Source: Microbacterium maritypicum
GTDB taxonomy: Bacteria > Actinomycetota > Actinomycetes > Actinomycetales > Microbacteriaceae
Direction of reading: 5' to 3'
Length of the DNA: 64,000 nucleotides
Assembly (NCBI RefSeq): GCF_041529975.1
Contig: NZ_CP168030.1
Span: 310,001 to 374,000, forward strand
Made by a program: the position numbers and the translations under genes
The notes under the pieces: generated by a model
Told to the model about the DNA's origin: nothing
Seen by the model: the letters and a program-made list of their open reading frames with translations, nothing else
Database searches by the model: none
Shown: one piece after another, positions 1-64,000 of the stretch
Layout of the letters: each line of letters begins with the position of its first letter
Position numbering within the stretch: position 1 is the first letter of the stretch

Positions 1-927
1 CTGCACCCCCGACGCCTGATTGGCTCGCTGCCCGAGTCGGTGGGTCTCATCGACGAGAACGAGGTCGTAAGCCACGTCCGATTCACCGAGCTGGAACGGC
101 GACATCACCATCGCAGCATCGAGCTTGGGAGTCTTCTTGAAGACCTTCTTCACCGACATCCGCAGAGACTGTTGCGGGATCACGAGCGCCATCCGAAGCG
201 TCTTAAGCAGCTCGCGATTCTCGGGGACGAAGAACTCCGAGAACATCGAGTCTGGCTCGACCCCGTCGCGGTCGTCGTAATCGCGGATGTCGGCGAGCAA
301 CTTCATCAGGAAGATCGCGATGATCGTCTTGCCAGTACCCGGGTTGCCTTGGACTACGAGCGTTGATCGAGCGCCGGGGTCCTGGAGGTCTTCGAGCAAC
401 CCCTCCAGGATGTCCATGATCGCGATGCCTTGGTCGTCGGTCAGGGCTTTGAAGGGCGAGAGCTTGAAGAGGTCGGAATTCTCGATCTGGGGGATGCTGC
501 GCGAGAAGAGTCCTTCTGCTCGCAGCGCTTCAAATACATCGCGGAACGACTCGCGGTAGAGGGCGCGGTCGTAGTACTGAGCATCTGTCAGACCGTCGTT
601 GCCATTGAGGATGCGGTATTGGCCGTCGCCCGAGAACCAGCGAATGAGATGCGATTCAAGGTCGAGACAGACTGACTTGTTGAACGTGTGATCCACGACG
701 ACGCGGATCGATTCAAGGGACTCGTTCTTCTTCGAACCAGCGAGGTGCTGACGCATCCGTGTAGCGGCGCTCACCGTCTCACCGACGTAGAGCCCGGGCG
801 AACTGCGCTGGGCGTCGCCTTCGATCACATATACAACCGGCCAGTTCGTGTGCCGGGTATCGTCGCGCGCCCACGTATCAACAGCGTCACGGCGGAAAGG
901 AAGGCGCTGGATGCTGAAATCTGTCAC
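1..927 (-). CDS. GIY-YIG nuclease / DUF2075 helicase-like fusion, partial at left edge
   Basis: The first 309 codons of a larger gene that runs off the left edge. Residues about 31-100 form a GIY-YIG nuclease domain (VYVIEG, LYVGE at 46-50, RMRQH at 58-61, then a catalytic-type Glu in LDLES near 89-92). After a linker comes a DUF2075 (Schlafen-group-3 helicase-like) P-loop domain with Walker A GNPGTGKT at 194-201 and a Walker B-like LVLVDETH near 289-296. GIY-YIG domains cut DNA and DUF2075 domains are predicted superfamily-1 helicases; the combination is typical of phage-defence loci. The start is a GTG whose bases overlap the stop of the upstream MazG-like gene (GTGA), so the two are translationally coupled. 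Substrate is unknown. The C-terminal half is missing from the window. Confidence 0.85.
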   Translation of the reverse strand, partial: MTDFSIQRLPFRRDAVDTWARDDTRHTNWPVVYVIEGDAQRSSPGLYVGETVSAATRMRQHLAGSKKNESLESIRVVVDHTFNKSVCLDLESHLIRWFSGDGQYRILNGNDGLTDAQYYDRALYRESFRDVFEALRAEGLFSRSIPQIENSDLFKLSPFKALTDDQGIAIMDILEGLLEDLQDPGARSTLVVQGNPGTGKTIIAIFLMKLLADIRDYDDRDGVEPDSMFSEFFVPENRELLKTLRMALVIPQQSLRMSVKKVFKKTPKLDAAMVMSPFQLGESDVAYDLVLVDETHRLGQRANQASGVQ

Positions 928-1259
928 TCCGGCGCCTCGGTAAGTTTGGTGTACTTCGTCATGCGGCCCTTGGCCAGCTCCACCGGGTACTTCGCCTTCG
1001 TCGACTCCAACTTCTTCACGACGATCTCGTCGAGGTCAACGCCGATCTTGTTCGCGAGGTGGATGCAGTAGGTGACAACATCCGCGAGCTCCGCCTCTAC
1101 CTGTTCCTGGTCGAACGCCGGGGACCATTGGAAGCATTCAAGAAGCTCGCCAGCCTCGATCGAGATGCTTTTGGCGAGGTTCTCAGGCGAGTGGAACTGG
1201 TCCCAGTCCCGTTCTGCTACGAAGGCGCGAAGGGTGGCGAGAGTCTGCGGCGACGGCAT
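924..1259 (-). CDS. MazG-like nucleotide pyrophosphohydrolase
   Basis: A 111-aa all-alpha NTP pyrophosphohydrolase of the MazG/dCTPase-like type, which splits NTPs or dNTPs to the monophosphate and pyrophosphate. The Mg-binding motifs are E35-x2-E38 in IEAGELLE and E57-x2-D60 in EAELADVV, and the length matches single-domain family members. The stop overlaps the GTG start of the GIY-YIG/DUF2075 gene, so both are made from one mRNA. MazG-type enzymes are common in toxin-antitoxin and antiphage settings, where nucleotide depletion or sanitising is suspected. I infer a joint function with the helicase/nuclease but cannot say which nucleotide is the substrate. Confidence 0.85.
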   Translation of the reverse strand: MPSPQTLATLRAFVAERDWDQFHSPENLAKSISIEAGELLECFQWSPAFDQEQVEAELADVVTYCIHLANKIGVDLDEIVVKKLESTKAKYPVELAKGRMTKYTKLTEAPE

Positions 1260-1329
1260 GATGCGACGCTAGCAGGGTCGGGGTAGGGGCCCCGAGGACG
1301 CTCCCTGTTAGCTTGCTCTCGGAGGCATA

Positions 1330-1740
1330 GTGAGCGAGAGCCGTGTTATCGAGGTCGTTGCAGCCGTAATCGAGCATGAAGGCAAGATCCTTGCGTGCCG
1401 TCGCCGACCGGAGAAGGCCGCTGGAGGGAGATGGGAGTTCCCCGGCGGCAAACTCGAAAAGGGTGAGACGCACAGCGAGGCTTTGGTGCGAGAGATACGC
1501 GAAGAGCTCAGCACCTCAATCGAGGTCACCGCCCCGCTTCGAACGGATGACACCGTGGTCGGCGAAAGCACCATCCGCCTCATTTGTCTTCGCGCCAGGT
1601 TGCTCGGAGAGCCACCGACCCAGAGCCTCGATCATGATGAATTGCGCTGGGTTCGTCGTAGCGATCTGCCGGATCTCGATTGGGCCGCCCCGGACCTGCC
1701 AGCTGTCACGGAACTTGCGGCCGGATCGCCTACTCGATGA
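1330..1740 (+). CDS. Nudix hydrolase, MutT-like
   Basis: A 136-aa single-domain Nudix protein beginning with GTG four bases after a perfect GGAGG (1321-1325). The Nudix box spans residues about 39-61: GGKLEKGE, seven residues, then REIREEL. This has the full set of metal-binding acidic residues, but the conserved glycine after EE is replaced (EELSTS instead of EExGU). The CRRRPEKAAGGRWEFPGG stretch resembles the 8-oxo-dGTPase/ADP-ribose subgroup near E. coli MutT. It lies divergent from the MazG/DUF2075 pair and its last 11 bases overlap the end of the convergent nuclease gene. It may be a nucleotide-pool enzyme of the same island; the substrate is not predictable. Confidence 0.85.
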   Translation: MSESRVIEVVAAVIEHEGKILACRRRPEKAAGGRWEFPGGKLEKGETHSEALVREIREELSTSIEVTAPLRTDDTVVGESTIRLICLRARLLGEPPTQSLDHDELRWVRRSDLPDLDWAAPDLPAVTELAAGSPTR

Positions 1741-2824
1741 CCAAGAACCCCTCGTCGTCGCGGACGATCAGGAGGATTCCTAATTCGGACAACAAGGCCT
1801 CGAGATGTGCGATCGGTCGACTGGGAAGCAAGACGACGGGAATCGCGGGCCTGCCGGATTCCCGAGCGAGTAGCGAGTAGTCGAGGATCTGCCCAATCGC
1901 GGTGCGGACATATTCACGGGCGGGCGACTTCTTCGCTTCGACGATCCAGCCAGACTCCGAGACATAGAGATCCGGCTCGATCGTGGCGCCTGCGGAGCCC
2001 AGGCGAAGGCGCTGAGGAGTCTCACCACGGGACTTAATCCACTGCCCGAAGTCCTTCTGCAACTCGAACTCGATTCGGGAGACGACGCGCTCACCTGGGA
2101 TGAGTGGCGCTCCGACGATGTAAGACGAGGACTCGGGAGGTGTCCACGACGAGGCCTGTGCGCTTTCCGCGAGGGGCGCGGATGGCGCATCGAGTGCTTC
2201 CACATCGGCGTCAACTGGCACGAGCTTGAAAATGATTCCTTCGCGAAGATTCCCGTCGGAGTCCGGGATCGTCTCGATGCTGAACGCTGGCTCGCCTGTC
2301 GTGAACTCCCCCACATAGGTGACGTAGGTGCCTTGCTTCGTGAGTAGGCGGATAGGACGCCCATTCTCGGCCGCGTCTCGAAGCGCTGTGTTTCCGCGCG
2401 CGAATATTTGAGGGCCGCGCTGGCCTTCGCCCGTGTAGAGAAACGAGCCGTCCTCCTGCAGTCCTTCAAACGCGTCGTATCCGTGCCGCGCCCCGCTTTC
2501 CGGACTGGTGATGACGAGGATGTCGGGAATCGACCTGGGCGTGATGATTCCACCCTGTTCCTGACCTCCGTAGGCGGCGTGGATCTCTCGTCGCAGCACG
2601 GTGTCGCCGATCTCGAGAGTCCAGAGCGCCGGATCGGTGGGTCGGAGCTGCCGGGCGAACCGAGCCCGCACGGCGTCGGCCTGACTATCCTCGAGCTCCC
2701 ACCGGGCGACACCTTCGGGCAGCCTGCCGTATTGCTCCCGAAGGAAGCCGCGGATGCGCTTCTGGTTGACGTTCAGTTCGAGCGAGAGTCGGGCCGGCGT
2801 CGTAGTGCTCACGCGACGCAGCAT
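1730..2824 (-). CDS. Predicted modification-dependent restriction enzyme (HTH, SRA-like, PD-(D/E)XK)
   Basis: A 364-aa protein with three recognisable parts. Residues 7-32 look like a small helix-turn-helix (TPARLSLELNVNQKRI). Residues about 110-210 resemble the ScoMcrA-like SRA (base-flipping) domain, with YTGEGQRG near 130, ARGNTALRD and VTYVGEF. The C-terminal 100 residues carry a PD-(D/E)XK nuclease core: EPDLY (D285), then VEAKK (E296, K298) and GQILDY. Such architectures are type IV-like enzymes that cut DNA with modified bases. The reading frame is open further upstream but that part does not look protein-like; ATG 2824 or GTG 2812 (VSTTTPAR) are the likely starts. It is convergent with the Nudix gene and divergent from the YobI-like ATPase. 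No methyltransferase is visible nearby, in keeping with a type IV role. Confidence 0.75.
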   Translation of the reverse strand: MLRRVSTTTPARLSLELNVNQKRIRGFLREQYGRLPEGVARWELEDSQADAVRARFARQLRPTDPALWTLEIGDTVLRREIHAAYGGQEQGGIITPRSIPDILVITSPESGARHGYDAFEGLQEDGSFLYTGEGQRGPQIFARGNTALRDAAENGRPIRLLTKQGTYVTYVGEFTTGEPAFSIETIPDSDGNLREGIIFKLVPVDADVEALDAPSAPLAESAQASSWTPPESSSYIVGAPLIPGERVVSRIEFELQKDFGQWIKSRGETPQRLRLGSAGATIEPDLYVSESGWIVEAKKSPAREYVRTAIGQILDYSLLARESGRPAIPVVLLPSRPIAHLEALLSELGILLIVRDDEGFLVIE

Positions 2825-2837
2825 ATCGATATGCTGC
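2818..2837. promoter_or_regulatory. 20-bp perfect palindrome at the start of the restriction gene
   Basis: GCAGCATATCGATATGCTGC is a perfect 20-bp palindrome. It covers the candidate ATG start (2822-2824) and ends five bases before the GTG alternative (2812) of the SRA-nuclease gene. Its position fits an operator or transcript-start-overlapping repressor site, possibly for the HTH of the nuclease itself, much as C proteins bind at restriction genes. It could instead form an RNA hairpin hiding the start codon. Confidence 0.6.
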
Positions 2838-3271
2838 ACCACCCTTGCTTGCACGTGGCGGGGACGGCGTAACTGTGCGAGCTCGTCTTCACCTCGATGA
2901 GCACGCGTCCTGATCGAACTGCGGCTGCAGTCGACTGGCCGAGGCGTCGACATCGCAAAGCCTAATCTCTTGCAGGTGGCTGAGCTGGGGTTCTTCGTGG
3001 TATCGCCAGATGCCCGCTTATCGAAGTTCTTCCTTTGCGGATCTGAAGACGCGCGGCGCATCCCCAATTGCATAGGGTGAGCGGGTTTCCAGTCCTCTGC
3101 GGGGCGAGTCTCGCCCCCTTACGCTGTCGGCGCGCCGCCGCTTGCGCACCAGCTGTCGCGTTCGGGAACGCCCGGTCACTCGTGTGGCACGCAGAGGAGC
3201 CGTGATTTCGGTATGAATAGAGGGTTCATCCAACGATTCGCGTTGTCGCGCGAGGTAGAGAGCGAGAGCGA
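2838..3271. other. Divergent intergenic region, no gene seen
   Basis: About 430 bases between the nuclease gene and the ATPase gene. Open frames here have no protein-like composition, so I read the stretch as a divergent control region. I could not pick out a convincing -35/-10 pair. A purine-rich stretch just before 3272 may serve as the ATPase ribosome binding site. Confidence 0.5.
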
Positions 3272-6200
3272 ATGGACCGCATCGGAACGCCGAGCACGGG
3301 TTCGAGCACGAGCACGAGTTCGCTCATCCCACTGACGCCTGACTACATTGCGGGGCGGCACGGCACCTACGCGGACGCGTTGGAGCAGGCGATTCGAGGC
3401 GGGAAGGTATCTAACGTCGCTCTCGCCGGGTCGTACGGGTCTGGGAAATCAAGCATCCTGCGCAGCGTCGTTGACCGCTTTCCAGGGCAGGTTGCGGAAG
3501 TTGCCCTTTCCCCACTGCCAGGTGCGCCATCTGGGACAGCATCCGACGAGGGCGCTATCCAAAAAGAGATCGTCAAGCAGTTGCTGTACGTCGTGGATCC
3601 GGCGCGAGCCCGCGCCTCGAAGTTTCCGCGCGCATCGAAGGACCGATGGTTGCGAGCCGCTGTCTGGGCGCTCGGTGTAGGAGCCGTCGGGGTTGCGGTA
3701 CAAACGATCGTCGCGGTGGCCGTCGTACTTCTAGGCGATGGGGAGTTGACGCTTGATCTAGCGATGTCCGCAGCGACCTTCATCGCTGTGACGGTGCTGG
3801 CATTCATGTTCCGTCGTCTCACGGCGGGGCAGTGGTCTATACGCGACATCAAGGCCGGCCCTACGGGCCTCACTATCAGCAAGGAAGAGGTCACTTACTT
3901 CGACAAGTACCTCGACGAGATCGTCTACTTCTTTCAGCTATCGAAGAAGCGAGTGGTGGTCTTCGAGGACATGGACCGGTTCGGAGGCACCGAGATCTTC
4001 GCGAGCCTACGCGCGCTTAACCTCCTGCTCAACAACGCGGCTCAGTTGAAGCCGCGTTTAGTCTTCTCTCCTCTGGACCGCTGGCGAGCGTCCAGACCCG
4101 CGGATCAGGGTCGGCACCGAGAAGTGGTTGACGGTCCCATCGTGTTTGTCTACGCGGTGCGCGACTCACTGATTCCGGTGCCGGATGGTAGTGCCCAGGT
4201 TGGTGCAGATACGGACCAGTTTGTTCGTACCAAGTTCTTCGATCTCATCGTTCCGGTTGTCCCGTTCGTGACCCCGAGCAATGCACGCGAAGCTCTCACG
4301 GATGAGTTTTCAAGCCTGGGCGAGCATGGCGTGAATTCAGAACTACGACAGGCGGTAGCGCAACACTTCCCGGACCTGCGACAGCTGCGCAACATCCGCA
4401 ACGAGTTCCAGATCTATCGAGAAAGGCTGCTCCGCCCCGGACGGTCTCTTGATCAGCTCGATCCGGACCGTTTGTTTGCCCTCATCGCCTACAAGAACTC
4501 CGACCCCGCGGACTTCGAGATGATTCGGCTGGGTACCAGCAAGCTCGACCTGGCGCGTGATTTCGCTGCGCGCCTGAGCGCGCAGCATCTCGCGACCGTC
4601 ACCTCGCGATTAGAGGTCCCTTCGGCGGAGCGCCTTCAGGATCATGCGGTTCGCTTCGGGCAGGCCGTCGCCGCGCGCTCCGAGGTATTGGGTATCTCGC
4701 TCAGCAACTACGACACGGGTGTCTACCTCACAGAGGAGCAATTGACGTCGCTCGATGTGCTCCGCGACATCGCCAGCGAGACCTTGAAGGTCGGTTCTAG
4801 CGGGAGCCGCCAGATGATGGCCATCCGCGATCTCGAAGCCCTTGGGGGGCTATCCCTCGACTTCGCTCGGCAGACGAGCTTTGACATCACCGAGCTCGAG
4901 CGACACCAGCTTCAGGAAGAGCAGACTGCGCTCGCACATGCCACCTGGAAGTCGCTCTACGACATGCCTCAGTACGCCTACGCAGCGGCCGAGGACGCAG
5001 ACAACCGCTTCGTATCATTCGATGCCTACAACTTCGCCGGGTACGTGCGGGAACGCTTCGGTGAAGGGCTCGTGCCCGCATTAATCTCGCGCAACGTGCT
5101 TACTCGCGATTTCGCATTGCTCATCACTGAGTACGCTGGTCAACACATCAGCGTCACTGCTCGGAGCTTCGTGAACGGCGTACTGGAGAACCCGGTGCGC
5201 ACGGTCCGCGCGCCGATCTCAGGCGCCGACATCGAGCAGATTCTCGACGAATACACGGAGGACATCCTCTCTCGCCGGGGGATGGTGAACGTTGCCGTTC
5301 TCGAGCACCTCCTCGTTCATCAGCTGAGCTCGGCGGAACGAATCATCAGGCAGCTCGCGCAGATGACTGAGGACGACGAATCCTTCCTCGACGAGTTCTT
5401 CGCGAACGAGGCCGAGAGCGCCAGCGCCGAGATCGCGTCTCAGGAGTTGGTTCTCGCGATGGCTCGGAGCTCCGGGGCGATCCTCGACTACCTGGCGCGG
5501 TCCGAAAGGCTGGAGTCGCAACGACGCCTAGAGCTCTTCGGGCAGGCGCTTGGCGTCGTGCGTATCTCGACCCTCTTCACCCCTGATTGGGTCGCGGCCC
5601 GACGCTACGCAGCTGACGAGCAAGAAGACCTCGTTGTCTTGCGAACGAAGGGCGGTAACAGCGCGAACGCAGTCGCGGCTCTTGTGCGGCTGGGTGTCAC
5701 AATCCGAGATGTTGAACGGCTGTCGATGGATGCACGGGACGTGGTCTTGCAGCTCAACGGTTTCGCGCTCACGTTGAACAACTTGCTGGTCCTTAACTAT
5801 GTGACACCTTTGGGGTCTCTAGCGCTGGATCGATTGATCCACGCTAATCCGCCGCTCTATGAGGCAGTGGCCAAGCGACTTGACGAGTACCTGGCTCTTG
5901 ACGACTCTCAGGGTGACCTAGTCATCAGGTCCGCCGCAGGTCTACTCGATGTGCTCAACAACCTCGCCGACCACATGCCCGACGACGAGAACGCTCGTGC
6001 CCGTCTTTGTGCAGTGGCCGAGCTTGCCTCGCCGGACGTCGCCGTTGATGACGTTAGTGACATGGCGCCGCCGGTAGTCGACGCGCTCTTCAGATCGTTC
6101 CGAGCAGCGCCGTCGGTGCGCAACTTCACGGATGTAGCGGGCGTCGAAGGCCTTCCCGTGAGCGCAGCGGTCCTTCTCGCCCACACGCGGCGGGTGGACT

Positions 6201-6964
6201 CCGCCGAGGCGACGGCCAAGGAAAGCTCCTGGTTGGCGAACCGGATCGTGGAGCTCGCAATCGCACGCCCCCAGGAGCTTCCGTCCGAGATCGTTGTCGA
6301 GATCATCGGTTCTTTCCAGCTCGAGGAGCCACTGGACATTTCCGTGATCGCCAGAGCCCCAGCGCCTCTGGCAGCCGCTCTTACCCGCGCGATGCACGTT
6401 AGCGCGAATGAGCTCCTGAGCATCGTCAAGCCATCAAGTCCCTGGGAGCTGCGAGAGGCCTTCCTCGAGCAGTTCCCTGAGGACGCCTGGGAACTCGCCG
6501 TTCCACTCGTCGCCACCAACGACGTCCCGGCTTTCCTCGCAAACGCGGCTATCCCCCCTGGCACCAAGAGGGAGGCGCTGCAGCACGTGGAGGTACTGGT
6601 GGACCCCGCCGGAGGGGACGCGGCTGCAGCCGCTGACGCGCTCGTCACCTTCGCGGATAGACATGGGTCCCGCGTTCTCGGCTCTGACATCGTCACCCTG
6701 GCTCGCCACACGACGGAACCTGTGCGCATCCTCAGAATCATGCTCCTTGACGTCAACGAGGACAGCTGGGAGATAGCTATGTACATTCTCGATGAACTGG
6801 GGGATCCGTACGCAGCGATCTTCGACCTTGACCTAACTTCGCCGAAGTTCCCGAATGACAAGACTCACCGTAGGTTCCTGCGGCGCCTCGAAGATCACGG
6901 GTACCTTCGCCAACTCCCGCAGAAAGACGGTGACGAACTTCTGTCGATAAAGCGGGTTAACTAA
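3272..6964 (+). CDS. YobI-like P-loop ATPase with two transmembrane segments
   Basis: A 1230-aa protein. After a Ser/Thr-rich start, the P-loop domain has LTPDYIAGRHG, Walker A GSYGSGKS at 53-60 and Walker B VVVFEDMDRF at 228-237. Two hydrophobic segments (about 126-154 and 161-180) sit between the Walker motifs, a layout I know from the YobI-type ATPase family (Bacillus subtilis YobI). The remaining ~900 residues are helical, Leu/Ala/Glu-rich and without a nuclease motif that I can see; they may be a sensor or repeat region. The protein should be anchored in the membrane with the ATPase in the cytoplasm. YobI-like ATPases are suspected NTPases of biological-conflict systems, but the mechanism is unknown. 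Codon use is less G/C-biased than the rest of the window, which suggests horizontal transfer with its neighbours. Confidence 0.7.
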   Translation: MDRIGTPSTGSSTSTSSLIPLTPDYIAGRHGTYADALEQAIRGGKVSNVALAGSYGSGKSSILRSVVDRFPGQVAEVALSPLPGAPSGTASDEGAIQKEIVKQLLYVVDPARARASKFPRASKDRWLRAAVWALGVGAVGVAVQTIVAVAVVLLGDGELTLDLAMSAATFIAVTVLAFMFRRLTAGQWSIRDIKAGPTGLTISKEEVTYFDKYLDEIVYFFQLSKKRVVVFEDMDRFGGTEIFASLRALNLLLNNAAQLKPRLVFSPLDRWRASRPADQGRHREVVDGPIVFVYAVRDSLIPVPDGSAQVGADTDQFVRTKFFDLIVPVVPFVTPSNAREALTDEFSSLGEHGVNSELRQAVAQHFPDLRQLRNIRNEFQIYRERLLRPGRSLDQLDPDRLFALIAYKNSDPADFEMIRLGTSKLDLARDFAARLSAQHLATVTSRLEVPSAERLQDHAVRFGQAVAARSEVLGISLSNYDTGVYLTEEQLTSLDVLRDIASETLKVGSSGSRQMMAIRDLEALGGLSLDFARQTSFDITELERHQLQEEQTALAHATWKSLYDMPQYAYAAAEDADNRFVSFDAYNFAGYVRERFGEGLVPALISRNVLTRDFALLITEYAGQHISVTARSFVNGVLENPVRTVRAPISGADIEQILDEYTEDILSRRGMVNVAVLEHLLVHQLSSAERIIRQLAQMTEDDESFLDEFFANEAESASAEIASQELVLAMARSSGAILDYLARSERLESQRRLELFGQALGVVRISTLFTPDWVAARRYAADEQEDLVVLRTKGGNSANAVAALVRLGVTIRDVERLSMDARDVVLQLNGFALTLNNLLVLNYVTPLGSLALDRLIHANPPLYEAVAKRLDEYLALDDSQGDLVIRSAAGLLDVLNNLADHMPDDENARARLCAVAELASPDVAVDDVSDMAPPVVDALFRSFRAAPSVRNFTDVAGVEGLPVSAAVLLAHTRRVDSAEATAKESSWLANRIVELAIARPQELPSEIVVEIIGSFQLEEPLDISVIARAPAPLAAALTRAMHVSANELLSIVKPSSPWELREAFLEQFPEDAWELAVPLVATNDVPAFLANAAIPPGTKREALQHVEVLVDPAGGDAAAAADALVTFADRHGSRVLGSDIVTLARHTTEPVRILRIMLLDVNEDSWEIAMYILDELGDPYAAIFDLDLTSPKFPNDKTHRRFLRRLEDHGYLRQLPQKDGDELLSIKRVN

Positions 6965-7792
6965 GTGAGAGTGCGCCCGACGGGCGGTCGCTGGTGTGCG
7001 AGCTGCGCTCGACGGACGAGGTCAGCCGACAGTTTTTCGCCGATCCTGAGGCATGGGTCCGCACACGTGATCGCAATAGCGCAGCGACTGGTGCGAAACG
7101 GTCACGATCGCGATGTCGTGCGTACCCCGAACGCCCTGCCCCTCGTCGTCGAACGGCCACACGATCAGATCATCGTCTGAGCCACTGCCGGGCTCCAGCC
7201 GCCGCTCACGCCACTTCTCGACGTCTCCGACGGGACCCGGATGCCGCCACAGACCTGCAGAGGGCGACCTCTGGTTTCGATCCTGGGAGTGACGTCGCAC
7301 ATCCGGGCACCCGTTCACGTCCTCACCTCACCAAGGGCCCCGTCAGCGGCGCGTGGCTCGTGATCTTGTTCGGGTCGCTGCGGCGGCGCGTGGAGGTCCT
7401 CGTCGAGGAGTGCCCTGCCCCTGCGAGGGATGCTCGTCCCGTCCCGTCGCGGCACGTTGTCGTCCAAGACCCCATCACGGACATGGAGCAACCCTTCGCG
7501 CACGCCGAGCCGTGCACTCACCCGCGAACCAGCGAACCATAGGGCTTCCGGGTCGCCACCCTCGTCAGCGCGAGAAGGATGAGGCGCTTTACAAGCGTGG
7601 TGCCGGCGGCGGATTGAGCAGGGATTCACCACTACCAAAGAGCCATGCGTCCCCGCCTACCCGCGGACGATCGTGCGGGTCAGACCGGTGATATCGGAAA
7701 ACACGGCTGGCGCGATCCATCGTGGAGGGTGGCGGCGAGAGTAACGCAGTGTTTGGCGCCGTCCGAATGGGAATCTTCTGGTCGAGTCCTAC
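6965..7792. other. Gene-poor stretch without a supported CDS
   Basis: About 830 bases between the YobI-like ATPase and the SulP gene. Short open frames exist on both strands but they overlap each other, lack ribosome sites and show no motif. A minus-strand segment near 7022-7180 reads DLIVWPFDDEGQGVRG and has a slightly protein-like look, so decayed gene remnants are possible. It marks the right border of the defence-like genes. I saw no inverted repeats or target duplications that would prove an element end. Confidence 0.5.
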
Positions 7793-9295
7793 CTACTCAA
7801 ACCCACCCGTCAACCGCCCGCGCATCCGCGAGCTGCTCTCATTCATCCCGACGATCTCCACCGTCTTCCCCAACGCCTGATACTTCGTCTCGATCGCATC
7901 CAACGCGGCAACGGTCGATGCATCCCAGATATGCGACCCCGACAGATCCACAACGACCCGAGATGGATCGTCCGAGTACGAGAACAACGTCGTCAGGTCA
8001 TTGCTCGACGCGAAGAACAGCTCCCCCTCCACGACGTACGTCACCACGTCGCCCGCCTCACCGAGAACCCGAGTCACCGACACGAAGTGCGCCACCCGCC
8101 GTACGAACAGCACCGACGCGACCAGCACCCCACCGACGACCCCGACCGCCAGGTTGTGGGTGAGCAACACCAACACAACCGTCGCCACCATCACGAACGT
8201 CTCGCTCTTCGGCATCCGCTTCAACGTCGACGGACGCACGCTGTGCCAGTCGAACGCCCCGATCGCGACCATGATCATCACGGCCACGAGGGCTGCCATC
8301 GGGATCGTCCCGACGAAGTCGCCGAACACGACCACCAGCAGGAACAGGAAGATCCCGGCGCAGAACGTCGAGATGCGGGTCCGCGCGCCGGAGGCCTTCA
8401 CGTTGATCATGGTCTGACCGATCACGGCGCAGCCGCCCATGCCGCCGAAGATCCCCGACAGCACGTTCGAGACGCCCTGCCCCCACGCCTCACGACTCTT
8501 GCGCGAGTGGGTGTCGGTGATCTCGTCGACGAGCTTCGCGGTGAGCAGCGACTCCATCAGTCCGACCAGCGCGACCCCGAGCGCGAACGGAGCGATGATC
8601 GTGAACGTCTCCCAAGTGAGCGGAACGTTCGGGATGAACAGCTCCGGCAGGCTCTTCGGCAGCTCGCCCTGGTCGCCGACCGTGGGCACGGTGATGCCGA
8701 ATGCGAGCACGACACCCGTCACGATGACGACCGACACGAGCGGCGCCGGCACGATCTTGGTGATCTTCGGCATCAGGATCATCACGACGATCCCGAGCGC
8801 GACCAGCGGATACACCAGCCACGGCACGTCGATCAGCTGCGGGAACTGCGAGCTGAACACGAAGATCGCCAGCGCGTTCACGAACCCGACCATGACGCTG
8901 CGGGGGATGAACCGCATCAGCTTCGCGACGCCGATCACCCCGAGGATCACCTGGAAGATGCCAGCGAGGATGACCGTCGCGATGAAATAGTCGAGCCCAT
9001 ACGTCGGCGCGACGGGTGCGATCACGAGTGCCACGGCCCCGGTCGCTGCGGTGACCATCGCCGGTCGCCCGCCGAGGAACGCGATCGACACCGCCATGAT
9101 GAACGACGAGAACAGCCCCACCTTCGGGTCGACGCCCGCGATCACCGAGAACGCGATCGCCTCGGGGATCAGCGCGAGCCCCACGACGAGCCCGGCCAGC
9201 ACCTCGCGGGTCAGCATCCGCGGATTCTTCAGCGCCTGAAGCACCGTGGGATTCGCCCGGTACCGGGCACGATCGTCGATCGTCGTTGCAGACAT
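7793..9295 (-). CDS. SulP family inorganic anion transporter
   Basis: A 500-aa inner-membrane anion transporter. The N-terminal SulP/xanthine-permease-like domain starts with LTREVLAGLVVGLALIPEAIAFSVIAG and continues through about 10-12 hydrophobic segments. The last ~110 residues are a STAS domain (VVDLSGSHIWDASTVAALD). The longer frame to 9442 is rejected because ATG 9295 is preceded by GGAG and gives the usual family N-terminus. Bacterial SulP proteins carry sulfate, bicarbonate or dicarboxylates; sequence alone does not decide. Its strong G/C codon bias contrasts with the flanking unknown and defence genes, so it probably belongs to the core genome. It is divergent from the gene at 9435. 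Confidence 0.92.
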   Translation of the reverse strand: MSATTIDDRARYRANPTVLQALKNPRMLTREVLAGLVVGLALIPEAIAFSVIAGVDPKVGLFSSFIMAVSIAFLGGRPAMVTAATGAVALVIAPVAPTYGLDYFIATVILAGIFQVILGVIGVAKLMRFIPRSVMVGFVNALAIFVFSSQFPQLIDVPWLVYPLVALGIVVMILMPKITKIVPAPLVSVVIVTGVVLAFGITVPTVGDQGELPKSLPELFIPNVPLTWETFTIIAPFALGVALVGLMESLLTAKLVDEITDTHSRKSREAWGQGVSNVLSGIFGGMGGCAVIGQTMINVKASGARTRISTFCAGIFLFLLVVVFGDFVGTIPMAALVAVMIMVAIGAFDWHSVRPSTLKRMPKSETFVMVATVVLVLLTHNLAVGVVGGVLVASVLFVRRVAHFVSVTRVLGEAGDVVTYVVEGELFFASSNDLTTLFSYSDDPSRVVVDLSGSHIWDASTVAALDAIETKYQALGKTVEIVGMNESSSRMRGRLTGGFE

Positions 9296-9434
9296 GGATG
9301 CTCCAGGGGAAGGCGCCTCGAGATGAGGCAGACGTTCCAGCGTAGAGCGGATGTCGTTGCGGTTCGATAAGGTCATCGAATCGGCCCAAGGATGACGACC
9401 GACGGCGGGTACCTCTGGAGTAGGGAGTCGTTGC

Positions 9435-11018
9435 ATGAGCATTCTGTATCGCGCAGTCTGGTCTGATTCACCCTCGGATCAAGAGGCGATGCTCAGCGGG
9501 ATCGCAGAGTGCGTCGCTCGATGGACGCAGGAGTCGACGGAGCCGCCCGCCCTGGCCGAGGGCTTGAGCGAGTTCGACGTCTCGCAGGGGCGGCATCGAG
9601 AGGTAGTTCTTCGCTCGCTAGGTGCCTCGGGGTTCGAGGTGGTCGTAACCGACCGTGTCTCCGGAGACCCAACGGATTGGGTTACCACTATCCGAGTCAT
9701 CATCGACGGCTCCGAAGTTCACACGCTCGTCGAGCTCAGCATGTCGTCTGATGATCTCGCGCGTCGAGTGTCCGTAGGGCGCCCCAAGATCGTGCACGAG
9801 CTGCTTGCCACCGCGGAGAAACCTCGCCTCGGAGGCAGCGGTGTTGTGAGCGGCCCGCTGGCCCTGCCAGCCAACGGCGTCTCAATCCTGACCGATATGC
9901 TCGCGGACTCAGCGCGCACTCTGCCGATCATCGTCTGCGCTGAGCCCAGCGGCACTCACGACGATATGTGGTCGCGCGCTGCCGGCATGATCGCGGCTCG
10001 CGTTGAAGGTGTCGCAGTCTTGATTACGCTTGACCAGGACGCTTGCGCGGCTTTTAGAAGCGAGCTTGGATCCCTCGCAATCTGGGACGGGGGAGTCAGA
10101 ATCTATGCACCGGGCGTGGTTGTGCGGGACTCGGACGGTTGGAGACACAGGTTCTATCTGCGGTCCCGCCTCGAGGAACACTTCGCGTCCACCGTCAACC
10201 GAATCGTCTTCTCAGTCGCACAACTCTCCACCCGCCGTCGCATCCCAGACGTCTTCAGTGTCTTCGGTGAGCAATCCGGTCAGACGACTGAGGTGCAGGA
10301 TGGAATGATCCTCGCGAAGGAGTTGTTGGACGCCCGAGAACACTGGGAGTTCGATCTTGAACTCGCCCGGGACGAGCAGAGCGCGCTAGAAAGAGAACTT
10401 GCAAACGCGATCGGTCATCTCGCGCGGCTCAAGGAAGTTCTGATTTCCAATGGTTTGACGGATCTGTTGTGGGGAACACAGCATGAGGCCGCAGCGTCCG
10501 TGCCCGACGAGGTGCAGTACGTTTCGGAAGCAGCTTTAGCAGGTCAAATGTACTTGAGTGATTGGCTGACCATCCCAGACTCAGCGATTCGGGCACTTGA
10601 GGACATCGACACCGCCCCCGAGGCCTACAACTGGGGGAACAAGACTTGGCGGGGGCTCCGAGCGCTTGCTGCGTATGCCGAGGAGCGGGCGAACGGATGG
10701 GACAAAGGCGGGTTTTGGGAGTGGTGTGCATCAGGACCGCTCCTTGGATGGCCCGCCACTTCCAAGAAGCTGTCGATGACAGAGAGTGAGACCGTTCAGA
10801 ACAGCGAAAAGCTGAGTAGGGCCCGGGTGCTGAAAGTTGACAAGGCGGTGCGCGATTCGGGCGAGATCACGATGCTCGCACATCTGAAGATCTCCGAAGG
10901 CGGAGGAAATCTGGCGCCTCGCGTGTACTTCTACGACGACACAAATGGGGCGACCAAGAAAGTACACATTGGGTTGATTGGCCCCCATTATCTGATGCCT
11001 AATAAGTCATCGAACTGA
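9435..11018 (+). CDS. Protein of unknown function, 527 aa, low G/C bias
   Basis: I do not recognise this protein. The ATG is preceded by GGGAG about nine bases upstream. It is soluble, mixed alpha/beta, with no signal peptide or membrane segment. Residues ~300-345 form a Glu/Leu-rich probable coiled coil (ELARDEQSALERELANAIG). The last ~65 residues have the pattern AHLKISEGG, APRVYFYDD and VHIGLIGPH, which looks like a conserved small C-terminal domain I have seen on otherwise divergent, often defence-associated proteins; I cannot name it. Codon use is less biased than in the adjacent SulP gene, like the island at 1-7000, so it is probably also acquired. It stands alone: divergent from SulP and followed by a gap. 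Confidence 0.7.
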   Translation: MSILYRAVWSDSPSDQEAMLSGIAECVARWTQESTEPPALAEGLSEFDVSQGRHREVVLRSLGASGFEVVVTDRVSGDPTDWVTTIRVIIDGSEVHTLVELSMSSDDLARRVSVGRPKIVHELLATAEKPRLGGSGVVSGPLALPANGVSILTDMLADSARTLPIIVCAEPSGTHDDMWSRAAGMIAARVEGVAVLITLDQDACAAFRSELGSLAIWDGGVRIYAPGVVVRDSDGWRHRFYLRSRLEEHFASTVNRIVFSVAQLSTRRRIPDVFSVFGEQSGQTTEVQDGMILAKELLDAREHWEFDLELARDEQSALERELANAIGHLARLKEVLISNGLTDLLWGTQHEAAASVPDEVQYVSEAALAGQMYLSDWLTIPDSAIRALEDIDTAPEAYNWGNKTWRGLRALAAYAEERANGWDKGGFWEWCASGPLLGWPATSKKLSMTESETVQNSEKLSRARVLKVDKAVRDSGEITMLAHLKISEGGGNLAPRVYFYDDTNGATKKVHIGLIGPHYLMPNKSSN

Positions 11019-11367
11019 CTCGGTCTGCGGCCCAGCTCGGCAAGCGGTCTCGGACTGCGGTGAGCGACAATCGGCTGCACAAACTGACCTCTCCTCGTTG
11101 AGGAGCCCGAGCCGCGCGGCCTATCGCTCGTGCAACCGGAACGCCCCGGAAGTCCATGACACCTGCGGCGACTGCGTGAGCGGTAGGCAGATCCCGGCTC
11201 ACAACCGGCTGACTGGGACTGGCGGCCATCTTCTCTGCGCACGCTGTCGCCAGCGCCAGCGCCAGCGCCAGCGCCAGCGCCAGCGCTAGTCGCCTGTCGA
11301 TCGCCGCCCTTCCTTCCCGCGGACTCCTCCGACATGATGAAGAGGACCGACCTCGAAGGAGTCCTCC
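11019..11367. other. Intergenic region containing a hexanucleotide repeat
   Basis: About 350 bases without a credible gene. The main feature is the CGCCAG array at 11248-11289. An AAGGAG ribosome site lies at the right end, ahead of the GTG start at 11368. Confidence 0.5.
11248..11289. repeat. CGCCAG tandem hexanucleotide array
   Basis: Six perfect CGCCAG units (11248-11283) followed by one variant CGCTAG unit. It sits in non-coding DNA upstream of a membrane-protein gene. Simple arrays like this change copy number by slipped-strand replication; being intergenic, it could affect spacing but not frame. Confidence 0.9.
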
Positions 11368-11883
11368 GTGTCACTCACACCGCCCCCGGCCCCGCAGGCC
11401 GACACCGCCGTCACCGGGCTGCCCGGCGCCGTGGTGATCGCGGGCATCCGCAAGATGCTCATCTGGACCGTCGTCGCCGGAGTCGTGTACTCGGTCTTCA
11501 TGAGCGGCAGCAAGGGCATCTGCCCGGGCGGCATCGACGCCAACGGTGGGTTCATCGACGCCGACGGCCGGTCGGTCGACCAGGCTCCGCTCTGCGTCAC
11601 GTTGTCGCTCCACCCCAGCGTGTTCGTCTACGTCGGCATCGCACTGATCGTCCTGATCGCGCTCGGCCGCGTCACCAAGGCAGTCGACGCGCGCGCGGCC
11701 TTGCGGACGATGGAACGCGCGATCCAAGGAGCCGGACTGCTCGTCGCCATCGCGCTCGTCGTGTCGCACGTGTGGTTCCAGCTGACCCCGCTCGAGCAGT
11801 TCTCCTCCGACTCGTGGTCTTACTTCAGTCCGTTCCCGCTCGGGGTCATCGACATCTCGACCAACCCGATGACAGGGCCCTGA
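11368..11883 (+). CDS. Hypothetical membrane protein
   Basis: A 171-aa protein starting with GTG after AAGGAG. After a Pro-rich N-terminus it has hydrophobic segments at about 30-47 (MLIWTVVAGVVYSVFMSG), 83-100 (VFVYVGIALIVLIALG) and 122-140 (GLLVAIALVVSHVWFQL), so three membrane passes are likely. The loop after the first segment holds two Cys (ICPGG, LCVT) that could form a disulfide outside the cell. No family recognised. The gene is followed after about 120 bases by another small gene on the same strand. Confidence 0.75.
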   Translation: MSLTPPPAPQADTAVTGLPGAVVIAGIRKMLIWTVVAGVVYSVFMSGSKGICPGGIDANGGFIDADGRSVDQAPLCVTLSLHPSVFVYVGIALIVLIALGRVTKAVDARAALRTMERAIQGAGLLVAIALVVSHVWFQLTPLEQFSSDSWSYFSPFPLGVIDISTNPMTGP

Positions 11884-12004
11884 CGGCGGCATCCAGCACC
11901 TCGTGGCCTGTCCACCCGACGGCCGGACGAGTACACCGGTATTCCCTGGAGAGGCATCCGCCCGTCTCCGTTCCGTCGCCGGAAGCTGTCCATACAGTGA
12001 CGGC

Positions 12005-12511
12005 ATGCAGCTCGGATCCGTCGCAGACGTCGTCACCGCACTCACCGCCATCGGAGCCCTCATCGCCGCCGTCTTCGGCGCGAAGAATGCAGCCCGTCTG
12101 TTCGGCATCGAAGCGAAGCGGGACGCCGCCGCGGCAGCGCGCGAGGTGCAATCGCAGGCGAGCAAGGTGTTCGCATGGGTGGCGACCCGGATCAGTAAAC
12201 GAGAGTTCTACGGGGTCGTCATCGTGAACTCCTCCGAGCAGGCGATTTACGACGTGGTCGTCCGGGTGACGGGCGCCGACGAGGGGGAGCGGACTCCGGT
12301 GCGGCTCACGATTCTGCCGCCCGGTGCCTACTACCTCGAGGAGAGTCCGCAGGCCTATGGCTGGACGTTCGCCTCACGATTGCGCTCGTTCGACGAGGAG
12401 ATCCGCCCGGTGACGAAGTCGAGGAAGCGCCGCGTCGTCGGGATGTCGTTCCGCGACAGTTCGAACGTCGCGTGGGTTCGCGACACCGAGGGACTGCTCG
12501 CCCGCGCATAG
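12005..12511 (+). CDS. Hypothetical protein with N-terminal membrane anchor
   Basis: A 168-aa protein. I chose ATG 12005 because the frame upstream has non-protein-like composition and the ATG opens a clear hydrophobic segment (about 5-25, VADVVTALTAIGALIAAVFGA), followed by an Ala-rich helix. The remainder (GVVIVNSSEQAIYDVVVRV, RLTILPPGAYYLE) looks like a small beta-sandwich domain. That gives one membrane anchor and a globular domain. No known family recognised. A perfect palindrome lies nine bases after its stop and probably ends transcription. Confidence 0.7.
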   Translation: MQLGSVADVVTALTAIGALIAAVFGAKNAARLFGIEAKRDAAAAAREVQSQASKVFAWVATRISKREFYGVVIVNSSEQAIYDVVVRVTGADEGERTPVRLTILPPGAYYLEESPQAYGWTFASRLRSFDEEIRPVTKSRKRRVVGMSFRDSSNVAWVRDTEGLLARA

Positions 12512-12519
12512 CGGGAGAG

Positions 12520-12539
12520 CGATCAACCCGGGTTGATCG
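12520..12539. terminator. 20-bp perfect palindrome, possible terminator
   Basis: CGATCAACCCGGGTTGATCG is a perfect palindrome just after the stop of the 12005-12511 gene. A near copy (17 of 20 identical) lies at 13041-13060, just after the next gene. Both can fold into GC-rich hairpins without a T-run, so terminators are the simplest reading; a protein-binding site is the alternative. Confidence 0.5.
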
Positions 12540-12616
12540 TGCGAATACGCTATCCCGATAGGACGGCACCCGCTACTGTCAGCGTTAGGGGTACGCGCAC
12601 TGGGCTGGGGAGTTCC

Positions 12617-13030
12617 ATGTCGATTTCGAAGAAGTTGTTTGCGGTGTTCGCGATGCTCGGGGCGTCGCTGGTGATGGTGGGCTGCTCGGCGGATGGGAAT
12701 CCACGTTTCGGGGGATTCGAGGAGGACGCCCAGCCAGGCTACGAACAGCTCGTCGAAGACCAGCGCTACGGAGGCTCGGAAGAGCCCAGCCAGTCAGAGG
12801 TAGACCAGGCTGCTGAGGAGTCCTATGAGCAGGTTCGAGAAGAGCTAGGGCTGGACGCTTGGTCCTGCACGATCTCGGTCACCTATAACGATGACTGGCA
12901 CGACGACGTCCTCTGCCGAAACGGTTCTGCAGTCGACCGCCCGTACCTGCGTGAGTGGGACAGCTTCGTCGAGGAGTGGGAGATTCTTGAATCCGCTGCC
13001 GAGTATGAAGCGGAGCTCAACGCCCGGTGA
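12617..13030 (+). CDS. Small secreted lipoprotein
   Basis: A 137-aa protein starting at ATG 12617, with GGGGAG a few bases upstream. Residues 1-23 are a lipoprotein signal (two Lys, hydrophobic core, MVGC with Cys23 as the lipidated residue). The mature part is acidic, rich in Glu, Gln and Tyr, and has two Cys (WSCTISVTYNDD and DVLCRNG) that may pair. It should sit on the outer face of the membrane. No family recognised. The gene is flanked on both sides by related palindromes (12520-12539 and 13041-13060). Confidence 0.8.
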   Translation: MSISKKLFAVFAMLGASLVMVGCSADGNPRFGGFEEDAQPGYEQLVEDQRYGGSEEPSQSEVDQAAEESYEQVREELGLDAWSCTISVTYNDDWHDDVLCRNGSAVDRPYLREWDSFVEEWEILESAAEYEAELNAR

Positions 13031-13040
13031 CGGGAGCCAA

Positions 13041-13060
13041 TCGATCACCTCGGGTTGACC
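13041..13060. terminator. Imperfect copy of the 12520 palindrome
   Basis: CGATCACCTCGGGTTGACCG differs at three positions from the perfect palindrome before the lipoprotein gene. It lies between the convergent lipoprotein and MFS genes, where a terminator is expected. Confidence 0.4.
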
Positions 13061-13070
13061 GCCATCTCAC

Positions 13071-14312
13071 CTACCGCCCCGCCCGCACCCGCAGCCGGAA
13101 CGCGACCCCCGCCAGCGCGATCACCACGACCCCGTATCCGACGCACACGGCCTCAAGCCCGACCACACCGACCAGCGCTCCGGCGATCACGGCCGGCACC
13201 CCGAACGCCAGGTACGCCAGCAGGTAGATCACGGCGAAGGTGTCGGCGCGCTGCGTCGCCGGGATCCGCGGGGCGAGCGAGGCGACCACTCCCGAGAACG
13301 CGGTGCCGAAGCCCATTCCGGTGACCGCGGCCGCGACGAGGTAGAACGGCAGCGACCCGACGCCCAGCGCGATCAGTGACAGCAGAGTCCCGACCGCGAG
13401 CGCCGACGTGCCGAACAGCACCATCGACCGCGCCGCGATCTTCCGCAGCACGAACGCCGTCACGGCGCCGACCCCGGCGAGCAGCACGACCCCGAGCCCC
13501 TGCCACACATGCGCCTCGCCGCCGAGCTCGCCCCGCACGATGTTCGCGCCCAGTGACAGGAACAGTCCACCCGTCGCCCAGCCGGCGATCACGGCCGGAG
13601 CCCCGCGCCAGAAGTCCGCGCGGATCGCCGGCGGGATCGACAGCCGGAAGCTCAGCGACGCCCACACCCCCGGCTTGCGCGGAGCCGTCTCGGGCACGAG
13701 GAAGAACAGCGCCGCGAGCAGGATATACGCCGAGCTCAGCGGCGCGAACACGTCGAGCAGTGCCTCCCCGCTGACGTCGAGCACCACGGCCGATACGAGT
13801 GCTCCGAGTGCGAGTCCGATCCCCGGGCTCAGCGCGTTCCACAGCGCCGCGACCCCCGCGCGCCCACCCGGTGCGAAGTCGAGCACCGTCGCCGACAGCG
13901 CCGAGATCAACAGACCGCTCGCAACGCCCTGCAGGATGCGCGCGAAGAACAGCGTCGCGACGGCATCCGCGTGCCAGAACAGGAACATGCTCCCCGCCAA
14001 CAGCAGGAACCCCGCGATCGCGACGGGTCGACGGCCGACGTGGTCCGAGAGCGACCCGGCGGTGAGGAGGGTCAGCAGCAGCGCCACCGCGTACACCGCG
14101 AACACGGCGCTGATCACGATCGCCTCGAACCCGATGTCCTGCGCGAGCACCGGGTAGAACGGCGACGGCGCACTCGCCCCGACCATCATCAGGATCTGCG
14201 CCACGATCGCGAGCCCGAACCCGAACCGTGCGCGGGGGACGGCCCCGGGCGCTTCGTCTCGCTTCGCTCGCTCAGCGACCGACGGGCGGACGATCGGCTC
14301 GGTGCTGGTCAT
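13071..14312 (-). CDS. MFS transporter, likely drug/metabolite efflux
   Basis: A 413-aa, 12-helix major facilitator. The second loop carries the motif A pattern GSLSDHVGRRP near residues 87-97, and the first helix has ASAPSPFYPVLAQDIGF, typical of efflux-type DHA1 members. The cytoplasmic N-terminus is short and charged. It is divergent from a small ArsR-like regulator, and the 82-base gap between them holds two matching operator dyads. Regulated efflux is therefore the likely role, with the regulator repressing both genes until an inducer binds. The substrate is unknown. Confidence 0.88.
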   Translation of the reverse strand: MTSTEPIVRPSVAERAKRDEAPGAVPRARFGFGLAIVAQILMMVGASAPSPFYPVLAQDIGFEAIVISAVFAVYAVALLLTLLTAGSLSDHVGRRPVAIAGFLLLAGSMFLFWHADAVATLFFARILQGVASGLLISALSATVLDFAPGGRAGVAALWNALSPGIGLALGALVSAVVLDVSGEALLDVFAPLSSAYILLAALFFLVPETAPRKPGVWASLSFRLSIPPAIRADFWRGAPAVIAGWATGGLFLSLGANIVRGELGGEAHVWQGLGVVLLAGVGAVTAFVLRKIAARSMVLFGTSALAVGTLLSLIALGVGSLPFYLVAAAVTGMGFGTAFSGVVASLAPRIPATQRADTFAVIYLLAYLAFGVPAVIAGALVGVVGLEAVCVGYGVVVIALAGVAFRLRVRAGR

Positions 14313-14326
14313 GGCGACTCCTCTTA

Positions 14327-14395
14327 TGGTTCGAGAATCATCGAACTATCGGAGCGTACTCGCCATCCGTCGATTGTTCAACTATTCTCGAACCA
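14327..14395. promoter_or_regulatory. Paired operator dyads for the ArsR-type regulator
   Basis: Two 18-bp sites of the form GTTCrA-N6-TCGAAC lie at 14329-14346 and 14376-14393. They are also mirror copies of each other: TGGTTCGAGAAT (14327-14338) and ATTCTCGAACCA (14384-14395) are perfect 12-bp inverted arms. The right site touches the ATG of the regulator gene, so that mRNA has almost no leader. The layout predicts one regulator dimer per dyad and joint repression of both divergent genes. Confidence 0.75.
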
Positions 14396-14697
14396 TGCCT
14401 GGCGATCTTCCGCACCCGGAGCGCTCCGAGATCCAACTCACCGACGTGCTCTTCGCGCTCAGCGACCCCGAGCGCCTCGCCATCACGCGCCAGCTCGCCG
14501 ACGGTCCCCTCGACATGGCCGCCTGCCACTCCACCGACCCGAACCTCCCGAAGTCGACCAAGTCGCACTTCATGAAGGTGCTGCGCGAAGCCGGCATCAT
14601 CCGCAACGAGCCCAACGGCCGCCGACGGATGCTGACGCTGCGCCGCGACGACCTCGACGCGCTCTTCCCCGGGCTGCTGGACTCCGTGCTGCGCTGA
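14395..14697 (+). CDS. ArsR-like winged-helix regulator
   Basis: A 100-aa winged helix-turn-helix protein (VLFALSDPERLAITRQLAD, KSTKSHFMKVLREAGII, then the wing RRRMLTLRRDDLDALFP). It is of the metal-independent ArsR/HTH_20 type common beside MFS genes in actinobacteria. Only one Cys (AACHSTDP) is present, so it is probably not a classical metal sensor. Start ATG 14395 is preferred over upstream in-frame codons because the operator dyads occupy that DNA. It most likely represses itself and the divergent MFS gene. Confidence 0.85.
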   Translation: MPGDLPHPERSEIQLTDVLFALSDPERLAITRQLADGPLDMAACHSTDPNLPKSTKSHFMKVLREAGIIRNEPNGRRRMLTLRRDDLDALFPGLLDSVLR

Positions 14698-14715
14698 GAG
14701 GCGAGATCCGTCGGC

Positions 14716-15210
14716 TCAGCTCTTCTTCCGGCTCCCCGCTGACCGCGGCGGGTTCGCCCGCAGATGCGCACTGACCTGCGTGAGCACGCGCTCGAGGCCT
14801 TCGATATCGTCGGCCGTGAGTGAGTCGAACAGCAGGTCCTTGACCGTCGCGATGTGACCCGGGAAGACCGTCGCGAGCACGCCGCGCCCGTCGTCGGTGA
14901 TCGTGGCGATCGTGCTCCGCTCGTCTTCCGGTGAGGGAGCGCGCGTGACCAGACCGCGCTGCTCGAGCAGCTGCACCTGATAGGTCAGTCCGCTCCGGCT
15001 GTAGACCACCCCGTCGGCGAGGTCGGTCATGCGCTGGCTACCGCCCGGAGCGTCTCCGAGCCGCGCGAGCAGCTGGAACTGCACGTAGCTGAGCTGCCCG
15101 GCATCCTTCAACTGCTTCTCGACCGAGTGCCGCAGCAGACTGCTCACCTCGGTGAACGCGAAGTATGCCGAGAGCTCTTTCGGCGAGAGCTGGGGAGGAG
15201 AGGGGCTCAT
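14716..15210 (-). CDS. MarR family transcriptional regulator
   Basis: A 164-aa MarR-type winged-helix protein. The core includes YVQFQLLARLGDAPGG, MTDLADGVVYSRSGLTYQVQLLEQRGLVTR and the wing DERSTIATITDDGR. It faces the oxidoreductase gene at 15300 across an 89-base gap holding two identical palindromic sites, so it should repress that gene and itself. MarR proteins are usually released by phenolic ligands or by thiol oxidation; no Cys is visible here, which argues for ligand sensing. Confidence 0.9.
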   Translation of the reverse strand: MSPSPPQLSPKELSAYFAFTEVSSLLRHSVEKQLKDAGQLSYVQFQLLARLGDAPGGSQRMTDLADGVVYSRSGLTYQVQLLEQRGLVTRAPSPEDERSTIATITDDGRGVLATVFPGHIATVKDLLFDSLTADDIEGLERVLTQVSAHLRANPPRSAGSRKKS

Positions 15211-15227
15211 CTGTCCAGTATACGTGT

Positions 15228-15281
15228 TGCTTCGAATTCGAAGCAGTGCTACGGTCGCCTTATGCTTCGAATTCGAAGCAT
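15228..15281 (+). promoter_or_regulatory. Two identical MarR-type operators within a promoter
   Basis: TGCTTCGAATTCGAAGCA occurs twice as a perfect 18-bp palindrome, at 15228-15245 and 15263-15280 (the second extends to 20 bp with flanking A/T). The centres are 35 bp apart. A possible promoter overlaps the first site: TTGCTT at 15227-15232, a 17-base spacer, TACGGT at 15250-15255. Binding of the divergent MarR protein would block it. Confidence 0.8.
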
Positions 15282-15299
15282 CCGATGAGAGGAAACATC

Positions 15300-16229
15300 A
15301 TGAAGGCAGTACGGTTCCACGAAGTGGGCGGCCCCGAAGTCCTGCAGTACGGCGAGGTCGAGCAGCCGAACCCCGGCGCCGGTCAGGTGCGGCTGCGCGT
15401 CGCCGCCTCGGCATTCAGTGCGGCGGACAACGGCATGCGGGCGGGCTTCCTACCGATCCCGCTGACGCTGCCGCACATTCCCGGCTACGACGTCTCCGGA
15501 ACGGTGGATGCCGTCGGCGAGGGTGTCACGGGCTTCGCGATCGGCGACCCCGTGATCGGCTTCCTGCCGATGGGCGAAGACGGCGGCGCGGCGGAGTACG
15601 CGATCGCGCCGGCGGATGCCCTGGTGTCGGCCCCGACGAGTGTTCCGCTCGCCGACGCCGCCGCATTCCCTTCGGTCGCGCTCGCCGCACGGCAGGCACT
15701 CTTCGACGACGGCGACCTGCAGGCGGACCAGCGGGTGCTCATCGTCGGCGCCGGGGGAGTCGTCGGGAAGTACGCGATCGCCCTGGCCGCCCGAGCGGGA
15801 GCGCACGTCATCGCGACCGCGAGCCCGCGGAGCGCGGACGCGGTGCGAGCCGCCGGTGCGCACGAGATCATCGACCACACCGTCACGTCGGTGCTCGATG
15901 CGGTCTCCGAGCCGGTCGACATGCTCCTCAACCTCGCCCCGATCGAGCCGGAGGAGTTCACCAACCTGGTGGCACTGGTTCGAGATGGAGGCGTCGTCGT
16001 GAGCACGACCGCCTGGATGCCGGCGCCCGACGACGTCGACCGCAACGTGCGCTCGGTCGTCGTGTTCGTCCGCAGCGACTCTGCACGACTGGCGGAGCTC
16101 GTCGGGCTCGTCGACTCGAGTGAGCTGCACCTCGAGGTCACGCGGCGCATCCCGTTGGTCGAGCTTCCGGCTCTGCACGCCGAGGCGGCTGCCGGGCCGG
16201 TCGCCGGCAAGGTCATCGTCGTGCCGTGA
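15300..16229 (+). CDS. NADP-dependent quinone-oxidoreductase-like MDR protein
   Basis: A 309-aa zinc-free medium-chain dehydrogenase/reductase of the quinone oxidoreductase type (MKAVRFHEVGGPEVL opening, GYDVSGTVDAVGEGVTGF, cofactor loop VGAGGVVG near residues 149-156). The structural and catalytic zinc Cys/His ligands of alcohol dehydrogenases are absent. Such enzymes reduce quinones or enones with NADPH in the cytoplasm. ATG 15300 fits the family N-terminus; upstream in-frame codons fall inside the operators. Control by the divergent MarR suggests induction by a reactive or aromatic compound. Confidence 0.9.
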   Translation: MKAVRFHEVGGPEVLQYGEVEQPNPGAGQVRLRVAASAFSAADNGMRAGFLPIPLTLPHIPGYDVSGTVDAVGEGVTGFAIGDPVIGFLPMGEDGGAAEYAIAPADALVSAPTSVPLADAAAFPSVALAARQALFDDGDLQADQRVLIVGAGGVVGKYAIALAARAGAHVIATASPRSADAVRAAGAHEIIDHTVTSVLDAVSEPVDMLLNLAPIEPEEFTNLVALVRDGGVVVSTTAWMPAPDDVDRNVRSVVVFVRSDSARLAELVGLVDSSELHLEVTRRIPLVELPALHAEAAAGPVAGKVIVVP

Positions 16230-16706
16230 TGTCGGGGTGGGGGTCTGGTGCGGATGTCGGGTCTGGTACGGATGTCGGGAGGATGCACGGATGTCGGATC
16301 TGGTGCGGATGTCGGGAGGATGCGCGGCTGTCGGATGACACGCCGTGCATCGGTCCGACAGGTGTGCATCGGTCCGACAGGTGTGTGGGAGCAGGCCGCA
16401 GCGACGGGGTCGGGCTGGACGGGGGTCGGGCTGGACGGGGGTCGGGCTGGGCAGGGCGGAGTCGGGGGTCGGGTCTGGTGCGGATGTCGGGAGGATGCAC
16501 GGATGTCGGATGACACGCCGTGCATCGGTCCGACAGGTGTGCATCGGTCCGACAGGTGTGTGGCGGACGAGGCGGGCACGGCGGCGACCGCCCTCCTGGC
16601 GGCATCCGGCCCCCCGTGTTCCGTGCCCGACTTCCCCGGGGCCGTACACGCCGAACTTCCTGCTCCCCCTTGCGACTCTCGGCAGAGTGAGTGTACAGTC
16701 ACTCAT
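16230..16706. repeat. Complex repeat region with hairpin units
   Basis: About 480 bases without a gene, made almost wholly of repeats. A 90-base block at 16299-16388 recurs at 16474-16563 (offset 175) with only two differences. Each block contains forward units of the type TGTCGGGAGGATGCA and reverse-complement-type units TGCATCGGTCCGACA (twice), so it can fold on itself. Extra forward units precede the first block (16242-16300). Between the blocks is a 16-bp tandem repeat, GTCGGGCTGGACGGGG, about three copies from 16409. Related elements occur at 19768-19842 and 40681-40755. Confidence 0.85.
16685..16704 (+). promoter_or_regulatory. TetR operator upstream of its own gene
   Basis: GAGTGA-N8-TCACTC inverted repeat ending two bases before the ATG of the tetR gene. 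The same arms with the same 8-base spacer recur at 17311-17330 ahead of the MFS gene, which strongly supports a shared regulator. Confidence 0.8.
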
Positions 16707-17273
16707 ATGTCCAGCGCCCGCAGTTCCATCCTCTCCACGGCCGACGCTCGCCGGCCTGTCGTGGCCGCGGCGGCTCTGGCGGCGTTCGCGCGCAGCGGCT
16801 ATCACGGCACGACCGTCGCCGACGTGGCGCGCGAGGCCAAGATCTCCCCGGCCTACGTCTTCAAGCTGTACTCCGGCAAGGAGGCGCTGTTCGTCGTGGC
16901 GCTCGAGGCGTGCTTCGACGCGATCGTCTCCGCCCTCGAAGAAGGGGCGGATGCTGCCGCCGACACCTCACCCGAAGGCGTGCTCGACGCGATGGGCGAC
17001 GCCTACGCGCACCTCATCTCCGACCGGAAGCTGCTGATGCTGCAGGTGCACGCGCAGTCGGTCGCCGAGATCCCCGCGATCGGGGAGGCGCTGCGCGCAG
17101 GGCTCGAACGTGTCACGACGTTCGCGAAGACCCGCTCGCGGGCGAGCGACGACGACGTGCAGCGCTTCATCGCCTACGGGCAGCTGTGCCACTTGATCGT
17201 CACCACGCAGCTCGACGGACGTCCGGGGGACTGGGTCGCCCTGTTGACCAAGGGGATCACACACCCCGACTGA
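16707..17273 (+). CDS. TetR family regulator
   Basis: A 188-aa TetR protein. The N-terminal helix-turn-helix spans residues about 10-58 (AALAAFARSGYHGTTVADVAREAKISPAYVFKLYSGKEALF); the rest is the all-helical ligand domain, with one Cys in EACFDAI and one near the C-terminus (QLCHLIV). The frame is open far upstream through the repeat region, but ATG 16707 sits directly after the operator and starts a normal TetR. It is followed by a DHA2 efflux gene with a matching operator, so it should repress both. The short leader suggests leaderless or near-leaderless translation. Confidence 0.9.
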   Translation: MSSARSSILSTADARRPVVAAAALAAFARSGYHGTTVADVAREAKISPAYVFKLYSGKEALFVVALEACFDAIVSALEEGADAAADTSPEGVLDAMGDAYAHLISDRKLLMLQVHAQSVAEIPAIGEALRAGLERVTTFAKTRSRASDDDVQRFIAYGQLCHLIVTTQLDGRPGDWVALLTKGITHPD

Positions 17274-17310
17274 TCCACCCCGGGGCGTCAGCCCTTCTTC
17301 ATGCCCGCAA

Positions 17311-17330
17311 GAGTGAGTGAGTAGTCACTC
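17311..17330 (+). promoter_or_regulatory. TetR operator upstream of the DHA2 transporter
   Basis: GAGTGA-N8-TCACTC, matching the site at 16685-16704. It lies 52 bases before the transporter ATG, in the position of a promoter, so TetR binding would block transport-gene expression. Confidence 0.8.
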
Positions 17331-17382
17331 ATCCAACCGACCTCGAAACAGCACGGACAAGAAACCAGAACAGGAGCACGTC

Positions 17383-18801
17383 ATGACCACCCTCACCTCC
17401 CTCCCGACGCTCGCCGCACCGCGCAGCACGCGCCGCTGGCTCGCCCTCAGCATCCTCGCGCTCGCGCAGTTCCTCGTGGTGCTCGACGCCTCGATCGTGA
17501 ACATCGCCCTCCCCGTCCTCGGCCGGCAGCTCGGCATGGACACCGCCGCCCTCGCCTGGGTCATCACCGCCTATGTGCTCGCGTTCGGCGGACTGCTCCT
17601 CCTCGGCGGACGCCTCGCCGACCGCTACGGACACCGCCGCGTGTTCCTGATCGGAACGGCCGGATTCGTGGCGGCATCCGCCCTCGCCGGGCTCTCGGTG
17701 TCGAGCGAGATGCTCCTCGCCGCCCGCGCCCTGCAGGGCGTCTCGGCTGCGCTCCTCGCCCCCGCCGCCCTCGCGCTGCTGACCCAGCTGTTCCCGGACG
17801 ACGCCGAGCGCACCAAGGCGCTGGGTGTGTGGGGAGCCGTCGCCGGCATCGGATCGGCCGCGGGGGTACTGCTCGGCGGAGTGCTCACGGCGACCCTCGG
17901 CTGGCAGTCGGTGTTCTTCGTGAACGTGCCGGTCGGTGCGCTCGTGCTCATCGCCATCCCGCTGCTCATCACCCGTGACGGCATCCGAACCCCCGGGCGC
18001 CTGGATGCCGCCGGCGCCGTGACCGTCACCGCCGCACTGGTCGCCCTCGTCGGCGCTCTCAGCGCAGTCGAGCAGGTCGGCTTCGTGCACCCGCTCCCGC
18101 TGGGCCTGCTCGCCCTCGCGCTGATCCTCGGCGTCGCCTTCGTGGCGATCGAGCGCCGCGCTGCCGAGCCCCTCGTCCCGCTCCGCGTGTTCCGCAACCG
18201 CAACCTCGCCCTCGGCAACATCGTCATGCTGCTCGGCGGCGCCACCATGGTCGCGCTCTTCTTCGCCCTCTCGGTGTACATGCAGGCCGTGCTCGGATAC
18301 GACGCCCTCACCGCAGGCCTCACGCAGCTGCCCCTCGCCGGCGTGCTCGTGATCGTCGCCGGCGGTGTGCCCGCCGTGATCGCCCGCGTCGGCACGCGGC
18401 CGGTGCTGATCGGGGCGCTGCTCGTCCTGGCCGCGGGGCTCCTCTGGCTCGCCGCATCCCCGGCGGATGCCGCGTTCCTCACGCACCTGCTCGGCCCCAC
18501 CCTCCTGATCGGGATCGGACTCGGCGGCGGGGTCGTCGCGACCACGCAGCTCGCGGTCGACGGCGTCGGAGGGGCAGAGGCCGGACTCGCCGGCGGACTC
18601 GTCAACACCAGCCAGCAGATCGGCGGCGCGATCGGACTGGCTGTGCTCGGCACGGTCGCCGGTCTGCGCACGGCAGCGCTGTCGGCAGAGGGGGCGTCGT
18701 CTGCCGAGGCGCTCACCGGCGGATTCTCCTGGCTGTTCCTCGCGGCGGCAGGGCTCGCGGTCATCGGGGCCGGGATCGTCGCGGTCTGGCGTCGCGACTG
18801 A
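17383..18801 (+). CDS. DHA2 family (EmrB/QacA-type) MFS drug exporter
   Basis: A 472-aa, probably 14-helix proton antiporter. Signature stretches are LDASIVNIALPVLGRQLGM in helix 1, GGRLADRYGHRR (motif A) in loop 2-3 and ALAPAALALLTQLFPDDAER after helix 4. Start ATG 17383 has CAGGAG eight bases upstream. DHA2 members export cationic or amphiphilic drugs from the cytoplasm. The upstream TetR gene with shared operator predicts drug-induced expression. The exact substrate cannot be told. Confidence 0.92.
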   Translation: MTTLTSLPTLAAPRSTRRWLALSILALAQFLVVLDASIVNIALPVLGRQLGMDTAALAWVITAYVLAFGGLLLLGGRLADRYGHRRVFLIGTAGFVAASALAGLSVSSEMLLAARALQGVSAALLAPAALALLTQLFPDDAERTKALGVWGAVAGIGSAAGVLLGGVLTATLGWQSVFFVNVPVGALVLIAIPLLITRDGIRTPGRLDAAGAVTVTAALVALVGALSAVEQVGFVHPLPLGLLALALILGVAFVAIERRAAEPLVPLRVFRNRNLALGNIVMLLGGATMVALFFALSVYMQAVLGYDALTAGLTQLPLAGVLVIVAGGVPAVIARVGTRPVLIGALLVLAAGLLWLAASPADAAFLTHLLGPTLLIGIGLGGGVVATTQLAVDGVGGAEAGLAGGLVNTSQQIGGAIGLAVLGTVAGLRTAALSAEGASSAEALTGGFSWLFLAAAGLAVIGAGIVAVWRRD

Positions 18802-19024
18802 GGCCGCTGAGGAACGGGTCCGCGGAGTGCGTCTTACGATGCGCTGCGCGGGCCCACCCGTATTGGCGCGAGAGCGATGTGCCACGTCGTAGCGGCAGAT
18901 CATCCCGAGAATGACAAGTAAACACCGCAATCGAATTGTCATTCTGCTCCCAGATTTGGAGCGGATGCCGCGATGGGCGGATACTTCTGGCATCCGGACC
19001 GCCCCATTGGGCCGGAGAATCGAC

Positions 19025-19909
19025 ATGCAGACCCCCACCACCCTCGCGCCAGGAACGACCATCGCCATCGTCGGCGCCGGTCGTCTCGGACGCGTGCTCG
19101 CGCGCTCCCTGCGCAGGGCGGGGTTCGACGTCCTCGGCCCCCTCCGCCGCGATCAGTCGATGCCGAACGCCGACATCGCCCTGCTCTGCGTTCCGGACTC
19201 CGCCATCCCGGCCGTCGCGTTCGTCGCTCGACCGCACGTGCGGCTCGTCGGTCACGTCTCGGGTGCCACCTCGCTCGACGACGTCGACTTCAGCCTCCAC
19301 CCCCTGCAGACCTTCACCGGAGCAGAGACGCCCGACGTGTTCCACGGCATCGGCGCCGCAGTCGACGGCCGCACCGACGACGCCCGCGCGGTCGCCGAAC
19401 AGCTGGCCCGCGCGCTCGGGGCGCGGCCGTTCGCCGTTGCCGACGCCGACCGCCCGGCTTATCACGCGGCCGCCTCGTTCGCCTCGAACTTCGTGCTCAC
19501 GGTGCTCGATGCGGCGGAGCAGCTCGCCGCGGCCGCCGGCATCCTCTCGGGCGAAGCTCGCGAACTCTTCGCCCCGCTCGTCCGGCAGACGGTCGAGAAC
19601 TGGACGGATGCCGGCGCGCAGGAAGCCCTCACCGGACCGATCGCCCGCGGCGACGGGGAGACGGTCGCCCGGCAGAGGTCGGCCGCCGGAGAGCTCGACC
19701 TTCAGGAACTGTTCGACGCCCTCGCCGCCGCGACTCAGGCGATCGCCTCTCGCGCCGACGACCCGGTACGGATGTCGGGAGGAAGTACGGATGCAGGGAG
19801 AAACGCCGCCGATCCGCCCGACATCCGTCCCTTCTCCCGACAGGTGACCGGTGAGCCGAAGGAGCTGTCCGGCGAAGCGACCGCCGCCCCGAAGGAGCCT
19901 TCCGCATGA
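19025..19909 (+). CDS. Rossmann-like DUF2520 protein of the pantothenate operon
   Basis: A 294-aa protein. Residues about 8-110 form a NAD(P)-binding Rossmann domain (TIAIVGAGRLGRVLARSL), followed by a DUF2520 helical domain (LHPLQTFTG, DRPAYHAAASFASNFVLTVLDAAEQL, QTVENW). The fold resembles 6-phosphogluconate-dehydrogenase-like reductases. It overlaps panC by four bases (ATGA) and opens a panC-panD-panB operon, where ketopantoate reductase is the one missing step. I infer that it may supply that step or act on a related 2-keto acid, but it is not PanE by sequence. The last ~35 residues are encoded by a hairpin repeat (19768-19842) and look like an added tail. Confidence 0.85.
   Translation: MQTPTTLAPGTTIAIVGAGRLGRVLARSLRRAGFDVLGPLRRDQSMPNADIALLCVPDSAIPAVAFVARPHVRLVGHVSGATSLDDVDFSLHPLQTFTGAETPDVFHGIGAAVDGRTDDARAVAEQLARALGARPFAVADADRPAYHAAASFASNFVLTVLDAAEQLAAAAGILSGEARELFAPLVRQTVENWTDAGAQEALTGPIARGDGETVARQRSAAGELDLQELFDALAAATQAIASRADDPVRMSGGSTDAGRNAADPPDIRPFSRQVTGEPKELSGEATAAPKEPSA
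19768..19842. repeat. Hairpin repeat inside the 3' end of the DUF2520 gene
   Basis: ACGGATGTCGGG (19768-19779) pairs perfectly with CCCGACATCCGT (19817-19828), and TGTCGGGAG (19773-19781) with CTCCCGACA (19834-19842). The sequence shares units with the repeat blocks at 16.3-16.6 kb and 40.7 kb. It is translated as the unusual tail MSGGSTDAGRNAADPPDI of the DUF2520 protein. Confidence 0.75.
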
Positions 19910-20832
19910 GAGTCCTCCGCGCGATCCCCGAGGTGCGCGCGGCCGTCCGCGAGGCTCGGCTCGAGAACCGCACGGTCGGCCTCGTCCCCACGATGGGCGC
20001 GTTCCACGACGGACACCTCTCCCTCATGCGGGCCGCGCGCGCGGCATCCGACCTCGTCGTCGTCTCGCTCTTCGTCAACCCGACCCAGTTCGGCGCGAAC
20101 GAAGATCTCAGCTCCTACCCGCGCGATGAGGCCCGCGACGCCGCGCTCGCCGAGGCCGAGGGCGTCGACATCCTCTTCGCTCCCGCCGCATCCGAGATCT
20201 ACCCCGACGGGTTCGCGACGAACATCCACGTCGCCGGCCTCACCGACGTGCTCGACGGCGCGAGCCGCGGAGCGCACCACTTCGACGGCGTCGCCACGGT
20301 CGTCACGAAGCTGTTCGGGATCGTCCGGCCGGATGCCGCGTACTTCGGGCAGAAGGATGCGCAGCAGGTGCTCGTCGTCCGCCGCGTCGTGCGCGATCTC
20401 GACCTCGACGTGCGGATCGTCGCGTGCCCGATCGTGCGAGAGGCCGACGGACTCGCCATGAGCTCGCGCAATGTCTACCTCGACGACGCCGCGCGGCTGC
20501 AGGCGACCGCGCTGAACCGGGCGCTGGATGCGGCGGCCGCGGCGTTCGCGGCGGGGGAGCGCGAGGGCTCTTCGCTCGTGGCCGCAGCCCATCATGTGCT
20601 CGATGCCGCCGGAATCTCGCCGGAGTATCTGGAGCTCCGCGATGCTGAGACCCTGCAGCCGGTCGTCCGCGTCGAGCGGGACGCGCTGCTCGCGGTCGCC
20701 GCGCATGTGGGGGCCGCCCGGCTGATCGACAACCATGTGCTGTCCGCCCCCGATTCGGATGCCGCCGACCCGGATGCCGCTGATCCGGGTGCCGTCGGAC
20801 CGCAGGCCACCGAACCGAAGGGCGACGCCTGA
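19906..20832 (+). CDS. panC: Pantothenate synthetase
   Basis: A 308-aa PanC, joining pantoate and beta-alanine with ATP to give pantothenate in the cytoplasm. Family motifs are complete: [15 protein letters not shown] (HIGH-type nucleotide site, residues 29-43), [21 protein letters not shown] and the KMSKS-like MSSRNVYL. The C-terminal ~25 residues are a low-complexity Asp/Ala/Pro tail coded by a 15-bp repeat with GGATGCC words (20752-20800), not part of the fold. ATG overlaps the DUF2520 stop and the panC stop overlaps the panD start, showing tight translational coupling. Confidence 0.97.
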
Positions 20833-21224
20833 TGCGACGCACGATGCTGAAGTCGAAGATCCACCGCGCGACCGTCACCGCCAGCGATCTGCACTACGTG
20901 GGCTCGATCACGATCGACCCCCTCCTGCTCGAGGCCGCCGACATCCTTCCGCACGAGCAGGTGCAGGTCGTCGACGTCGATAATGGCGCTCGCTTCGAGA
21001 CGTACACGCTGACCGGTGAGCGCGGATCAGGCGTCATCCAGGTCAACGGGGCTGCGGCCCGCCTCGTGCACACGGGCGACACGATCATCGTCATCTCCTA
21101 CGCCGACTACTCGCGTGAAGACCTCGAGAGCTACGAGCCGGTGGTGGTGCACGTCGACCGGGACAACGCGATCATCCAGGTCGATGGCGCCGTCGACCGA
21201 CTGTTGACGGAGGCTCGCGCATGA
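20832..21224 (+). CDS. panD: Aspartate 1-decarboxylase
   Basis: A 130-aa PanD proenzyme. It cleaves itself between Gly24 and Ser25 (YVGSITID) to make the pyruvoyl cofactor, then decarboxylates aspartate to beta-alanine, the second substrate of PanC. Family features: [12 protein letters not shown], Tyr in ISYADYS, and [11 protein letters not shown]. With ATG 20832 the cleavage Ser falls at residue 25, the same position as in E. coli, which supports this start. It shares one base with the panC stop (TGATG) and overlaps panB by four. Confidence 0.97.
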
Positions 21225-22090
21225 ATGCCCACGCCGCCCCGCGCAAGCGCGTCACGCTCGCCTCGCTGGCTGCCAAGAAGGATGCCGGCGAGCCGATCGT
21301 CATGGTCACCGCCTACGACCACCCGAGTGCGCAGATCGTCGAGGCTGCCGGCGTCGACATCGTGCTCGTGGGGGATTCCGCCGCGATGACCGTGCTCGGC
21401 TACGACAGCACCGTGCCGGTCACGGTCGACGAGATGCTGATGCTGACGAAGGCCGTGCGCCGCGGGCTGACCGTTCCGCTGCTGGTCGGCGACCTGCCGT
21501 TCGGGTCATACGAGGCCTCGGACGAGCTCGCGATCGCCACCGCGCAGCGCTTCATCAAGGAAGCCGGCTGCGACCTGGTGAAGATCGAGCGCGGCGGCAC
21601 GACCGTCGATCGGGCGCGGGCTCTCGTGCAGGCGGGTATCCCGGTGGTCGGACACGTCGGGCTCACTCCGCAGACGGCCACGGCGCTCGGCGGCTACCGC
21701 GCACAGGGCCGCACGGCCGAGGCGGCGCTCGCCGTGATCGACGACGCCCTCGCCCTGCAGGCGGCGGGGTGCTCGATGCTCGTGGTCGAGGCGGTGCCGT
21801 CGGAGGTCACCGCCGCACTCGTGCCTCTGCTCGACATCCCCGTGATCGGGATCGGAGCCGGAGCGGATGCCGACGGGCAGGTGCTCGTGTTCCATGACCT
21901 GCTCGGGCTCTACGGCGGCGGCGCGGCCAAGTTCGTCAAGCGCTACGCGGAGTTGCGGGCGGCCGCGGTCGCGGGTGTCGAGGCCTATGCGACGGAGGTG
22001 CGCGGCGGCTCGTATCCCGCGGTCGAGCACGGGTACGGGATGCCGGAGGGGGAAGCGGCGCGGCTGGGGGAGCTGCTCGCGGGGCGCTGA
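21221..22090 (+). CDS. panB: 3-methyl-2-oxobutanoate hydroxymethyltransferase
   Basis: A 289-aa PanB, transferring a hydroxymethyl group from methylene-tetrahydrofolate to alpha-ketoisovalerate to give ketopantoate, the first committed step. It has a TIM-barrel with [18 protein letters not shown], metal Asp in [23 protein letters not shown] and VFHDLLGLY. It overlaps panD (ATGA). Last gene of the operon: a multi-stem inverted structure follows the stop at 22097-22171. Confidence 0.97.
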
Positions 22091-22096
22091 CGGCCG

Positions 22097-22171
22097 AAAC
22101 GGAGACGCTCACGGCATCCGACGGCGTGTCGGTCCGCGGCGCGCCGCGTGTAGCGCGATGCGTCTCCGTTT
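22097..22171 (+). terminator. Multi-stem structure after panB, likely terminator
   Basis: AAACGGAGACGC (22097-22108) pairs with GCGTCTCCGTTT (22160-22171). Enclosed are two more stems: CCGAC-GGCGT-GTCGG (22118-22132) and the palindrome CGCGGCGCGCCGCG (22135-22148). A short T-run ends the outer stem. This can act as a terminator for the pan operon; the three-way-junction shape is more elaborate than needed. Confidence 0.6.
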
Positions 22172-22199
22172 TCGCTCAACGCCACCGATGCGAAGTGCG

Positions 22200-22412
22200 T
22201 CAACCCGCGTCGGGCTCCCAGCGCAGCAGATCGCCTGGCTGGCACTCCAGGACCGCGCAGAGCGCGTCCAGCGTCGTGAAGCGCACCGCCTTCGCGCGGC
22301 CGTTCTTCAAGACGGCGAGGTTGGTCGGCGTGATGCCGATCCGCTCAGCCAGTTCGCCGACGCTCATCTTGCGCCGCGCCATCATCACATCGATGTCGAC
22401 CACGACCGGCAT
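22200..22412 (-). CDS. XRE family HTH regulator, small
   Basis: A 70-aa Cro/C1-type helix-turn-helix protein of the YozG-like kind (MMARRKMSVGELAERIGITPTNLAVLKNGRAKAVRFTTLDALCAVLECQPGDLLRW). It consists of the DNA-binding domain alone. Its ATG overlaps the last base of the DUF2975 gene, a pair I know to be conserved in many Gram-positive genomes. It probably autoregulates this two-gene operon. Confidence 0.92.
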   Translation of the reverse strand: MPVVVDIDVMMARRKMSVGELAERIGITPTNLAVLKNGRAKAVRFTTLDALCAVLECQPGDLLRWEPDAG

Positions 22413-22900
22413 CAGATCACCTCGTCGTCGAGCTCGGCGCGCAGCGCTCGCGCCTCGACCTCACGGTCGATCGCCTGCCGCAGCAGCGCCTTCATGACGA
22501 CGACGAGCAGCGCCATCCCGGCGAGCACGACCCCGGCCCCACCGATCAACGCCACGACGCCCGGCGCCATCGAACCCGGCGCCAGCAGGGCGGCCAGCAC
22601 CCAGGTCAGCAGGGCCGCCACGAGGATCGCCCCGATGATCACGTTCACGTACCGGAACGATGACTCGGAGAAGATCGACCCGCGTCGCACCTTCGTCAGC
22701 AGCATCCACACGCACACCCCGAACACCTGCAGCGTGCCGACGCCCAGCACCACGATCGACACCAGCGCGATCCGACCCCACAGCTCCTCGTTCGCCAGGT
22801 CGAGCCACAGCAGCGGCACGATAAGCACCTGCACCGCCAGTGACCCCAGCAGTGCAACCGCGATCACGACGCGCAATATGACGATCGTCGTCTTCCCCAT
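22412..22900 (-). CDS. DUF2975 membrane protein
   Basis: A 162-aa membrane protein with four hydrophobic segments (about 7-30, 45-68, 87-110 and 118-140), typical of DUF2975. A Cys lies in the second segment (FGVCVWMLLTKVRRGSIFS); the loop RRGSIFSESSFRY is the family signature. Strong GGGGG ribosome site ahead of the ATG. It is the upstream partner of the small XRE regulator; the pair may link a membrane signal to transcription, but the role is unproven. Confidence 0.9.
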   Translation of the reverse strand: MGKTTIVILRVVIAVALLGSLAVQVLIVPLLWLDLANEELWGRIALVSIVVLGVGTLQVFGVCVWMLLTKVRRGSIFSESSFRYVNVIIGAILVAALLTWVLAALLAPGSMAPGVVALIGGAGVVLAGMALLVVVMKALLRQAIDREVEARALRAELDDEVI

Positions 22901-22984
22901 GGCCGCCCCCTTTCATCGAAGAACAACAGGAATCTATCGTTATTCGTTCGATCGGGCAAGTGGATGGGGCGAGCGGGGGAGCCG

Positions 22985-24625
22985 TCAGTGCCGCCGGACG
23001 AGACGGCGGATGCGGCGAACCGTCCGCCCCGCAGCATCCTTGAAGCTTCCGCCCGGCCACTCCCGATGCAACTCCACCGCGCCGCCGTCACCCACCGTGA
23101 GCGTGCACGTGCGCCCGGCCAGGATCGGCGAGCGACCGGCGCGGGCGAGCACCGCGGGATCGGCTTCGAGGGGCACGTCGAACGCCCATCCCGCCCGGCG
23201 AACCTTGACGCTGAGGGGGCCGCCTCGGGAATCGTCCGTCCGGTCGAACGAGCGCACGGGATCGATCGAGAGGGCGACCTTCGAGAGATCGCGGGGTCGA
23301 CGGCCGGACAGGATGCGCTCCGTGCCCGACTCGTCGCGGAGCAGGACGTCGACGCGATCGTTGCGCAACTCGCGATCCGCGACCAGGAGGTTGGTCGGCA
23401 GCCCCTCGAGCGACGACAGCGGCAACGAGGTCAGCCGGGTCGATTTCTTGACGCGCGACGGATCCCCGCCGGAAGTCTTCGCGCCGGAGGGGGTCTCCAG
23501 CTCCACCGTTTCGAAGACCAGCGCATCCTTCCCGTCGTGCGTGATGTCGACGCGAAGGGTGAGGTGCAGCCCGCCGCCCCGCGACCAGCGCGCGGCGGTC
23601 ACGGTGGCGCGGCACTGTACGCCCGACTCGAACTCCGCCAGGCGCAGCAGATCGTCGCGGCGATCGGCACGCAGCAGCGCCGCGCGGATCCGGTGCGCGA
23701 CCCCGAGGCCGGCATCCACGCCCGGCCCGAACCGTCGCTGCGTCAGCGGGACCACGACATCCAGCAGACGGTCGCGATACTCCTCCGGATACTTGACCAT
23801 GCGCGGCCCGGCGATGCGCTTCAGGATCTTGCCGCGGAACCAATGCCGCAGGAGTCGGTCGCGCAGTCGTCCCGGCTCGGTGTGCGCCTCGACGATGTCG
23901 AGCACGGTCTCCAAGTGCGGGAAGTAGCTCTCCGGCTCGATCCGGGCGGAGCTCGCGCTGCCCGGCTGCTTCACCCACGCGTAGCAGGGCTCACTCGCGA
24001 GGATCGAGATCGTCGACGCGGCGAAGTACGCCTGCATGACGAACAGGTGATCCTCCAGGCGCACGCGCCCCTCCGGGAAGCGGATGCCGTTCGCCCGCAG
24101 GAACGCCGTGCGGAACATCTTGTGCGGCGTGAGCATCTCGAGCAGGGGATCCGTGCCGAGGACCGCCCGGGCGATGTCGCGGCGGAAGATGCGACTCGGC
24201 AGCGGGCGGCCGATCCCCACCTCCTTGCCGACGACGACGTCGGACGCGTTCGCATCCGCGTAGTCGCACAGCTTCTCGAGAGCCCCGTCGAACAGGTAGT
24301 CGTCCTGATCGACGAACTGCACGTACTTCCCTCGGGCGGCGTCGACACCGTGGTTGCGCGGCATGCCCGGCCATCCGGAGTGCTCCAGCGACAGCACCCG
24401 CACGTTCGGACGCGTGCGCGCGATGGCGGCCAGGCTTTCACCGGTCGGCTCTCCCGAGCCGTCGTCGCACAGCAGCACCTCGAACGCGGCGGGGTCGAGG
24501 GTCTGACGATCGAGCGATGCGATGAGGTCATCGAACGATGCGCCCGGCCGGAACACCGGAACCACCACGCTCACGCGGATGCTGTGCCCGCTGCTGCTGC
24601 TCTCCGGCTGAATGCTCTGCGACAA
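22985..24625 (-). CDS. Glycosyltransferase family 2 protein
   Basis: A 546-aa protein whose first ~230 residues are a GT-A glycosyltransferase domain: VSVVVPVFRPGASFDDLIASL, LLCDDGSGEP (DxG region), NHGVDAARGKYVQFVDQDDYLF (DxD-type metal site DQDD) and EDHLFVMQAYF. The C-terminal ~300 residues form a beta-rich extra domain without a recognised name. It acts on a nucleotide-sugar donor, probably for a cell-wall or surface glycan. I prefer the TTG start at 24625 because GGGGGAG lies five bases upstream; an ATG at 24664 is the alternative. It stands alone, without polymer-synthesis neighbours. Confidence 0.85.
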   Translation of the reverse strand: MSQSIQPESSSSGHSIRVSVVVPVFRPGASFDDLIASLDRQTLDPAAFEVLLCDDGSGEPTGESLAAIARTRPNVRVLSLEHSGWPGMPRNHGVDAARGKYVQFVDQDDYLFDGALEKLCDYADANASDVVVGKEVGIGRPLPSRIFRRDIARAVLGTDPLLEMLTPHKMFRTAFLRANGIRFPEGRVRLEDHLFVMQAYFAASTISILASEPCYAWVKQPGSASSARIEPESYFPHLETVLDIVEAHTEPGRLRDRLLRHWFRGKILKRIAGPRMVKYPEEYRDRLLDVVVPLTQRRFGPGVDAGLGVAHRIRAALLRADRRDDLLRLAEFESGVQCRATVTAARWSRGGGLHLTLRVDITHDGKDALVFETVELETPSGAKTSGGDPSRVKKSTRLTSLPLSSLEGLPTNLLVADRELRNDRVDVLLRDESGTERILSGRRPRDLSKVALSIDPVRSFDRTDDSRGGPLSVKVRRAGWAFDVPLEADPAVLARAGRSPILAGRTCTLTVGDGGAVELHREWPGGSFKDAAGRTVRRIRRLVRRH

Positions 24626-24760
24626 AACGTCTCCCCCACGTCGACTGTTCCTCGAGCTAAACACGCCTTCCTGTGGGGGTCACCAGGCTTGCGTTTCGGC
24701 CGGGCGTGTGCAGAAGTTCGCACGGCGCGCAGGCAGAGCGGGGCGAGAGACTCCTCGAAT

Positions 24761-25051
24761 TCAGGAGGCGATGCGTCGTGCCGTGGTCTCGGCCGTGCGG
24801 GAACCGACCTCGTCCCACACCGCATCCAGCGAGATCTCGAGCACGTCGGCGATCGCCGCGATCGTCGAGAAGGCGGGGGTGGCCACGCGGCCGGACTCGA
24901 TCTTGCGCAGGGTCTCGGGGGAGATGCCGGCGTCCAGTGCGACGCTCAGCATCGACCGTTCCCCCCGCGCGCGCCGCAGCAGGGCGCCGAGGCGCTCGCC
25001 GCGCTCGACCTCGGCGGGGGTGAGCGGCATCCGGACCATCATGATGCCCAT
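24761..25051 (-). CDS. XRE family HTH regulator
   Basis: A 96-aa Cro/C1-type regulator (ERLGALLRRARGERSMLSVALDAGISPETLRKIESGRVATPAFSTIAAIADVLEISLDAVW). No ligand domain. It is divergent from a methionine aminopeptidase gene with 56 bases between them, filled by repeated operator-like sequence. No good ribosome site precedes ATG 25051, so the mRNA may be leaderless. Likely a repressor of itself and the map gene. Confidence 0.9.
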   Translation of the reverse strand: MGIMMVRMPLTPAEVERGERLGALLRRARGERSMLSVALDAGISPETLRKIESGRVATPAFSTIAAIADVLEISLDAVWDEVGSRTAETTARRIAS

Positions 25052-25053
25052 AC

Positions 25054-25084
25054 TAATACCGGGATAGTATTACCGGGATAGTTA
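25054..25084. promoter_or_regulatory. Operator-like direct and inverted repeats between XRE and map
   Basis: TACCGGGATAGT occurs twice with a 14-base period (25057-25068 and 25071-25082). Overlapping it is the inverted repeat TAATAC-N7-GTATTA (25054-25072). This A/T-rich stretch probably holds both promoters and binds the XRE protein. Confidence 0.7.
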
Positions 25085-25107
25085 TTGGTCACGACGGAAG
25101 AGGACCC

Positions 25108-25881
25108 ATGATCGAGATCCTGAACGCCGACGAGCTCGCGCGGGCACGGGCGACCGGCGCGCTCGTCGGCGACATCCTGCAGGCGTTGAAAGCCCGCGCC
25201 GCGGTCGGTGTGAATCTGCTCGACCTCGACCGGTGGGCGAAGCGGCTGATCGAGGATGCCGGTGCCGAATCCTGCTACGTCGACTACGCCCCCTCGTTCG
25301 GCAGCGGCCCGTTCGGCCACTACCTGTGCACGGCCGTGAACGACGCCGTGCTGCACGGCATGCCCCACGACTACGCCCTTCGGCCGGGAGACCTGCTCAC
25401 GCTCGACCTGGCCGTGACCCTGCGCGGCATCTCGGCCGACGCGGCCATCAGCTTCGTGGTCGGCGGCACCCCGGCGGTGGAAGACCTCGCGATGATCGAG
25501 GCGACCGAGCGGGCGCTCGCCGCGGGCATCGCCGCCGCTCGACCCGGGGCCCGCATCGGTGACCTTTCGCACGCGATCGGCACAGTCCTGCACGACGCCG
25601 GCTACCCGATCAACCTCGAATTCGGCGGCCACGGCATCGGCTCGACCATGCACCAGGATCCGCACATCGCGAACGACGGGCGGCCGGGCCGCGGCTACAC
25701 GCTGCCCCCCGGACTCCTGCTCGCGCTCGAGCCCTGGGTCATGGCCGACACCGACGTGCTGCGCACCGACGACGACGGCTGGACTCTGCGGAGCGCGACC
25801 GGATGCCGCACCGCGCACACCGAGCACACGATCGCGATCACCGCGGACGGGGCCGAGATCCTGACGCGGCCGAGATCCTGA
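25108..25881 (+). CDS. map: Type I methionine aminopeptidase
   Basis: A 257-aa metalloprotease that removes N-terminal methionine from new proteins. The five metal ligands are all visible: D in LTLDLAVTL, D in GISADAAISF, H in GHGIGSTMH, E in LALEPWV and E in HTEHTIAI. The substrate His lies in VLHGMPHDY. The length is that of bacterial type I enzymes without extension. Control by a dedicated divergent XRE regulator is unusual for a housekeeping enzyme, so this is probably a second, conditional copy. Its 3' end lies in a 17-bp tandem repeat. Confidence 0.93.
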   Translation: MIEILNADELARARATGALVGDILQALKARAAVGVNLLDLDRWAKRLIEDAGAESCYVDYAPSFGSGPFGHYLCTAVNDAVLHGMPHDYALRPGDLLTLDLAVTLRGISADAAISFVVGGTPAVEDLAMIEATERALAAGIAAARPGARIGDLSHAIGTVLHDAGYPINLEFGGHGIGSTMHQDPHIANDGRPGRGYTLPPGLLLALEPWVMADTDVLRTDDDGWTLRSATGCRTAHTEHTIAITADGAEILTRPRS

Positions 25882-25908
25882 CCCTGCCGAGATCCTGAAA
25901 CTGCCGAA
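25852..25908. repeat. 17-bp tandem repeat across the map stop codon
   Basis: GCCGAGATCCTGA starts at 25852, 25869 and 25886, with a fourth partial copy at 25903 (period 17). The stop codon of map lies in the second copy. As 17 is not a multiple of three, each copy gain or loss would shift the frame of the last residues. Confidence 0.85.
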
Positions 25909-25933
25909 GGATCGCGCCGCATGACGCGCCGGG

Positions 25934-27436
25934 CTAGCTCAGTACGAGCCCGATCTCGAACGATCGCCGCCACGGCAGGGTCAGTTCCTGGATGCGCACG
26001 TCCTCCGCGGGGAGCGTCGACTCCAGCAGCGCCGTCAACTCCTCGCGGATGACCCGCTCCGCCGTCGCGACCCGGCCGTCGTCGGCCATCGGGTAGACGT
26101 CGGGGAACAGCGCGGGCCCGGAGTCGGTGCGCACGACCGCCTGGTACGCGAAGTCGTCGAGCAGTCGCGTGAGCAGGGCGATGCGGGCGGCGCGGGCATC
26201 GAACGTGTCCGTCGCCCGGCCGACCACTCCGGCTGCCGCGACCGCGACCACGCTGCCGAGCGTGTTGCCGGCCGTGTTCCACCCGCCGAACGCCTCGAGG
26301 CGCCCGAGCAGCCCCGCCTCGGCGAGCGCCCGCACGAGCGCCTCGTCGGCGCCGTTCGGGTAGCGGACGTCCGCGAGGGCCACGTGCTCGCCCGCGTCCA
26401 GCCGCTCCCGGATCAACGCGACCGTGCCGGCCACGGCATCCTCGTCCACCTGATCCGGCCGGCCGCGGAACATGTCGTGCCGGTCAGGATCGGGCGCGTG
26501 CAGCACCAGGGTCACGTCGCCGCCTTCGGAGACCTCCACGGCCCCGGCCGCGCGGATCTGCCGACTCGCGGATGCCGCGAGCGACATGTTCTCGTACGGC
26601 GGGATGCGGGTCATGCCCTCGGCATCGGCGCACGCGACCGAGAACGAGGCGGTCACGCCGGCGTTCGCGGCCAGCGCCCTGGCGACCAGCGCCGCGCCCA
26701 CCTCGTCGGCACCCGGGTACATCAGCACATCGCGGCCCGACGGCAGCATCCGCATCCAGTGCCGCAGCCACACCTGTTCGGCGCTGCCCGCGGCGAACGG
26801 CGCGGTGTCATCGGCGGTGATCGCCAGGAAGTCGAGCGTCGCATCCTCGACGAGCGCGAGCGTCGACAGGTTCATGATGTGATTGCGCAGCCGCCGCGCC
26901 GAGTAGTCGGACACGATCTCGGCCGGCACCGGGGTCAGCTCCGACAGGGGAAGCACGTCGGCCTCGTCGAGCAGCCGGTGCGCGTCGCCGCCGAGCGCAT
27001 GGATCTCCTTGCCGTGTTCCCGCCAGTACTCCGGCTCCTCGGCGGCCGAGTACGAGTTGCTCGCCCGCGTCACGAGCGAGACGGCCGAGATCGGCAGCTC
27101 CGGCCGACGGCGGCGCACCTCGCGCAGCACGTCGAGCCGCTCCAGCACCTCGCGCGTCGTGTCGGCGCTCGTGCGGCTGGCGATCAGCCCGCCGTAGAGC
27201 AGCATGTCGACCGACACCACCACATGAACCGTGGCCGGGTCGGCGACGCGGTCGAGCAGCCAGGCGCCGAGCGCGGTCGCGTCTCCGGCGACACGGTATG
27301 AGGGCAGGATCTCGGCCGGTGGCACGTCGAGGATCACTCCGGCCACCGCGGCGACGTCGCCGGGAAGCCGCACGTTCACCGGCCGGTCGTCGAGCGGGAG
27401 CAGAGCGATGCGCGGGCGCAGAGTCGTGTCGGACAC
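25934..27436 (-). CDS. DUF4127 family protein
   Basis: A 500-aa cytoplasmic protein of the DUF4127 family (IALLPLDDRPVNVRLPGDVAAVAGV opening; VSVDMLLYGGLIASR; TADDTAPFAAGSAEQ; VALADVRYPNGADEALV; GGWNTAGNTLGSVVA). The conserved Asp and Asn residues in DDRP, ADDT and WNTAGN look like an active site, but the chemistry is unknown to me. It lies 60 bases downstream of a GntR regulator and opposite an amino-sugar transport and catabolism operon (transporter, NanE, ROK kinase). I infer a role in degrading the imported sugar derivative, for example releasing or converting the amino sugar. No signal peptide. Confidence 0.88.
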   Translation of the reverse strand: MSDTTLRPRIALLPLDDRPVNVRLPGDVAAVAGVILDVPPAEILPSYRVAGDATALGAWLLDRVADPATVHVVVSVDMLLYGGLIASRTSADTTREVLERLDVLREVRRRRPELPISAVSLVTRASNSYSAAEEPEYWREHGKEIHALGGDAHRLLDEADVLPLSELTPVPAEIVSDYSARRLRNHIMNLSTLALVEDATLDFLAITADDTAPFAAGSAEQVWLRHWMRMLPSGRDVLMYPGADEVGAALVARALAANAGVTASFSVACADAEGMTRIPPYENMSLAASASRQIRAAGAVEVSEGGDVTLVLHAPDPDRHDMFRGRPDQVDEDAVAGTVALIRERLDAGEHVALADVRYPNGADEALVRALAEAGLLGRLEAFGGWNTAGNTLGSVVAVAAAGVVGRATDTFDARAARIALLTRLLDDFAYQAVVRTDSGPALFPDVYPMADDGRVATAERVIREELTALLESTLPAEDVRIQELTLPWRRSFEIGLVLS

Positions 27437-27496
27437 GGGGGAGTGCCTTTCGTCAGGGGACTTCGGGGAGTTCGGGTGGCGATTCGGAAACGGGGG

Positions 27497-28213
27497 TCAG
27501 GGGCGCGAGATCGAGACCAGGTACGAGTAGCGGTCGCCCCGGTACACCGATTCGGCGTACTCGATCGGGCGGCTGCGCGCGTCGTAGGTGGTGCGCTTGA
27601 CCAGGAAGGCGGGCGAGAACGGCGGCGTCTGCAGCGCGTCGGCCTGCTCCTCGTCGAGCACGACCGCATGGATCTCCTGGTCGGCGCGGACCGCGGAGAT
27701 GCCGAACCGCGAGCGCAGATCCTCGTACAGCGAGTCTCCGACGATGCCGTCTTCGAGGCCCGGCACTGCGTCGGCGGCGATCGAGCAGACCTCGAGGCAG
27801 ATCGGGATGTCGTCGGCGGTGCGCACCCGGCGGATGCGGACGACGGGTGACTGCGGGCTGAGGTTCAGCGCGTACCCGGCGGTCTGCCCCGCGGATGCGG
27901 TGCCGACGTCGACCGACAGCGAACCGGGACGCATGTTGCGCGTGTGCATGTCTTCCGAGAACGAGGTGAGCTCGAAGGTCTTGCTGATGCGGGAGGCGCT
28001 CACGAACGTGCCGGCCCCCTGCAGGCGGTAGACCAGGCCGTCGCGCTCCAGCTCGTCGAGGGCACGCCGCACGGTCTGCCGGTTCACCTCGAGCGACTCG
28101 GCGAGGTCGCGCTCGGTCGGCAGCTTCTCGTGCGGGGCGAGCCCCTGCTGGATGACCTCTTCCAGATGCCGTCGCACCCGCTCGTGCTTCGTCACGCCTT
28201 CGATCGACGACAT
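27497..28213 (-). CDS. GntR family regulator (HutC/UTRA type)
   Basis: A 238-aa repressor. The N-terminal winged helix (KHERVRRHLEEVIQQGLAPHEKLPTERDLAESLEVNRQTVRRALDEL split by the usual turn) is followed by a UTRA ligand domain (from about residue 90, VVRIRRVRTADDIPICLEVCSI). It is transcribed with DUF4127 and faces the sugar ABC operon. Matching TTGG-N6-CCAA sites lie on both sides of the divergent promoter. UTRA regulators of this group typically sense phosphorylated sugars such as GlcNAc-6-P, which fits the neighbours. Confidence 0.92.
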   Translation of the reverse strand: MSSIEGVTKHERVRRHLEEVIQQGLAPHEKLPTERDLAESLEVNRQTVRRALDELERDGLVYRLQGAGTFVSASRISKTFELTSFSEDMHTRNMRPGSLSVDVGTASAGQTAGYALNLSPQSPVVRIRRVRTADDIPICLEVCSIAADAVPGLEDGIVGDSLYEDLRSRFGISAVRADQEIHAVVLDEEQADALQTPPFSPAFLVKRTTYDARSRPIEYAESVYRGDRYSYLVSISRP

Positions 28214-28235
28214 GCCACCCCTCCGGTCTGCCCAT

Positions 28236-28314
28236 TTGGACTAACCCAATCTTGACGATCACCCCTGGATGTGTCAATGTCTGTTCTCAGCGGTTCCGAA
28301 TTGGTCTATTCCAA
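28236..28314. promoter_or_regulatory. Paired GntR operators in the amino-sugar locus
   Basis: TTGG-ACTAAC-CCAA at 28236-28249 and TTGG-TCTATT-CCAA at 28301-28314 have equal arms and spacers. The first sits close to the gntR start, the second ahead of the binding-protein gene. Between them TTGACG (28252-28257) may be a -35 box for the operon; the -10 is unclear. Confidence 0.7.
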
Positions 28315-28350
28315 TCCTTTTGTAAGGTCAATGATGAGCGGAGAACTCCC

Positions 28351-29640
28351 ATGCACACGAAGCAGCACATGCGCCGGCGCGCCCTGATCGCCGGTGCCCT
28401 GACCACAGCCACGGTCGTCGCCCTCACCGGATGCGGTGCGGGAGGCGGCGACGCCGACGGCCCGACCGAGATCACGTTCTCGTACCTCTGGGGCGGTGAA
28501 GAGGCGAAGGCGCTCGAAGAGATCATCGCCGACTTCAACGGCAGCCAGGACGAGATCGTGGTCAAGGGCGTCTCCAGCCCCGACACCCAGAAGCAGTTGA
28601 CCTCGATGTCGTCATCGAACGGATCGTTCGACATCTCCGACAACTTCGGCAACACGGTCGGCGCCTGGGCCTCGAAGGGCATCCTCGCCCCTCTGGACGA
28701 CGCGATCGCGGCCGAGGGCATCGAGATCGACGACTTCATCCCCAGCGCCATGGAGCAGATGACCTACGACGGCAAGATCTACTCGCTGCCGATCGCCACC
28801 CACAGCTTCCAGCTGCTCTACAACACGCAGCTGCTGGAGGAAGCCGGCGTCACCCCGCCGACCACCATGGACGAGCTCGCGGCCGCGATCGAGAAGCTCA
28901 CCGTGGTCGACGGATCCGGGAAGATCACGCAGCTCGGCCTCGGTTCGGCCAACGACAGCACGACCCTGACCACCCTCGGCTACGCGTTCGGCGGCAGCTG
29001 GGACGGCGAAGACGGCCCCACCCCCGCCGAAGACGGCAACCTCGAAGCCCTGCAGTGGTACCAGGACAACGTGATCGAGCCGGTCGGCGCCCAGGCCATG
29101 GCGACCTTCGTCTCGGGCCAGGGAGAGTACCTCTCGGCGCAGGACCCGTTCTTCAGCGGCAAGGTCGCGATGATCATCGACGGTGAATGGCGCTCGGCCT
29201 CCGCGGCCAAGATCGCCCCGGACTTCGAGTGGGGTGTCACGGCGATCCCGGCCGCCTCGCCCGAGCTCGAGAACAGCACGCAGGTGACCGCCAGCACGCT
29301 CTTCATCCCCGCGAACTCGAAGCACAAGGAGGAAGCGGCCACGTTCCTCGCCTACCTCGTCAGCGAGGAGCCGATGGAGAAGTTCGCCGTCGCACTCGGC
29401 AACCTGCCCGGACGTACGTCGCTCGCCGGCAGCTCCGCCTTCGACAGCCTGCAGGACTTCGGCGTGTGGGCCGATGCTGCATCCTCTCCGAACGCGAAGG
29501 CGCTCGCGAGCCTTCCGTACAGCGCCGAGTACGCCACCGACCTCGCCACCGCCTTCGATGAGGTCGTCCGTCTCACGGCGACCCCCGAAGAGGCGATCGC
29601 GACGGTCGAGGAGCGCATGGCCAACTACTCCACGAAGTGA
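28351..29640 (+). CDS. ABC sugar transporter, substrate-binding lipoprotein
   Basis: A 429-aa extracellular binding protein of the family 1 (carbohydrate uptake, MalE/UgpB-like) type. A Tat/Sec-like lipoprotein signal has Cys28 in ALTGC. The mature part shows ITFSYLWGGEEAKALEEIIADFN, ...QLLEEAGVTPPTTMDELAAAIEKL and GKVAMIIDGEW, all usual for sugar-binding proteins. ATG 28351 has GCGGAG upstream. First gene of an operon with two permeases, NanE and a ROK kinase; no ATPase is present, so a shared MsiK-type ATPase encoded elsewhere must power it. The ligand is inferred to be an N-acetylmannosamine-containing compound. Confidence 0.93.
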   Translation: MHTKQHMRRRALIAGALTTATVVALTGCGAGGGDADGPTEITFSYLWGGEEAKALEEIIADFNGSQDEIVVKGVSSPDTQKQLTSMSSSNGSFDISDNFGNTVGAWASKGILAPLDDAIAAEGIEIDDFIPSAMEQMTYDGKIYSLPIATHSFQLLYNTQLLEEAGVTPPTTMDELAAAIEKLTVVDGSGKITQLGLGSANDSTTLTTLGYAFGGSWDGEDGPTPAEDGNLEALQWYQDNVIEPVGAQAMATFVSGQGEYLSAQDPFFSGKVAMIIDGEWRSASAAKIAPDFEWGVTAIPAASPELENSTQVTASTLFIPANSKHKEEAATFLAYLVSEEPMEKFAVALGNLPGRTSLAGSSAFDSLQDFGVWADAASSPNAKALASLPYSAEYATDLATAFDEVVRLTATPEEAIATVEERMANYSTK

Positions 29641-29650
29641 TCGAGGCTCC

Positions 29651-30622
29651 GTGACCACTGCAACAGCACGCCGGGTCCGGCAGGAGATTGCTCCTGCCGG
29701 GCCCGGCGGGCGTGCCCCGCGGCGGCGTCGCACCCGCCGGTCGACCCTGATCGGCCTCGCGTTCGCGTCGCCGTTCATCGTCGGGTTCCTGTTCCTCTTC
29801 GCCTACCCGATCGCCGCGTCCGCGTACTACAGCTTCACCGACTTCAACCTGTTCCAGTCCCCGGAGTGGGTGGGGTTGGCGAACTACGTGCAGATGTTCA
29901 ACGACGGCGTCTTCTGGAAGTCGCTCGCGAACACCGCCGTCCTCACCGTCTTCGGCGTTCCGCTCGCGATCGGCATCGCCCTCGCGGGTGCGCACCTGCT
30001 GAACACCCCGGTGCGGGGCCAACCGCTCTACCGCGCACTCGTCTACCTGCCCTCGATCGTCCCCGTCGTCGTCGGCGGCTACCTGTGGCGCTGGCTGCTC
30101 AACGCCCAGTACGGCTTCGTGAACTACTTCCTGTCCTGGTTCGGCATCGAGGGACCGGCCTGGTTGCAGGAGCCCGAATGGACCAAGCCCGCCATCATCC
30201 TGATGTCGCTGTGGACCGTCGGCGGCACCATGATCATCTACCTCGCCGCCCTCCAGGAGGTCCCGAAGGAGCTGTACGAGGCGGCCGAACTGGATGGCGC
30301 GGGCATGTGGCGCCGCTTCACCAGTGTGACCTGGCCCACCGTCTCGCCGGTGACCCTGTTCCAGGTGATCGTGAGCATCATCGGATTCCTGCAGATCTTC
30401 ACGCAGCCGTACATCCTCTCCCAGGAACGGCTGAACCAGGCCGGCTCCGGGCCGGGACAGTCGATGCTGTCGTACGCGATGTACCTGTATCAGAACGCGT
30501 TCGTGTTCCTGAAGATGGGCTACGCGTCGGCCATGGCCTGGACTTTGTTCATCATCACGCTGGTCGTGAGCCTGATCGTGCTCGCGACCTCGAGGAAGTG
30601 GGTGCACGATGGCACACGCTGA
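29651..30622 (+). CDS. ABC sugar transporter permease (MalF-like)
   Basis: A 323-aa permease with six expected helices. After an Arg-rich cytoplasmic start it has FASPFIVGFLFLFAYPIAASAYYSFTDF, and the EAA loop is EVPKELYEAAELDGAGMWRRFTSVTWP (split here only by the helix break). GTG 29651 is chosen since the upstream frame overlaps the binding-protein gene. It overlaps the second permease by 14 bases. Confidence 0.93.
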   Translation: MTTATARRVRQEIAPAGPGGRAPRRRRTRRSTLIGLAFASPFIVGFLFLFAYPIAASAYYSFTDFNLFQSPEWVGLANYVQMFNDGVFWKSLANTAVLTVFGVPLAIGIALAGAHLLNTPVRGQPLYRALVYLPSIVPVVVGGYLWRWLLNAQYGFVNYFLSWFGIEGPAWLQEPEWTKPAIILMSLWTVGGTMIIYLAALQEVPKELYEAAELDGAGMWRRFTSVTWPTVSPVTLFQVIVSIIGFLQIFTQPYILSQERLNQAGSGPGQSMLSYAMYLYQNAFVFLKMGYASAMAWTLFIITLVVSLIVLATSRKWVHDGTR

Positions 30623-31475
30623 CGTCGCCGTCATCCGCAAGCGTCCCCGGCGGGTACGCCGGACGATGCGCCGTGTCCGGCAGCAGGTCTCGGTCGCGCT
30701 GCTCGCGCTGCTGTTCCTTTTTCCGCTGCTCGTGATGCTGTCGACCGCGTTCAAGACGCCGGGCGACGTGTTCTCCTCGCCGCCGTCGCTGCTGCCGACC
30801 GACTGGACGATGGACAACTTCGCCGAGGCGTTCGAGCAGATCCCGGTGTGGCGCTATCTCGGGAACACCCTGTTCGTGTCGGGGATGAGCATCCTCGGCA
30901 CGGTCATCTCGTGCCCGCTCGTGGCCTATGCGCTGGCCAAGGTGCGCTGGCGCGGCTCCCGCCCACTGCTCATCCTGGTGCTGGCCACCATGATGCTCCC
31001 GCCGCAGGTGACCCTCATCCCCCTGTTCCTGGTGTGGAACGGGCTCGAGGCGACCAACACGTATCTGCCGCTGATCGTCCCCGCGTTCCTCGGCACGCCG
31101 TTCTTCATCTTCATGATCCGGCAGTTCCTGCTCGCGGTGCCGGACGAGCTGATCGAGGCCGCCCGCCTGGACGGCGCCTCCGAGTTCCGCACCTACGCGA
31201 CGATCGTGCTGCCGTTGGCGCGGCCCGCCATCGTGACGGCGGCGATCTTCCAGTTCGTGTGGGCGTGGACCGACTTCCTCAACCCGCTCATCTATCTGAA
31301 CGACGAGTCCACCTATACGCTTTCGATCGGTCTGTACGCCTTCTTCGGTGAGAACGACGTGGCCTGGGGGCCGCTGATGGCCGCCTGCGTCATGTTCACC
31401 CTTCCGGCCGTGGTGATCTTCCTGATCGGTCAGAAGTTCTTCATCGGTGGCGCCAGCGCAGGAGCTCTCAAATGA
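30609..31475 (+). CDS. ABC sugar transporter permease (MalG-like)
   Basis: A 288-aa permease with six helices and the EAA loop VPDELIEAARLDGASEFRT followed by VLPLARPAIVTAAIFQF, typical of the second CUT1 permease. It pairs with the preceding permease. Its end overlaps the nanE start by four bases, linking transport and catabolism. Confidence 0.93.
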   Translation: MAHADVAVIRKRPRRVRRTMRRVRQQVSVALLALLFLFPLLVMLSTAFKTPGDVFSSPPSLLPTDWTMDNFAEAFEQIPVWRYLGNTLFVSGMSILGTVISCPLVAYALAKVRWRGSRPLLILVLATMMLPPQVTLIPLFLVWNGLEATNTYLPLIVPAFLGTPFFIFMIRQFLLAVPDELIEAARLDGASEFRTYATIVLPLARPAIVTAAIFQFVWAWTDFLNPLIYLNDESTYTLSIGLYAFFGENDVAWGPLMAACVMFTLPAVVIFLIGQKFFIGGASAGALK

Positions 31476-32155
31476 TCCACGACCCCCTCGAACTCCTCAC
31501 CGGACGCCTGATCGCCTCGGTGCAGGCGCAGTCGGGAAGCCCGGTGCGCGACACGGAGGTGATCGCCGCGCTCGCCGAATCCGCGCTGCTCGGAGGCGCC
31601 AGCGGCCTGCGCCTGAACGGCCCCGACGACATCCGCCGGATGCGGGCGGCGACGGATGCTCCGATCATCGGCCTGCACAAGGTGCACAACGGGGTCCGGA
31701 ACGTGATCACCCCCGACGTCGCGCTGGCGCTCGGCCTCGCGGAGGCGGGAGCCGACATCATCGCGGTGGATGCCACCGTGGAGCAGCTGGGCGACAGGTT
31801 CGACCTGCTGCGCGAGATCGCGGAGGCGACCGGGCGTCCGGTGATGGCCGACGTCTCCACCCTCGACGAGGGGATGCGCGCCCGGGAGGCCGGAGCGGCC
31901 GTGGTCGGTACGACCCTCTCGGGATACACGCCGCACTCGGCGCGGGGCGAGGGGCCGGATCTGCAGCTGGTCGCGGATCTCGTCGCCGCCGGCATCCCCA
32001 CCATCGCCGAGGGGCGGTACCAGACGACCGAGCAGGTGCGCCAGGCGTTCGATGCCGGCGCACTCGCCGTGGTGGTCGGCGGGGCGATCACCGACCCGAT
32101 CGCGATCACCCGGCGCTTCGTCGCGGTGACGCCGGCGGTGCGGAGCCCGGCATGA
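31472..32155 (+). CDS. nanE: N-acylmannosamine-6-phosphate 2-epimerase
   Basis: A 227-aa TIM-barrel enzyme of the NanE family, converting ManNAc-6-P to GlcNAc-6-P. Recognisable parts: LIASVQAQSGSPVRD, ASGLRLNGPDDIRRM, IIGLHKVHNGVRNVITP (catalytic Lys region), IIAVDAT, MADVSTLDEGMRAREAGA and VVVGGAITDP. It overlaps both neighbours (ATGA), being coupled to the permease and the ROK kinase. In the usual pathway NanK phosphorylates ManNAc and NanE epimerises it. NanA (sialate lyase), NagA and NagB are not in this locus. Confidence 0.9.
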   Translation: MIHDPLELLTGRLIASVQAQSGSPVRDTEVIAALAESALLGGASGLRLNGPDDIRRMRAATDAPIIGLHKVHNGVRNVITPDVALALGLAEAGADIIAVDATVEQLGDRFDLLREIAEATGRPVMADVSTLDEGMRAREAGAAVVGTTLSGYTPHSARGEGPDLQLVADLVAAGIPTIAEGRYQTTEQVRQAFDAGALAVVVGGAITDPIAITRRFVAVTPAVRSPA

Positions 32156-33078
32156 TCATCGGCGTCGACATCGGCGGCACGAAGATCGCGGTCGCCGGGT
32201 TCGCGCGCGACGGCGATCGGCTCGAGAGGGCCACCGAGGTGCGCACCCTCGCGACACCGTCTCGCGCGGGTGGTCCGGCCATCGTGCAGGCGGTGGCGGA
32301 TGCCGTGCGCGCGGTGCGCGGTGGCGATCCGGTGGAGGCGGTCGGAGTCGGCACCGCGGGTGTGGTCGGGCCGGACGGCACGATCACCTCGGCCACGGAT
32401 GCGATCAGCGGCTGGGTCGGATTCCCGCTGCGGAGTGCCCTCGCAGATGCGGTCGGCGCCCCGGTCGCGGTGGTCAACGACGTGCATGCCGCCGCGGTGG
32501 CCGAGGCCGAACGGGGCGCCGGAGCGGGCGCGGACGCGATGCTGATGGTCGCGGTCGGCACCGGGATCGGGGGCGCCGTCGTTCTCGCGGACGGACTGCG
32601 TCGCGGCATCACCGGCACCGCGGGGTCGATCGGACACATGGAGATCTCGCTGGCCCCGAACCTCGCCGAGCGCCGCTGCCCCTGCGGTGGCTTCGGCCAC
32701 GTGGAGGCCGTGGCCTCCGGCCCCGCTCTGGAGCAGACGTTCTTCGAGGAGACCGGGGCGCACCTCCCGCTGCGCGAGGTGCATGCGGCGGCTCTGCGCG
32801 GAGACGCCCGGGCGGAACGGGTGATCCGCGACGGTGCGCACCATCTCGGGCGCGCCCTCGCGAGCGCCAATGCGGCCCTCGACGTCGAGGTGATCGTCGT
32901 CGGCGGCGGGGTCGCCGAGATCGGTGAGACCTATCTGGCCGAGGTGCGGCGGGCCTATCGCGCGGCCGCGATGCCCGGACCCTCGGCGGCTCGCGTGGTC
33001 CCGGCGCAGCTCGGGATCGATGCGGCTCTCACCGGTGCCGCGCTCCTCGGCGCGCGCCTGGTCGAGCGCTCGGACTGA
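32152..33078 (+). CDS. nanK: ROK family sugar kinase, probable N-acetylmannosamine kinase
   Basis: A 308-aa ROK kinase (IIGVDIGGTKIAVAGF phosphate loop; VAVVNDVHAAAVAE with catalytic Asp; GTGIGGAVVLADGL). The zinc site reads GHMEI then CPCGGFGHVE: the third Cys of the usual CxCGxxGC is His. The operon position directly after nanE makes N-acetylmannosamine the likeliest substrate; glucose or GlcNAc cannot be excluded by sequence. ATG overlaps the nanE stop. Confidence 0.82.
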   Translation: MIIGVDIGGTKIAVAGFARDGDRLERATEVRTLATPSRAGGPAIVQAVADAVRAVRGGDPVEAVGVGTAGVVGPDGTITSATDAISGWVGFPLRSALADAVGAPVAVVNDVHAAAVAEAERGAGAGADAMLMVAVGTGIGGAVVLADGLRRGITGTAGSIGHMEISLAPNLAERRCPCGGFGHVEAVASGPALEQTFFEETGAHLPLREVHAAALRGDARAERVIRDGAHHLGRALASANAALDVEVIVVGGGVAEIGETYLAEVRRAYRAAAMPGPSAARVVPAQLGIDAALTGAALLGARLVERSD

Positions 33079-33124
33079 GATCGGGAGCGCCGCCCTCCCT
33101 CCTGAAACTCCCACCCCATCCTCA

Positions 33125-33158
33125 GGGTGAACGACATATCGTTGAGTATCGTTCACCC
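33125..33158 (+). promoter_or_regulatory. Inverted repeat ahead of the padR gene
   Basis: GGGTGAACGA (33125-33134) and TCGTTCACCC (33149-33158) form a perfect 10-bp dyad with a 14-base spacer; the spacer repeats part of it (AACGA-N4-TCGTT). It is 16 bases before the padR ATG and probably is its own operator. Confidence 0.65.
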
Positions 33159-33173
33159 CATCAGGAGGTCATC

Positions 33174-33806
33174 ATGAACAACGCATTCCCCTCCAACCCG
33201 TTCGGCGGCACCAGCGGCTCCGGGAACAACGGCGGCCCCGGCGGCCTCTTCGGCGGCGCCGGCTTCGGCACGGGCCCCGGCGGTCCGGCATCCGCGATCT
33301 TCGAGGCGATGGACCAGCTCCGCAAGTCGTTCGAGCCCCGCCCGTCCGGCGGCTCGCGCATGGCCCGCGGCGATGTCCGCACGGCCGTGCTCTCCCTGCT
33401 TGCCGAGAAGCCGATGCACGGCTACCAGATCATCAACGAGATCGCCGAGCGCAGCGGTGGCACCTGGAAGCCGAGTGCCGGCTCCGTGTACCCCACGCTG
33501 CAGCTGCTCGCCGATGAAGGACTCATCGAGGCCGAGGAGCAGAACGGCCGCAAGACCTACTCGCTCACCGAGGCCGGCCGCGCCGTCGCCGACGAGAGCT
33601 CCGAGACCCCGGCCCCGTGGGAGTCGTCCGGCAAGGACGGCCACCGTGACAGCGCCCGCTTCAGTGCGCTGCCCAAGGCGGGCGTCGACCTCGCCGCCGC
33701 CGCAGCGCAGGTCGGTCGCAGCGGTTCTCCCGAGCAGGTGCAGCAGACCATCGAGATCCTCGACGAAGCCCGCCGTAGGCTGTACTCGATCCTCGCGCAG
33801 GACTGA
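33174..33806 (+). CDS. PadR family transcriptional regulator with Gly-rich N-terminus
   Basis: A 210-aa PadR regulator. Residues ~63-135 are the winged helix (RGDVRTAVLSLLAEKPMHGYQIINEIAERSGG, PSAGSVYPTLQLLADEGLIEAEEQNGRKTYSLTEAG); the C-terminus has the dimer helix (QTIEILDEARRRLYSILA). The first 60 residues are a Gly/Pro/Phe-rich stretch, common in actinobacterial PadR homologues with unknown role. Strong AGGAGG ribosome site. An upstream dyad suggests autorepression; the AarF-like kinase 45 bases downstream may be co-transcribed. Confidence 0.92.
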   Translation: MNNAFPSNPFGGTSGSGNNGGPGGLFGGAGFGTGPGGPASAIFEAMDQLRKSFEPRPSGGSRMARGDVRTAVLSLLAEKPMHGYQIINEIAERSGGTWKPSAGSVYPTLQLLADEGLIEAEEQNGRKTYSLTEAGRAVADESSETPAPWESSGKDGHRDSARFSALPKAGVDLAAAAAQVGRSGSPEQVQQTIEILDEARRRLYSILAQD

Positions 33807-33851
33807 CCGCGCAGTGCGGCATCGGGTGAGGGCCTGCGAGAGGACCACGCG

Positions 33852-35555
33852 ATGACGGATGCCGCGGCACAGGGCGCCCACCGCGCCAGGTACCGCCGCA
33901 TCGTGTCGTTCGCGGGCCGGGAGTTCCTGAAGATCTGGTGGTTCGAGCTGGTGCTCCCGCGGCTCGGCATGAGCCGGGTCGCCGAGCGCACGCGGGGCCA
34001 GCGGATGCAGACGTTCGCGCGTCGCTTCCATGTGCTCGCGGTCGAACTCGGCGGTCTCATGATCAAGGTCGGACAGTTCATGTCGTCGCGCCTCGACGTG
34101 CTGCCGCCCGAGATCACGAAAGAGCTCGAGGGGCTGCAGGACGAGGTTCCGGCGGTGCCCACCGCGGCCATTCGCGCGCTCGCCGAGGCCGAACTCGGCA
34201 TCCCGCTCGAGCGGGCCTACGCGTGGTTCGACGACACTCCGGTCGCGGCGGCCTCCCTCGGTCAGGTGCACCGGGCCCGGCTCTCGGCACTCGACGCGGC
34301 CGACACCGGACTCGGCCACGTCGTCGTCAAGGTGCAGCGGCCGGGCATCGACGGAATCGTCGCGGTCGACCTCGCCGCGCTCCGCCGGGTCGCCCGCTGG
34401 CTGACCCGCGTGCGCCTCGTCGCCGACCGGGTCGATGCGCCCGCACTCGTCGAGGAGTTCGCCGCGACCAGCCTCGAGGAGATCGACTACCTGCACGAAG
34501 CCGCGAGCGCCGAGCGGTTCCGCGAGAACTTCGCCGACGACCCGCGCGTGGCCGCGCCCGAGATCGTGTGGGAGCGGTCGACCCGTCGGGTGCTCACCCT
34601 CTCCGATGTCACCGCGATCAAGATCAATGACACGGATGCGCTGCGCGCCGCCGGCATCGACCCCTCCGAGGTCGCCGCGGTGTTCGCCGAGGTCATGTTC
34701 GACCAGGTGTTCACGCACAGCTTCGTGCACGCCGACCCGCACCCCGGCAACATCTTCGTGACGCCGGTCCCCGCGGGCGCAGGCGAGTCGGGGCGGAACT
34801 TCCAGCTCACGTTCATCGACTTCGGGATGATGGCCGAGGTTCCCGACAGTCTCCGCGACGGGCTGCGCACGCTCCTGATCGCGGTCGCCGGGCGTGACAG
34901 CCGCGGCCTCGTCGCCGCCGCCCAGGAGATCGGCGTCCTGCTGCCGTCGGCCGACACCAACGAGCTCGAACGTGCTCTGAGCGCGCTGTTCGCCCGCTTC
35001 GGCGGCATGGGTTTCGCCGAACTCAGCAAGGTCGATCCCCGGGAGTTCCGCGACTTCGCGGAGGAGTTCGGCGACATGGTGCGCTCGCTCCCGCTGCAGC
35101 TGCCCGAGAACATGCTGCTGCTCATCCGCGCGGTCTCGCTGACCTCGGGCATGTGCAGCGGACTCGACCCGGCGTTCAACGTGTGGGATGCCGCCGAGCC
35201 CTACGCCGCACGCCTGCTGCGCGACGAGAGCGGCAACATCGTGCAGGCTTTCGCGGGCCAGGCGATGGACACGATGGCGACGACCTGGCAGCTGCCCGGC
35301 CGCATCGACCGGATCATCACCCGCATCGACGACGGCAACGTGTCGTTCGACACCTCGCGGCTCGAGCGTCGCCTCGATCGGCTCGAGGGCATCGCGCGTC
35401 GCATCGCCTCGGGAGTGCTGTTCGCGGCGCTGCTCGTGGGCGGTGCCCTGCTCGTCCCCTCGCTGCCTCCGCTGGGCATCACCCTGATCTGCGTCTCGGC
35501 CCTGCCGCTGCTGCACTCGGTGTTCGCCGGCGTCGGTCGCCGCGGCCCGCGGTAG
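33852..35555 (+). CDS. AarF/UbiB/ABC1 family atypical kinase
   Basis: A 567-aa ABC1 kinase-like protein. The family KxGQ motif is present (MIKVGQFMSSRLDVLPPEI), then the A-rich loop AAASLGQVHRARL, ATP Lys in VVVKVQRPGI, HADPHPGNIF and the DFG in FIDFGMM. Two hydrophobic segments at the C-terminus (about 517-535 and 541-560) anchor it in the membrane. UbiB-like proteins support isoprenoid-quinone synthesis or lipid homeostasis through ATPase activity; the actual substrate here is unknown. Confidence 0.93.
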   Translation: MTDAAAQGAHRARYRRIVSFAGREFLKIWWFELVLPRLGMSRVAERTRGQRMQTFARRFHVLAVELGGLMIKVGQFMSSRLDVLPPEITKELEGLQDEVPAVPTAAIRALAEAELGIPLERAYAWFDDTPVAAASLGQVHRARLSALDAADTGLGHVVVKVQRPGIDGIVAVDLAALRRVARWLTRVRLVADRVDAPALVEEFAATSLEEIDYLHEAASAERFRENFADDPRVAAPEIVWERSTRRVLTLSDVTAIKINDTDALRAAGIDPSEVAAVFAEVMFDQVFTHSFVHADPHPGNIFVTPVPAGAGESGRNFQLTFIDFGMMAEVPDSLRDGLRTLLIAVAGRDSRGLVAAAQEIGVLLPSADTNELERALSALFARFGGMGFAELSKVDPREFRDFAEEFGDMVRSLPLQLPENMLLLIRAVSLTSGMCSGLDPAFNVWDAAEPYAARLLRDESGNIVQAFAGQAMDTMATTWQLPGRIDRIITRIDDGNVSFDTSRLERRLDRLEGIARRIASGVLFAALLVGGALLVPSLPPLGITLICVSALPLLHSVFAGVGRRGPR

Positions 35556-35610
35556 CCGGAGCCCGCGGTAGCCGCGGCACGCCCGGGAAGCCCGGACCAT
35601 CCGGTATCCG

Positions 35611-35639
35611 CGCGGCGCGTCGAGCCCCGACGCGCCGCG
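35611..35639 (+). terminator. GC-rich hairpin after the AarF-like gene
   Basis: CGCGGCGCGTCG pairs with CGACGCGCCGCG around the loop AGCCC. It is a strong 12-bp stem 55 bases after the stop; no T-run follows, as is usual in this group. Confidence 0.6.
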
Positions 35640-35705
35640 GATCGCACGGCTGGCCTGGGTTTTCGCATCCACGCATCGGCATATCGCGTGACAGGATGGT
35701 GTGCC

Positions 35706-37712
35706 ATGGAGACCCCTGACGAGAAGCCGCCCGCACGCTCCGCAGGAAGCACCCCGCAGCGCCCCCGCACGGATGCCGTCAGCACGGGCGTGAACCGCCT
35801 CCCGGCCAAGGCCACCGAGGCCGCGAAGAAGATCGTCCGCGACATCGCGGCCGTCCCGCCGCGCAGCGTGCATCCGGCCCTCGTGCCCGGCGTCTCGGTC
35901 GAGGAGACCGGCCGCACCTACCGCACCGACGCACTCGTGTTCGGCGTCGCGGTGGCGCTCACGGTCGCCTTCATCGCGTGGGGCGTGTTCGCCGGTGACA
36001 ACCTCTCCGGCACGACCTCGGCCGTGCTCGCCTGGGTGGTGGAGTACTTCGGGTTCTTCTTCACGACCATCGCCACGATCATCCTGGTGTTCATGCTGTT
36101 CGTCGGCTTCAGCCGCTACGGACGCATCCCGCTCGGCCGCGACGATGAAGAGCCCGAGTACTCGATGTTCTCGTGGATCTCGATGCTGTTCGCCGCCGGC
36201 ATGGGCATCGGCCTGGTGTTCTGGGGCGCGGCCGAGCCGCTCACCTTCTTCGAGAGCCCGCCGCCCGGCACGGTCGAGGCGAGCACCCTCGACGCCATGC
36301 ACACGGCACAGACGCAGGTGCTGTACCACTGGGGCCCGCAGGCGTGGGCGTTCTACGCGCTCGTCGGTGGTGCGATCGCCTACGGCGCCTACCGCCGCGG
36401 CCGCACCCCGCTGATCTCGTCGATCTTCGCCCCGCTGCTGGGCGAGGGCCGCACGGCCGGACCCCTCGGCCGCACGATCGACATCTTCTCGATCATCGTC
36501 ACGCTCTTCGGAACCGCAGCATCCCTCGGCCTCGGCGCCCTGCAGATCGGGCACGGCGTCGAGATCGTCAGCGGCGCCGGCCCGCTCGGCAACGGCATCC
36601 TCATCGCGGTCATCGCCGTGCTCACCGCGTGCTTCATCGCCTCGGCAGTCTCGGGCGTCTCCAAGGGCATCCGGGCGCTGTCGAACATCAACGCCGTCGT
36701 CGCGCTGCTGCTGGCGTTCTTCGTGTTCTTCGTCGGACCGACGCTGCTCATCCTCAACGTGATCCCCTCGGTCGCCGTGCAGTTCATCGGCGACCTGCCG
36801 CAGATGATCGGCCGGTCGGCATCGCAGGGCGAGGCCGCGCAGACGTTCCTGTCGAGCTGGACCATCTTCTACTGGGCATGGTGGATCTCGTGGTCGCCGT
36901 TCGTCGGCATGTTCATCGCGAAGATCTCGCGCGGCCGGAGCCTGCGCCAGTTCGTGTCGGTCGTCATCGTGGTGCCCTCGGTCATCTCGCTCATCTGGTT
37001 CGCGATCTTCGGCACCACGGCCATCCAGCAGCAGATGGACGGCGCGAACCTCGCCGTCGATCCGCCGGAGGAAGTGCTGTTCGGCGTGCTCGAGAACCTG
37101 CCGTTCCCGCTGATCACGAGCATCGTGCTCATCCTGCTGATCGCGATCTTCTTCGTCACCGGCGCGGATTCCGCGTCGCTCGTCATGGGCACCCTCTCGC
37201 AGCAAGGCCGCCCCGAGCCGGCGCGCTGGGTCGCGGTCGTCTGGGGTGTCCTGGTCGGCGTGATCGCGGCCGTCCTGCTCGTCACCGGCGAGGAGGGGAG
37301 CGGGCTGAAGTCGCTGCAGAACGTGACGATCATCGCCGCCCTGCCGTTCGCGATCATCATGGCGTTCATGATGATCGCGTTCATGAAGGATCTGCGGCGC
37401 GATCCGCTGATCCTGCGCGAGCGCTACGCCCGTGCTGCCGTGCGGCACAGCGTCATGGCCGGGCTGGAGGAGTACGGCGACGACTTCGCGCTCGTCCCCG
37501 TCGAGTACGACCACTCGGAGGACGACCTCGCCTGGATCGACGAGTCGACCGTCGACGAGACGCTGGCCGAGGTCTACGAGGCAGCGACCGAGGCCATCGA
37601 CATCATCCCGCCCGCCGAGGTGGATGCCGTGGTCGACGCCGCGCTCGACGATGCAGCGCCGGATGCGGCGGCGGATGCAGCGCCGGACGGGGAGCGACCG
37701 CGGGAGTCGTGA
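35706..37712 (+). CDS. BCCT family betaine/carnitine/choline transporter
   Basis: A 668-aa, 12-helix sodium-coupled symporter for trimethylammonium compatible solutes. Key stretches: WISMLFAAGMGIGLVFWGAA (glycine-rich Na site segment), the aromatic substrate box FYWAWWISWSPFVGMFIAKISRGR, and FFVTGADSASLVMG. Charged cytoplasmic extensions occur at both ends, as in osmosensing BetP; the C-terminal end is a low-complexity Asp/Ala tail. Likely used for glycine betaine uptake in osmotic stress. ATG 35706 with AGGATGG upstream. It is a single gene. Confidence 0.95.
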   Translation: METPDEKPPARSAGSTPQRPRTDAVSTGVNRLPAKATEAAKKIVRDIAAVPPRSVHPALVPGVSVEETGRTYRTDALVFGVAVALTVAFIAWGVFAGDNLSGTTSAVLAWVVEYFGFFFTTIATIILVFMLFVGFSRYGRIPLGRDDEEPEYSMFSWISMLFAAGMGIGLVFWGAAEPLTFFESPPPGTVEASTLDAMHTAQTQVLYHWGPQAWAFYALVGGAIAYGAYRRGRTPLISSIFAPLLGEGRTAGPLGRTIDIFSIIVTLFGTAASLGLGALQIGHGVEIVSGAGPLGNGILIAVIAVLTACFIASAVSGVSKGIRALSNINAVVALLLAFFVFFVGPTLLILNVIPSVAVQFIGDLPQMIGRSASQGEAAQTFLSSWTIFYWAWWISWSPFVGMFIAKISRGRSLRQFVSVVIVVPSVISLIWFAIFGTTAIQQQMDGANLAVDPPEEVLFGVLENLPFPLITSIVLILLIAIFFVTGADSASLVMGTLSQQGRPEPARWVAVVWGVLVGVIAAVLLVTGEEGSGLKSLQNVTIIAALPFAIIMAFMMIAFMKDLRRDPLILRERYARAAVRHSVMAGLEEYGDDFALVPVEYDHSEDDLAWIDESTVDETLAEVYEAATEAIDIIPPAEVDAVVDAALDDAAPDAAADAAPDGERPRES

Positions 37713-37731
37713 TTCCCCGGCATCCCCGGCG

Positions 37732-39291
37732 TCAGGCGCTCTCGGCCGCAGCGGTGATCCGCGAGGCCATGCTGGCGAAGATCAGCCCGTGGAAGGGCAG
37801 CACCGCGAGCCAGTACAGGCGCCCACTGAGCCCGCGCGGGAAGAAGATCGCCCGCTGCTCGTAGCGGGCGCCGGCGGCGTCGGGGAGCGCACGCAGCTCG
37901 AGCCAGGCCTCGCCGGGCACCTTCATCTCGGCACGGAGCCGCAGCAGCCCACCGCTCGCCGCCGATGATTCGGTCGCCGCGCCTGGTTCCTCGACGGCTT
38001 CGACGCGCCAGAAGTCGATCGCGTCGCCCACGCGGGCGACCGTCTGACTACGGCGACCGCGGCGCAGGCCCACCCCGCCGACCACGCGGTCCATCAGCCC
38101 GCGCACCGCCCAGAGGAACCGCGAGGAGTACCAGCCGTTCGTTCCACCGATGCCCAGCACCACGGACCACAGCCGGTCGACGGATGCCGAGGTGACGAGC
38201 GTGCGCGCGTCGGTGAAGACCGTGCGGCCCGCCCAGTCCGGGTCGCTCGGCAGCGGGTCGCTGGGGGCGCCCGAGACCTCGGAATCCTGCCAGCTCGTCT
38301 CGATCGCGTCGGCGTCGACCCGCCCGAGCGCCAGGTCGACGGCTCGTCGATACGGTGTCAGGCCGCCCTCCGGCTGCGGGATCAGCTCGTCGACCGCGTG
38401 GTCCTTCATGATGCACTCGTTCTGCAGCGACGCCACGAGCGGGCGGGCGATCGAGCGGGGAACCGGCGTCACGAGGTTGACCCAGTGCGAGGCGAGACCG
38501 GGAGTCAGCACGGGCAGCGCGGCGATCGCACGCTGGGGCAGACCGGCCTCGACCGCGTAGCCGTTCATCATCTGTCCGTAGCGCAGCACGTCGGGTCCGC
38601 CGATGTCGACCGCGCGGTTCACGTCGGCGTCGACTCGGGCGGCGCCGAGCAGGTAGTGCAGCACGTCGCGCACGGCGATCGGCTGGATGCGGTTGCGCAC
38701 CCACTTCGGCGCCGGCATGTACGGCAGCACGTCGGTGAGGTGACGGATCATCTCGAACGACGCCGACCCCGACCCGATCACGACCCCCGCCTGCAGCACG
38801 AGCGTCGGCACGCCGGACTGCAGGAAGATCTCGCCGACACGCACGCGGGAGCGCAGATGGGGTGACAGCTTCACGTCGTCCGGATGCAGTCCGCCGAGGT
38901 AGACGATGCGCCGCACACCCGCGTGGGCCGCGGCCTCGGCCACCGTCGTCGCCGCGCGCTCGTCGCTCTCCTCGAACCCCTTGCCGGCGGTCATCGAGTG
39001 GATCAGGTAGTACACGACGTCGACGTCGTCCATGGCTGCGGCGACAGCATCCGCGTCGTCGGCCGATCCTTCGACGATCTCGCAGTCGGGACCCCAGGGG
39101 AAGGATGCCGCGCGCGCGGCATCGCGTGCCAGCACCCGCACGCGATATCCGGCGTTGAGCAGCCGCGGGGTGAGTCGCCCACCGACGTATCCGGTCGCGC
39201 CGAGCACGAGCGCGCGCGGCGCCGATCCGTCGTCGCGGGGGAGGGCGCGCAGCGCCTCTTCGTCGCCGGTGGGCTGGGTGAGTGGGGCCAT
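37732..39291 (-). CDS. NAD(P)-binding SDR / DUF2867 fusion protein
   Basis: A 519-aa two-domain protein. The first ~300 residues are an atypical (NmrA/UDP-sugar-epimerase-like) SDR: RALVLGATGYVGGRLTPRLLNAGYRVRVLARD with GATGYVG cofactor loop, VVYYLIHSM, RIVYLGG. The last ~170 residues form the DUF2867 domain (LWSVVLGIGGTNGWYSSRFLWAVRGLMDRVVGG, FFPRGLSGRLYWLAVLPFHG). The C-terminus has a hydrophobic stretch that may lie at the membrane. The substrate is unknown. Convergent with BCCT and divergent from an MFS gene. Confidence 0.9.
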   Translation of the reverse strand: MAPLTQPTGDEEALRALPRDDGSAPRALVLGATGYVGGRLTPRLLNAGYRVRVLARDAARAASFPWGPDCEIVEGSADDADAVAAAMDDVDVVYYLIHSMTAGKGFEESDERAATTVAEAAAHAGVRRIVYLGGLHPDDVKLSPHLRSRVRVGEIFLQSGVPTLVLQAGVVIGSGSASFEMIRHLTDVLPYMPAPKWVRNRIQPIAVRDVLHYLLGAARVDADVNRAVDIGGPDVLRYGQMMNGYAVEAGLPQRAIAALPVLTPGLASHWVNLVTPVPRSIARPLVASLQNECIMKDHAVDELIPQPEGGLTPYRRAVDLALGRVDADAIETSWQDSEVSGAPSDPLPSDPDWAGRTVFTDARTLVTSASVDRLWSVVLGIGGTNGWYSSRFLWAVRGLMDRVVGGVGLRRGRRSQTVARVGDAIDFWRVEAVEEPGAATESSAASGGLLRLRAEMKVPGEAWLELRALPDAAGARYEQRAIFFPRGLSGRLYWLAVLPFHGLIFASMASRITAAAESA

Positions 39292-39389
39292 GGGTCGAGC
39301 GTACGACGGCCAGGGGGTGGCGGGTACGGGGTTGTGGCGACGAGTCTGTGCGGATAGGGAGTACGCGCCGGGCCGTTACGATCGTAGAC

Positions 39390-40613
39390 ATGGCTTCAAT
39401 CGAATCGATTCGACGAACGGCTCCGGACCGAGCGTCCCGGCGCGCCCGCATCGCCGTCTCCGCCCTGTTCCTGACCAACGGGGCGCTGTTCGCGAACATC
39501 CTGCCGCGCTACCCGGAGATCAAGGCCGGACTCGGACTCGACAACCTCGGCTACGGCTTCGCGATCGCCGCGTTCCCTGCGGGTGCCATCGCCGCGGGGC
39601 TCCTGGCCGCGGTGCTGATCCGCCGGTTCGGCTCGGCGCGCATCGCCGTGATCGGCACCGTGCTCACCAGCATCGGCCTGCTCTCCGCCGCCCTCGCCCC
39701 TTCGGGGGTGCTGTTCGCCGTCGCGCTGTTCCTCGGCGGAGCATCCGACGCCATCACGGATGTCGCGCAGAACGCCCACGGCCTCCGCGTGCAGCGGCGC
39801 TACGGACGCTCGATCATCAACGGATTCCACGCGATCTGGTCGATCGGCGCCGTGATCGGTGGGGCGATGGCCGCCGTCGCGATCGCCCTGCAGCTGCCCC
39901 TGGGTGTGCACCTCGGCATCTCGACCGCCGTGTTCGCGACCGTCGCCCTCGTGGCCCTGCGGTTCTGCCTCCCCGGCCGTGACGACGAGACCGAGACGGA
40001 TGCCGTCGCCGCCCCCGCCGAGGTGACGGGGGCACTGCGTCGCCACGTGACCCCGCGCACCGTGATCGCGATCATCGCGCTCACCCTCATCGCGATGGCC
40101 GGCGCCGTCGCCGAGGATGCCGGAAACTCCTGGGCGACCCTGTACCTCGCCGACTCGCTCGGGGCCGCGGCGGCGATCGCCCCGCTCGGCTTCATCGCCC
40201 TGGTCGGGGCGCAGTTCATCGGCCGGATGCTCGGCGACCCGCTCACCGACCGGTTCGGGCAGCGCTGGGTCGCGCGAGTGGGCGGCATCATCGCGGCGGT
40301 GGGCATGACGCTCGCGCTCGCCTTCCCGACCGTGCCGGGCACGATCCTCGGGTTCGCGGCCGTCGGCTTCGGCATCGCGACCCTCATCCCCGCGGCGATG
40401 CATGCCGCCGACGAGCTGCCGGGGCTGCGGGCGGGCGTCGGGCTCACGGTCGTGTCGTGGCTGCTGCGCCTCGGGTTCCTGCTGTCGCCCCCGTTCGTGG
40501 GGTACATCGCCGAGACCGAGAGCCTGCGCGCCGGGCTGCTCGTCGCCCCGGTCGCCGCCCTCGTCGCCGTGCTGCTCGCCGGGTTCCTGGAGAAGCGCCG
40601 CCCGCGGGGGTAG
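39390..40613 (+). CDS. MFS transporter
   Basis: A 407-aa 12-helix major facilitator (FLTNGALFANILPRYPEIKAG, ...GASDAITDVAQNAHGLRVQRRYGRSIINGFHAIWSIGAVIGG). The pattern resembles the FucP/YfaV-like subgroup. ATG 39390 is chosen since it opens a short charged N-terminus; the frame upstream is non-protein-like. A 14-bp palindrome, TCGAATCGATTCGA, lies within codons 4-8 (39400-39413) and could be a binding site or chance. Substrate unknown. Confidence 0.9.
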   Translation: MASIESIRRTAPDRASRRARIAVSALFLTNGALFANILPRYPEIKAGLGLDNLGYGFAIAAFPAGAIAAGLLAAVLIRRFGSARIAVIGTVLTSIGLLSAALAPSGVLFAVALFLGGASDAITDVAQNAHGLRVQRRYGRSIINGFHAIWSIGAVIGGAMAAVAIALQLPLGVHLGISTAVFATVALVALRFCLPGRDDETETDAVAAPAEVTGALRRHVTPRTVIAIIALTLIAMAGAVAEDAGNSWATLYLADSLGAAAAIAPLGFIALVGAQFIGRMLGDPLTDRFGQRWVARVGGIIAAVGMTLALAFPTVPGTILGFAAVGFGIATLIPAAMHAADELPGLRAGVGLTVVSWLLRLGFLLSPPFVGYIAETESLRAGLLVAPVAALVAVLLAGFLEKRRPRG

Positions 40614-40680
40614 TGGGCATCCGTCCCCGGCATCCGGCATCCGCCCCGGCATCCGTCCCGTCCGTCCCCGACTCGCGTGC

Positions 40681-40755
40681 AGATGTCGGACGAATGCACG
40701 GATGCAGGACGGATCCGCGGTGTTTCGTCCTGCATCCGTGAATCGGTCCTGCAAG
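40681..40755. repeat. Hairpin repeat of the 16.3-kb family
   Basis: CACGGATGCAGGACG (40697-40711) pairs perfectly with CGTCCTGCATCCGTG (40726-40740). Flanking units TGTCGGACGAATGCA and ATCGGTCCTGCA match the forward and reverse units of the repeat blocks at 16.3-16.6 kb. It fills most of the 290-base gap between an MFS gene and an SRPBCC gene, where it may end transcription. Confidence 0.75.
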
Positions 40756-40903
40756 TGGCGCGGGACGGAGGTGGGTCGGAGCCCGGGTGCGGATGCCGTG
40801 ACCCTGGAAACTGCAACTCGGGGGTTGCGCAACCGGAACCAGTGTGCAACTCTGAGGTTGCAGTTGGTCGACCGGCCAGCGCGAGACCCCGAAAGGATCC
40901 ATC

Positions 40904-41386
40904 ATGGTGAACATGACCCACAACGAGGCATCCGTCGTCGATGAGGAGACCTTCTCCGTCCGGCGCAGCATCCAGATCGCGGCCCCCGTCGAGAAGGTGT
41001 GGCGAGCCGTCGCCGAACCCGAGCACATCTCCCGCTGGTTCGGGCGCACCGTGCTCGACGGCACCGGCGTCGGCGCGACCGGCACGATGACGTTCCCCGA
41101 CTACGACGTGATCCCGCTGCGGGTCGACGAGTACGACGAGCCGCGGCGCATCACGTACCGCTGGAACAACGACGACGCCCTCGGGAAGCTCCCCGACAGC
41201 ATCGACGAGTCGACCTCGACCGTCTTCACCTTCACGCTCGAAGAGGCCGACGGCGGCACGCGCCTGACGGTCGTCGAGAGCGGCTTCGAGCGCACGTCCG
41301 ACCCGCGCGGCAACCTCGAGTCGCACCGTACCGGCTGGGACCTGGAGCTCGACAAGATGGTCGCCCTGGTGGAAGGCGAAGCGTGA
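40904..41386 (+). CDS. SRPBCC (AHSA1-like) domain protein
   Basis: A 160-aa single-domain protein with the Bet v 1/AHSA1 fold (FSVRRSIQIAAPVEKVWRAVAEPEHISRWFG; TVFTFTLEEADGGTRLTVVESGF; WDLELDKMVAL). These form a deep hydrophobic pocket; ligand unknown. AAGGAT ribosome site. Its end overlaps the start of an ArsR regulator (GTGA), a pairing found again at 59836-61204 with the order reversed. Confidence 0.92.
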   Translation: MVNMTHNEASVVDEETFSVRRSIQIAAPVEKVWRAVAEPEHISRWFGRTVLDGTGVGATGTMTFPDYDVIPLRVDEYDEPRRITYRWNNDDALGKLPDSIDESTSTVFTFTLEEADGGTRLTVVESGFERTSDPRGNLESHRTGWDLELDKMVALVEGEA

Positions 41387-41700
41387 CCACAGGAACCCTG
41401 CTGCCCATGTTCGCGGCGCTCGCGGACGAGACGCGCTGGAGCATCCTGACGGCTCTCGGCGAGGGGGATGCTTCGGCATCCGCCCTCGCCGGGCGCCTTC
41501 CGGTGTCTCGACAGGCGATCGCGAAGCACCTCGCCGTCCTGCAGGAGGTCGGCCTGGTCGAACCCGTGCGCGTCGGACGGGAAGTGCGCTTCCGCGTCGT
41601 CGGCGCCGAGCTCTCCGCCACCGCGGCGAAGCTCGACGTGATCGGCCGTGAGTGGGACCGTCGCCTCGCCGCGATCAAGGAGATCGCGGAAGGCCTGTAG
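41383..41700 (+). CDS. ArsR family regulator paired with SRPBCC protein
   Basis: A 105-aa winged-helix protein (MFAALADETRWSILTALGEGDASASALAGRLPVSRQAIAKHLAVLQEVGLVEPVRVGREVRFR, in family order). No Cys, so not a metal sensor. GTG start overlapping the upstream stop. ArsR plus AHSA1 pairs are widespread in actinobacteria, and the regulator is thought to autorepress the pair. Confidence 0.9.
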   Translation: MTTGTLLPMFAALADETRWSILTALGEGDASASALAGRLPVSRQAIAKHLAVLQEVGLVEPVRVGREVRFRVVGAELSATAAKLDVIGREWDRRLAAIKEIAEGL

Positions 41701-41703
41701 CCG

Positions 41704-42255
41704 TCACTCCGCTTCGGGCCCCGCCTGGTCGCGGATCACGTCGCGCAGCTCCTCGTCGAGGTCGGATGCCTCTTCGATCGCAGCCGTCATCCCGGCGAGG
41801 AACCGGGTGACGACGGCCCGCTCCTGGTCGGAGAGCTCGTCGACGAGCGTGAGCATGCGGTGGTGCATCGCCCCCAGCGTGGCGCGCACCTCTTCATCGC
41901 TGCTGACGGTCGGGACGACGACCCCTGCCCGGCGGTCGGTGGGGTGCGCCTCACGGCGGACATGACCGCCCTTCTCGAGGCGGTCGATGAGCGTCGTGGT
42001 CGATGCGGTCGAGATGTTGAGCATCCGGGCGATGTCGATCGCGCGCACGATCCTGCCGGCCCGCTGCTCCCGCAGGAGGAATCGCAGGGCCATGAGGTCG
42101 GTCTCGTTCATGCCCATGGAGATGCGGGTGCGCTCACGCATCGCGGTCTCCGCTGCGCGGTAGCGGCGCAGCATGTTCAGCACGTCGATGGTGCTCGTGC
42201 TCTCGCCGTCGGGGTACCAGTATCCGGAGCGGGCGTGGTCCTGAGGTTCGGCCAT
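41704..42255 (-). CDS. MarR family regulator
   Basis: A 183-aa MarR protein (ETDLMALRFLLREQRAGRIVRAIDIARMLNISTASTTTLIDRLEKGGHVRREAHPTDRRAGVVVP in sequence). Its ATG shares one base with the stop of the small gene upstream (TGATG), so both form an operon. It is convergent with the ArsR gene, whose stop is only four bases away. Ligand unknown. Confidence 0.9.
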   Translation of the reverse strand: MAEPQDHARSGYWYPDGESTSTIDVLNMLRRYRAAETAMRERTRISMGMNETDLMALRFLLREQRAGRIVRAIDIARMLNISTASTTTLIDRLEKGGHVRREAHPTDRRAGVVVPTVSSDEEVRATLGAMHHRMLTLVDELSDQERAVVTRFLAGMTAAIEEASDLDEELRDVIRDQAGPEAE

Positions 42256-42497
42256 CACGCCACCCCCTCTCCGTCGTCGAGGGTGCGTGCCGTGCTGAGT
42301 TCGAGCATCTCGATCGCGCCGGTCGCCACCTCGGCGGGGACGACGAGGAGGAAGCCGCCGGTGATGGCGTCGTTCTCGGCCTCGATGATGCGCGCGATGC
42401 GATCCCGGGCGACGGTGGGGAACTGCGCGTGGAGGTGATCGAGCAGGTCGGCGAAGCCGATGTACCGCTCGTCCGTGAGGTCTATGGGCTCGACCAT
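42255..42497 (-). CDS. Small hypothetical protein coupled to marR
   Basis: An 80-aa protein (MVEPIDLTDERYIGFADLLDHLHAQFP, then a helix RDRIARIIEAENDAITGG). No membrane segment or Cys. The fold looks like a small three-helix domain with an open C-terminus. I do not recognise the family. Overlap with the MarR gene (TGATG) suggests a functional link, such as a partner of the regulator. Confidence 0.75.
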   Translation of the reverse strand: MVEPIDLTDERYIGFADLLDHLHAQFPTVARDRIARIIEAENDAITGGFLLVVPAEVATGAIEMLELSTARTLDDGEGVA

Positions 42498-42623
42498 GAC
42501 GTCCCTTCTCGTCGTGATTCCATCCTCTCATCGTCGGAAGCCCCTGATGATCGACCGATTTCGCTAGACGAACCGGTAATCAGGCGATCGAGGTAACATG
42601 GGCCGCCAGGGGAAGGCGAGGGT

Positions 42624-43085
42624 GTGATGGGGGCGAAGCTGGAGATCGCGACGCGGGAACTCGCGCGCGAAGTCGAGGCTCTGCGCCGCGTCGACGCCAG
42701 GCTCGGACGCCGTCTCGCAGCCGAGCGTCAGCCCAATGAGACCGACCGTGCTGCCATGGGCTTCATCGCGGATGCGCCCCTTGACCGGCCGGTCACGCCC
42801 GGCGATCTCGCCCAGCATCTGGGGGTGAGCACCGCAGCGGTCACCGCCTTGATCCGCCGGCTCACCGCACGCGGGCACATCGTCGTCTCCGTGCACCCGG
42901 ATGACGCACGGTCGAAGATCCTCCGCCCGTCGTTGCGCGACCTGCACTCGCCCGCAGACGAGATCTCCCGGCGGGTCGCCGACATCGAGAGCGAATTCAC
43001 GCCGGAGCAGCTCTCCGTGATCTCCCGGTTCCTCCGTCGCCTCACGGAGGAGATCTCCGAGCTCGCAGAGTCGTCCCGGAGCTAG
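42624..43085 (+). CDS. MarR family regulator
   Basis: A 153-aa MarR protein (ETDRAAMGFIADAPLDRPVTPGDLAQHLGVSTAAVTALIRRLTARGHIVVSVHPDDARSKILRPS in order). Starts GTG 42624 or ATG 42627. It is divergent from the small-protein/marR operon; the shared 126-base gap has an imperfect dyad (ACCGATTTCG / CGAACCGGT, 42554-42577). It is followed by a short A/T-rich region and the DUF7882-type gene. Confidence 0.9.
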   Translation: MMGAKLEIATRELAREVEALRRVDARLGRRLAAERQPNETDRAAMGFIADAPLDRPVTPGDLAQHLGVSTAAVTALIRRLTARGHIVVSVHPDDARSKILRPSLRDLHSPADEISRRVADIESEFTPEQLSVISRFLRRLTEEISELAESSRS

Positions 43086-43179
43086 CTTCGGCTCCTCGCC
43101 CCGCGCCGCCTCCGTCGGTGACGGTCTGTGGCGATCGATGACGGTCGGAGAGGCCCCCGATACGTCGGTTACCATTTAG

Positions 43180-43192
43180 CTAGTTAAACTAG
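43180..43192 (+). promoter_or_regulatory. Palindrome in an A/T-rich promoter region
   Basis: CTAGTTAAACTAG is a 13-bp palindrome within the unusually A/T-rich stretch 43174-43212, upstream of the DUF7882-type gene. This is the most A/T-rich DNA in the neighbourhood and very likely contains the promoter, with the dyad as a control site. Confidence 0.55.
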
Positions 43193-43229
43193 TAATCTAA
43201 TTGATGAAGATATTTCTCGAGGGGGTGCC

Positions 43230-43556
43230 ATGGGTCAGCTCAGCTACGCCGGTGATTCGCAGATCGTGGAGGTGGACGATCGGGTGCTCGCGCACCTGAG
43301 GCTCGTCACCGTCACCAAGCTGCGCCGCGGCGAGTCGTTTCCGCTCACGCTGCGCACGGCGGGTGCGGCCACCGAGACGCTGTGGATGCACGCGTCGATC
43401 CCGGTGCGCTTCACGCTCGATGAGGACGTCGAGCTCGAGCGGCCGATGCTGGTCAAGATGATGGCCGCGGCGAGCACGGCCGGGGGGCTGGACCTCACAG
43501 ACATCGACTTCGCGCCGCTGTGGTCCGCGCTCCCGACCATGCACGCGGTCGCCTGA
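43230..43556 (+). CDS. DUF7882 family small protein
   Basis: A 108-aa protein (MGQLSYAGDSQIVEVDDRVLAHLRLVTVTKLRRGESF; ETLWMHASIPVRF; WSALPTMHAVA) of a family I know from Microbacteriaceae, sometimes mislabelled as an ATP-dependent ligase. Several copies per genome are usual. Mixed beta structure with no catalytic signature; function unknown. GAGGGGG ribosome site. A promoter-proximal palindrome lies upstream. Confidence 0.85.
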   Translation: MGQLSYAGDSQIVEVDDRVLAHLRLVTVTKLRRGESFPLTLRTAGAATETLWMHASIPVRFTLDEDVELERPMLVKMMAAASTAGGLDLTDIDFAPLWSALPTMHAVA

Positions 43557-43621
43557 CTGCAGACTCGCCTCCCTCGCCGGCGCATCCTGGGCAAAGCGGT
43601 GCGGCCCGCGGGCGGGAGGTG

Positions 43622-43699
43622 CACAGCGACGTTTCGGGGGGTACGTCGCTGTGGATGGCATCCGGTCACCGGGAATCGGGTCCCGGGACCGGATGCCAT
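43622..43699. terminator. Two tandem hairpins between convergent genes
   Basis: CACAGCGACGT (43622-43632) pairs with ACGTCGCTGTG (43643-43653). ATGGCATCCGGTC (43655-43667) pairs with GACCGGATGCCAT (43687-43699), with further pairing CCGGGA/TCCCGG in its loop. They lie between the convergent DUF7882 and SDR genes and probably end both transcripts. Confidence 0.7.
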
Positions 43700-43703
43700 T
43701 CGA

Positions 43704-44456
43704 TCAGAGGGCGGTGTATCCGCCGTCGACCAGGTGGTAGCTGCCGGTGACGAAGCTCGCGGCGTCGCTGGCGAGGAACACGATGAGGTTCGCGACCTCG
43801 TCGGCCTGGCCCAGGCGTCCGATCGGGTGCTTCGACACGAGGAAGTCCTTCGCCTCGTCACCCATGTTCGCCAGCAGCGGGGTGTCGATGAAGCCGGGGC
43901 CCACCGAGTTCACGCGCACGCCCTGCGCCGAGTACTCGAGCGCGGCCGACTTGGTCATGCCGACCACGCCGTGCTTGGCCGTGACGTAGGCGGGGGATCC
44001 GGCGAAGCCGACGCTGCCGAGGATCGAGGCGATGTTCACGACCGATCCGCCGCCGTTCGCGAGGATCGACGGGATCTGCGCCTTCATGTTGCGGAACACC
44101 GCGTTGAGGTTGATGGCGATGACCTTGTCCCAGGCCTCGTCCTCGTACTCCGCGGTGGGGGCGGATGCGCCGCCGATGCCGGCGTTGTTGACGCCGATGC
44201 GCAGCGGGGCGAGGGTGTTCGCGAGTTCGACCGAAGAGGCGATCCACGCCGCATCCGTCGCGTCACCGATCGAGGCCTCGGCGATGCCGCCGGCCGCGCG
44301 GATCTCTTCGACGACCGCGTTCGCGTGCTCGGCGTTCAGGTCGTTGACCACGACCGATGCGCCGTTCTTCGCCAGCAGGAGAGCGGTCGAGCGGCCGATT
44401 CCGCTGCCTGCTCCCGTCACGATCGCCGAGCGGTTCGAGACGTCGTACTGAGCCAC
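43704..44456 (-). CDS. Classical SDR family oxidoreductase
   Basis: A 250-aa short-chain dehydrogenase. NAD(P) loop TGAGSGIG at about 14-21, Asn in VNNAGIGG, catalytic Ser in VNIASILG, Tyr/Lys in YVTAKHG, and a GPGFIDTPL loop. Acidic Asp after the second strand (VVNDLN) favours NAD over NADP. GTG 44456 (VAQYDVSN) is preferred over GTG 44468, since GGAG precedes it by six bases. Substrate unknown; gene stands alone. Confidence 0.92.
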   Translation of the reverse strand: MAQYDVSNRSAIVTGAGSGIGRSTALLLAKNGASVVVNDLNAEHANAVVEEIRAAGGIAEASIGDATDAAWIASSVELANTLAPLRIGVNNAGIGGASAPTAEYEDEAWDKVIAINLNAVFRNMKAQIPSILANGGGSVVNIASILGSVGFAGSPAYVTAKHGVVGMTKSAALEYSAQGVRVNSVGPGFIDTPLLANMGDEAKDFLVSKHPIGRLGQADEVANLIVFLASDAASFVTGSYHLVDGGYTAL

Positions 44457-44687
44457 GAGTGACTCCACTTCCGGGCGGGCACGGGGCCGGGAGATCTTCT
44501 CGGACGGTCCGTCCTTCTCTCCAGCCTACGCCTGAATATCGGTGATGGATTCACGTGAATGAATGTGGGACGGGGCCGCGAGGGCGCGGGTCAGAGTGCG
44601 GACGAGGTCACGGCGATCCGCGAGCGGGTCTGACCTTTCCCCGGCATCCGATTCGCGCGGCTCCCGATCGCCCGGCATGCTGGGGGC

Positions 44688-45659
44688 GTGAGCGTAATCG
44701 TCGCCTGGGGGGAGCGACACCAGATCGTCCTCTATCTCGCGGCGATCGTGATCGGTGTCGTCGTGGGCCTCCGGGCGCCCGCCGTCGCGCATCCGCTGGA
44801 GCTCGCCATCACCCCCGTCCTCGGGCTGCTGCTGTACGCGACGTTCCTCGGCGTCCCGTTCTCGTCGATCGGACGCGCATTCCGCGACGTCCGATTCCTC
44901 GCCGTGCTGCTGGTCGTGAACTTCGTGATCGTGCCCGTGATCGTGTTCGGCCTGTCCCGTTTCGTCGCCCACGATCAGGCGCTGCTGATCGGCGTGCTGC
45001 TCGTCCTGCTGACGCCGTGCGTCGACTACGTCATCGTGTTCACCGGGCTCGCCGGAGGGGCGAAGGAGCGGCTGCTCGCGGCTGCGCCGATCCTGATGCT
45101 GGGTCAGATGCTGCTGTTGCCCCTGTATCTGTGGCTCTTCGTCGGCCCCGAGTTGATCGACGTCGTCGACCTCGCCCCGTTCCTCGACGCGTTCCTCCTG
45201 CTGATCGTGCTGCCCCTCGCGGCTGCAGGCCTCACCCAGTACGCGGCGTCGCGCACGCGCGCGGGGCGAGCTCTGAGCGACGCGGCCCAGAGCGCGATGG
45301 TGCCGCTGATGATGCTCACGCTCACGGTCGTCGTCGCCTCGCAGATCTCCGGCGTCGGCCGGCAGCTCCCCGCACTGCTCGCGACGATTCCGCTCTATGT
45401 CGCCTTCGCCGTGATCATGATCCCCGTCGGCGTCGTCGCCGGCAGAACAGCGCGCCTCGACGTCGCCCGCACGCGCGCTGTTGTGTTCTCGGGCGCCACC
45501 CGCAACTCGCTGGTCGTGCTTCCGCTCGCCCTCGCGCTGCCGGCGACCTTTGCGCTTGCGCCGCTCGCCGTCGTGACGCAGACGCTCGTCGAGCTGATCG
45601 CCATGGTGGTCTTCGTGCGGCTCGTCCCGCGAGTCGTGCCGGTGCGGCAACGGCCGTGA
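44688..45659 (+). CDS. BASS-type transporter, probable arsenic resistance protein
   Basis: A 323-aa membrane protein with about ten helices, of the bile acid/sodium symporter-like superfamily that includes ACR3. It has LLVLLTPCVDYVIVFTGLAGGAKERLL, whose TPC motif recalls the Cys of arsenite permeases, and VVFSGATRNSLVVLPLALALP. It is adjacent and convergent to arsC, so a role in arsenic export is likely, though it clearly differs from the ACR3 at 47104. GTG start after TGGGGG. Confidence 0.8.
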   Translation: MSVIVAWGERHQIVLYLAAIVIGVVVGLRAPAVAHPLELAITPVLGLLLYATFLGVPFSSIGRAFRDVRFLAVLLVVNFVIVPVIVFGLSRFVAHDQALLIGVLLVLLTPCVDYVIVFTGLAGGAKERLLAAAPILMLGQMLLLPLYLWLFVGPELIDVVDLAPFLDAFLLLIVLPLAAAGLTQYAASRTRAGRALSDAAQSAMVPLMMLTLTVVVASQISGVGRQLPALLATIPLYVAFAVIMIPVGVVAGRTARLDVARTRAVVFSGATRNSLVVLPLALALPATFALAPLAVVTQTLVELIAMVVFVRLVPRVVPVRQRP

Positions 45660-45683
45660 AGCAGGGGGCCCGCGGTCCGACCC

Positions 45684-46091
45684 TCAGACCAGTTCGCTCA
45701 CCAGCTGCTCGATGCGCGCGCGGATCTCGTCGCGGATCGGCCGGACCGCGTCGATGCCCTGGCCGGCCGGGTCGTCGAGCTTCCAGTCCTCGTAGCGCTT
45801 GCCGGGGAAGAACGGGCACGCGTCGCCGCAGCCCATGGTGATGACGACGTCGGAGGCCTGCACGGCCTCGGTGGTCAGCACCTTGGGCTGTTCGGCGGTG
45901 ATGTCGATGCCGAGCTCGCCCATCGCCGCGACGGCGGTCGGGTTGATCTGATCGGCGGGCATCGAGCCGGCGGAGCGGACTTCGATGCGGTCGCCGGCGA
46001 TGTCGCGGAGGAAACCTGCGGCCATCTGCGAGCGTCCGGCGTTGTGCACGCAGACGAAGAGGACGGAGGGCTTGGTGGTCGTGTCGGTCAT
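45684..46091 (-). CDS. arsC: Arsenate reductase, LMW-phosphatase type
   Basis: A 135-aa thioredoxin- or mycoredoxin-linked ArsC. The P-loop CVHNAGRSQMA (C-x5-R) lies near residues 14-24, and the resolving Cys are in MGCGDACPFFPG. It reduces arsenate to arsenite, which the ACR3 pump exports. The ATG overlaps the stop of the ArsR-ArsC fusion by four bases; third gene of the acr3 operon. Confidence 0.95.
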   Translation of the reverse strand: MTDTTTKPSVLFVCVHNAGRSQMAAGFLRDIAGDRIEVRSAGSMPADQINPTAVAAMGELGIDITAEQPKVLTTEAVQASDVVITMGCGDACPFFPGKRYEDWKLDDPAGQGIDAVRPIRDEIRARIEQLVSELV

Positions 46092-47107
46092 GACTGCTCC
46101 TTCGGAGAGGTGTGGTCGGGGAGAAGGTCGTCGACGAGCGCGCGTACGCGCCCGGCGATGTCGTCGCGGATGGCCTCGACGCCTTCGCGCGAGGCGAGGG
46201 CGGGGTCGCCGACCGCCCAGTCGTCGTAGCGGACGCCGGGGATGACGGGACAGACGTCGCCGCAGCCCATCGTGATGACGACGTCGGCGGCGCGGACGGC
46301 GTCGTCGGTGAGCGGCTTCGGGAAGCGCTCGGCGGCCGCGTCGCCCTCGATCTCGGCGAGCAGCGAGCGGACGTGCGGGTGGATGACGTCGCCGGGTGCG
46401 GACCCCGCCGAGCGTGCGACGACCCTGCCTGCGGCGAGCTTGTTGACGAGCGCGGCGGCGAGCTGCGAACGCCCGGCGTTGGCGACGCAGACGAACAGCA
46501 CCTGCGGCACGGACGCATCGCGGTCGCGGGTCAGGTCGGCGAGGCGCTGGCGGGCGAAGCGCTCGGTGAGCGGCACGAGCGACGACGTCACCCGGGCACT
46601 CCGCGCGAGTGCGGTGTACGACTCGCGGACGGTCGTGAGCACGACGTCGGGATCCAACTCGGGAACCTCTGCGGCGAGCTCCTCGGCGAGACGGGTCACC
46701 CGGGCGTCGAAGTCAGGCCGGCGCTGATCGTCTTCGGCGGAGGCGCTCCACGGTGCGACCGAGGCGGGTGCGAACGAATCGAGCAGCGCGGTGACGGCGC
46801 TGCGCCGCGTCGGGTTGATCCGATACCAGACCCAGGTTCCCCGGCGCTCCGAGGTGAGGACGTCGACGTCCTTCAGCACCTTGAGGTGGTGGGAGACCGT
46901 GGGCTGGGAGACGTCGGCGAGCTCGGCCAGGTCGCAGACGCACGACTCGCCGCGCGGGTCGGAGGCGATGGCGGACAGCATCCGCAGTCGCAGCGGATCC
47001 GACAGCGCCTTCAGCGTTGCTGCCACCGTCGAGGCTGCCTCCAACCCGATGGCGTGGGTGGCGACGGGGCTGCAGGTGTCAGCTGCGGTCGTCAGCGTGA
47101 CGTTCAT
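46088..47107 (-). CDS. ArsR-ArsC fusion: regulator with arsenate reductase domain
   Basis: A 339-aa fusion. Residues ~1-110 are an ArsR winged helix (TLKALSDPLRLRMLSAIA; metal-site type SCVCDLAELADVSQPTVSHHLKVLKD with CVC). Residues ~125-200 form a helical three-helix domain (EELAAEVPELDPDVVLTTVRESYTALA) known from mycobacterial-type ArsC. Residues ~205-339 are a complete LMW-phosphatase ArsC (CVANAGRSQLAAAL; MGCGDVCPVIPG). No stop or frameshift separates them. It overlaps acr3 upstream and arsC downstream by four bases each. It would sense arsenite and reduce arsenate in one chain. Confidence 0.92.
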   Translation of the reverse strand: MNVTLTTAADTCSPVATHAIGLEAASTVAATLKALSDPLRLRMLSAIASDPRGESCVCDLAELADVSQPTVSHHLKVLKDVDVLTSERRGTWVWYRINPTRRSAVTALLDSFAPASVAPWSASAEDDQRRPDFDARVTRLAEELAAEVPELDPDVVLTTVRESYTALARSARVTSSLVPLTERFARQRLADLTRDRDASVPQVLFVCVANAGRSQLAAALVNKLAAGRVVARSAGSAPGDVIHPHVRSLLAEIEGDAAAERFPKPLTDDAVRAADVVITMGCGDVCPVIPGVRYDDWAVGDPALASREGVEAIRDDIAGRVRALVDDLLPDHTSPKEQS

Positions 47108-48204
47108 GACGGCATCCTCTCGGCGGTGAATGGATCGGTGTGGAACCAGCGGCGGGCTGCCCAGAGCGAGACGTAGACGAGTCCGACGAGAACAGGTACT
47201 TCGATGAGAGGACCGACGACCCCCGCGAGAGCCTGGCCGGATGTCGCGCCGAACGTGCCGATGGCGACGGCGATGGCGAGTTCGAAGTTGTTGCCGGCGG
47301 CGGTGAAGGCCAGCGTCGTCGAGCGGGCGTATCCGAGCCCCAGCGCCTTGCCGGTGAAGAGTCCGATGAACCACATGATCGCGAAGTACGCCAGCAGTGG
47401 CAGTGCGATCCGCGCGACGTCCCAGGGGCGGCTCGTGACCTGTTCGCCCTGCAGCGCGAACAGCAGCACGATGGTGAAGAGGAGGCCGTAGAGCGCCCAG
47501 GGGCCGATCTCCGGGAGGAAGCGGTCTTCGTACCAGTCGCGTCCCTTCGCGCGCTCGCCGAGGAATCGGGAGGCGAATCCGGCGACGAGGGGTATGCCGA
47601 GGAAGATCAGCACGTTCAGCGCGATCTGGCCGATCGAGATGTCCAAGCCCTGCGAGTCCAGTCCGAGCCAGCCGGGGAGCACGGTCAGGTAGAACCAGCC
47701 GAGGAGTGAGAACGCGACGACCTGGAACACCGAGTTGATGGCGACGAGCACGGCCGCCGCCTCACGATCGCCGCAGGCGAGGTCGTTCCAGATGACGACC
47801 ATGGCGATGCAGCGGGCGAGTCCGACGATGATGAGACCGGTGCGGTACTCGGGCAGGTCGGGGAGGAGCGCCCAGGCGAGGACGAACATCAGCGCCGGGC
47901 CGACGAGCCAGTTGAGCATCAGAGAGGAGACGAGCAGCTTCTTGTCGCCGGTGACGGCGGCGACCCTGTCGTAGCGGACCTTCGCGAGCACCGGGTACAT
48001 CATCACCAGCAGACCGAGGGCGATGGGGATCGAGATGCCACCGACCTCGAGGCGGGCGAGCAGGTCGGAGACGCCGGGGATGAAGCGGCCGATGAGAATG
48101 CCGCCGACCATGGCGAGGCCGATCCACAGCGGTAGCCACCGGTCGAGGGTGGACAGGCGGCGCGTGGCCGGCGTGGTGGTGACGGGTGCGGTCGCGGTGC
48201 TCAC
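47104..48204 (-). CDS. arsB: ACR3 family arsenite efflux transporter
   Basis: A 366-aa, ten-helix ACR3 arsenite/H+ exporter. Signature segments: VMMYPVLAKVRYD, GLARCIAMVVIWNDLACGD (essential Cys), FAAGNNFELAIAVAIGTFG-type segment near the end (TAAGNNFELAIAVAI) and LIEVPVLVGLVYV. GTG start. First gene of the acr3/arsR-C/arsC operon, controlled by ArsR-like sites directly upstream. Confidence 0.95.
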   Translation of the reverse strand: MSTATAPVTTTPATRRLSTLDRWLPLWIGLAMVGGILIGRFIPGVSDLLARLEVGGISIPIALGLLVMMYPVLAKVRYDRVAAVTGDKKLLVSSLMLNWLVGPALMFVLAWALLPDLPEYRTGLIIVGLARCIAMVVIWNDLACGDREAAAVLVAINSVFQVVAFSLLGWFYLTVLPGWLGLDSQGLDISIGQIALNVLIFLGIPLVAGFASRFLGERAKGRDWYEDRFLPEIGPWALYGLLFTIVLLFALQGEQVTSRPWDVARIALPLLAYFAIMWFIGLFTGKALGLGYARSTTLAFTAAGNNFELAIAVAIGTFGATSGQALAGVVGPLIEVPVLVGLVYVSLWAARRWFHTDPFTAERMPS

Positions 48205-48226
48205 GAGGGGCCTTGATTCGACATGT

Positions 48227-48250
48227 GTCTATATTGACACCCGTCTATAT
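48227..48250 (-). promoter_or_regulatory. Repeated ArsR-like site upstream of acr3
   Basis: GTCTATAT occurs at 48227-48234 and 48243-48250 (period 16); on the acr3 strand this reads ATATAGAC twice, with TGTCAATATAGACA as a small dyad. A/T-rich dyads of this kind are usual ArsR targets. The gene start is 22 bases away. Confidence 0.7.
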
Positions 48251-48415
48251 CAGATTCAATTCTACGCAGCAGTATTCACCCGTTCGTCACCTTCGGAGCG
48301 AACGGTGTCGGCGACCACTCCCAGGGGAGGCGGAGAGCGGTCCGGCTAAACTGGGAAGCGGAGTGTCGGGAAGCCTGGTCGACGAATGCCCGCTCGTCGA
48401 CCCGAAAGCTCCCTC

Positions 48416-49723
48416 ATGGACAAGCCTTCCTCGCGTCTCGCCAGAGTCCGCTCCGTCTTCCCCTCCGCCTCGCGCGCTGAGTCGCGCCGCATCGGCGCGA
48501 TCCTCCGCAAGGAGGCCGTCGGGGGAATCCTCCTCGTCGCGCTCGCGGCGATCGCCCTGTTGTGGGCGAACTCGCCCTGGGCGGAGTCGTACTTCGCGCT
48601 GCGGGACTTCGAGATCGGATACGAGCCCTGGCACCTGCGGCTGAGTCTCGGCGCCTGGGCCGCAGACGGGCTGCTCGCCATCTTCTTCTTCCTCGTCGGC
48701 CTCGAACTCAAGCGGGAGTTCGTCGCCGGGGACCTGCGCAAGTTCAGCACGGCCGTCGTCCCGATCGTGGCGGCCGTGGGTGGCGTGATCGTCCCCGCCG
48801 TGATCTACCTGGCTGTGGTGGCCGGGTCCGCCGAGGAATCCCACGGGTGGGCGATCCCGACCGCGACCGACATCGCTTTCGCCGTGGCCGTGCTCGCCCT
48901 CATCGGATCGCACCTCCCGAGCGCACTGCGGATCTTCCTGCTCACCCTGGCCGTCGTCGACGACCTCATCGCCATCGGCATCATCGCGTTGTTCTACACG
49001 GAGACGATCGAGATCCTGCCGCTGGTGCTCGCGTTCATCGCGATCGCGGTGTACGGCGTGATCGCGCAGCGGTACCGCGACTTCTTCCATCTGCGCCCGA
49101 CCGCCGCGTGGCTGATCCTGCTGCCCATCGGCGTGGTCGCCTGGGCTCTCGTCCATGCCTCGGGCATCCACGCCACGATCGCCGGTGTGCTGCTCGGCTT
49201 CATGATCCCCGTGCTCCACAAGAAGGCCGACCGCGGACCGGATGCCGGTCCCGGGCTCGCCGAGGTCTTCGAGCATCGGTTCCGCCCGCTGTCGGCCGGT
49301 TTCGCGGTGCCTGTCTTCGCGTTCTTCTCGGCGGGTGTGGCGATCGGCGGCGGGGAGGGATTCGTGTCGGCTTTCGCAGACCCCGTGGTGGTCGGCATCG
49401 TCCTCGCCCTGGTGATCGGGAAGCCGCTCGGCATCACCGCGGCGACCTGGATCATCACCAGGATCCGTCGCATCAACCTCGACCCGTCCCTGAGATGGAT
49501 CGACATCATCGGCGTCGGCCTCCTCGCCGGCATCGGATTCACGGTGTCGCTTCTGGTCGCTGAGCTGAGCTTCGCCGTCACGAGCGAGCACCACGACCAT
49601 GCCAAGGTCGCCATCCTGACCGCTTCCGTCATCGCGGCCGTCGGAGCATCCGTGCTCCTCGGGGCCCGCAATCGCCGCTACCGACGGCTCGCGGGTTCTG
49701 ACGACGAGGTGAAGGGCAGCTGA
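48416..49723 (+). CDS. nhaA: Na+/H+ antiporter NhaA
   Basis: A 435-aa NhaA with 12 helices. Diagnostic segments: [49 protein letters not shown] and the ion-binding Asp pair in [14 protein letters not shown], then [15 protein letters not shown]. It exports Na+ in exchange for protons and supports pH and salt tolerance. ATG 48416 (MDKPSSR) or ATG 48386; neither has a strong ribosome site. Its place between two arsenic-gene groups is probably incidental. Confidence 0.95.
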
Positions 49724-49768
49724 GGTGTACGAGAAGGAGCGGGCGAGCGGCTCCTCAGGAAGCGCCGA

Positions 49769-51073
49769 TCAGCCCACGGCGACCGGGCGCGCGCCGATCT
49801 GCAGCGTCGCCGGAGCAGCGCAGCAGCTGCCGGCCGAGTCGTCGAATCCGCCGGCTCCGCCGCACACGCCGGTGTCGGGCAGGCTCAGCTCGTTGCGGCC
49901 CGCGGCCTCGTGATCGCCCACGAGGTGCGCGGCGACGCTGCGGACCTGCTCGTATCCGGTCAGGGCGAGGAAGGTCGGGGCGCGCCCGTACGACTTCGCG
50001 CCGACGATGAAGAAACCGAGCTCGGGCTGGGCGAGCTCCCTCGCCCCTGTCGCGCCCACGGAGCCGCAGGAGTGGATGTTCGGGTCGATCTCGGAGGCGA
50101 TGCCCGCGACCGCTTCGAGTGCGGTGTCGAGGTCGATCCGCAGCTCTCGCAGCATGCCGGTGTCCGGGCGGAAGCCGGTGAGGGCGAACACGTGTCCGAC
50201 GTCGGTGACCTCCCGGCCGTCTTCCGCGACGATCGTCAGCCCGTCGCCGCCTTGCCGGAACTCGGCGACGCGGAACCCTGTCACCAACTCCACGACCCCC
50301 TCGTCGATGACCTTCCGGGCGCGGGAGCCGAGTGCGGCGCGCTCGGGAAGCTCGTCCCCGATCCCGCCACCGAAGACGTTGGCGGCGCTTCCTCGGCGCA
50401 GCAGCCAGGTCACGCGCGTTCCCGGAGCGCGTCGTGCGAGCTCACTCAGGCGCAGCACGGCGTGCGTGGCGGAGTGCCCGGCTCCGACGACGACCACATG
50501 TCGATCCGAGAGCTCTGACACGTCGGCCGGGATGCGGTACGAGATCCGGTCCGACGCTGCGGCCTCGCCGACTGCCGGGAATCCGTCCGCCCCCGCAGGG
50601 TTCGGAAGATCCCAGGTGCCGCTCGCGTCGACGACGGCGCGGGCGAGGAGGCGGGCTTCGCGCCCCTCCCCATCGACGGTGTGCACCACGAAGGGCTGGC
50701 TCTTGCGTCCCCCGTCGACGACCTTGTCCCGCCCCTGCCGGGCGACGCCGGTCACGGTCGTCGCGTAGCGGACCCGCTCGCCCAGAGCATCCGCGAGCGG
50801 TGCCAGGTAGTCGCGAATCCACTCCGCGCCGGTCGGATAGCCCTTCGCCGGTGCCGTCCACCCCGTGGGCGCGAGCAGGCGGCGAGCAGCAGCGTCGGTG
50901 AGTTCCGGCCATGCCGAGAACAGGCGCACGTGCCCCCACTCGGAGACGGCGGACGCGGGGCCGTTCCCGCCCTCGACGACGATCACGTTCTCGTCGCGTT
51001 CGACGAGGTGCGCGGCTGCGGCGAGACCCTGCGGGCCTGCTCCGATGACGACGACGGGAAGCTCGGACATCAC
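49769..51073 (-). CDS. ArsO-like flavoprotein oxidoreductase
   Basis: A 434-aa FAD/NAD(P)-binding protein of the flavin monooxygenase/thioredoxin-reductase-like kind: first dinucleotide loop GAGPQGLAAAAH at 11-22, second VVGAGHSATHAVLRL near 201-212. The C-terminal 35 residues carry a Cys-rich tail (VCGGAGG...SCCAAP). Divergent from an ArsR gene, it matches the ArsO-type proteins of actinobacterial ars loci, for which a role in arsenic handling is proposed but not settled. The tail may bind arsenite or another thiophilic ion. Confidence 0.85.
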   Translation of the reverse strand: MMSELPVVVIGAGPQGLAAAAHLVERDENVIVVEGGNGPASAVSEWGHVRLFSAWPELTDAAARRLLAPTGWTAPAKGYPTGAEWIRDYLAPLADALGERVRYATTVTGVARQGRDKVVDGGRKSQPFVVHTVDGEGREARLLARAVVDASGTWDLPNPAGADGFPAVGEAAASDRISYRIPADVSELSDRHVVVVGAGHSATHAVLRLSELARRAPGTRVTWLLRRGSAANVFGGGIGDELPERAALGSRARKVIDEGVVELVTGFRVAEFRQGGDGLTIVAEDGREVTDVGHVFALTGFRPDTGMLRELRIDLDTALEAVAGIASEIDPNIHSCGSVGATGARELAQPELGFFIVGAKSYGRAPTFLALTGYEQVRSVAAHLVGDHEAAGRNELSLPDTGVCGGAGGFDDSAGSCCAAPATLQIGARPVAVG

Positions 51074-51101
51074 ATCTCCTCAGATCGAGAATCTTCAATA
51101 T

Positions 51102-51114
51102 GACGACTGTCGTC
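51102..51114. promoter_or_regulatory. Dyad between arsO-like and arsR genes
   Basis: GACGAC-T-GTCGTC lies in the 80-base gap between the divergent genes, 28 bases from the flavoprotein start. A further TCGAT-C-TATCGA repeat follows at 51114-51123. Probable ArsR site controlling both. Confidence 0.6.
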
Positions 51115-51153
51115 GATCTATCGAAGTTTGTCAATACGTGGGATGATGGACTC

Positions 51154-51507
51154 ATGAGCCTGCCGACGACCATCGAAGCGACCGCCTGCTGTGTGCCGCG
51201 TGTCACGGCCGCGCCGACGGTCGAGGATGCGGAGCGCGTCGCGCGGGTCTTCAAGGCGCTCGGCGATCCGACGCGCGTCCGGCTGCTGTCCCTCATCGCT
51301 GCCGGTGCCGGCGGCGAGGCCTGCATCTGCGACCTGACCGAGCCCGTCGGCCTCTCGCAGGGCACGGTCTCCCACCACATGAAGCTCCTGGCGGACGCCG
51401 GCCTCGTCACCCGCGAGCAGCGCGGCAAGTGGGCGTACTTCTCGCTCAACGCCGACACGATGGATGCCGCCGCCGACGCGCTGCGGGTGGCGGCGCCCCG
51501 GTCGTAG
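51154..51507 (+). CDS. arsR: ArsR family arsenic-type repressor
   Basis: A 117-aa ArsR with HTH VARVFKALGDPTRVRLLSLIAAGAGGEACICDLTEPVGLSQGTVSHHMKLLADAGLV (in order). Metal-type Cys: ATACCVPR near the N-terminus and EACICDL in the helix before recognition, an arrangement known from CadC- and ArsR-like sensors of actinobacteria. ATG 51154 chosen since the upstream frame crosses the operator. It should control the divergent flavoprotein and itself. Confidence 0.92.
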   Translation: MSLPTTIEATACCVPRVTAAPTVEDAERVARVFKALGDPTRVRLLSLIAAGAGGEACICDLTEPVGLSQGTVSHHMKLLADAGLVTREQRGKWAYFSLNADTMDAAADALRVAAPRS

Positions 51508-51544
51508 AACCTGAGCTCTCCGGGGTCTCCGCCTGCCGGCCGGG

Positions 51545-51988
51545 CTATCGAGCTCTCGCCGTGATCAGCGAGCTGGGGATGTGCCCGGCGGCGAGCACCG
51601 CCGCGGCAATCGCCACCCAGGGGTTCTCCAGCCACGCCGCGCCGGCGAGGAACGCGGCGACGGGGAGCAGCGCCATCGGCACCGGCACGCCCCAGGCGGG
51701 GCCGAAGAGCGCCTCAAGGCGACGCCCGGTGACGAGGAATCGCACCCACAACGCCCAGTACGCGAGCACGAGCACGGCGACGAGCGGGAACCACCACCAC
51801 CCCACGGAGGCGCCCACCGTGATGGCGGGAACCGTCACGCAGAGCGCCTGCCCCGCACGTTCCAGCACCGTCAGCGGACGAGGCACCGCGCCGGTCGGCA
51901 ACGCAGGACGGGGCGGAAACCAGATGAGTGACAGGCTCGGAGCGAAGATGGCGAGGCTGAGCGCGAGACCCAGCACCGAGAAGCCCAT
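51545..51988 (-). CDS. Hypothetical four-helix membrane protein
   Basis: A 147-aa protein with hydrophobic segments at about 3-24, 46-61, 64-81 and 106-142, the loop WFPPRPALPTGAVPRPLTVLERAGQ and RFLVTGRRLEALFGP. No family recognised with certainty. ATG 51988 is chosen, since codons upstream give an Arg/Ser-rich non-protein-like stretch. It is convergent with arsR. Confidence 0.75.
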   Translation of the reverse strand: MGFSVLGLALSLAIFAPSLSLIWFPPRPALPTGAVPRPLTVLERAGQALCVTVPAITVGASVGWWWFPLVAVLVLAYWALWVRFLVTGRRLEALFGPAWGVPVPMALLPVAAFLAGAAWLENPWVAIAAAVLAAGHIPSSLITARAR

Positions 51989-52046
51989 ACCCGCGAGCGT
52001 ATCGCTCGAGGAATCCGACCCCGCCCGCGCCGAACGGCGTACTCTC

Positions 52047-52853
52047 CTAGCGGGTGCCGTTCGCGACGCCCGCGCGGTCGATGCGGTGGATGTCGAGATC
52101 GGTTCGTCCGGGGAGGATGTCGGCGCGCAACGCTCGCGTGCCCCGATACTCACCGTCGCGCAGGGCGCGGTATGGCCGAGAGGGCACTTCGTCGTGGATG
52201 CCCGCGAGCCGGGTGGTCAGCCGGTCGCGTTCCGAAGCGACAGCCGCGGCATCGAGCGCGTCGGCGTCGTGGACGACGTGGAGATCGAGTGATTCGATCC
52301 CCGTGTACCAGAGCGTGCCGTGCGTGATCGGGAACAGCAGGGCATCGATGTCACCGCTGACGCCCCGGGATCCGATGCTCCGCGCATCCTCGCCCGCCGT
52401 CACGATGATGAGCGCGCGCTTGCCCTTCAGGCCGCCCTCGCCGTAGCGGAGCGGCAGCCCCGTCTCCGTGTCGACGCCGCCGTAGGCGAAGCCGTTGGTG
52501 AACACCCGATCGAACCAGCCTTTGAGGATCGCCGGTGCGCCGTACCACCAGAGCGGGAACTGGAACACGAGCAGTTCGGCGGCCTCCATCTTCCGCTGTT
52601 CGAGGCGCACGTCGTCGGGCACGAGCCCGCTCTCCTGGACCTCCCCCATCAGATCGACGATGTTCCCCTCGCGCCCGCCGACGTCGCGCTGCGCCAGCAA
52701 CGGGTCGAACCCCTGGGCGTACAGATCCGAGGTCTGCACGTCGTAGCGCGGCGTGAGTGCCTCGACTCCTGCCTCGAACAGTTGCCGGTTCAGGGATCCC
52801 GACTGCGGGTGCGCGTAGACCCAGTGGGTGGTGGGCCGGAGGTCGGCGGTCAT
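52047..52853 (-). CDS. Flavodoxin-fold NAD(P)H oxidoreductase
   Basis: A 268-aa FMN/FAD protein of the NQO1/MdaB/KefF type. VYAHPQSGSLNRQLFEAG binds the flavin phosphate; FQFPLWWYGAPAILKGWFDRVF-type segment binds the isoalloxazine; GKRALIIVTAGED follows. It should reduce quinones or other electrophiles by two electrons using NAD(P)H. It faces a TetR regulator across 99 bases with two dyads, so it is likely induced by an electrophilic compound. Confidence 0.92.
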   Translation of the reverse strand: MTADLRPTTHWVYAHPQSGSLNRQLFEAGVEALTPRYDVQTSDLYAQGFDPLLAQRDVGGREGNIVDLMGEVQESGLVPDDVRLEQRKMEAAELLVFQFPLWWYGAPAILKGWFDRVFTNGFAYGGVDTETGLPLRYGEGGLKGKRALIIVTAGEDARSIGSRGVSGDIDALLFPITHGTLWYTGIESLDLHVVHDADALDAAAVASERDRLTTRLAGIHDEVPSRPYRALRDGEYRGTRALRADILPGRTDLDIHRIDRAGVANGTR

Positions 52854-52897
52854 GTCTCTCCTCGGATCGTGGATGGTGCCGATGGCACGGGGTAGGA

Positions 52898-52933
52898 TTG
52901 GTACCTACCAACCGTAACTTACTCATCGTAAGT
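52898..52933. promoter_or_regulatory. Two dyads between oxidoreductase and TetR genes
   Basis: TTGGTA-CC-TACCAA (52898-52911) and ACTTAC-N5-GTAAGT (52917-52933) lie in the divergent gap. The second also contains the TTAC/GTAA pattern common to many TetR operators and is 19 bases before the tetR start. Confidence 0.7.
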
Positions 52934-52952
52934 ATGGGTCGCGAGGGGCGAG

Positions 52953-53543
52953 ATGACGAAGGCGAAAGCGGGCGCGCGACCGCGACTGTCGAAGGCCGAC
53001 CGTCGCGCGCAGCTGCTGAGTGTCGCACGGGAGATGATCCGTGCCGAGGGCGCAGACGCGCTGACCCTCGGCACGCTCGCAGACCGAGCGGGCATCACGA
53101 AGCCCGTCGTCTACGAGCACTTCGGTGACCGATCGGGGCTTTTCGCCGCGTTGTACCGACAGTTCGACGAGCGCCAGGACGCCTCGCTCGAGACCGCGCT
53201 GGCGAGCGCCCGCCCCGACGTCGAAGGAGTCGTGGAGGTCATCGCCACGAGCTACGTCGCCTGCGCCCGTGCCGAGGGCGTGGAGGTGGCGGGAGTCGTC
53301 GCCGCCCTCCACGGCACGCCCGTGCTCGCGCGGATACGGCAGGAGTCGGTGGGGGCGTACGTCGAGCGCTGCCGCGCCGCCCTCGCCCGCGTGGTCGGTG
53401 CCGAGAGCATCGATCCGATCGCCCTGGAGGCCGCGTTCGCCTCGGCGGATGTGCTCGCGAGCGCGGTGCTCGCCTCGCGCATCGACGAGGCTGACGCGCA
53501 CGAGACGCTCGTGCGGATCCTCCTCGCCTCGATCAGGGAGTGA
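52953..53543 (+). CDS. TetR family regulator
   Basis: A 196-aa TetR with HTH at about 20-62 (REMIRAEGADALTLGTLADRAGITKPVVYEHFGDRSGLFAALY). Ligand domain helical, one Cys (SYVACARAEG) and one in RCRAA. Likely represses itself and the divergent flavodoxin-fold oxidoreductase through the dyads between them. Confidence 0.92.
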   Translation: MTKAKAGARPRLSKADRRAQLLSVAREMIRAEGADALTLGTLADRAGITKPVVYEHFGDRSGLFAALYRQFDERQDASLETALASARPDVEGVVEVIATSYVACARAEGVEVAGVVAALHGTPVLARIRQESVGAYVERCRAALARVVGAESIDPIALEAAFASADVLASAVLASRIDEADAHETLVRILLASIRE

Positions 53544-53618
53544 GCCGAGGGGCGTTCCGATCGCAACGCGACTCCGAGATCCGATGTCGGATTCCGGCCG
53601 GAACGCACGACGGACGTA

Positions 53619-54857
53619 TCACTCGCCGAATGCCTTTCGGGAGAGGTATCGGGATTCGGGTTCGTTCGTCGTCATGTCGGCCGCAGCGAGGAAGTCCTCT
53701 CTCGCCGCAGTCGGGTCCCCCTCCGCTTCGCGGAGATGTGCGCGGATCGCGTGGGCACGGTGTCGGGTCAAGGGATGTTGGAGCAGTCCGTGCTCGCGAT
53801 CCAGTTCCTCGAGCAGGGCGGTGGCGCGCGCGGGCCCGAAAGCGTGCGCCACGGCGACGACTCGTGCGAGCCGGACGGGTCCGCTGGGTTCGACCTGCTC
53901 GAGCGCCAGGTACAGAGCCGCGATCTGTGCCCAGTCGGTCTGCTCGGCGACGGGAGCGGAGGCATGGACGGCGGCGATCGCGGCCTGCAGCCGGTAGGTT
54001 CCCACGTTCCCCTGGGACCACGCGGCACGGATGAGGTCGGATCCCTCTCGGATGGACTCCAGATCCCATCGAGCGCGGTCCTGGTCACGCAAGGGGATGA
54101 GGTCGCCATTCGAGGTGGAGCGCGTCGCGCGTCGCGAATCGATCAGCAGCATGAGCGCGAGAAGTCCGGTCGATTCCGGGTCATCAGGAACGAGGGCGTG
54201 GAGGAGTCGCGCGAGTCTGATCGCCTCGCCGGTCAGGTCGGTCCGGGTGAGCTCGGTTCCGGTGGTCACCGTGTATCCCTCGTTGAATATCAGGTACAGA
54301 ACCCGCATCACCGCGGACAGGCGGCCGGAGAGATCGTCATCGGCCGCGAACTCGAAGCGGGCGCCGCTCTTGCGGATCTGCTGCTTCGCGCGGCTGATCC
54401 GCACGGCCATCGTCTGCTCGGTCACTCCATAGGCATGCGCGATCTCCGCGGTGGTCAACCCGCCCACAGCGCGCAGCGTCAAGGCGATGCGGGAGGCGGA
54501 CGACAGGGCGGGGTGACAGCACAGCAACAGCAGGTTCAGGCTGTCGTCGTGGTCGGCCGGGGCGGCGTGCGAGAAGGACGCGTGCGGTTCGGAGGCCACG
54601 TACTGCTCTTCGCGGCGGCGGTCGGCCGATTCGGCGCGCAGCGCGTCGACCATGCGGCGGTAGGCGACGCGGATCAGCCATGACCGGGGCTGATCGGGGA
54701 GGGCGTCTCGGCGCCACTGCTGGCTTGCGGCGAGCAGTGCGTCCTGCGTGGCTTCCTCGGCGATGTCGAAGTGACCGAAGCGGCGAACCAGCGCCCCGAG
54801 GACCTGCGGCGCTTCCATGCGCAGCAGGTCCTCGATCGCATCAGGTCGAGCCGTCAC
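53619..54857 (-). CDS. ECF sigma factor, ECF42-type with long C-terminal extension
   Basis: A 412-aa sigma factor. Residues ~1-100 hold region 2 (FGHFDIAEEATQDALLAASQQWRRDALPDQPRSWLIRVAYRRMVDALR) and 110-170 region 4 (LTLRAVGGLTTAEIAHAYGVTEQTMAVRISRAKQQIR). The remaining ~230 residues are a helical, TPR-like extension, the hallmark of ECF42, with YLIFNEGY following region 4. It overlaps by four bases with a DGPF/YciI-like gene, its standard partner. No anti-sigma factor is present; the extension is thought to regulate activity. Two genes just upstream carry a shared promoter block that may be its target. Confidence 0.92.
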   Translation of the reverse strand: MTARPDAIEDLLRMEAPQVLGALVRRFGHFDIAEEATQDALLAASQQWRRDALPDQPRSWLIRVAYRRMVDALRAESADRRREEQYVASEPHASFSHAAPADHDDSLNLLLLCCHPALSSASRIALTLRAVGGLTTAEIAHAYGVTEQTMAVRISRAKQQIRKSGARFEFAADDDLSGRLSAVMRVLYLIFNEGYTVTTGTELTRTDLTGEAIRLARLLHALVPDDPESTGLLALMLLIDSRRATRSTSNGDLIPLRDQDRARWDLESIREGSDLIRAAWSQGNVGTYRLQAAIAAVHASAPVAEQTDWAQIAALYLALEQVEPSGPVRLARVVAVAHAFGPARATALLEELDREHGLLQHPLTRHRAHAIRAHLREAEGDPTAAREDFLAAADMTTNEPESRYLSRKAFGE

Positions 54858-55222
54858 GCGAAGTCGTCACCCATGATGGGACGGATCTCCATCGGTTCGC
54901 CGAGCATCTCGACCATCCGTGCGACGATGTCCTTCGCGCGCTCCACGCTGGACACATCGATGACAGCGAACGACGCAAGGACCTCCTTCAGCTCGACGAA
55001 CGGACCGTCGGTCATCACGATCGTTCCGTCGACCTTGCGCACGGTCGTCGACACGGCGGGGTGTCCGAGCCCTTCGGTGCTGACGAACTCCCCGGTCGCG
55101 CGCAGTTCCGCTTCGAACTCCTGATACGCAGCGAATGCAGCGAGCGCATCCTCGGTGGGGGCATCCGCGGTGGCGGCGTCCCAACTGCTGCTCGGCGTGT
55201 AGCCGAGAATGAGGAACTTCAC
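54854..55222 (-). CDS. DGPF/YciI-like protein, partner of ECF42 sigma
   Basis: A 122-aa protein of the YCII/DGPF family (MKFLILGYTPSSSW; TVRKVDGTIVMTDGPFVELKEVLASFAVIDVSS). The DGPF motif is intact. GTG start after AAGGAG. It overlaps the sigma gene (ATGA), so the two are co-translated. DGPF proteins are thought to be involved in the signal or response of ECF42, with an unknown reaction. Confidence 0.93.
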   Translation of the reverse strand: MKFLILGYTPSSSWDAATADAPTEDALAAFAAYQEFEAELRATGEFVSTEGLGHPAVSTTVRKVDGTIVMTDGPFVELKEVLASFAVIDVSSVERAKDIVARMVEMLGEPMEIRPIMGDDFA

Positions 55223-55255
55223 GGTCTCATCTCCTTGAGTCGGCGAGTGTCCAGG

Positions 55256-55927
55256 CTAGCGAGACACACGCGGTGACTTCAGCAGGGAGATGGCCGTCGC
55301 GGTGCACCATCCGAAGGCGAAGAGCCCCGTGATCGCCACCTGGATGCTGGCGATGTCGGGAGCGACGGGAGCGAGGAGCGCGATCGCGACGATGCCGCTC
55401 CCGATCGCTGCGACCGCACGCCGCTCGCGGACGGCGCGGATGAGCGCGATGACGGCCGCCACGGCCAGGGCAGTGAAAGCGACGATCGCCGCCGCCATGT
55501 GGATGACAGCGTGCCAGGTGGGTTCGGCCGCGGGGCCGTCGGCCACGCCGAGCGGAAAACCGTTCGCGGGGTCCTGCGGGAAGAGGCCGGCGGCGATGAA
55601 GCCTGCCCCGCTGATGGTGATGAGGACCGGAATGGCGGCGCGGCCGAGCCCGTCGGTCACGACCCGCCGGTGACCGACCGCCAGGCAGATCAGGCCCAGT
55701 CCGACCAGGACGAAGGTGAGGATCTGGATCCAGCCGAGGTCTCCCGTGGAGAGTTGGCTGAGGGGGTGGATGCGGATGTCGAATCCGGGGCGCGTGAGCA
55801 TCTGCACGAGTGCGGACAGATAGAACAGCGGTCCCGCGAATGCGCCCGCGAGCAGCAAGGGGCGGGTCGAACGAGGGAGTGCGCTGATCTCCCTGTGCGC
55901 GAGGCGTGGTGCTGAGTTCGTGGTCAC
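55256..55927 (-). CDS. DUF998 membrane protein
   Basis: A 223-aa, six-helix membrane protein of the DUF998 kind (LLAGAFAGPLFYLSALVQMLTRPGFDIRIHPLSQLSTGDLGW as opening; GAGFIAAGLFPQDPANGFP; WHAVIHMAAAIVAF with His). GTG 55927 has GAGGAG eight bases upstream, and no other start fits the family N-terminus. Its promoter region has the block GATGTCAA-N11-CGGCTCCGAGGTATC, shared with the divergent gene at 56132. Confidence 0.9.
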   Translation of the reverse strand: MTTNSAPRLAHREISALPRSTRPLLLAGAFAGPLFYLSALVQMLTRPGFDIRIHPLSQLSTGDLGWIQILTFVLVGLGLICLAVGHRRVVTDGLGRAAIPVLITISGAGFIAAGLFPQDPANGFPLGVADGPAAEPTWHAVIHMAAAIVAFTALAVAAVIALIRAVRERRAVAAIGSGIVAIALLAPVAPDIASIQVAITGLFAFGWCTATAISLLKSPRVSR

Positions 55928-55963
55928 TGTGAGCTCCTCTTCTGGGTCGAGTGTTTCTGCACT

Positions 55964-55997
55964 GATACCTCGGAGCCGCGCGACGAATCTTGACATC
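55964..55997 (-). promoter_or_regulatory. Twin promoter block, DUF998 side
   Basis: On the minus strand: GATGTCAA (55997-55990), 11 bases, CGGCTCCGAGGTATC (55978-55964). The same words and spacing occur on the plus strand at 56057-56090. TGTCAA as -35, a 17-base spacer and CGAG as -10 would suit an ECF-type promoter. It lies 37 bases before the DUF998 start. Confidence 0.7.
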
Positions 55998-56056
55998 GTG
56001 CGGTCGCGACGTGTGAGGGGGCGCCCGGCGGATCGCTTCCGACGGATTCGCGCGCA

Positions 56057-56090
56057 GATGTCAATCCGCAGCGTTCGGCTCCGAGGTATC
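56057..56090 (+). promoter_or_regulatory. Twin promoter block, DUF1579-like side
   Basis: GATGTCAA (56057-56064), 11 bases, CGGCTCCGAGGTATC (56076-56090), identical to the mirror block at 55964-55997 in words and spacing. It lies 42 bases before the ATG at 56132. The 11-base spacers differ in sequence, so selection acts on the words, as for sigma recognition. Confidence 0.7.
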
Positions 56091-56131
56091 TGCAAGAGCG
56101 GCCCGCCGGGCTGCACGAGAAAGGACACCTC

Positions 56132-56611
56132 ATGAACGAGAACACGCTGGAGAACGTCACCGCCGAGCAGATCGACGGTTACGGCCTCGGTGAGCAGCCC
56201 ACGCCCAGCAGCGCCGTCACGGCGCTCGACAGGCTCGTCGGGGAATGGACGGTGACGGGTGGCGCCGAGGGAGTCGTGCGGTACGAGTGGATGGGCGGAC
56301 GGTTCTTCCTGCTCCAGCACGTCGAGCTGGAGCAGTTCGGTCAGGCCATCACCGGCATCGAGGTCATCGGTCAGCTCCGCCCGTTCGGCGAGCCCGCCGG
56401 CACGGATGTCGCTTCCCGGTTCTACGACTCGATGGGCAACACTCTCGACTACGTCTACGAGCTGGAGGGAGACACGCTCACAATCTGGGCCGGAGCCAAG
56501 GGAAGCCCGGCCTCCTTCACCGGCACCTTCAGTGACGACGATCGTGTACTCGACGGCGCCTGGGTCTACCCGGGTGACGGCGGATACGCGTCCACGATGA
56601 CTCGCCGCTGA
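56132..56611 (+). CDS. DUF1579-like calycin-type protein
   Basis: A 159-aa soluble protein with a lipocalin-like beta pattern (LDRLVGEWTVTGGAEGVVRYEWMGGRFFLLQHV; SRFYDSMGNTLDYVYELEGDTLTIWAGAKGSPASFTG). Family members have no assigned reaction; ligand binding is assumed. Strong ribosome region AAAGGA. First gene of a likely operon with the alpha/beta hydrolase (33-base gap) and HTH gene, from the twin promoter block. Confidence 0.82.
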   Translation: MNENTLENVTAEQIDGYGLGEQPTPSSAVTALDRLVGEWTVTGGAEGVVRYEWMGGRFFLLQHVELEQFGQAITGIEVIGQLRPFGEPAGTDVASRFYDSMGNTLDYVYELEGDTLTIWAGAKGSPASFTGTFSDDDRVLDGAWVYPGDGGYASTMTRR

Positions 56612-56644
56612 CACCACCCACTTCTCGAAGAGAGCGGAATCATC

Positions 56645-57490
56645 ATGCCGAAGAAGAACTCTTCTCCCGATCCCTCCCTGCACCAGGTCGTGTCCGCGGA
56701 TGGCACGGAGATCTCGTATGAGCGCCACGGAGACGGGCCGGTCGTCATCCTCGTCGCGCAGGCGCTGTCCGACCTCCGCGACAACCGTCGCCTCGCGGCC
56801 CTGCTCGCCGCGAGCCACACGGTCGTGAACTATGACCGTCGAGGGCGCGGCGACAGCGGGGACGTCGGCTCCTGGCGCATCGCTCGCGAGATCGCGGATA
56901 TCGAGGCGCTCATCGATGCGCACGGAGGCAGGGCTGCTCTCTTCGGAGCGTCATCCGGCGCGATCCTCGCGGTGGACACCGCGGCGGCTCTTCCCGAGAA
57001 GGTCGCGGGCGTCATCGCCTTCGAGCCCCCGGTGATCGTGGACGATCGACGCGCACCCGTCCCCCGTGACCTCGCCGACCACCTTCAGCAGCTGGTCGAC
57101 GAGGGGCGGGGGGCGGACGCGGTTCGCGAGTTCCACCGTGTCGCCCTCGGTGCACCCTCCTTCATGATCCACGCCATGCGACTCATGATCGGCCCGTGGC
57201 GGACCATGGTCGCGATGGCCCAGACGGCCGTCTATGACACGCGCCTCTGCGCAGGGTTGCAGGACGGAACGCCTCTCACCGGCGACCGGTGGAGCGGGCT
57301 CCGGGCGCCCTCTCTCGTGCTCCTCGGAAGCAAGAGTGCGCCGTTCATGGACAGCGGGACGCGAGAGCTGTCGACGCTGATTGGAGCCCGACACGCGACG
57401 ATCGAGGGCGCACATCACGCGACGCCGATGATGAAACCGGTCGCGCTGATGCCTTCGATCGTGCCCTTTCTCGGCGAGGTCCTCCCGTGA
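56645..57490 (+). CDS. Alpha/beta hydrolase
   Basis: A 281-aa alpha/beta-hydrolase-fold enzyme. Nucleophile elbow GASSG at about 100-104 (ALFGASSGAIL), oxyanion-side HGDGPVVILV, acid near GSKSAPFMDSG and His in EGAHHATPM. Typical of esterase or peroxidase-like members, acting in the cytoplasm. It is co-transcribed with the gene at 56132 and followed after 28 bases by a small HTH gene. Substrate unknown. Confidence 0.9.
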   Translation: MPKKNSSPDPSLHQVVSADGTEISYERHGDGPVVILVAQALSDLRDNRRLAALLAASHTVVNYDRRGRGDSGDVGSWRIAREIADIEALIDAHGGRAALFGASSGAILAVDTAAALPEKVAGVIAFEPPVIVDDRRAPVPRDLADHLQQLVDEGRGADAVREFHRVALGAPSFMIHAMRLMIGPWRTMVAMAQTAVYDTRLCAGLQDGTPLTGDRWSGLRAPSLVLLGSKSAPFMDSGTRELSTLIGARHATIEGAHHATPMMKPVALMPSIVPFLGEVLP

Positions 57491-57518
57491 TCTCGACGGC
57501 CGCGGAATCCCGCCATTC

Positions 57519-57806
57519 GTGATTCCCGACGAACTCGGTCGCAGCGAGGCGGACCGGGTCTTCCGAGCCCTGGGAGACGCCACTCGGCGCGACATCCTCG
57601 CCCGCACGCTCGTCGAGGGGCAGTCCGTGACCGAGCTCGCGCGTCACTATGACATGGGTTTCGCGGCCGTGCAGAAGCACGTCGCGGTGCTCGAGCGTGC
57701 GGGACTCATCGTCAAGTGCGCGCGCGGGCGGGAGCGGCTCGTGCGCGCAGATCCGGAGATGATCCGGCGGGCGTCTCGGCTGCTTCGCGCTTTCGACGGC
57801 AAGTAA
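57519..57806 (+). CDS. ArsR-like HTH regulator, short paralogue
   Basis: A 95-aa winged helix (EADRVFRALGDATRRDILARTLVEGQSVTELARHYDMGFAAVQKHVAVLERAGLIVKCARGRERLVRADPEMI in order). It is clearly a paralogue of the protein at 59836 (same HYDM/EYEM-FAAVQKHVAVLE core), but ends before the YEELWRSRIARLDDLL part and lacks an SRPBCC partner. GTG start. It may be truncated or simply a minimal form that controls the hydrolase operon. Confidence 0.85.
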   Translation: MIPDELGRSEADRVFRALGDATRRDILARTLVEGQSVTELARHYDMGFAAVQKHVAVLERAGLIVKCARGRERLVRADPEMIRRASRLLRAFDGK

Positions 57807-57960
57807 GAGTGCGCCAAGCCGCACCTCTGATGCGCCGCAGAGTCATTCCCGGGCTGACGGCGAACGCGGCGATGTTCGCAACCATGATCAGGCGGACGTT
57901 CGTCCGGATCTGTGCAATAGATCGCGTCGAAACGGGAGGCTGAGAGGGGCGCGCGGGCGG

Positions 57961-58539
57961 CTAAGTGACCGGGTCGCTCGGTGCTTCGTCGTTCGCCATC
58001 ACGTAGGCACCGGACTCGAGTCGGGCGATGAGGCCCTCCGTCCAGGCGATGGCGCTGTCCGCCGAGTGCGCCCAGAACTGGATCGCCTCGACGTGGTGGC
58101 CCCAGTCTTCGTCCGGGTGGTTCTCGTATTCGCGGACCACCCGCGCGCGCCGCGCCCGGAATGTCTCGATGCGGAGCCGGAGCAGTTCGACGGCTCGGTC
58201 GCGAGTGAGGGTGGTGATGAATCCGATTCCTGCCATCGTCTCGGCGATGTCGCGGCCGTCCGAGGAGAGTGCGCGTTCGAGCAGGGTGACGAACTCCGTG
58301 CGCCCCGCGCTCGTCACCGTGTACTCCACGCGCGCGGGGCCAACGGTGCCGTGGCCGGAGTCGGTTCTGTCGATCAGCCCATCGTCCGCCAGGCGACGTA
58401 GCGCGTGATACACGGATCCCTGGCCGATGTTGCCCCAGAGGTCGACCTGCCAGGATTCCAGGTCTTTGCGTACCTGGTAGCCGTGCGCGCTTCCGCGTTC
58501 GATGATCGCGCCAAGGATCAGCAGTCGCGTCGCTGACAC
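57961..58539 (-). CDS. PadR family regulator
   Basis: A 192-aa PadR (ATRLLILGAIIERGSAHGYQVRKDLESWQVDLWGNIGQGSVYHALRRLADDGLI in order) with a C-terminal PadR dimer domain (FGF-like EAIQFWAHSADSAIAWTEGLI). GTG start. Divergent from an NAD(P)-binding gene over 113 bases containing one strong dyad; likely phenolic- or drug-type sensing and autorepression. Confidence 0.92.
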   Translation of the reverse strand: MSATRLLILGAIIERGSAHGYQVRKDLESWQVDLWGNIGQGSVYHALRRLADDGLIDRTDSGHGTVGPARVEYTVTSAGRTEFVTLLERALSSDGRDIAETMAGIGFITTLTRDRAVELLRLRIETFRARRARVVREYENHPDEDWGHHVEAIQFWAHSADSAIAWTEGLIARLESGAYVMANDEAPSDPVT

Positions 58540-58586
58540 AGCATCCTTCCTTCCGTCGTTCCTGTCGTTGACGTCACTCTACCGTG

Positions 58587-58604
58587 CTAGTACAGTTGTA
58601 CTAG
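58587..58604. promoter_or_regulatory. PadR operator-like dyad
   Basis: CTAGTACA-GT-TGTACTAG, 8-bp perfect arms, in the gap between padR and the divergent gene. The GTACA/TGTAC core fits the ATGT/ACAT-type PadR consensus. Confidence 0.75.
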
Positions 58605-58652
58605 CTGAGGTCATGCTCAGTGTTCAAGTCGTTCGAGGCGAGGGATGTGTAC

Positions 58653-59321
58653 ATGCACGTCGTGGTTGCAGGCGCGTCCGGCAGAACCGGACGATTCGTC
58701 GTCGAGCAGGCCCTTGCCGCCGGTCATCGAGTGACCGCGATCGTGCGCGACTCCGGCCCCTACGACCGGCCGCCGGGCGTCGTCGTGCAGCGGGCTGAGG
58801 TGGTGACCGATGCGGAGCTGACGTTGCCGGCCGACGCCGACGCCGTGATCTCGACGCTGGGCAAGCGTTCGAATCAGGATCCCGCGCCCGTGTGCGCGGC
58901 AGGCACGGCGAACCTGGTCGACGCCATGCGGCGCCACGGCGTGCGACGCCTGGTCGTCACCTCGGCGGTGCCGGTGCTCACTTCGGGTGCGGGCGAGCCA
59001 TGGTGGTTCCGCCACGTGGTGCGCCCGCTCGTCCGCCGCAGTGCACCTCGCATCTACGACGACCTCGAGGCGATGGAGCAGATCGTCCGCGGCGGCGGAC
59101 CTTCCGTCGACTGGACGATCGTGCGGCCCGGTTATCTGATCGACACGGAGGCGACCGACTATCAGCTCGTCCCTGAGGCGAACGGGTCCACGAGCGTGTG
59201 CCGCGCCGATCTGGCCAGTGCTCTGGTGGCTGCCGCCACCGATCCATCAGCGATCGGCCGGTCGTACGGACTCAGGCGAGGTCGGAGCCCGCAGCGCATG
59301 ACAGCGCGGGTAGCGACGTGA
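58653..59321 (+). CDS. NAD(P)-binding NmrA/SDR-like protein
   Basis: A 222-aa atypical SDR (MHVVVAGASGRTGRFVVEQALAAGHRVTAIVRD; AVISTLGK; RLVVTSAVPVL; WTIVRPGYL). Cofactor loop GASGRTG at about 7-13. These bind NAD(P) and are often redox or quinone sensors/reductases. ATG 58653 with GAGGCGAGGG upstream. The end overlaps the next gene (GTGA). Likely controlled by the divergent PadR. Confidence 0.9.
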   Translation: MHVVVAGASGRTGRFVVEQALAAGHRVTAIVRDSGPYDRPPGVVVQRAEVVTDAELTLPADADAVISTLGKRSNQDPAPVCAAGTANLVDAMRRHGVRRLVVTSAVPVLTSGAGEPWWFRHVVRPLVRRSAPRIYDDLEAMEQIVRGGGPSVDWTIVRPGYLIDTEATDYQLVPEANGSTSVCRADLASALVAAATDPSAIGRSYGLRRGRSPQRMTARVAT

Positions 59322-59719
59322 GCCGCAACACCCGACCGCGCCGCGTCAGCTGGCTCCGGGTCGGTTTCCTCGCGGACGGCGTCTTCAAGCTGCTCGTCGC
59401 GTCGATATACGTCGTGTTGCTCCAGGTGATGACCGATTTCCTGGATGCGCCGCCCTGGCTGCTCGTCGCTACGGCGGCGCTCGTGGCCACCAGCGGTATC
59501 GCCGAGATCACCTTCGCGCTCCGGAGCGGCGCCGGTTCGCACACCCGCTACCTCGTCGCCTACGACAGTGGATGGGTCATCGTCACCTTCATCGCGGCGC
59601 TTCTGGCGTTCAACGATGTCCTCGGTGCGGGCACGTTCTGGCTCGCCTACCAGTTGCTCGCCTCGCCGCTCGTCGCTGCGGTGTTCGCCTTCGGTGCCCG
59701 GCGCGCCCAGACTGACTGA
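59318..59719 (+). CDS. Hypothetical four-helix membrane protein
   Basis: A 133-aa protein. After an Arg-rich start (VSRNTRPRRVSW) it has hydrophobic segments at about 16-38, 46-63, 80-98 and 105-125. No family recognised. The GTG start overlaps the upstream stop, so it is translated with the SDR-like protein and belongs to the same PadR-controlled operon. Confidence 0.8.
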   Translation: MSRNTRPRRVSWLRVGFLADGVFKLLVASIYVVLLQVMTDFLDAPPWLLVATAALVATSGIAEITFALRSGAGSHTRYLVAYDSGWVIVTFIAALLAFNDVLGAGTFWLAYQLLASPLVAAVFAFGARRAQTD

Positions 59720-59798
59720 CCTTCGCCTGCGCCACTCGCGGCGGACATGTGTCCTCGCACACCATCTCGACAAGAAGAGGACAAGAAGAACCGACCCC

Positions 59799-59842
59799 TT
59801 GACATCCCCTCCGCGCAGGCATAACGTACAACCAAATGGTTG
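59799..59842 (+). promoter_or_regulatory. Promoter and operator of the ArsR/SRPBCC pair
   Basis: TTGACA (59799-59804), 17 bases, TAACGT (59822-59827) is a good promoter candidate. It puts the start of transcription near the ATG (59836), suggesting a leaderless mRNA. CAACCA-AA-TGGTTG (59829-59842) straddles that ATG and should be the ArsR-type operator. Confidence 0.7.
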
Positions 59843-60225
59843 CACAAAGAGAACTGAGCGAAGCGGAGGTCGACCGTGTCTTCCACGCACTGGCGACGTC
59901 GACCCGGCGCGACATCCTGCGCCGGACGATCGAGCGGGAGCAGTCGGTCTCGACCCTCGCCTCCGAATACGAGATGTCGTTCGCCGCGGTGCAGAAGCAC
60001 GTCGCCGTGCTCGAGGCCGCGAACCTCATCGTCAAGCGCGCCGAGGGACGCGAGCGGCTCGTCCGCGCGAACCCCGAGATGATCGCCCGCGCCAGGGCGC
60101 TCCTCGCCCGATACGAAGAGCTGTGGCGGTCGCGCATCGCCCGACTCGACGACCTGCTGGCCGAGACGCCTCGGTCCGGCTCATCCGACAACACCGACAC
60201 CCGCAAGAACGAGCAAGGAGACTGA
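59836..60225 (+). CDS. ArsR family regulator (SRPBCC-associated)
   Basis: A 129-aa regulator (EVDRVFHALATSTRRDILRRTIEREQSVSTLASEYEMSFAAVQKHVAVLEAANLIVKRAEGRERLVRANPEMI in order) followed by YEELWRSRIARLDDLL, the usual C-terminal helix for this subgroup. No Cys. It is followed one base later by an SRPBCC protein. Autorepression through the start-codon operator is likely. Confidence 0.92.
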   Translation: MVAQRELSEAEVDRVFHALATSTRRDILRRTIEREQSVSTLASEYEMSFAAVQKHVAVLEAANLIVKRAEGRERLVRANPEMIARARALLARYEELWRSRIARLDDLLAETPRSGSSDNTDTRKNEQGD

Positions 60226-60226
60226 A

Positions 60227-61204
60227 ATGCCTGTCACCGACGTCACCACCGATGCCGACAACCTCACGATGACCGTGGTCGCCGACTTCGCCGCCCCCAT
60301 CGAGCGCGTCTGGAGCGCCTACAGCGATCCGCGCCAGCTCGAGCGCTTCTGGGGCCCTCCCGGATGGCCGGCCACCTTCACCGCCTGGGACCACACCGTC
60401 GGCGGACGCGCGGTCTACTCGATGAACGGCCCGCGCGGCGAGAAGTCGTCCGGGTCGTGGGAGTTCCTCTCGATCGAGGCACCGAACTCCTTCGAAGTCA
60501 TCGACTCCTTCGTCGACGAGTCCGGCAAGCCGCTCGAGGGCTTCCCCGCGCAGCGGATGTCGTTCTCGTTCGAGCCCACCGCCGAGGGCACCCGCATGGT
60601 CACGACCAGCCACTTCGACTCGGTCGATGCACTCGAGCAGGTCGTCGAGATGGGCCAGGTCGAGGGCATCAAGATGGCGATGGCACAGCTGGACGCCGTG
60701 CTGCAGGACCTCCGCGACTACGCGCAGGGCAAGGGAACGCGGGTCGAGCTGCTCGACGACACCCACGTGCGCATCACCCGTCTGGTCGAAGGGCCGCGTG
60801 AGCTGGTCTGGCGTGCGCACTTCGAGCCCGAGCTCATCCGCAAGTGGATGCTCGGCCCCGACGGCTGGGAGATGACGGAGTGCGTCGCCGCCACCGAGGT
60901 CGGCCAGTCGTACCGGAACTCGTGGGCGCCGGTCGGCGACACCGAGGGGGAGCCGTTCGGCTTCGAGGGGGAGGCGCTCCTGATCGACGCCCCGCGCCGC
61001 GCGGTCACCACCGAGCGGATGCAGGGCCTGCCGACCGAGACCCTCAACGACCTCAACCTGTATGAGGAGGACGGCGCGACCCTCGTCACGGTGCTCATCG
61101 AATACCCCGACAAGGAGACGCGCGACATGATCCTCGCCACCGGCATGGCCGACGGCATGGAGTCGTCGTTCGCTCGCCTGGAGCGGGAGCTGCTCGCCGT
61201 CTGA
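60227..61204 (+). CDS. Tandem SRPBCC (AHSA1-like) protein
   Basis: A 325-aa protein with two AHSA1 domains, residues ~10-160 (FAAPIERVWSAYSDPRQLERFWGPPGWPATF) and ~170-325 (LVEGPRELVWRAHFEPELIRKWMLGPDGWEMTEC). Each should bind a hydrophobic ligand; joined domains may work on a bulky one. Ribosome site AAGGAG. A perfect hairpin ends the operon. Confidence 0.93.
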   Translation: MPVTDVTTDADNLTMTVVADFAAPIERVWSAYSDPRQLERFWGPPGWPATFTAWDHTVGGRAVYSMNGPRGEKSSGSWEFLSIEAPNSFEVIDSFVDESGKPLEGFPAQRMSFSFEPTAEGTRMVTTSHFDSVDALEQVVEMGQVEGIKMAMAQLDAVLQDLRDYAQGKGTRVELLDDTHVRITRLVEGPRELVWRAHFEPELIRKWMLGPDGWEMTECVAATEVGQSYRNSWAPVGDTEGEPFGFEGEALLIDAPRRAVTTERMQGLPTETLNDLNLYEEDGATLVTVLIEYPDKETRDMILATGMADGMESSFARLERELLAV

Positions 61205-61231
61205 CCGCGGCGTCACGTTCACAACTCCTCA

Positions 61232-61267
61232 AGAACCGGCCGGATCCCCGCGGATCCGGCCGGTTCT
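61232..61267 (+). terminator. Strong hairpin terminator within an outer inverted repeat
   Basis: AGAACCGGCCGGATCC (61232-61247) pairs perfectly with GGATCCGGCCGGTTCT (61252-61267), loop CCGC. A second, outer inverted repeat surrounds it: AACTCCTCA (61223-61231) and TGAGGAGTT (61288-61296). The inner stem lies 28 bases after the SRPBCC stop. Confidence 0.85.
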
Positions 61268-61370
61268 CGGCATTCGGCGCCTGTTTCTGAGGAGTTATGC
61301 CCGGGCTAACGGCCGCACCACCCCTCGCGCCGAGGCAGAACCGCCCGGCTCGGGATAAAGTGGCGACACG

Positions 61371-62723
61371 ATGAGGATCACGCGCCGCACTCTGCTCCTC
61401 GGCGCCGGAGCCGGCGTCGCTTCGGTGCTTCTCGCCTCCTGCACCCCCGAACCCGCGCCCACGCCGACGCCCACGCGCACCCGTGAGCCCGAGCCTCCGC
61501 CCGGAGTTCCCGCGCCGGCCGGCAGCGTCCGCAGCACCTGGACCACCGACCCGTTCGCCCTCGGCGCCGTCAGCTTCACCCCGGTCGGGGTCGTCGCCGG
61601 CACCCGCACCGCGCTGGGTCTGCCCATCGACGACCGCGTGTTCTTCGCGGGCGAGGCGACCGATGAGGATGCTCCCGGCACGGTGCGCGGTGCCATCGCC
61701 TCTGGTGCGCGCGCCGCGGAGGAACTCATGATCCCGGGCAGCTCCGGCGAGCGGGTCGCCGTCGTCGGCGCCGGGCTCGCGGGCGCCACCGCTGCGGCAC
61801 TGCTCGCCGAACGCGGCGTGCAGGTGACCGTGTTCGAGGCGCGCGACCGCGTGGGCGGACGCGTCCACTCGCAGGTCGACGACTCCTGGCCGGTTCCGGT
61901 GCAGCTCGGCGCCTGGCTCTTCGGCGATGACGACTCCGAGGTCCTCGACCAGCTGACGAGCGGCGATGTCGGCATCGAGGAGCTGACCGGCGAGCTCTGG
62001 CGCACACCGGATGGCGATACAGACCCGGTCGACCCGCAACCGTTCACCGCGGCTATGACCACGGCGCAGGCGGCTCCCGAAGACTCCTCGGTCGCCGACG
62101 CCCTCACCGCGGCAGGCGTGGATCCCGCCGACCCCGCGACCGCCGCACTGCTCGCGATTCTCGCCACCCGCACCGGAGCCGATGCCGACGAGCTCTCCAG
62201 CTGGCTCGCCCCGCCTCTGCCGACCGGCGAGCCGAAGGCAGCCCGCGACGATCTCACTCCGTTCGTGGAGCACGCACTCGACGGCGTGCAGGTCGGACTG
62301 AGTTCCCCGGTCGCGCGCATCGCGTACGACGACTCCGGCGTCAGCGTGCGCCTCGGCACCGGTGAGGCCCTGTCGTTCGACCGGGTCGTCGTGACGGTGC
62401 CGCTCGGTGTGCTCCAGAAGCGCAGCATCGAGTTCGAGCCTGCGCTCCCGTTCTCGCAGCGGGGTGCGATCGCCGCTCTCGGCACGGGTGCGATCGAGAC
62501 CGTCTGGCTGCGGTGGGACGAGCCGTTCTGGCAGAACGAGGAGTCGATCTGGCACGCCGTGGGAGCCGATGTGCTGATCCCGACCTGGATCAACCTGCAG
62601 CCGACGACCGGAGAGAATGTGCTCGTGGGCCTCGTCGGCGGCACCGCTGCCGCGGACTTCGCCGCGCTCGACGAGAAGGCGGCCCTCGAAGCGGCCCTCG
62701 CCTCGCTCACGCTCTGGGTCTGA
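61371..62723 (+). CDS. Flavin amine oxidase lipoprotein with apparently permuted domain order
   Basis: A 450-aa secreted FAD enzyme. Residues 1-24 are a Tat-like lipoprotein signal (MRITRRTLLLG, LLASC), then a Pro/Thr linker to ~52. Residues 53-120 carry what is normally the C-terminal end of flavin monoamine oxidases: WTTDPFALGAVSF, then RVFFAGEATDEDAPGTVRGAIASG, RAAEEL. Only afterwards comes the normal N-terminal FAD fingerprint (VAVVGAGLAGATAAALLAERG, VFEARDRVGGR, 128-164). The central VVVTVPLGVLQKRSIEFEP (~337) and DEPFW (~383) follow, and the chain stops where the WTTDP part would be expected. Likely oxidises an amine, with peroxide and ammonia release, outside the membrane. One open frame, no internal stop. 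Confidence 0.88.
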   Translation: MRITRRTLLLGAGAGVASVLLASCTPEPAPTPTPTRTREPEPPPGVPAPAGSVRSTWTTDPFALGAVSFTPVGVVAGTRTALGLPIDDRVFFAGEATDEDAPGTVRGAIASGARAAEELMIPGSSGERVAVVGAGLAGATAAALLAERGVQVTVFEARDRVGGRVHSQVDDSWPVPVQLGAWLFGDDDSEVLDQLTSGDVGIEELTGELWRTPDGDTDPVDPQPFTAAMTTAQAAPEDSSVADALTAAGVDPADPATAALLAILATRTGADADELSSWLAPPLPTGEPKAARDDLTPFVEHALDGVQVGLSSPVARIAYDDSGVSVRLGTGEALSFDRVVVTVPLGVLQKRSIEFEPALPFSQRGAIAALGTGAIETVWLRWDEPFWQNEESIWHAVGADVLIPTWINLQPTTGENVLVGLVGGTAAADFAALDEKAALEAALASLTLWV

Positions 62724-62789
62724 CCGCGCTCCCCGTCGGAGCCGCTTCCACCGACGCCGTTCCGTCCGGCACCACGAAGTCCGACGCGT

Positions 62790-63527
62790 CTAGCTCCGCG
62801 CGGTCGCCGTCTCCCGCGCGGATTCCTCCGGCACCTGCTCGCCCTCGACCGCGGGCGGCCGGTCCGGAGCATCGGCCTCGTCGTCGGCATCCGTCCGCAG
62901 TCGTCTCGGCAGCGGCATGCGGCTGATGAGCACGAGCACGGTCGAGACCACGGCGAAACTGCCGAGCGCGATCGCCGCCGACGCGAGGAACTCGATCGGC
63001 CCGCTCACCTGCCGCGGGTCGAGGAAGTAGTAGGGGTACCAGCCGATCATCGGCCCACGGATCATCGTCGCGACCCCCCAGAGCACCGGGTAGGCGAGGG
63101 ACACCGGGACCACCCGCCACGGCACCGATCGGTGGCCGGGCGCCAGGGCCCATGCCGCCACCGTCAGCGCCGGCAGCCAGAAGTGCAACACCTGATCCGA
63201 CCACGGCACATCGATGCGGATACCGCGGATGCCGGCCTGCCAGACGAGGATCGCGAACACCAGTCCGGCGGTGATCGTCCAGGTCAGCACGAGTGCCAGT
63301 GCCACCGTGAGCCACCGCGGATCCCGCGCCGCGCGCAGAGCGATCACCCCCGCGATCGTGAGCAGCACGACGAACGCGATGTTGGACTGGTTGGTCAAGT
63401 AAGCGAAGAAGTTCTGGCTCGCGATCGTGTGCGACGCGAGCCCCCAGCTCAGCCGGTGGATGAGCGCCACGAGGCAGACGGCGGCAGCGCCGAGGCGGAG
63501 CAGGCCGAAGGCGGTACGCGCCTTCAC
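62790..63527 (-). CDS. Pr6Pr family membrane protein
   Basis: A 245-aa, six-helix membrane protein of the Pr6Pr / FAR-17a-like type (FFAYLTNQSNIAFVVLLTIAGV; WSDQVLHFWLPALTVAAW; GWYPYYFLDP). The helices hold conserved polar residues (His in LHFWLP, Tyr cluster), like androgen-dependent TFPI-regulating-protein homologues. Charged C-terminal tail of ~45 residues. Function unknown; monocistronic and convergent with the amine oxidase. Confidence 0.9.
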   Translation of the reverse strand: MKARTAFGLLRLGAAAVCLVALIHRLSWGLASHTIASQNFFAYLTNQSNIAFVVLLTIAGVIALRAARDPRWLTVALALVLTWTITAGLVFAILVWQAGIRGIRIDVPWSDQVLHFWLPALTVAAWALAPGHRSVPWRVVPVSLAYPVLWGVATMIRGPMIGWYPYYFLDPRQVSGPIEFLASAAIALGSFAVVSTVLVLISRMPLPRRLRTDADDEADAPDRPPAVEGEQVPEESARETATARS

Positions 63528-63653
63528 CGCTGCGTCACCCGCCTTTTCCTCATCCGCCGAGTCTACGGATCGGACCTCCGAGGTTCCGTCGCGCCGCAGA
63601 GGGCGCCCGTCCCGACGGGTGTGGATCCGTGCTGATGATCCTGTGTCGGCGTG

Positions 63654-64000
63654 TCAGCGTCGGGGTTCGCGGGTCGACCACAGCGCCAGTGCGACGAGCA
63701 CGGGCTGGAAGAACAGCCGGACGAAACGCTTCATGTCCGTGTCGAGGCCGAAGCCGTCACGGTGGTGCATCCACTGCGCCACGTTGCCGGGGAACACGGC
63801 GACGAAGAACAGTGCGGCGATCGTGCCGACCGTGCGCCGACGGCGTCGCGCCAGCAGCAGGGCAGAGCCGAGCGCGACCTCGGCCACGCCCGAGGCGAGC
63901 ACGGTCGTATCGGGGTCGAGCGGTAGCGACTCGGGAACCTGGGCCTGGAACTCCTCACGAGCCACCGTGAGGTGGGAGACGCCCGCGAAGACGAGGGAGG
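63654..64000 (-). CDS. DoxX-like membrane protein, partial at right edge
   Basis: The last 114 residues of a gene whose start lies outside the window. The frame continues to the edge (SLVFAGVSHLTVAREEFQAQ), so the internal GTG at 63965 is not the true start. Three hydrophobic segments are seen (VAEVALGSALLLA, TIAALFFVAVFPGNVAQWM, LFFQPVLVALALW). It matches small DoxX-like proteins (FAG-SHL opening and FPGNVAQ). Function unknown. Confidence 0.85.
   Translation of the reverse strand, partial: SLVFAGVSHLTVAREEFQAQVPESLPLDPDTTVLASGVAEVALGSALLLARRRRRTVGTIAALFFVAVFPGNVAQWMHHRDGFGLDTDMKRFVRLFFQPVLVALALWSTREPRR

Follow-up and report, generated by a model that had tools for sequence, protein, structure and literature searches.

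One gene in the 64,000-nucleotide stretch of Microbacterium maritypicum DNA analyzed here (the window) belongs, judged from its sequence, to the flavoprotein amine oxidoreductase (FAO) family and has undergone a natural circular permutation. We consider it highly probable that the account given below holds as a whole, namely, that a permuted FAO is exported by the twin-arginine translocation (Tat) pathway and anchored by a lipid, has lost the lysine beside the flavin, reacts slowly with O2, and probably uses another electron acceptor. A preliminary description of this DNA had proposed the permutation; the spread of the permuted order outside Microbacteriaceae and the loss of the flavin-adjacent lysine go beyond it.

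The permuted branch of the FAOs is large, occurring in at least two phyla (Actinomycetota and Pseudomonadota) and, by one metagenome-assembled genome (MAG), in a third. It offers a natural test of the effect of chain order on FAD loading, Tat export, and oxygen reactivity, in which permuted enzymes with and without the lysine can be set beside exported relatives of canonical order. The similarity-based name monoamine oxidase hides the rearrangement in such proteins. Neither Pfam nor NCBIfam holds a dedicated model for the permuted branch, and NCBIfam offers no equivalog for the window protein (the best model is HpnE, 76 bits against a cutoff of 283). Among the papers listed from the open-access literature, none dealt with circular permutation in amine oxidases or related FAD-binding flavoproteins. 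A word search of PMC2395249, a paper on a circular-permutation search tool, found neither “amine oxidase” nor “FAD”; its references include a note from 1998 about a flavin-binding domain that is probably circularly permuted.

Block order and site of the cut

In canonical FAOs, including the monoamine, polyamine, and L-amino-acid oxidases and the LSD enzymes, a Rossmann block is followed by a middle block and then by a C-terminal block (C-block), and NicA2 has the same order. The window protein departs from it. Its 450 residues, read from an ATG start to a TGA stop, are arranged as signal, linker, C-block, Rossmann block, and middle block (Table 1), so that W57, D60-P61, G94-E95-A96-T97, P102-G103-T104, G107-A108, and S111-G112 (the motifs RSTWTTDP, GEAT, PGTVRGA, and SG) all come before G133-A-G135-L-A-G138. 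The GxGxxG Rossmann loop and the GEAT/SG block are the FAD-contacting motifs of FAO enzymes, and both are invariant or nearly so in a 123-row alignment. Pfam model PF01593 (Amine_oxidase) matched the protein in three stretches with 186 bits against a cutoff of 19.8, which places it in the FAO superfamily with LSD1/LSD2, polyamine oxidase, monoamine oxidase, and L-amino-acid oxidase. All three blocks and the FAD-site motifs are shared with that superfamily, as is, in the predicted model, the fold of residues 125 to 450; in contrast, the C-block of the window protein precedes the Rossmann block, and both ends of its chain fall in the region that elsewhere links the middle block to the C-block.

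Table 1. Positions in the window of the permuted gene, its parts, and its convergent neighbor
Feature	Coordinates	Strand	Evidence
Whole coding sequence, circularly permuted flavin amine oxidase-like protein with Tat-lipoprotein-like N terminus	61371..62723	+	stop 62721-62723; orthologs, dN/dS
Residues 1-24, predicted twin-arginine signal peptide (RR 5-6) with lipobox-like LASC; Cys24 likely lipid attachment site	61371..61442	+	alignment, motif counts
Residues 25-49, Pro/Thr-rich linker, with the VPxP motif of the canonical interblock linker at its end	61443..61517	+	alignment, canonical linkers
Residues 50-121, canonical C-terminal block: RSTW..DP, GEAT 94-97, PGTVRGA, SG	61518..61733	+	phmmer, block HMM, pLDDT
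Residues 122-126, short new joint from old C terminus to old N terminus	61734..61748	+	model helix/strand, SG-GxGxxG spacing
Residues 127-192, Rossmann FAD-binding block: GAGLAG 133-138, E156, RVGGR	61749..61946	+	Pfam, phmmer, block HMM, invariant columns
Residues 193-450, middle part (substrate and second FAD), ending where the canonical C-block would start	61947..62720	+	phmmer, structure alignment
Thr377 codon, position of the flavin-adjacent lysine	62499..62501	+	alignments
Pr6Pr-family membrane protein, conserved convergent neighbor, candidate functional link	62790..63527	-	NF038065, 99.1 bits, cutoff 30

A phmmer comparison with LSD2 (4gu0_A, 776 amino acids) resolved the permutation into three stretches: residues 115 to 167 of the query matched LSD2 324 to 377 (i-Evalue, 1.2e-5), residues 297 to 446 matched 535 to 691 (3.3e-15), and residues 45 to 119 matched 699 to 773 (5e-6), the last of these being the C-terminal end of the known enzyme. 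The claims of the preliminary description that the WxxDP/GEAT/SG block stands ahead of GxGxxG, and that the chain stops where this block would otherwise follow, are both borne out, the former by the motif positions and the three-stretch match and the latter by the match of residues 297 to 446 and by the end points of the structural alignment. The structure prediction and comparison for which that description called gave a confident model (pLDDT, 93.1; pTM, 0.88), with pLDDT values of 91 to 98 over residues 41 to 120 in blocks of ten, and with a helix (105 to 120) and a strand (128 to 132) flanking the joint. In alignments bound to chain order, model residues 127 to 450 matched amine oxidases, those shown spanning residues 117 to 450 at most, and the match ended at residue 377 of the solved chain of maize polyamine oxidase (ZmPAO; 459 residues), at LSD1 735, and at LSD2 741. 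The model thus shares the common FAO fold as far as the start of the C-block of these enzymes, and despite its rearrangement the chain most likely still adopts their two-domain, FAD-binding fold.

The site of the cut can be read from two relatives. In the canonical protein L140, the middle block runs through TLRTIYG-AKVPDPTHYAITRWGADP into the C-block, the stretch reading TLRTIYGAKVPDPTHYAITRWGADP. In the permuted protein L150, a distant relative, the C terminus ends in DTLRLMFG and VTVPDPSDFVITRWRQDP stands after the signal; at this postsignal position the window protein keeps GVPAPAGSVRSTWTTDP. Comparison of L140 and L150 shows that the chain was cut within a single short linker, without evident loss or duplication. 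The new joint is short: the spacing from SG to GxGxxG was 19 to 22 residues in 348 of the 351 proteins measured, being 21 residues in 226 of the 234 measurable proteins of the first two database searches described below and 19 to 20 in 114 of the 117 of the third. A C-block duplicated at both ends of the chain was considered and rejected, since 358 of 359 proteins (query included) had one C-block and one Rossmann match and the other was a fragment without a C-block. An extra C-block in members whose match ended near residues 386 to 405 was likewise rejected, those that were read holding only an insert there. In eight orthologs from the genus (L028 to L035), the middle block is interrupted near residues 388 to 402 by an insert that is acidic or rich in Pro and Thr.

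The linkers and the single copy of each block agree with the earlier statement that the two halves join into one complete domain with nothing missing or doubled, and block order, conservation, and the linker comparison together support its reading that the protein is truly circularly permuted and gained a signal peptide and linker at the N terminus so created. The sequences show that a few residues came to connect the C-terminal FAD-contacting block of the ancestor with its N-terminal Rossmann strand and that the chain was reopened where a linker had connected the middle block with the C-block. The route was presumably the usual one, an in-frame tandem fusion followed by trimming. At four loci from the same class (L211, L212, L213, and L224), a canonical FAO gene has, upstream of it, an ORF with a second, weak FAO C-block (26 to 31 bits), a layout from which a tandem fusion could start.

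Distribution and number of origins of the permuted order

Profiles of the three blocks (C-block, Rossmann, and middle) were built from 102 homologs (alignment A3), and block order was determined for each protein. Three database searches, with 120 proteins listed from each (of 2859, 2352, and 6558 matches), gave 358 distinct homologs; among these listed matches, 357 were permuted and the other was an N-terminally short fragment (P0084). Those listed homologs that carry names and stand closest to the window protein belong to Microbacterium. Within the genus, 59 of 149 genomes had a match at 1e-30, including one short match (1 to 138), one in two frames (L040), and one cut by the end of a contig (L039), in which the end of the C-block nevertheless still runs into the Rossmann block. 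The gene at L040 (G083:C1:2255180-2256539) looks frameshifted, its match falling in two frames (1 to 346 and 343 to 449). Across the family, 140 of 398 genomes matched; five were canonical (L079, L080, L081, L084, and L085), and the remaining 135, from 31 of 85 genera, were permuted as judged by match range, supplying the same-order homologs in Microbacteriaceae that the preliminary description had proposed to seek.

The permutation is not confined to Microbacteriaceae. At the level of the order, 35 of 297 genomes matched, with four permuted members outside the family (L185 to L188), and at the level of the phylum 62 of 396 matched, with six permuted members outside the order among the loci examined (L201 to L204, L217, and L221, the last split over two frames). 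L185 to L188, from other families of the order, form a permuted group with very long branches that may be a subfamily of its own or have arisen separately. A scan of genome contigs, in which 80 of at least 291 relatives were kept, found 36 permuted and 44 canonical loci. Permuted members in the Actinomycetota belong to Microbacteriaceae, Acidimicrobiales, Acidimicrobiaceae, “Candidatus Microthrix,” and other actinobacterial MAGs; those elsewhere belong to Sphingomonadaceae, Paracoccaceae (Cochlodiniinecator), Devosiaceae, an unclassified alphaproteobacterium, and one Opitutaceae MAG. The Opitutaceae record is this single MAG (L118), the protein of which nests among alphaproteobacterial ones in the 81-row tree described below, so transfer or misbinning is possible.

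This breadth bears on whether the arrangement could be an artifact, that is, a chimeric assembly or broken gene in which the C-block of a neighboring gene was joined by error. The preliminary description had seen the danger to its reading in a chimera with an adjoining normal-order gene; in this genome no second copy adjoins the gene, the eight other matches (E values up to 1e-3) lying at 1.36 Mb or beyond on the contig and the gene at 0.371 Mb. Independent genomes of the genus, the family, and other phyla carry the same order, and dN/dS values against five orthologs (0.072, 0.184, 0.179, 0.258, and 0.274 for L009, L012, L014, L016, and L018, respectively) show that the gene is under purifying selection. 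With hundreds of homologs of the same order, these values, and no adjoining copy, the order is not the product of chance or assembly error; we give the artifact virtually no credence and regard the circular permutation as firmly established and natural.

Phylogenetic trees were less decisive on how often the order arose. An 81-row tree was made from a 106-row set by removing 25 rows. A second set, with 23 loci skipped and 75 of the 120 third-search proteins plus six others kept, had 194 rows, of which 48 were removed for a 146-row tree and 14 more for a 132-row tree; an 80-row tree was hand-picked from the 194. More than one origin at the same linker, for example, separately in Microbacteriaceae/Acidimicrobiales and in the alphaproteobacterial group, is favored by the best single branch of the 106-row tree, which holds 41 of the 57 permuted rows and omits 16, and by the later trees, which require four changes of order (81, 146, and 132 rows) or three (80 rows), none of 200 bootstrap trees having a single change in either the 81- or the 80-row set. 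Against it, the AU test did not reject the placement of all permuted rows in one clade (p-AU, 0.0714 for 81 rows and 0.142 for 80 rows), and strongly supported branches force only one change in the 146-, 132-, and 80-row sets, though two in the 81-row set. The backbone of the trees is weak. Also at odds with our reading, the canonical protein L172 (Roseibium) fell beside L115/L150 (support, 97/87) in the 81-row tree, but it stood apart from them, in an unresolved placement, in the 146- and 80-row trees drawn from the 194-row set. Because the cut and the length of the joint are nearly identical in all groups measured, one origin appears somewhat more likely, and repeated origin at the same linker somewhat unlikely. 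Distinctly less likely, in our view, is an extended version in which exported FAOs were permuted more than once, since an N terminus shifted from the FAD-binding Rossmann strand to a surface linker can accept a Tat signal and lipid anchor without disturbing FAD binding, and the Microbacteriaceae then lost the lysine to yield a surface amine dehydrogenase.

Export and the flavin-adjacent lysine

The N terminus of the window protein (residues 1 to 24, MRITRRTLLLGAGAGVASVLLASC) carries an RR motif and a hydrophobic run, recognized by eye and by pattern, and R5, R6, and C24 are invariant in a 38-row alignment (A1). Among the matches listed, an RR pair lay in the first 45 residues of 327 of the 351 proteins of at least 395 amino acids (111 of 117 for the first search plus the query, 110 of 118 for the second, and 106 of 116 for the third). 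A lipobox-like motif lay in the first 60 residues of 116 of 117, 115 of 118, and 31 of 116 of these listed proteins, respectively, so the members found in the third search, several of them named Alphaproteobacteria, mostly have the RR pair without a lipobox. At contig loci with all three blocks, where start codons were not fixed, 33 of the 35 permuted ORFs had an RR pair and hydrophobic run ahead of the first block, as did 24 of the 44 canonical ones, a count that argues against close coupling between export and permutation. Two canonical FAOs from Microbacteriaceae (L079 and L080) have an RR pair and lipobox-like motif as in the window protein but retain the canonical order and the lysine, whereas the window protein is permuted and has threonine in place of the lysine; export and anchoring thus do not require permutation. 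Given the twin-arginine signal and lipobox at the new N terminus, the enzyme most likely passes through the Tat pathway already folded and loaded with FAD and is then tethered to the external side of the membrane; membrane anchoring itself is likely.

By alignment, the flavin-adjacent lysine is firmly absent from the window protein, which has Thr377 at that position. Among the matches listed, the lysine was kept in all 120 proteins of the third search, in 26 of the 118 new proteins of the second, and in none of 121 when the first search and the query were combined; among the 194 tree rows, 69 of the 72 canonical and 104 of the 122 permuted proteins had it. The 80-row tree places two changes between lysine and other residues, one in canonical L136 and one in the main Microbacteriaceae group, of which 12 rows are in the tree. 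Cryobacterium-like members still have the lysine, and within Microbacteriaceae it was apparently lost once, after their lineage had separated. A nearby motif has also changed, the GASWIHG of several distant relatives reading GAWLFG in the window protein.

According to PMC12224317, a lysine beside flavin N5 is nearly universal in FAOs and helps the reaction with O2, and the exchange of this residue for Glu is offered as a possible reason for the lowest O2 rate in that study. The same paper reports that most of the Tat-signal FAOs tested that had no nearby cytochrome c gene reacted fast with O2 and that NicA2, which keeps Lys340, uses a cytochrome c encoded nearby. NicA2, the Pnao amine dehydrogenases, and their relatives, as described in that source, share with the window protein the FAO fold and, as predicted for the latter, a Tat-type signal, and NicA2 was among the Foldseek matches; unlike NicA2, the window protein is permuted, has threonine at the position of Lys340, and has a lipobox.

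We propose that the ancestor held the catalytic lysine, as its relatives do, and that the Microbacteriaceae branch replaced it and changed the nearby motif; the oxidation of amines or amine-like compounds outside the cell would most likely have been kept, with slow electron transfer to O2 and probably another acceptor. Loss of the lysine could also mean that the oxidation chemistry was lost altogether, the permutation being real and the Microbacterium protein now a flavin- or substrate-binding surface lipoprotein rather than a redox enzyme. The uniform lack of lysine in the 121 proteins and the altered GAWLFG motif point in that direction, but the FAD-contacting motifs remain invariant, the gene is under purifying selection, and an FAO with the lysine replaced still counts as an enzyme, with a slow O2 reaction, in PMC12224317; we find this loss of chemistry quite improbable. 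That the protein is instead a Tat-exported amine oxidase using O2 at normal speed despite the missing lysine would fit the fast Tat-signal FAOs of that report and fits poorly with its suggestion that lysine loss underlies the lowest O2 rate, given the threonine here, and we judge it unlikely. An amine-oxidizing enzyme slow with O2 remains our preferred reading.

Gene neighborhood

The genes around the permuted FAO did not indicate a cytochrome c partner, no cytochrome being found among the seven window neighbors scanned with Pfam and no CXXCH protein in flanks of up to 4 kb, by simple ORF picking, at 12 permuted loci outside Microbacteriaceae. The Pr6Pr homolog lies downstream on the opposite strand at 20 of 24 Microbacteriaceae loci (window included), as determined by single-linkage blastp clusters in which the window's member and two others were confirmed by NCBIfam. 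This cluster had no member at the 12 permuted loci from outside the family, and the word Pr6Pr was not found in the open-access papers searched. Neighbors of the members outside Microbacteriaceae were diverse (ten proteins scanned). Upstream of the window gene, Pfam identified a PadR-type regulator, an NAD(P)H-binding protein, an HTH_20-domain regulator, and an AHSA1-domain protein. The sequence ataaagtg at 61355 to 61362, 9 to 16 bases 5' of the ATG, suggests that the transcript may have a very short leader. A small ORF on the minus strand (63654 to 63998), open at the end of the window, is weakly MauE-like (20 bits, below the Pfam cutoff of 27).
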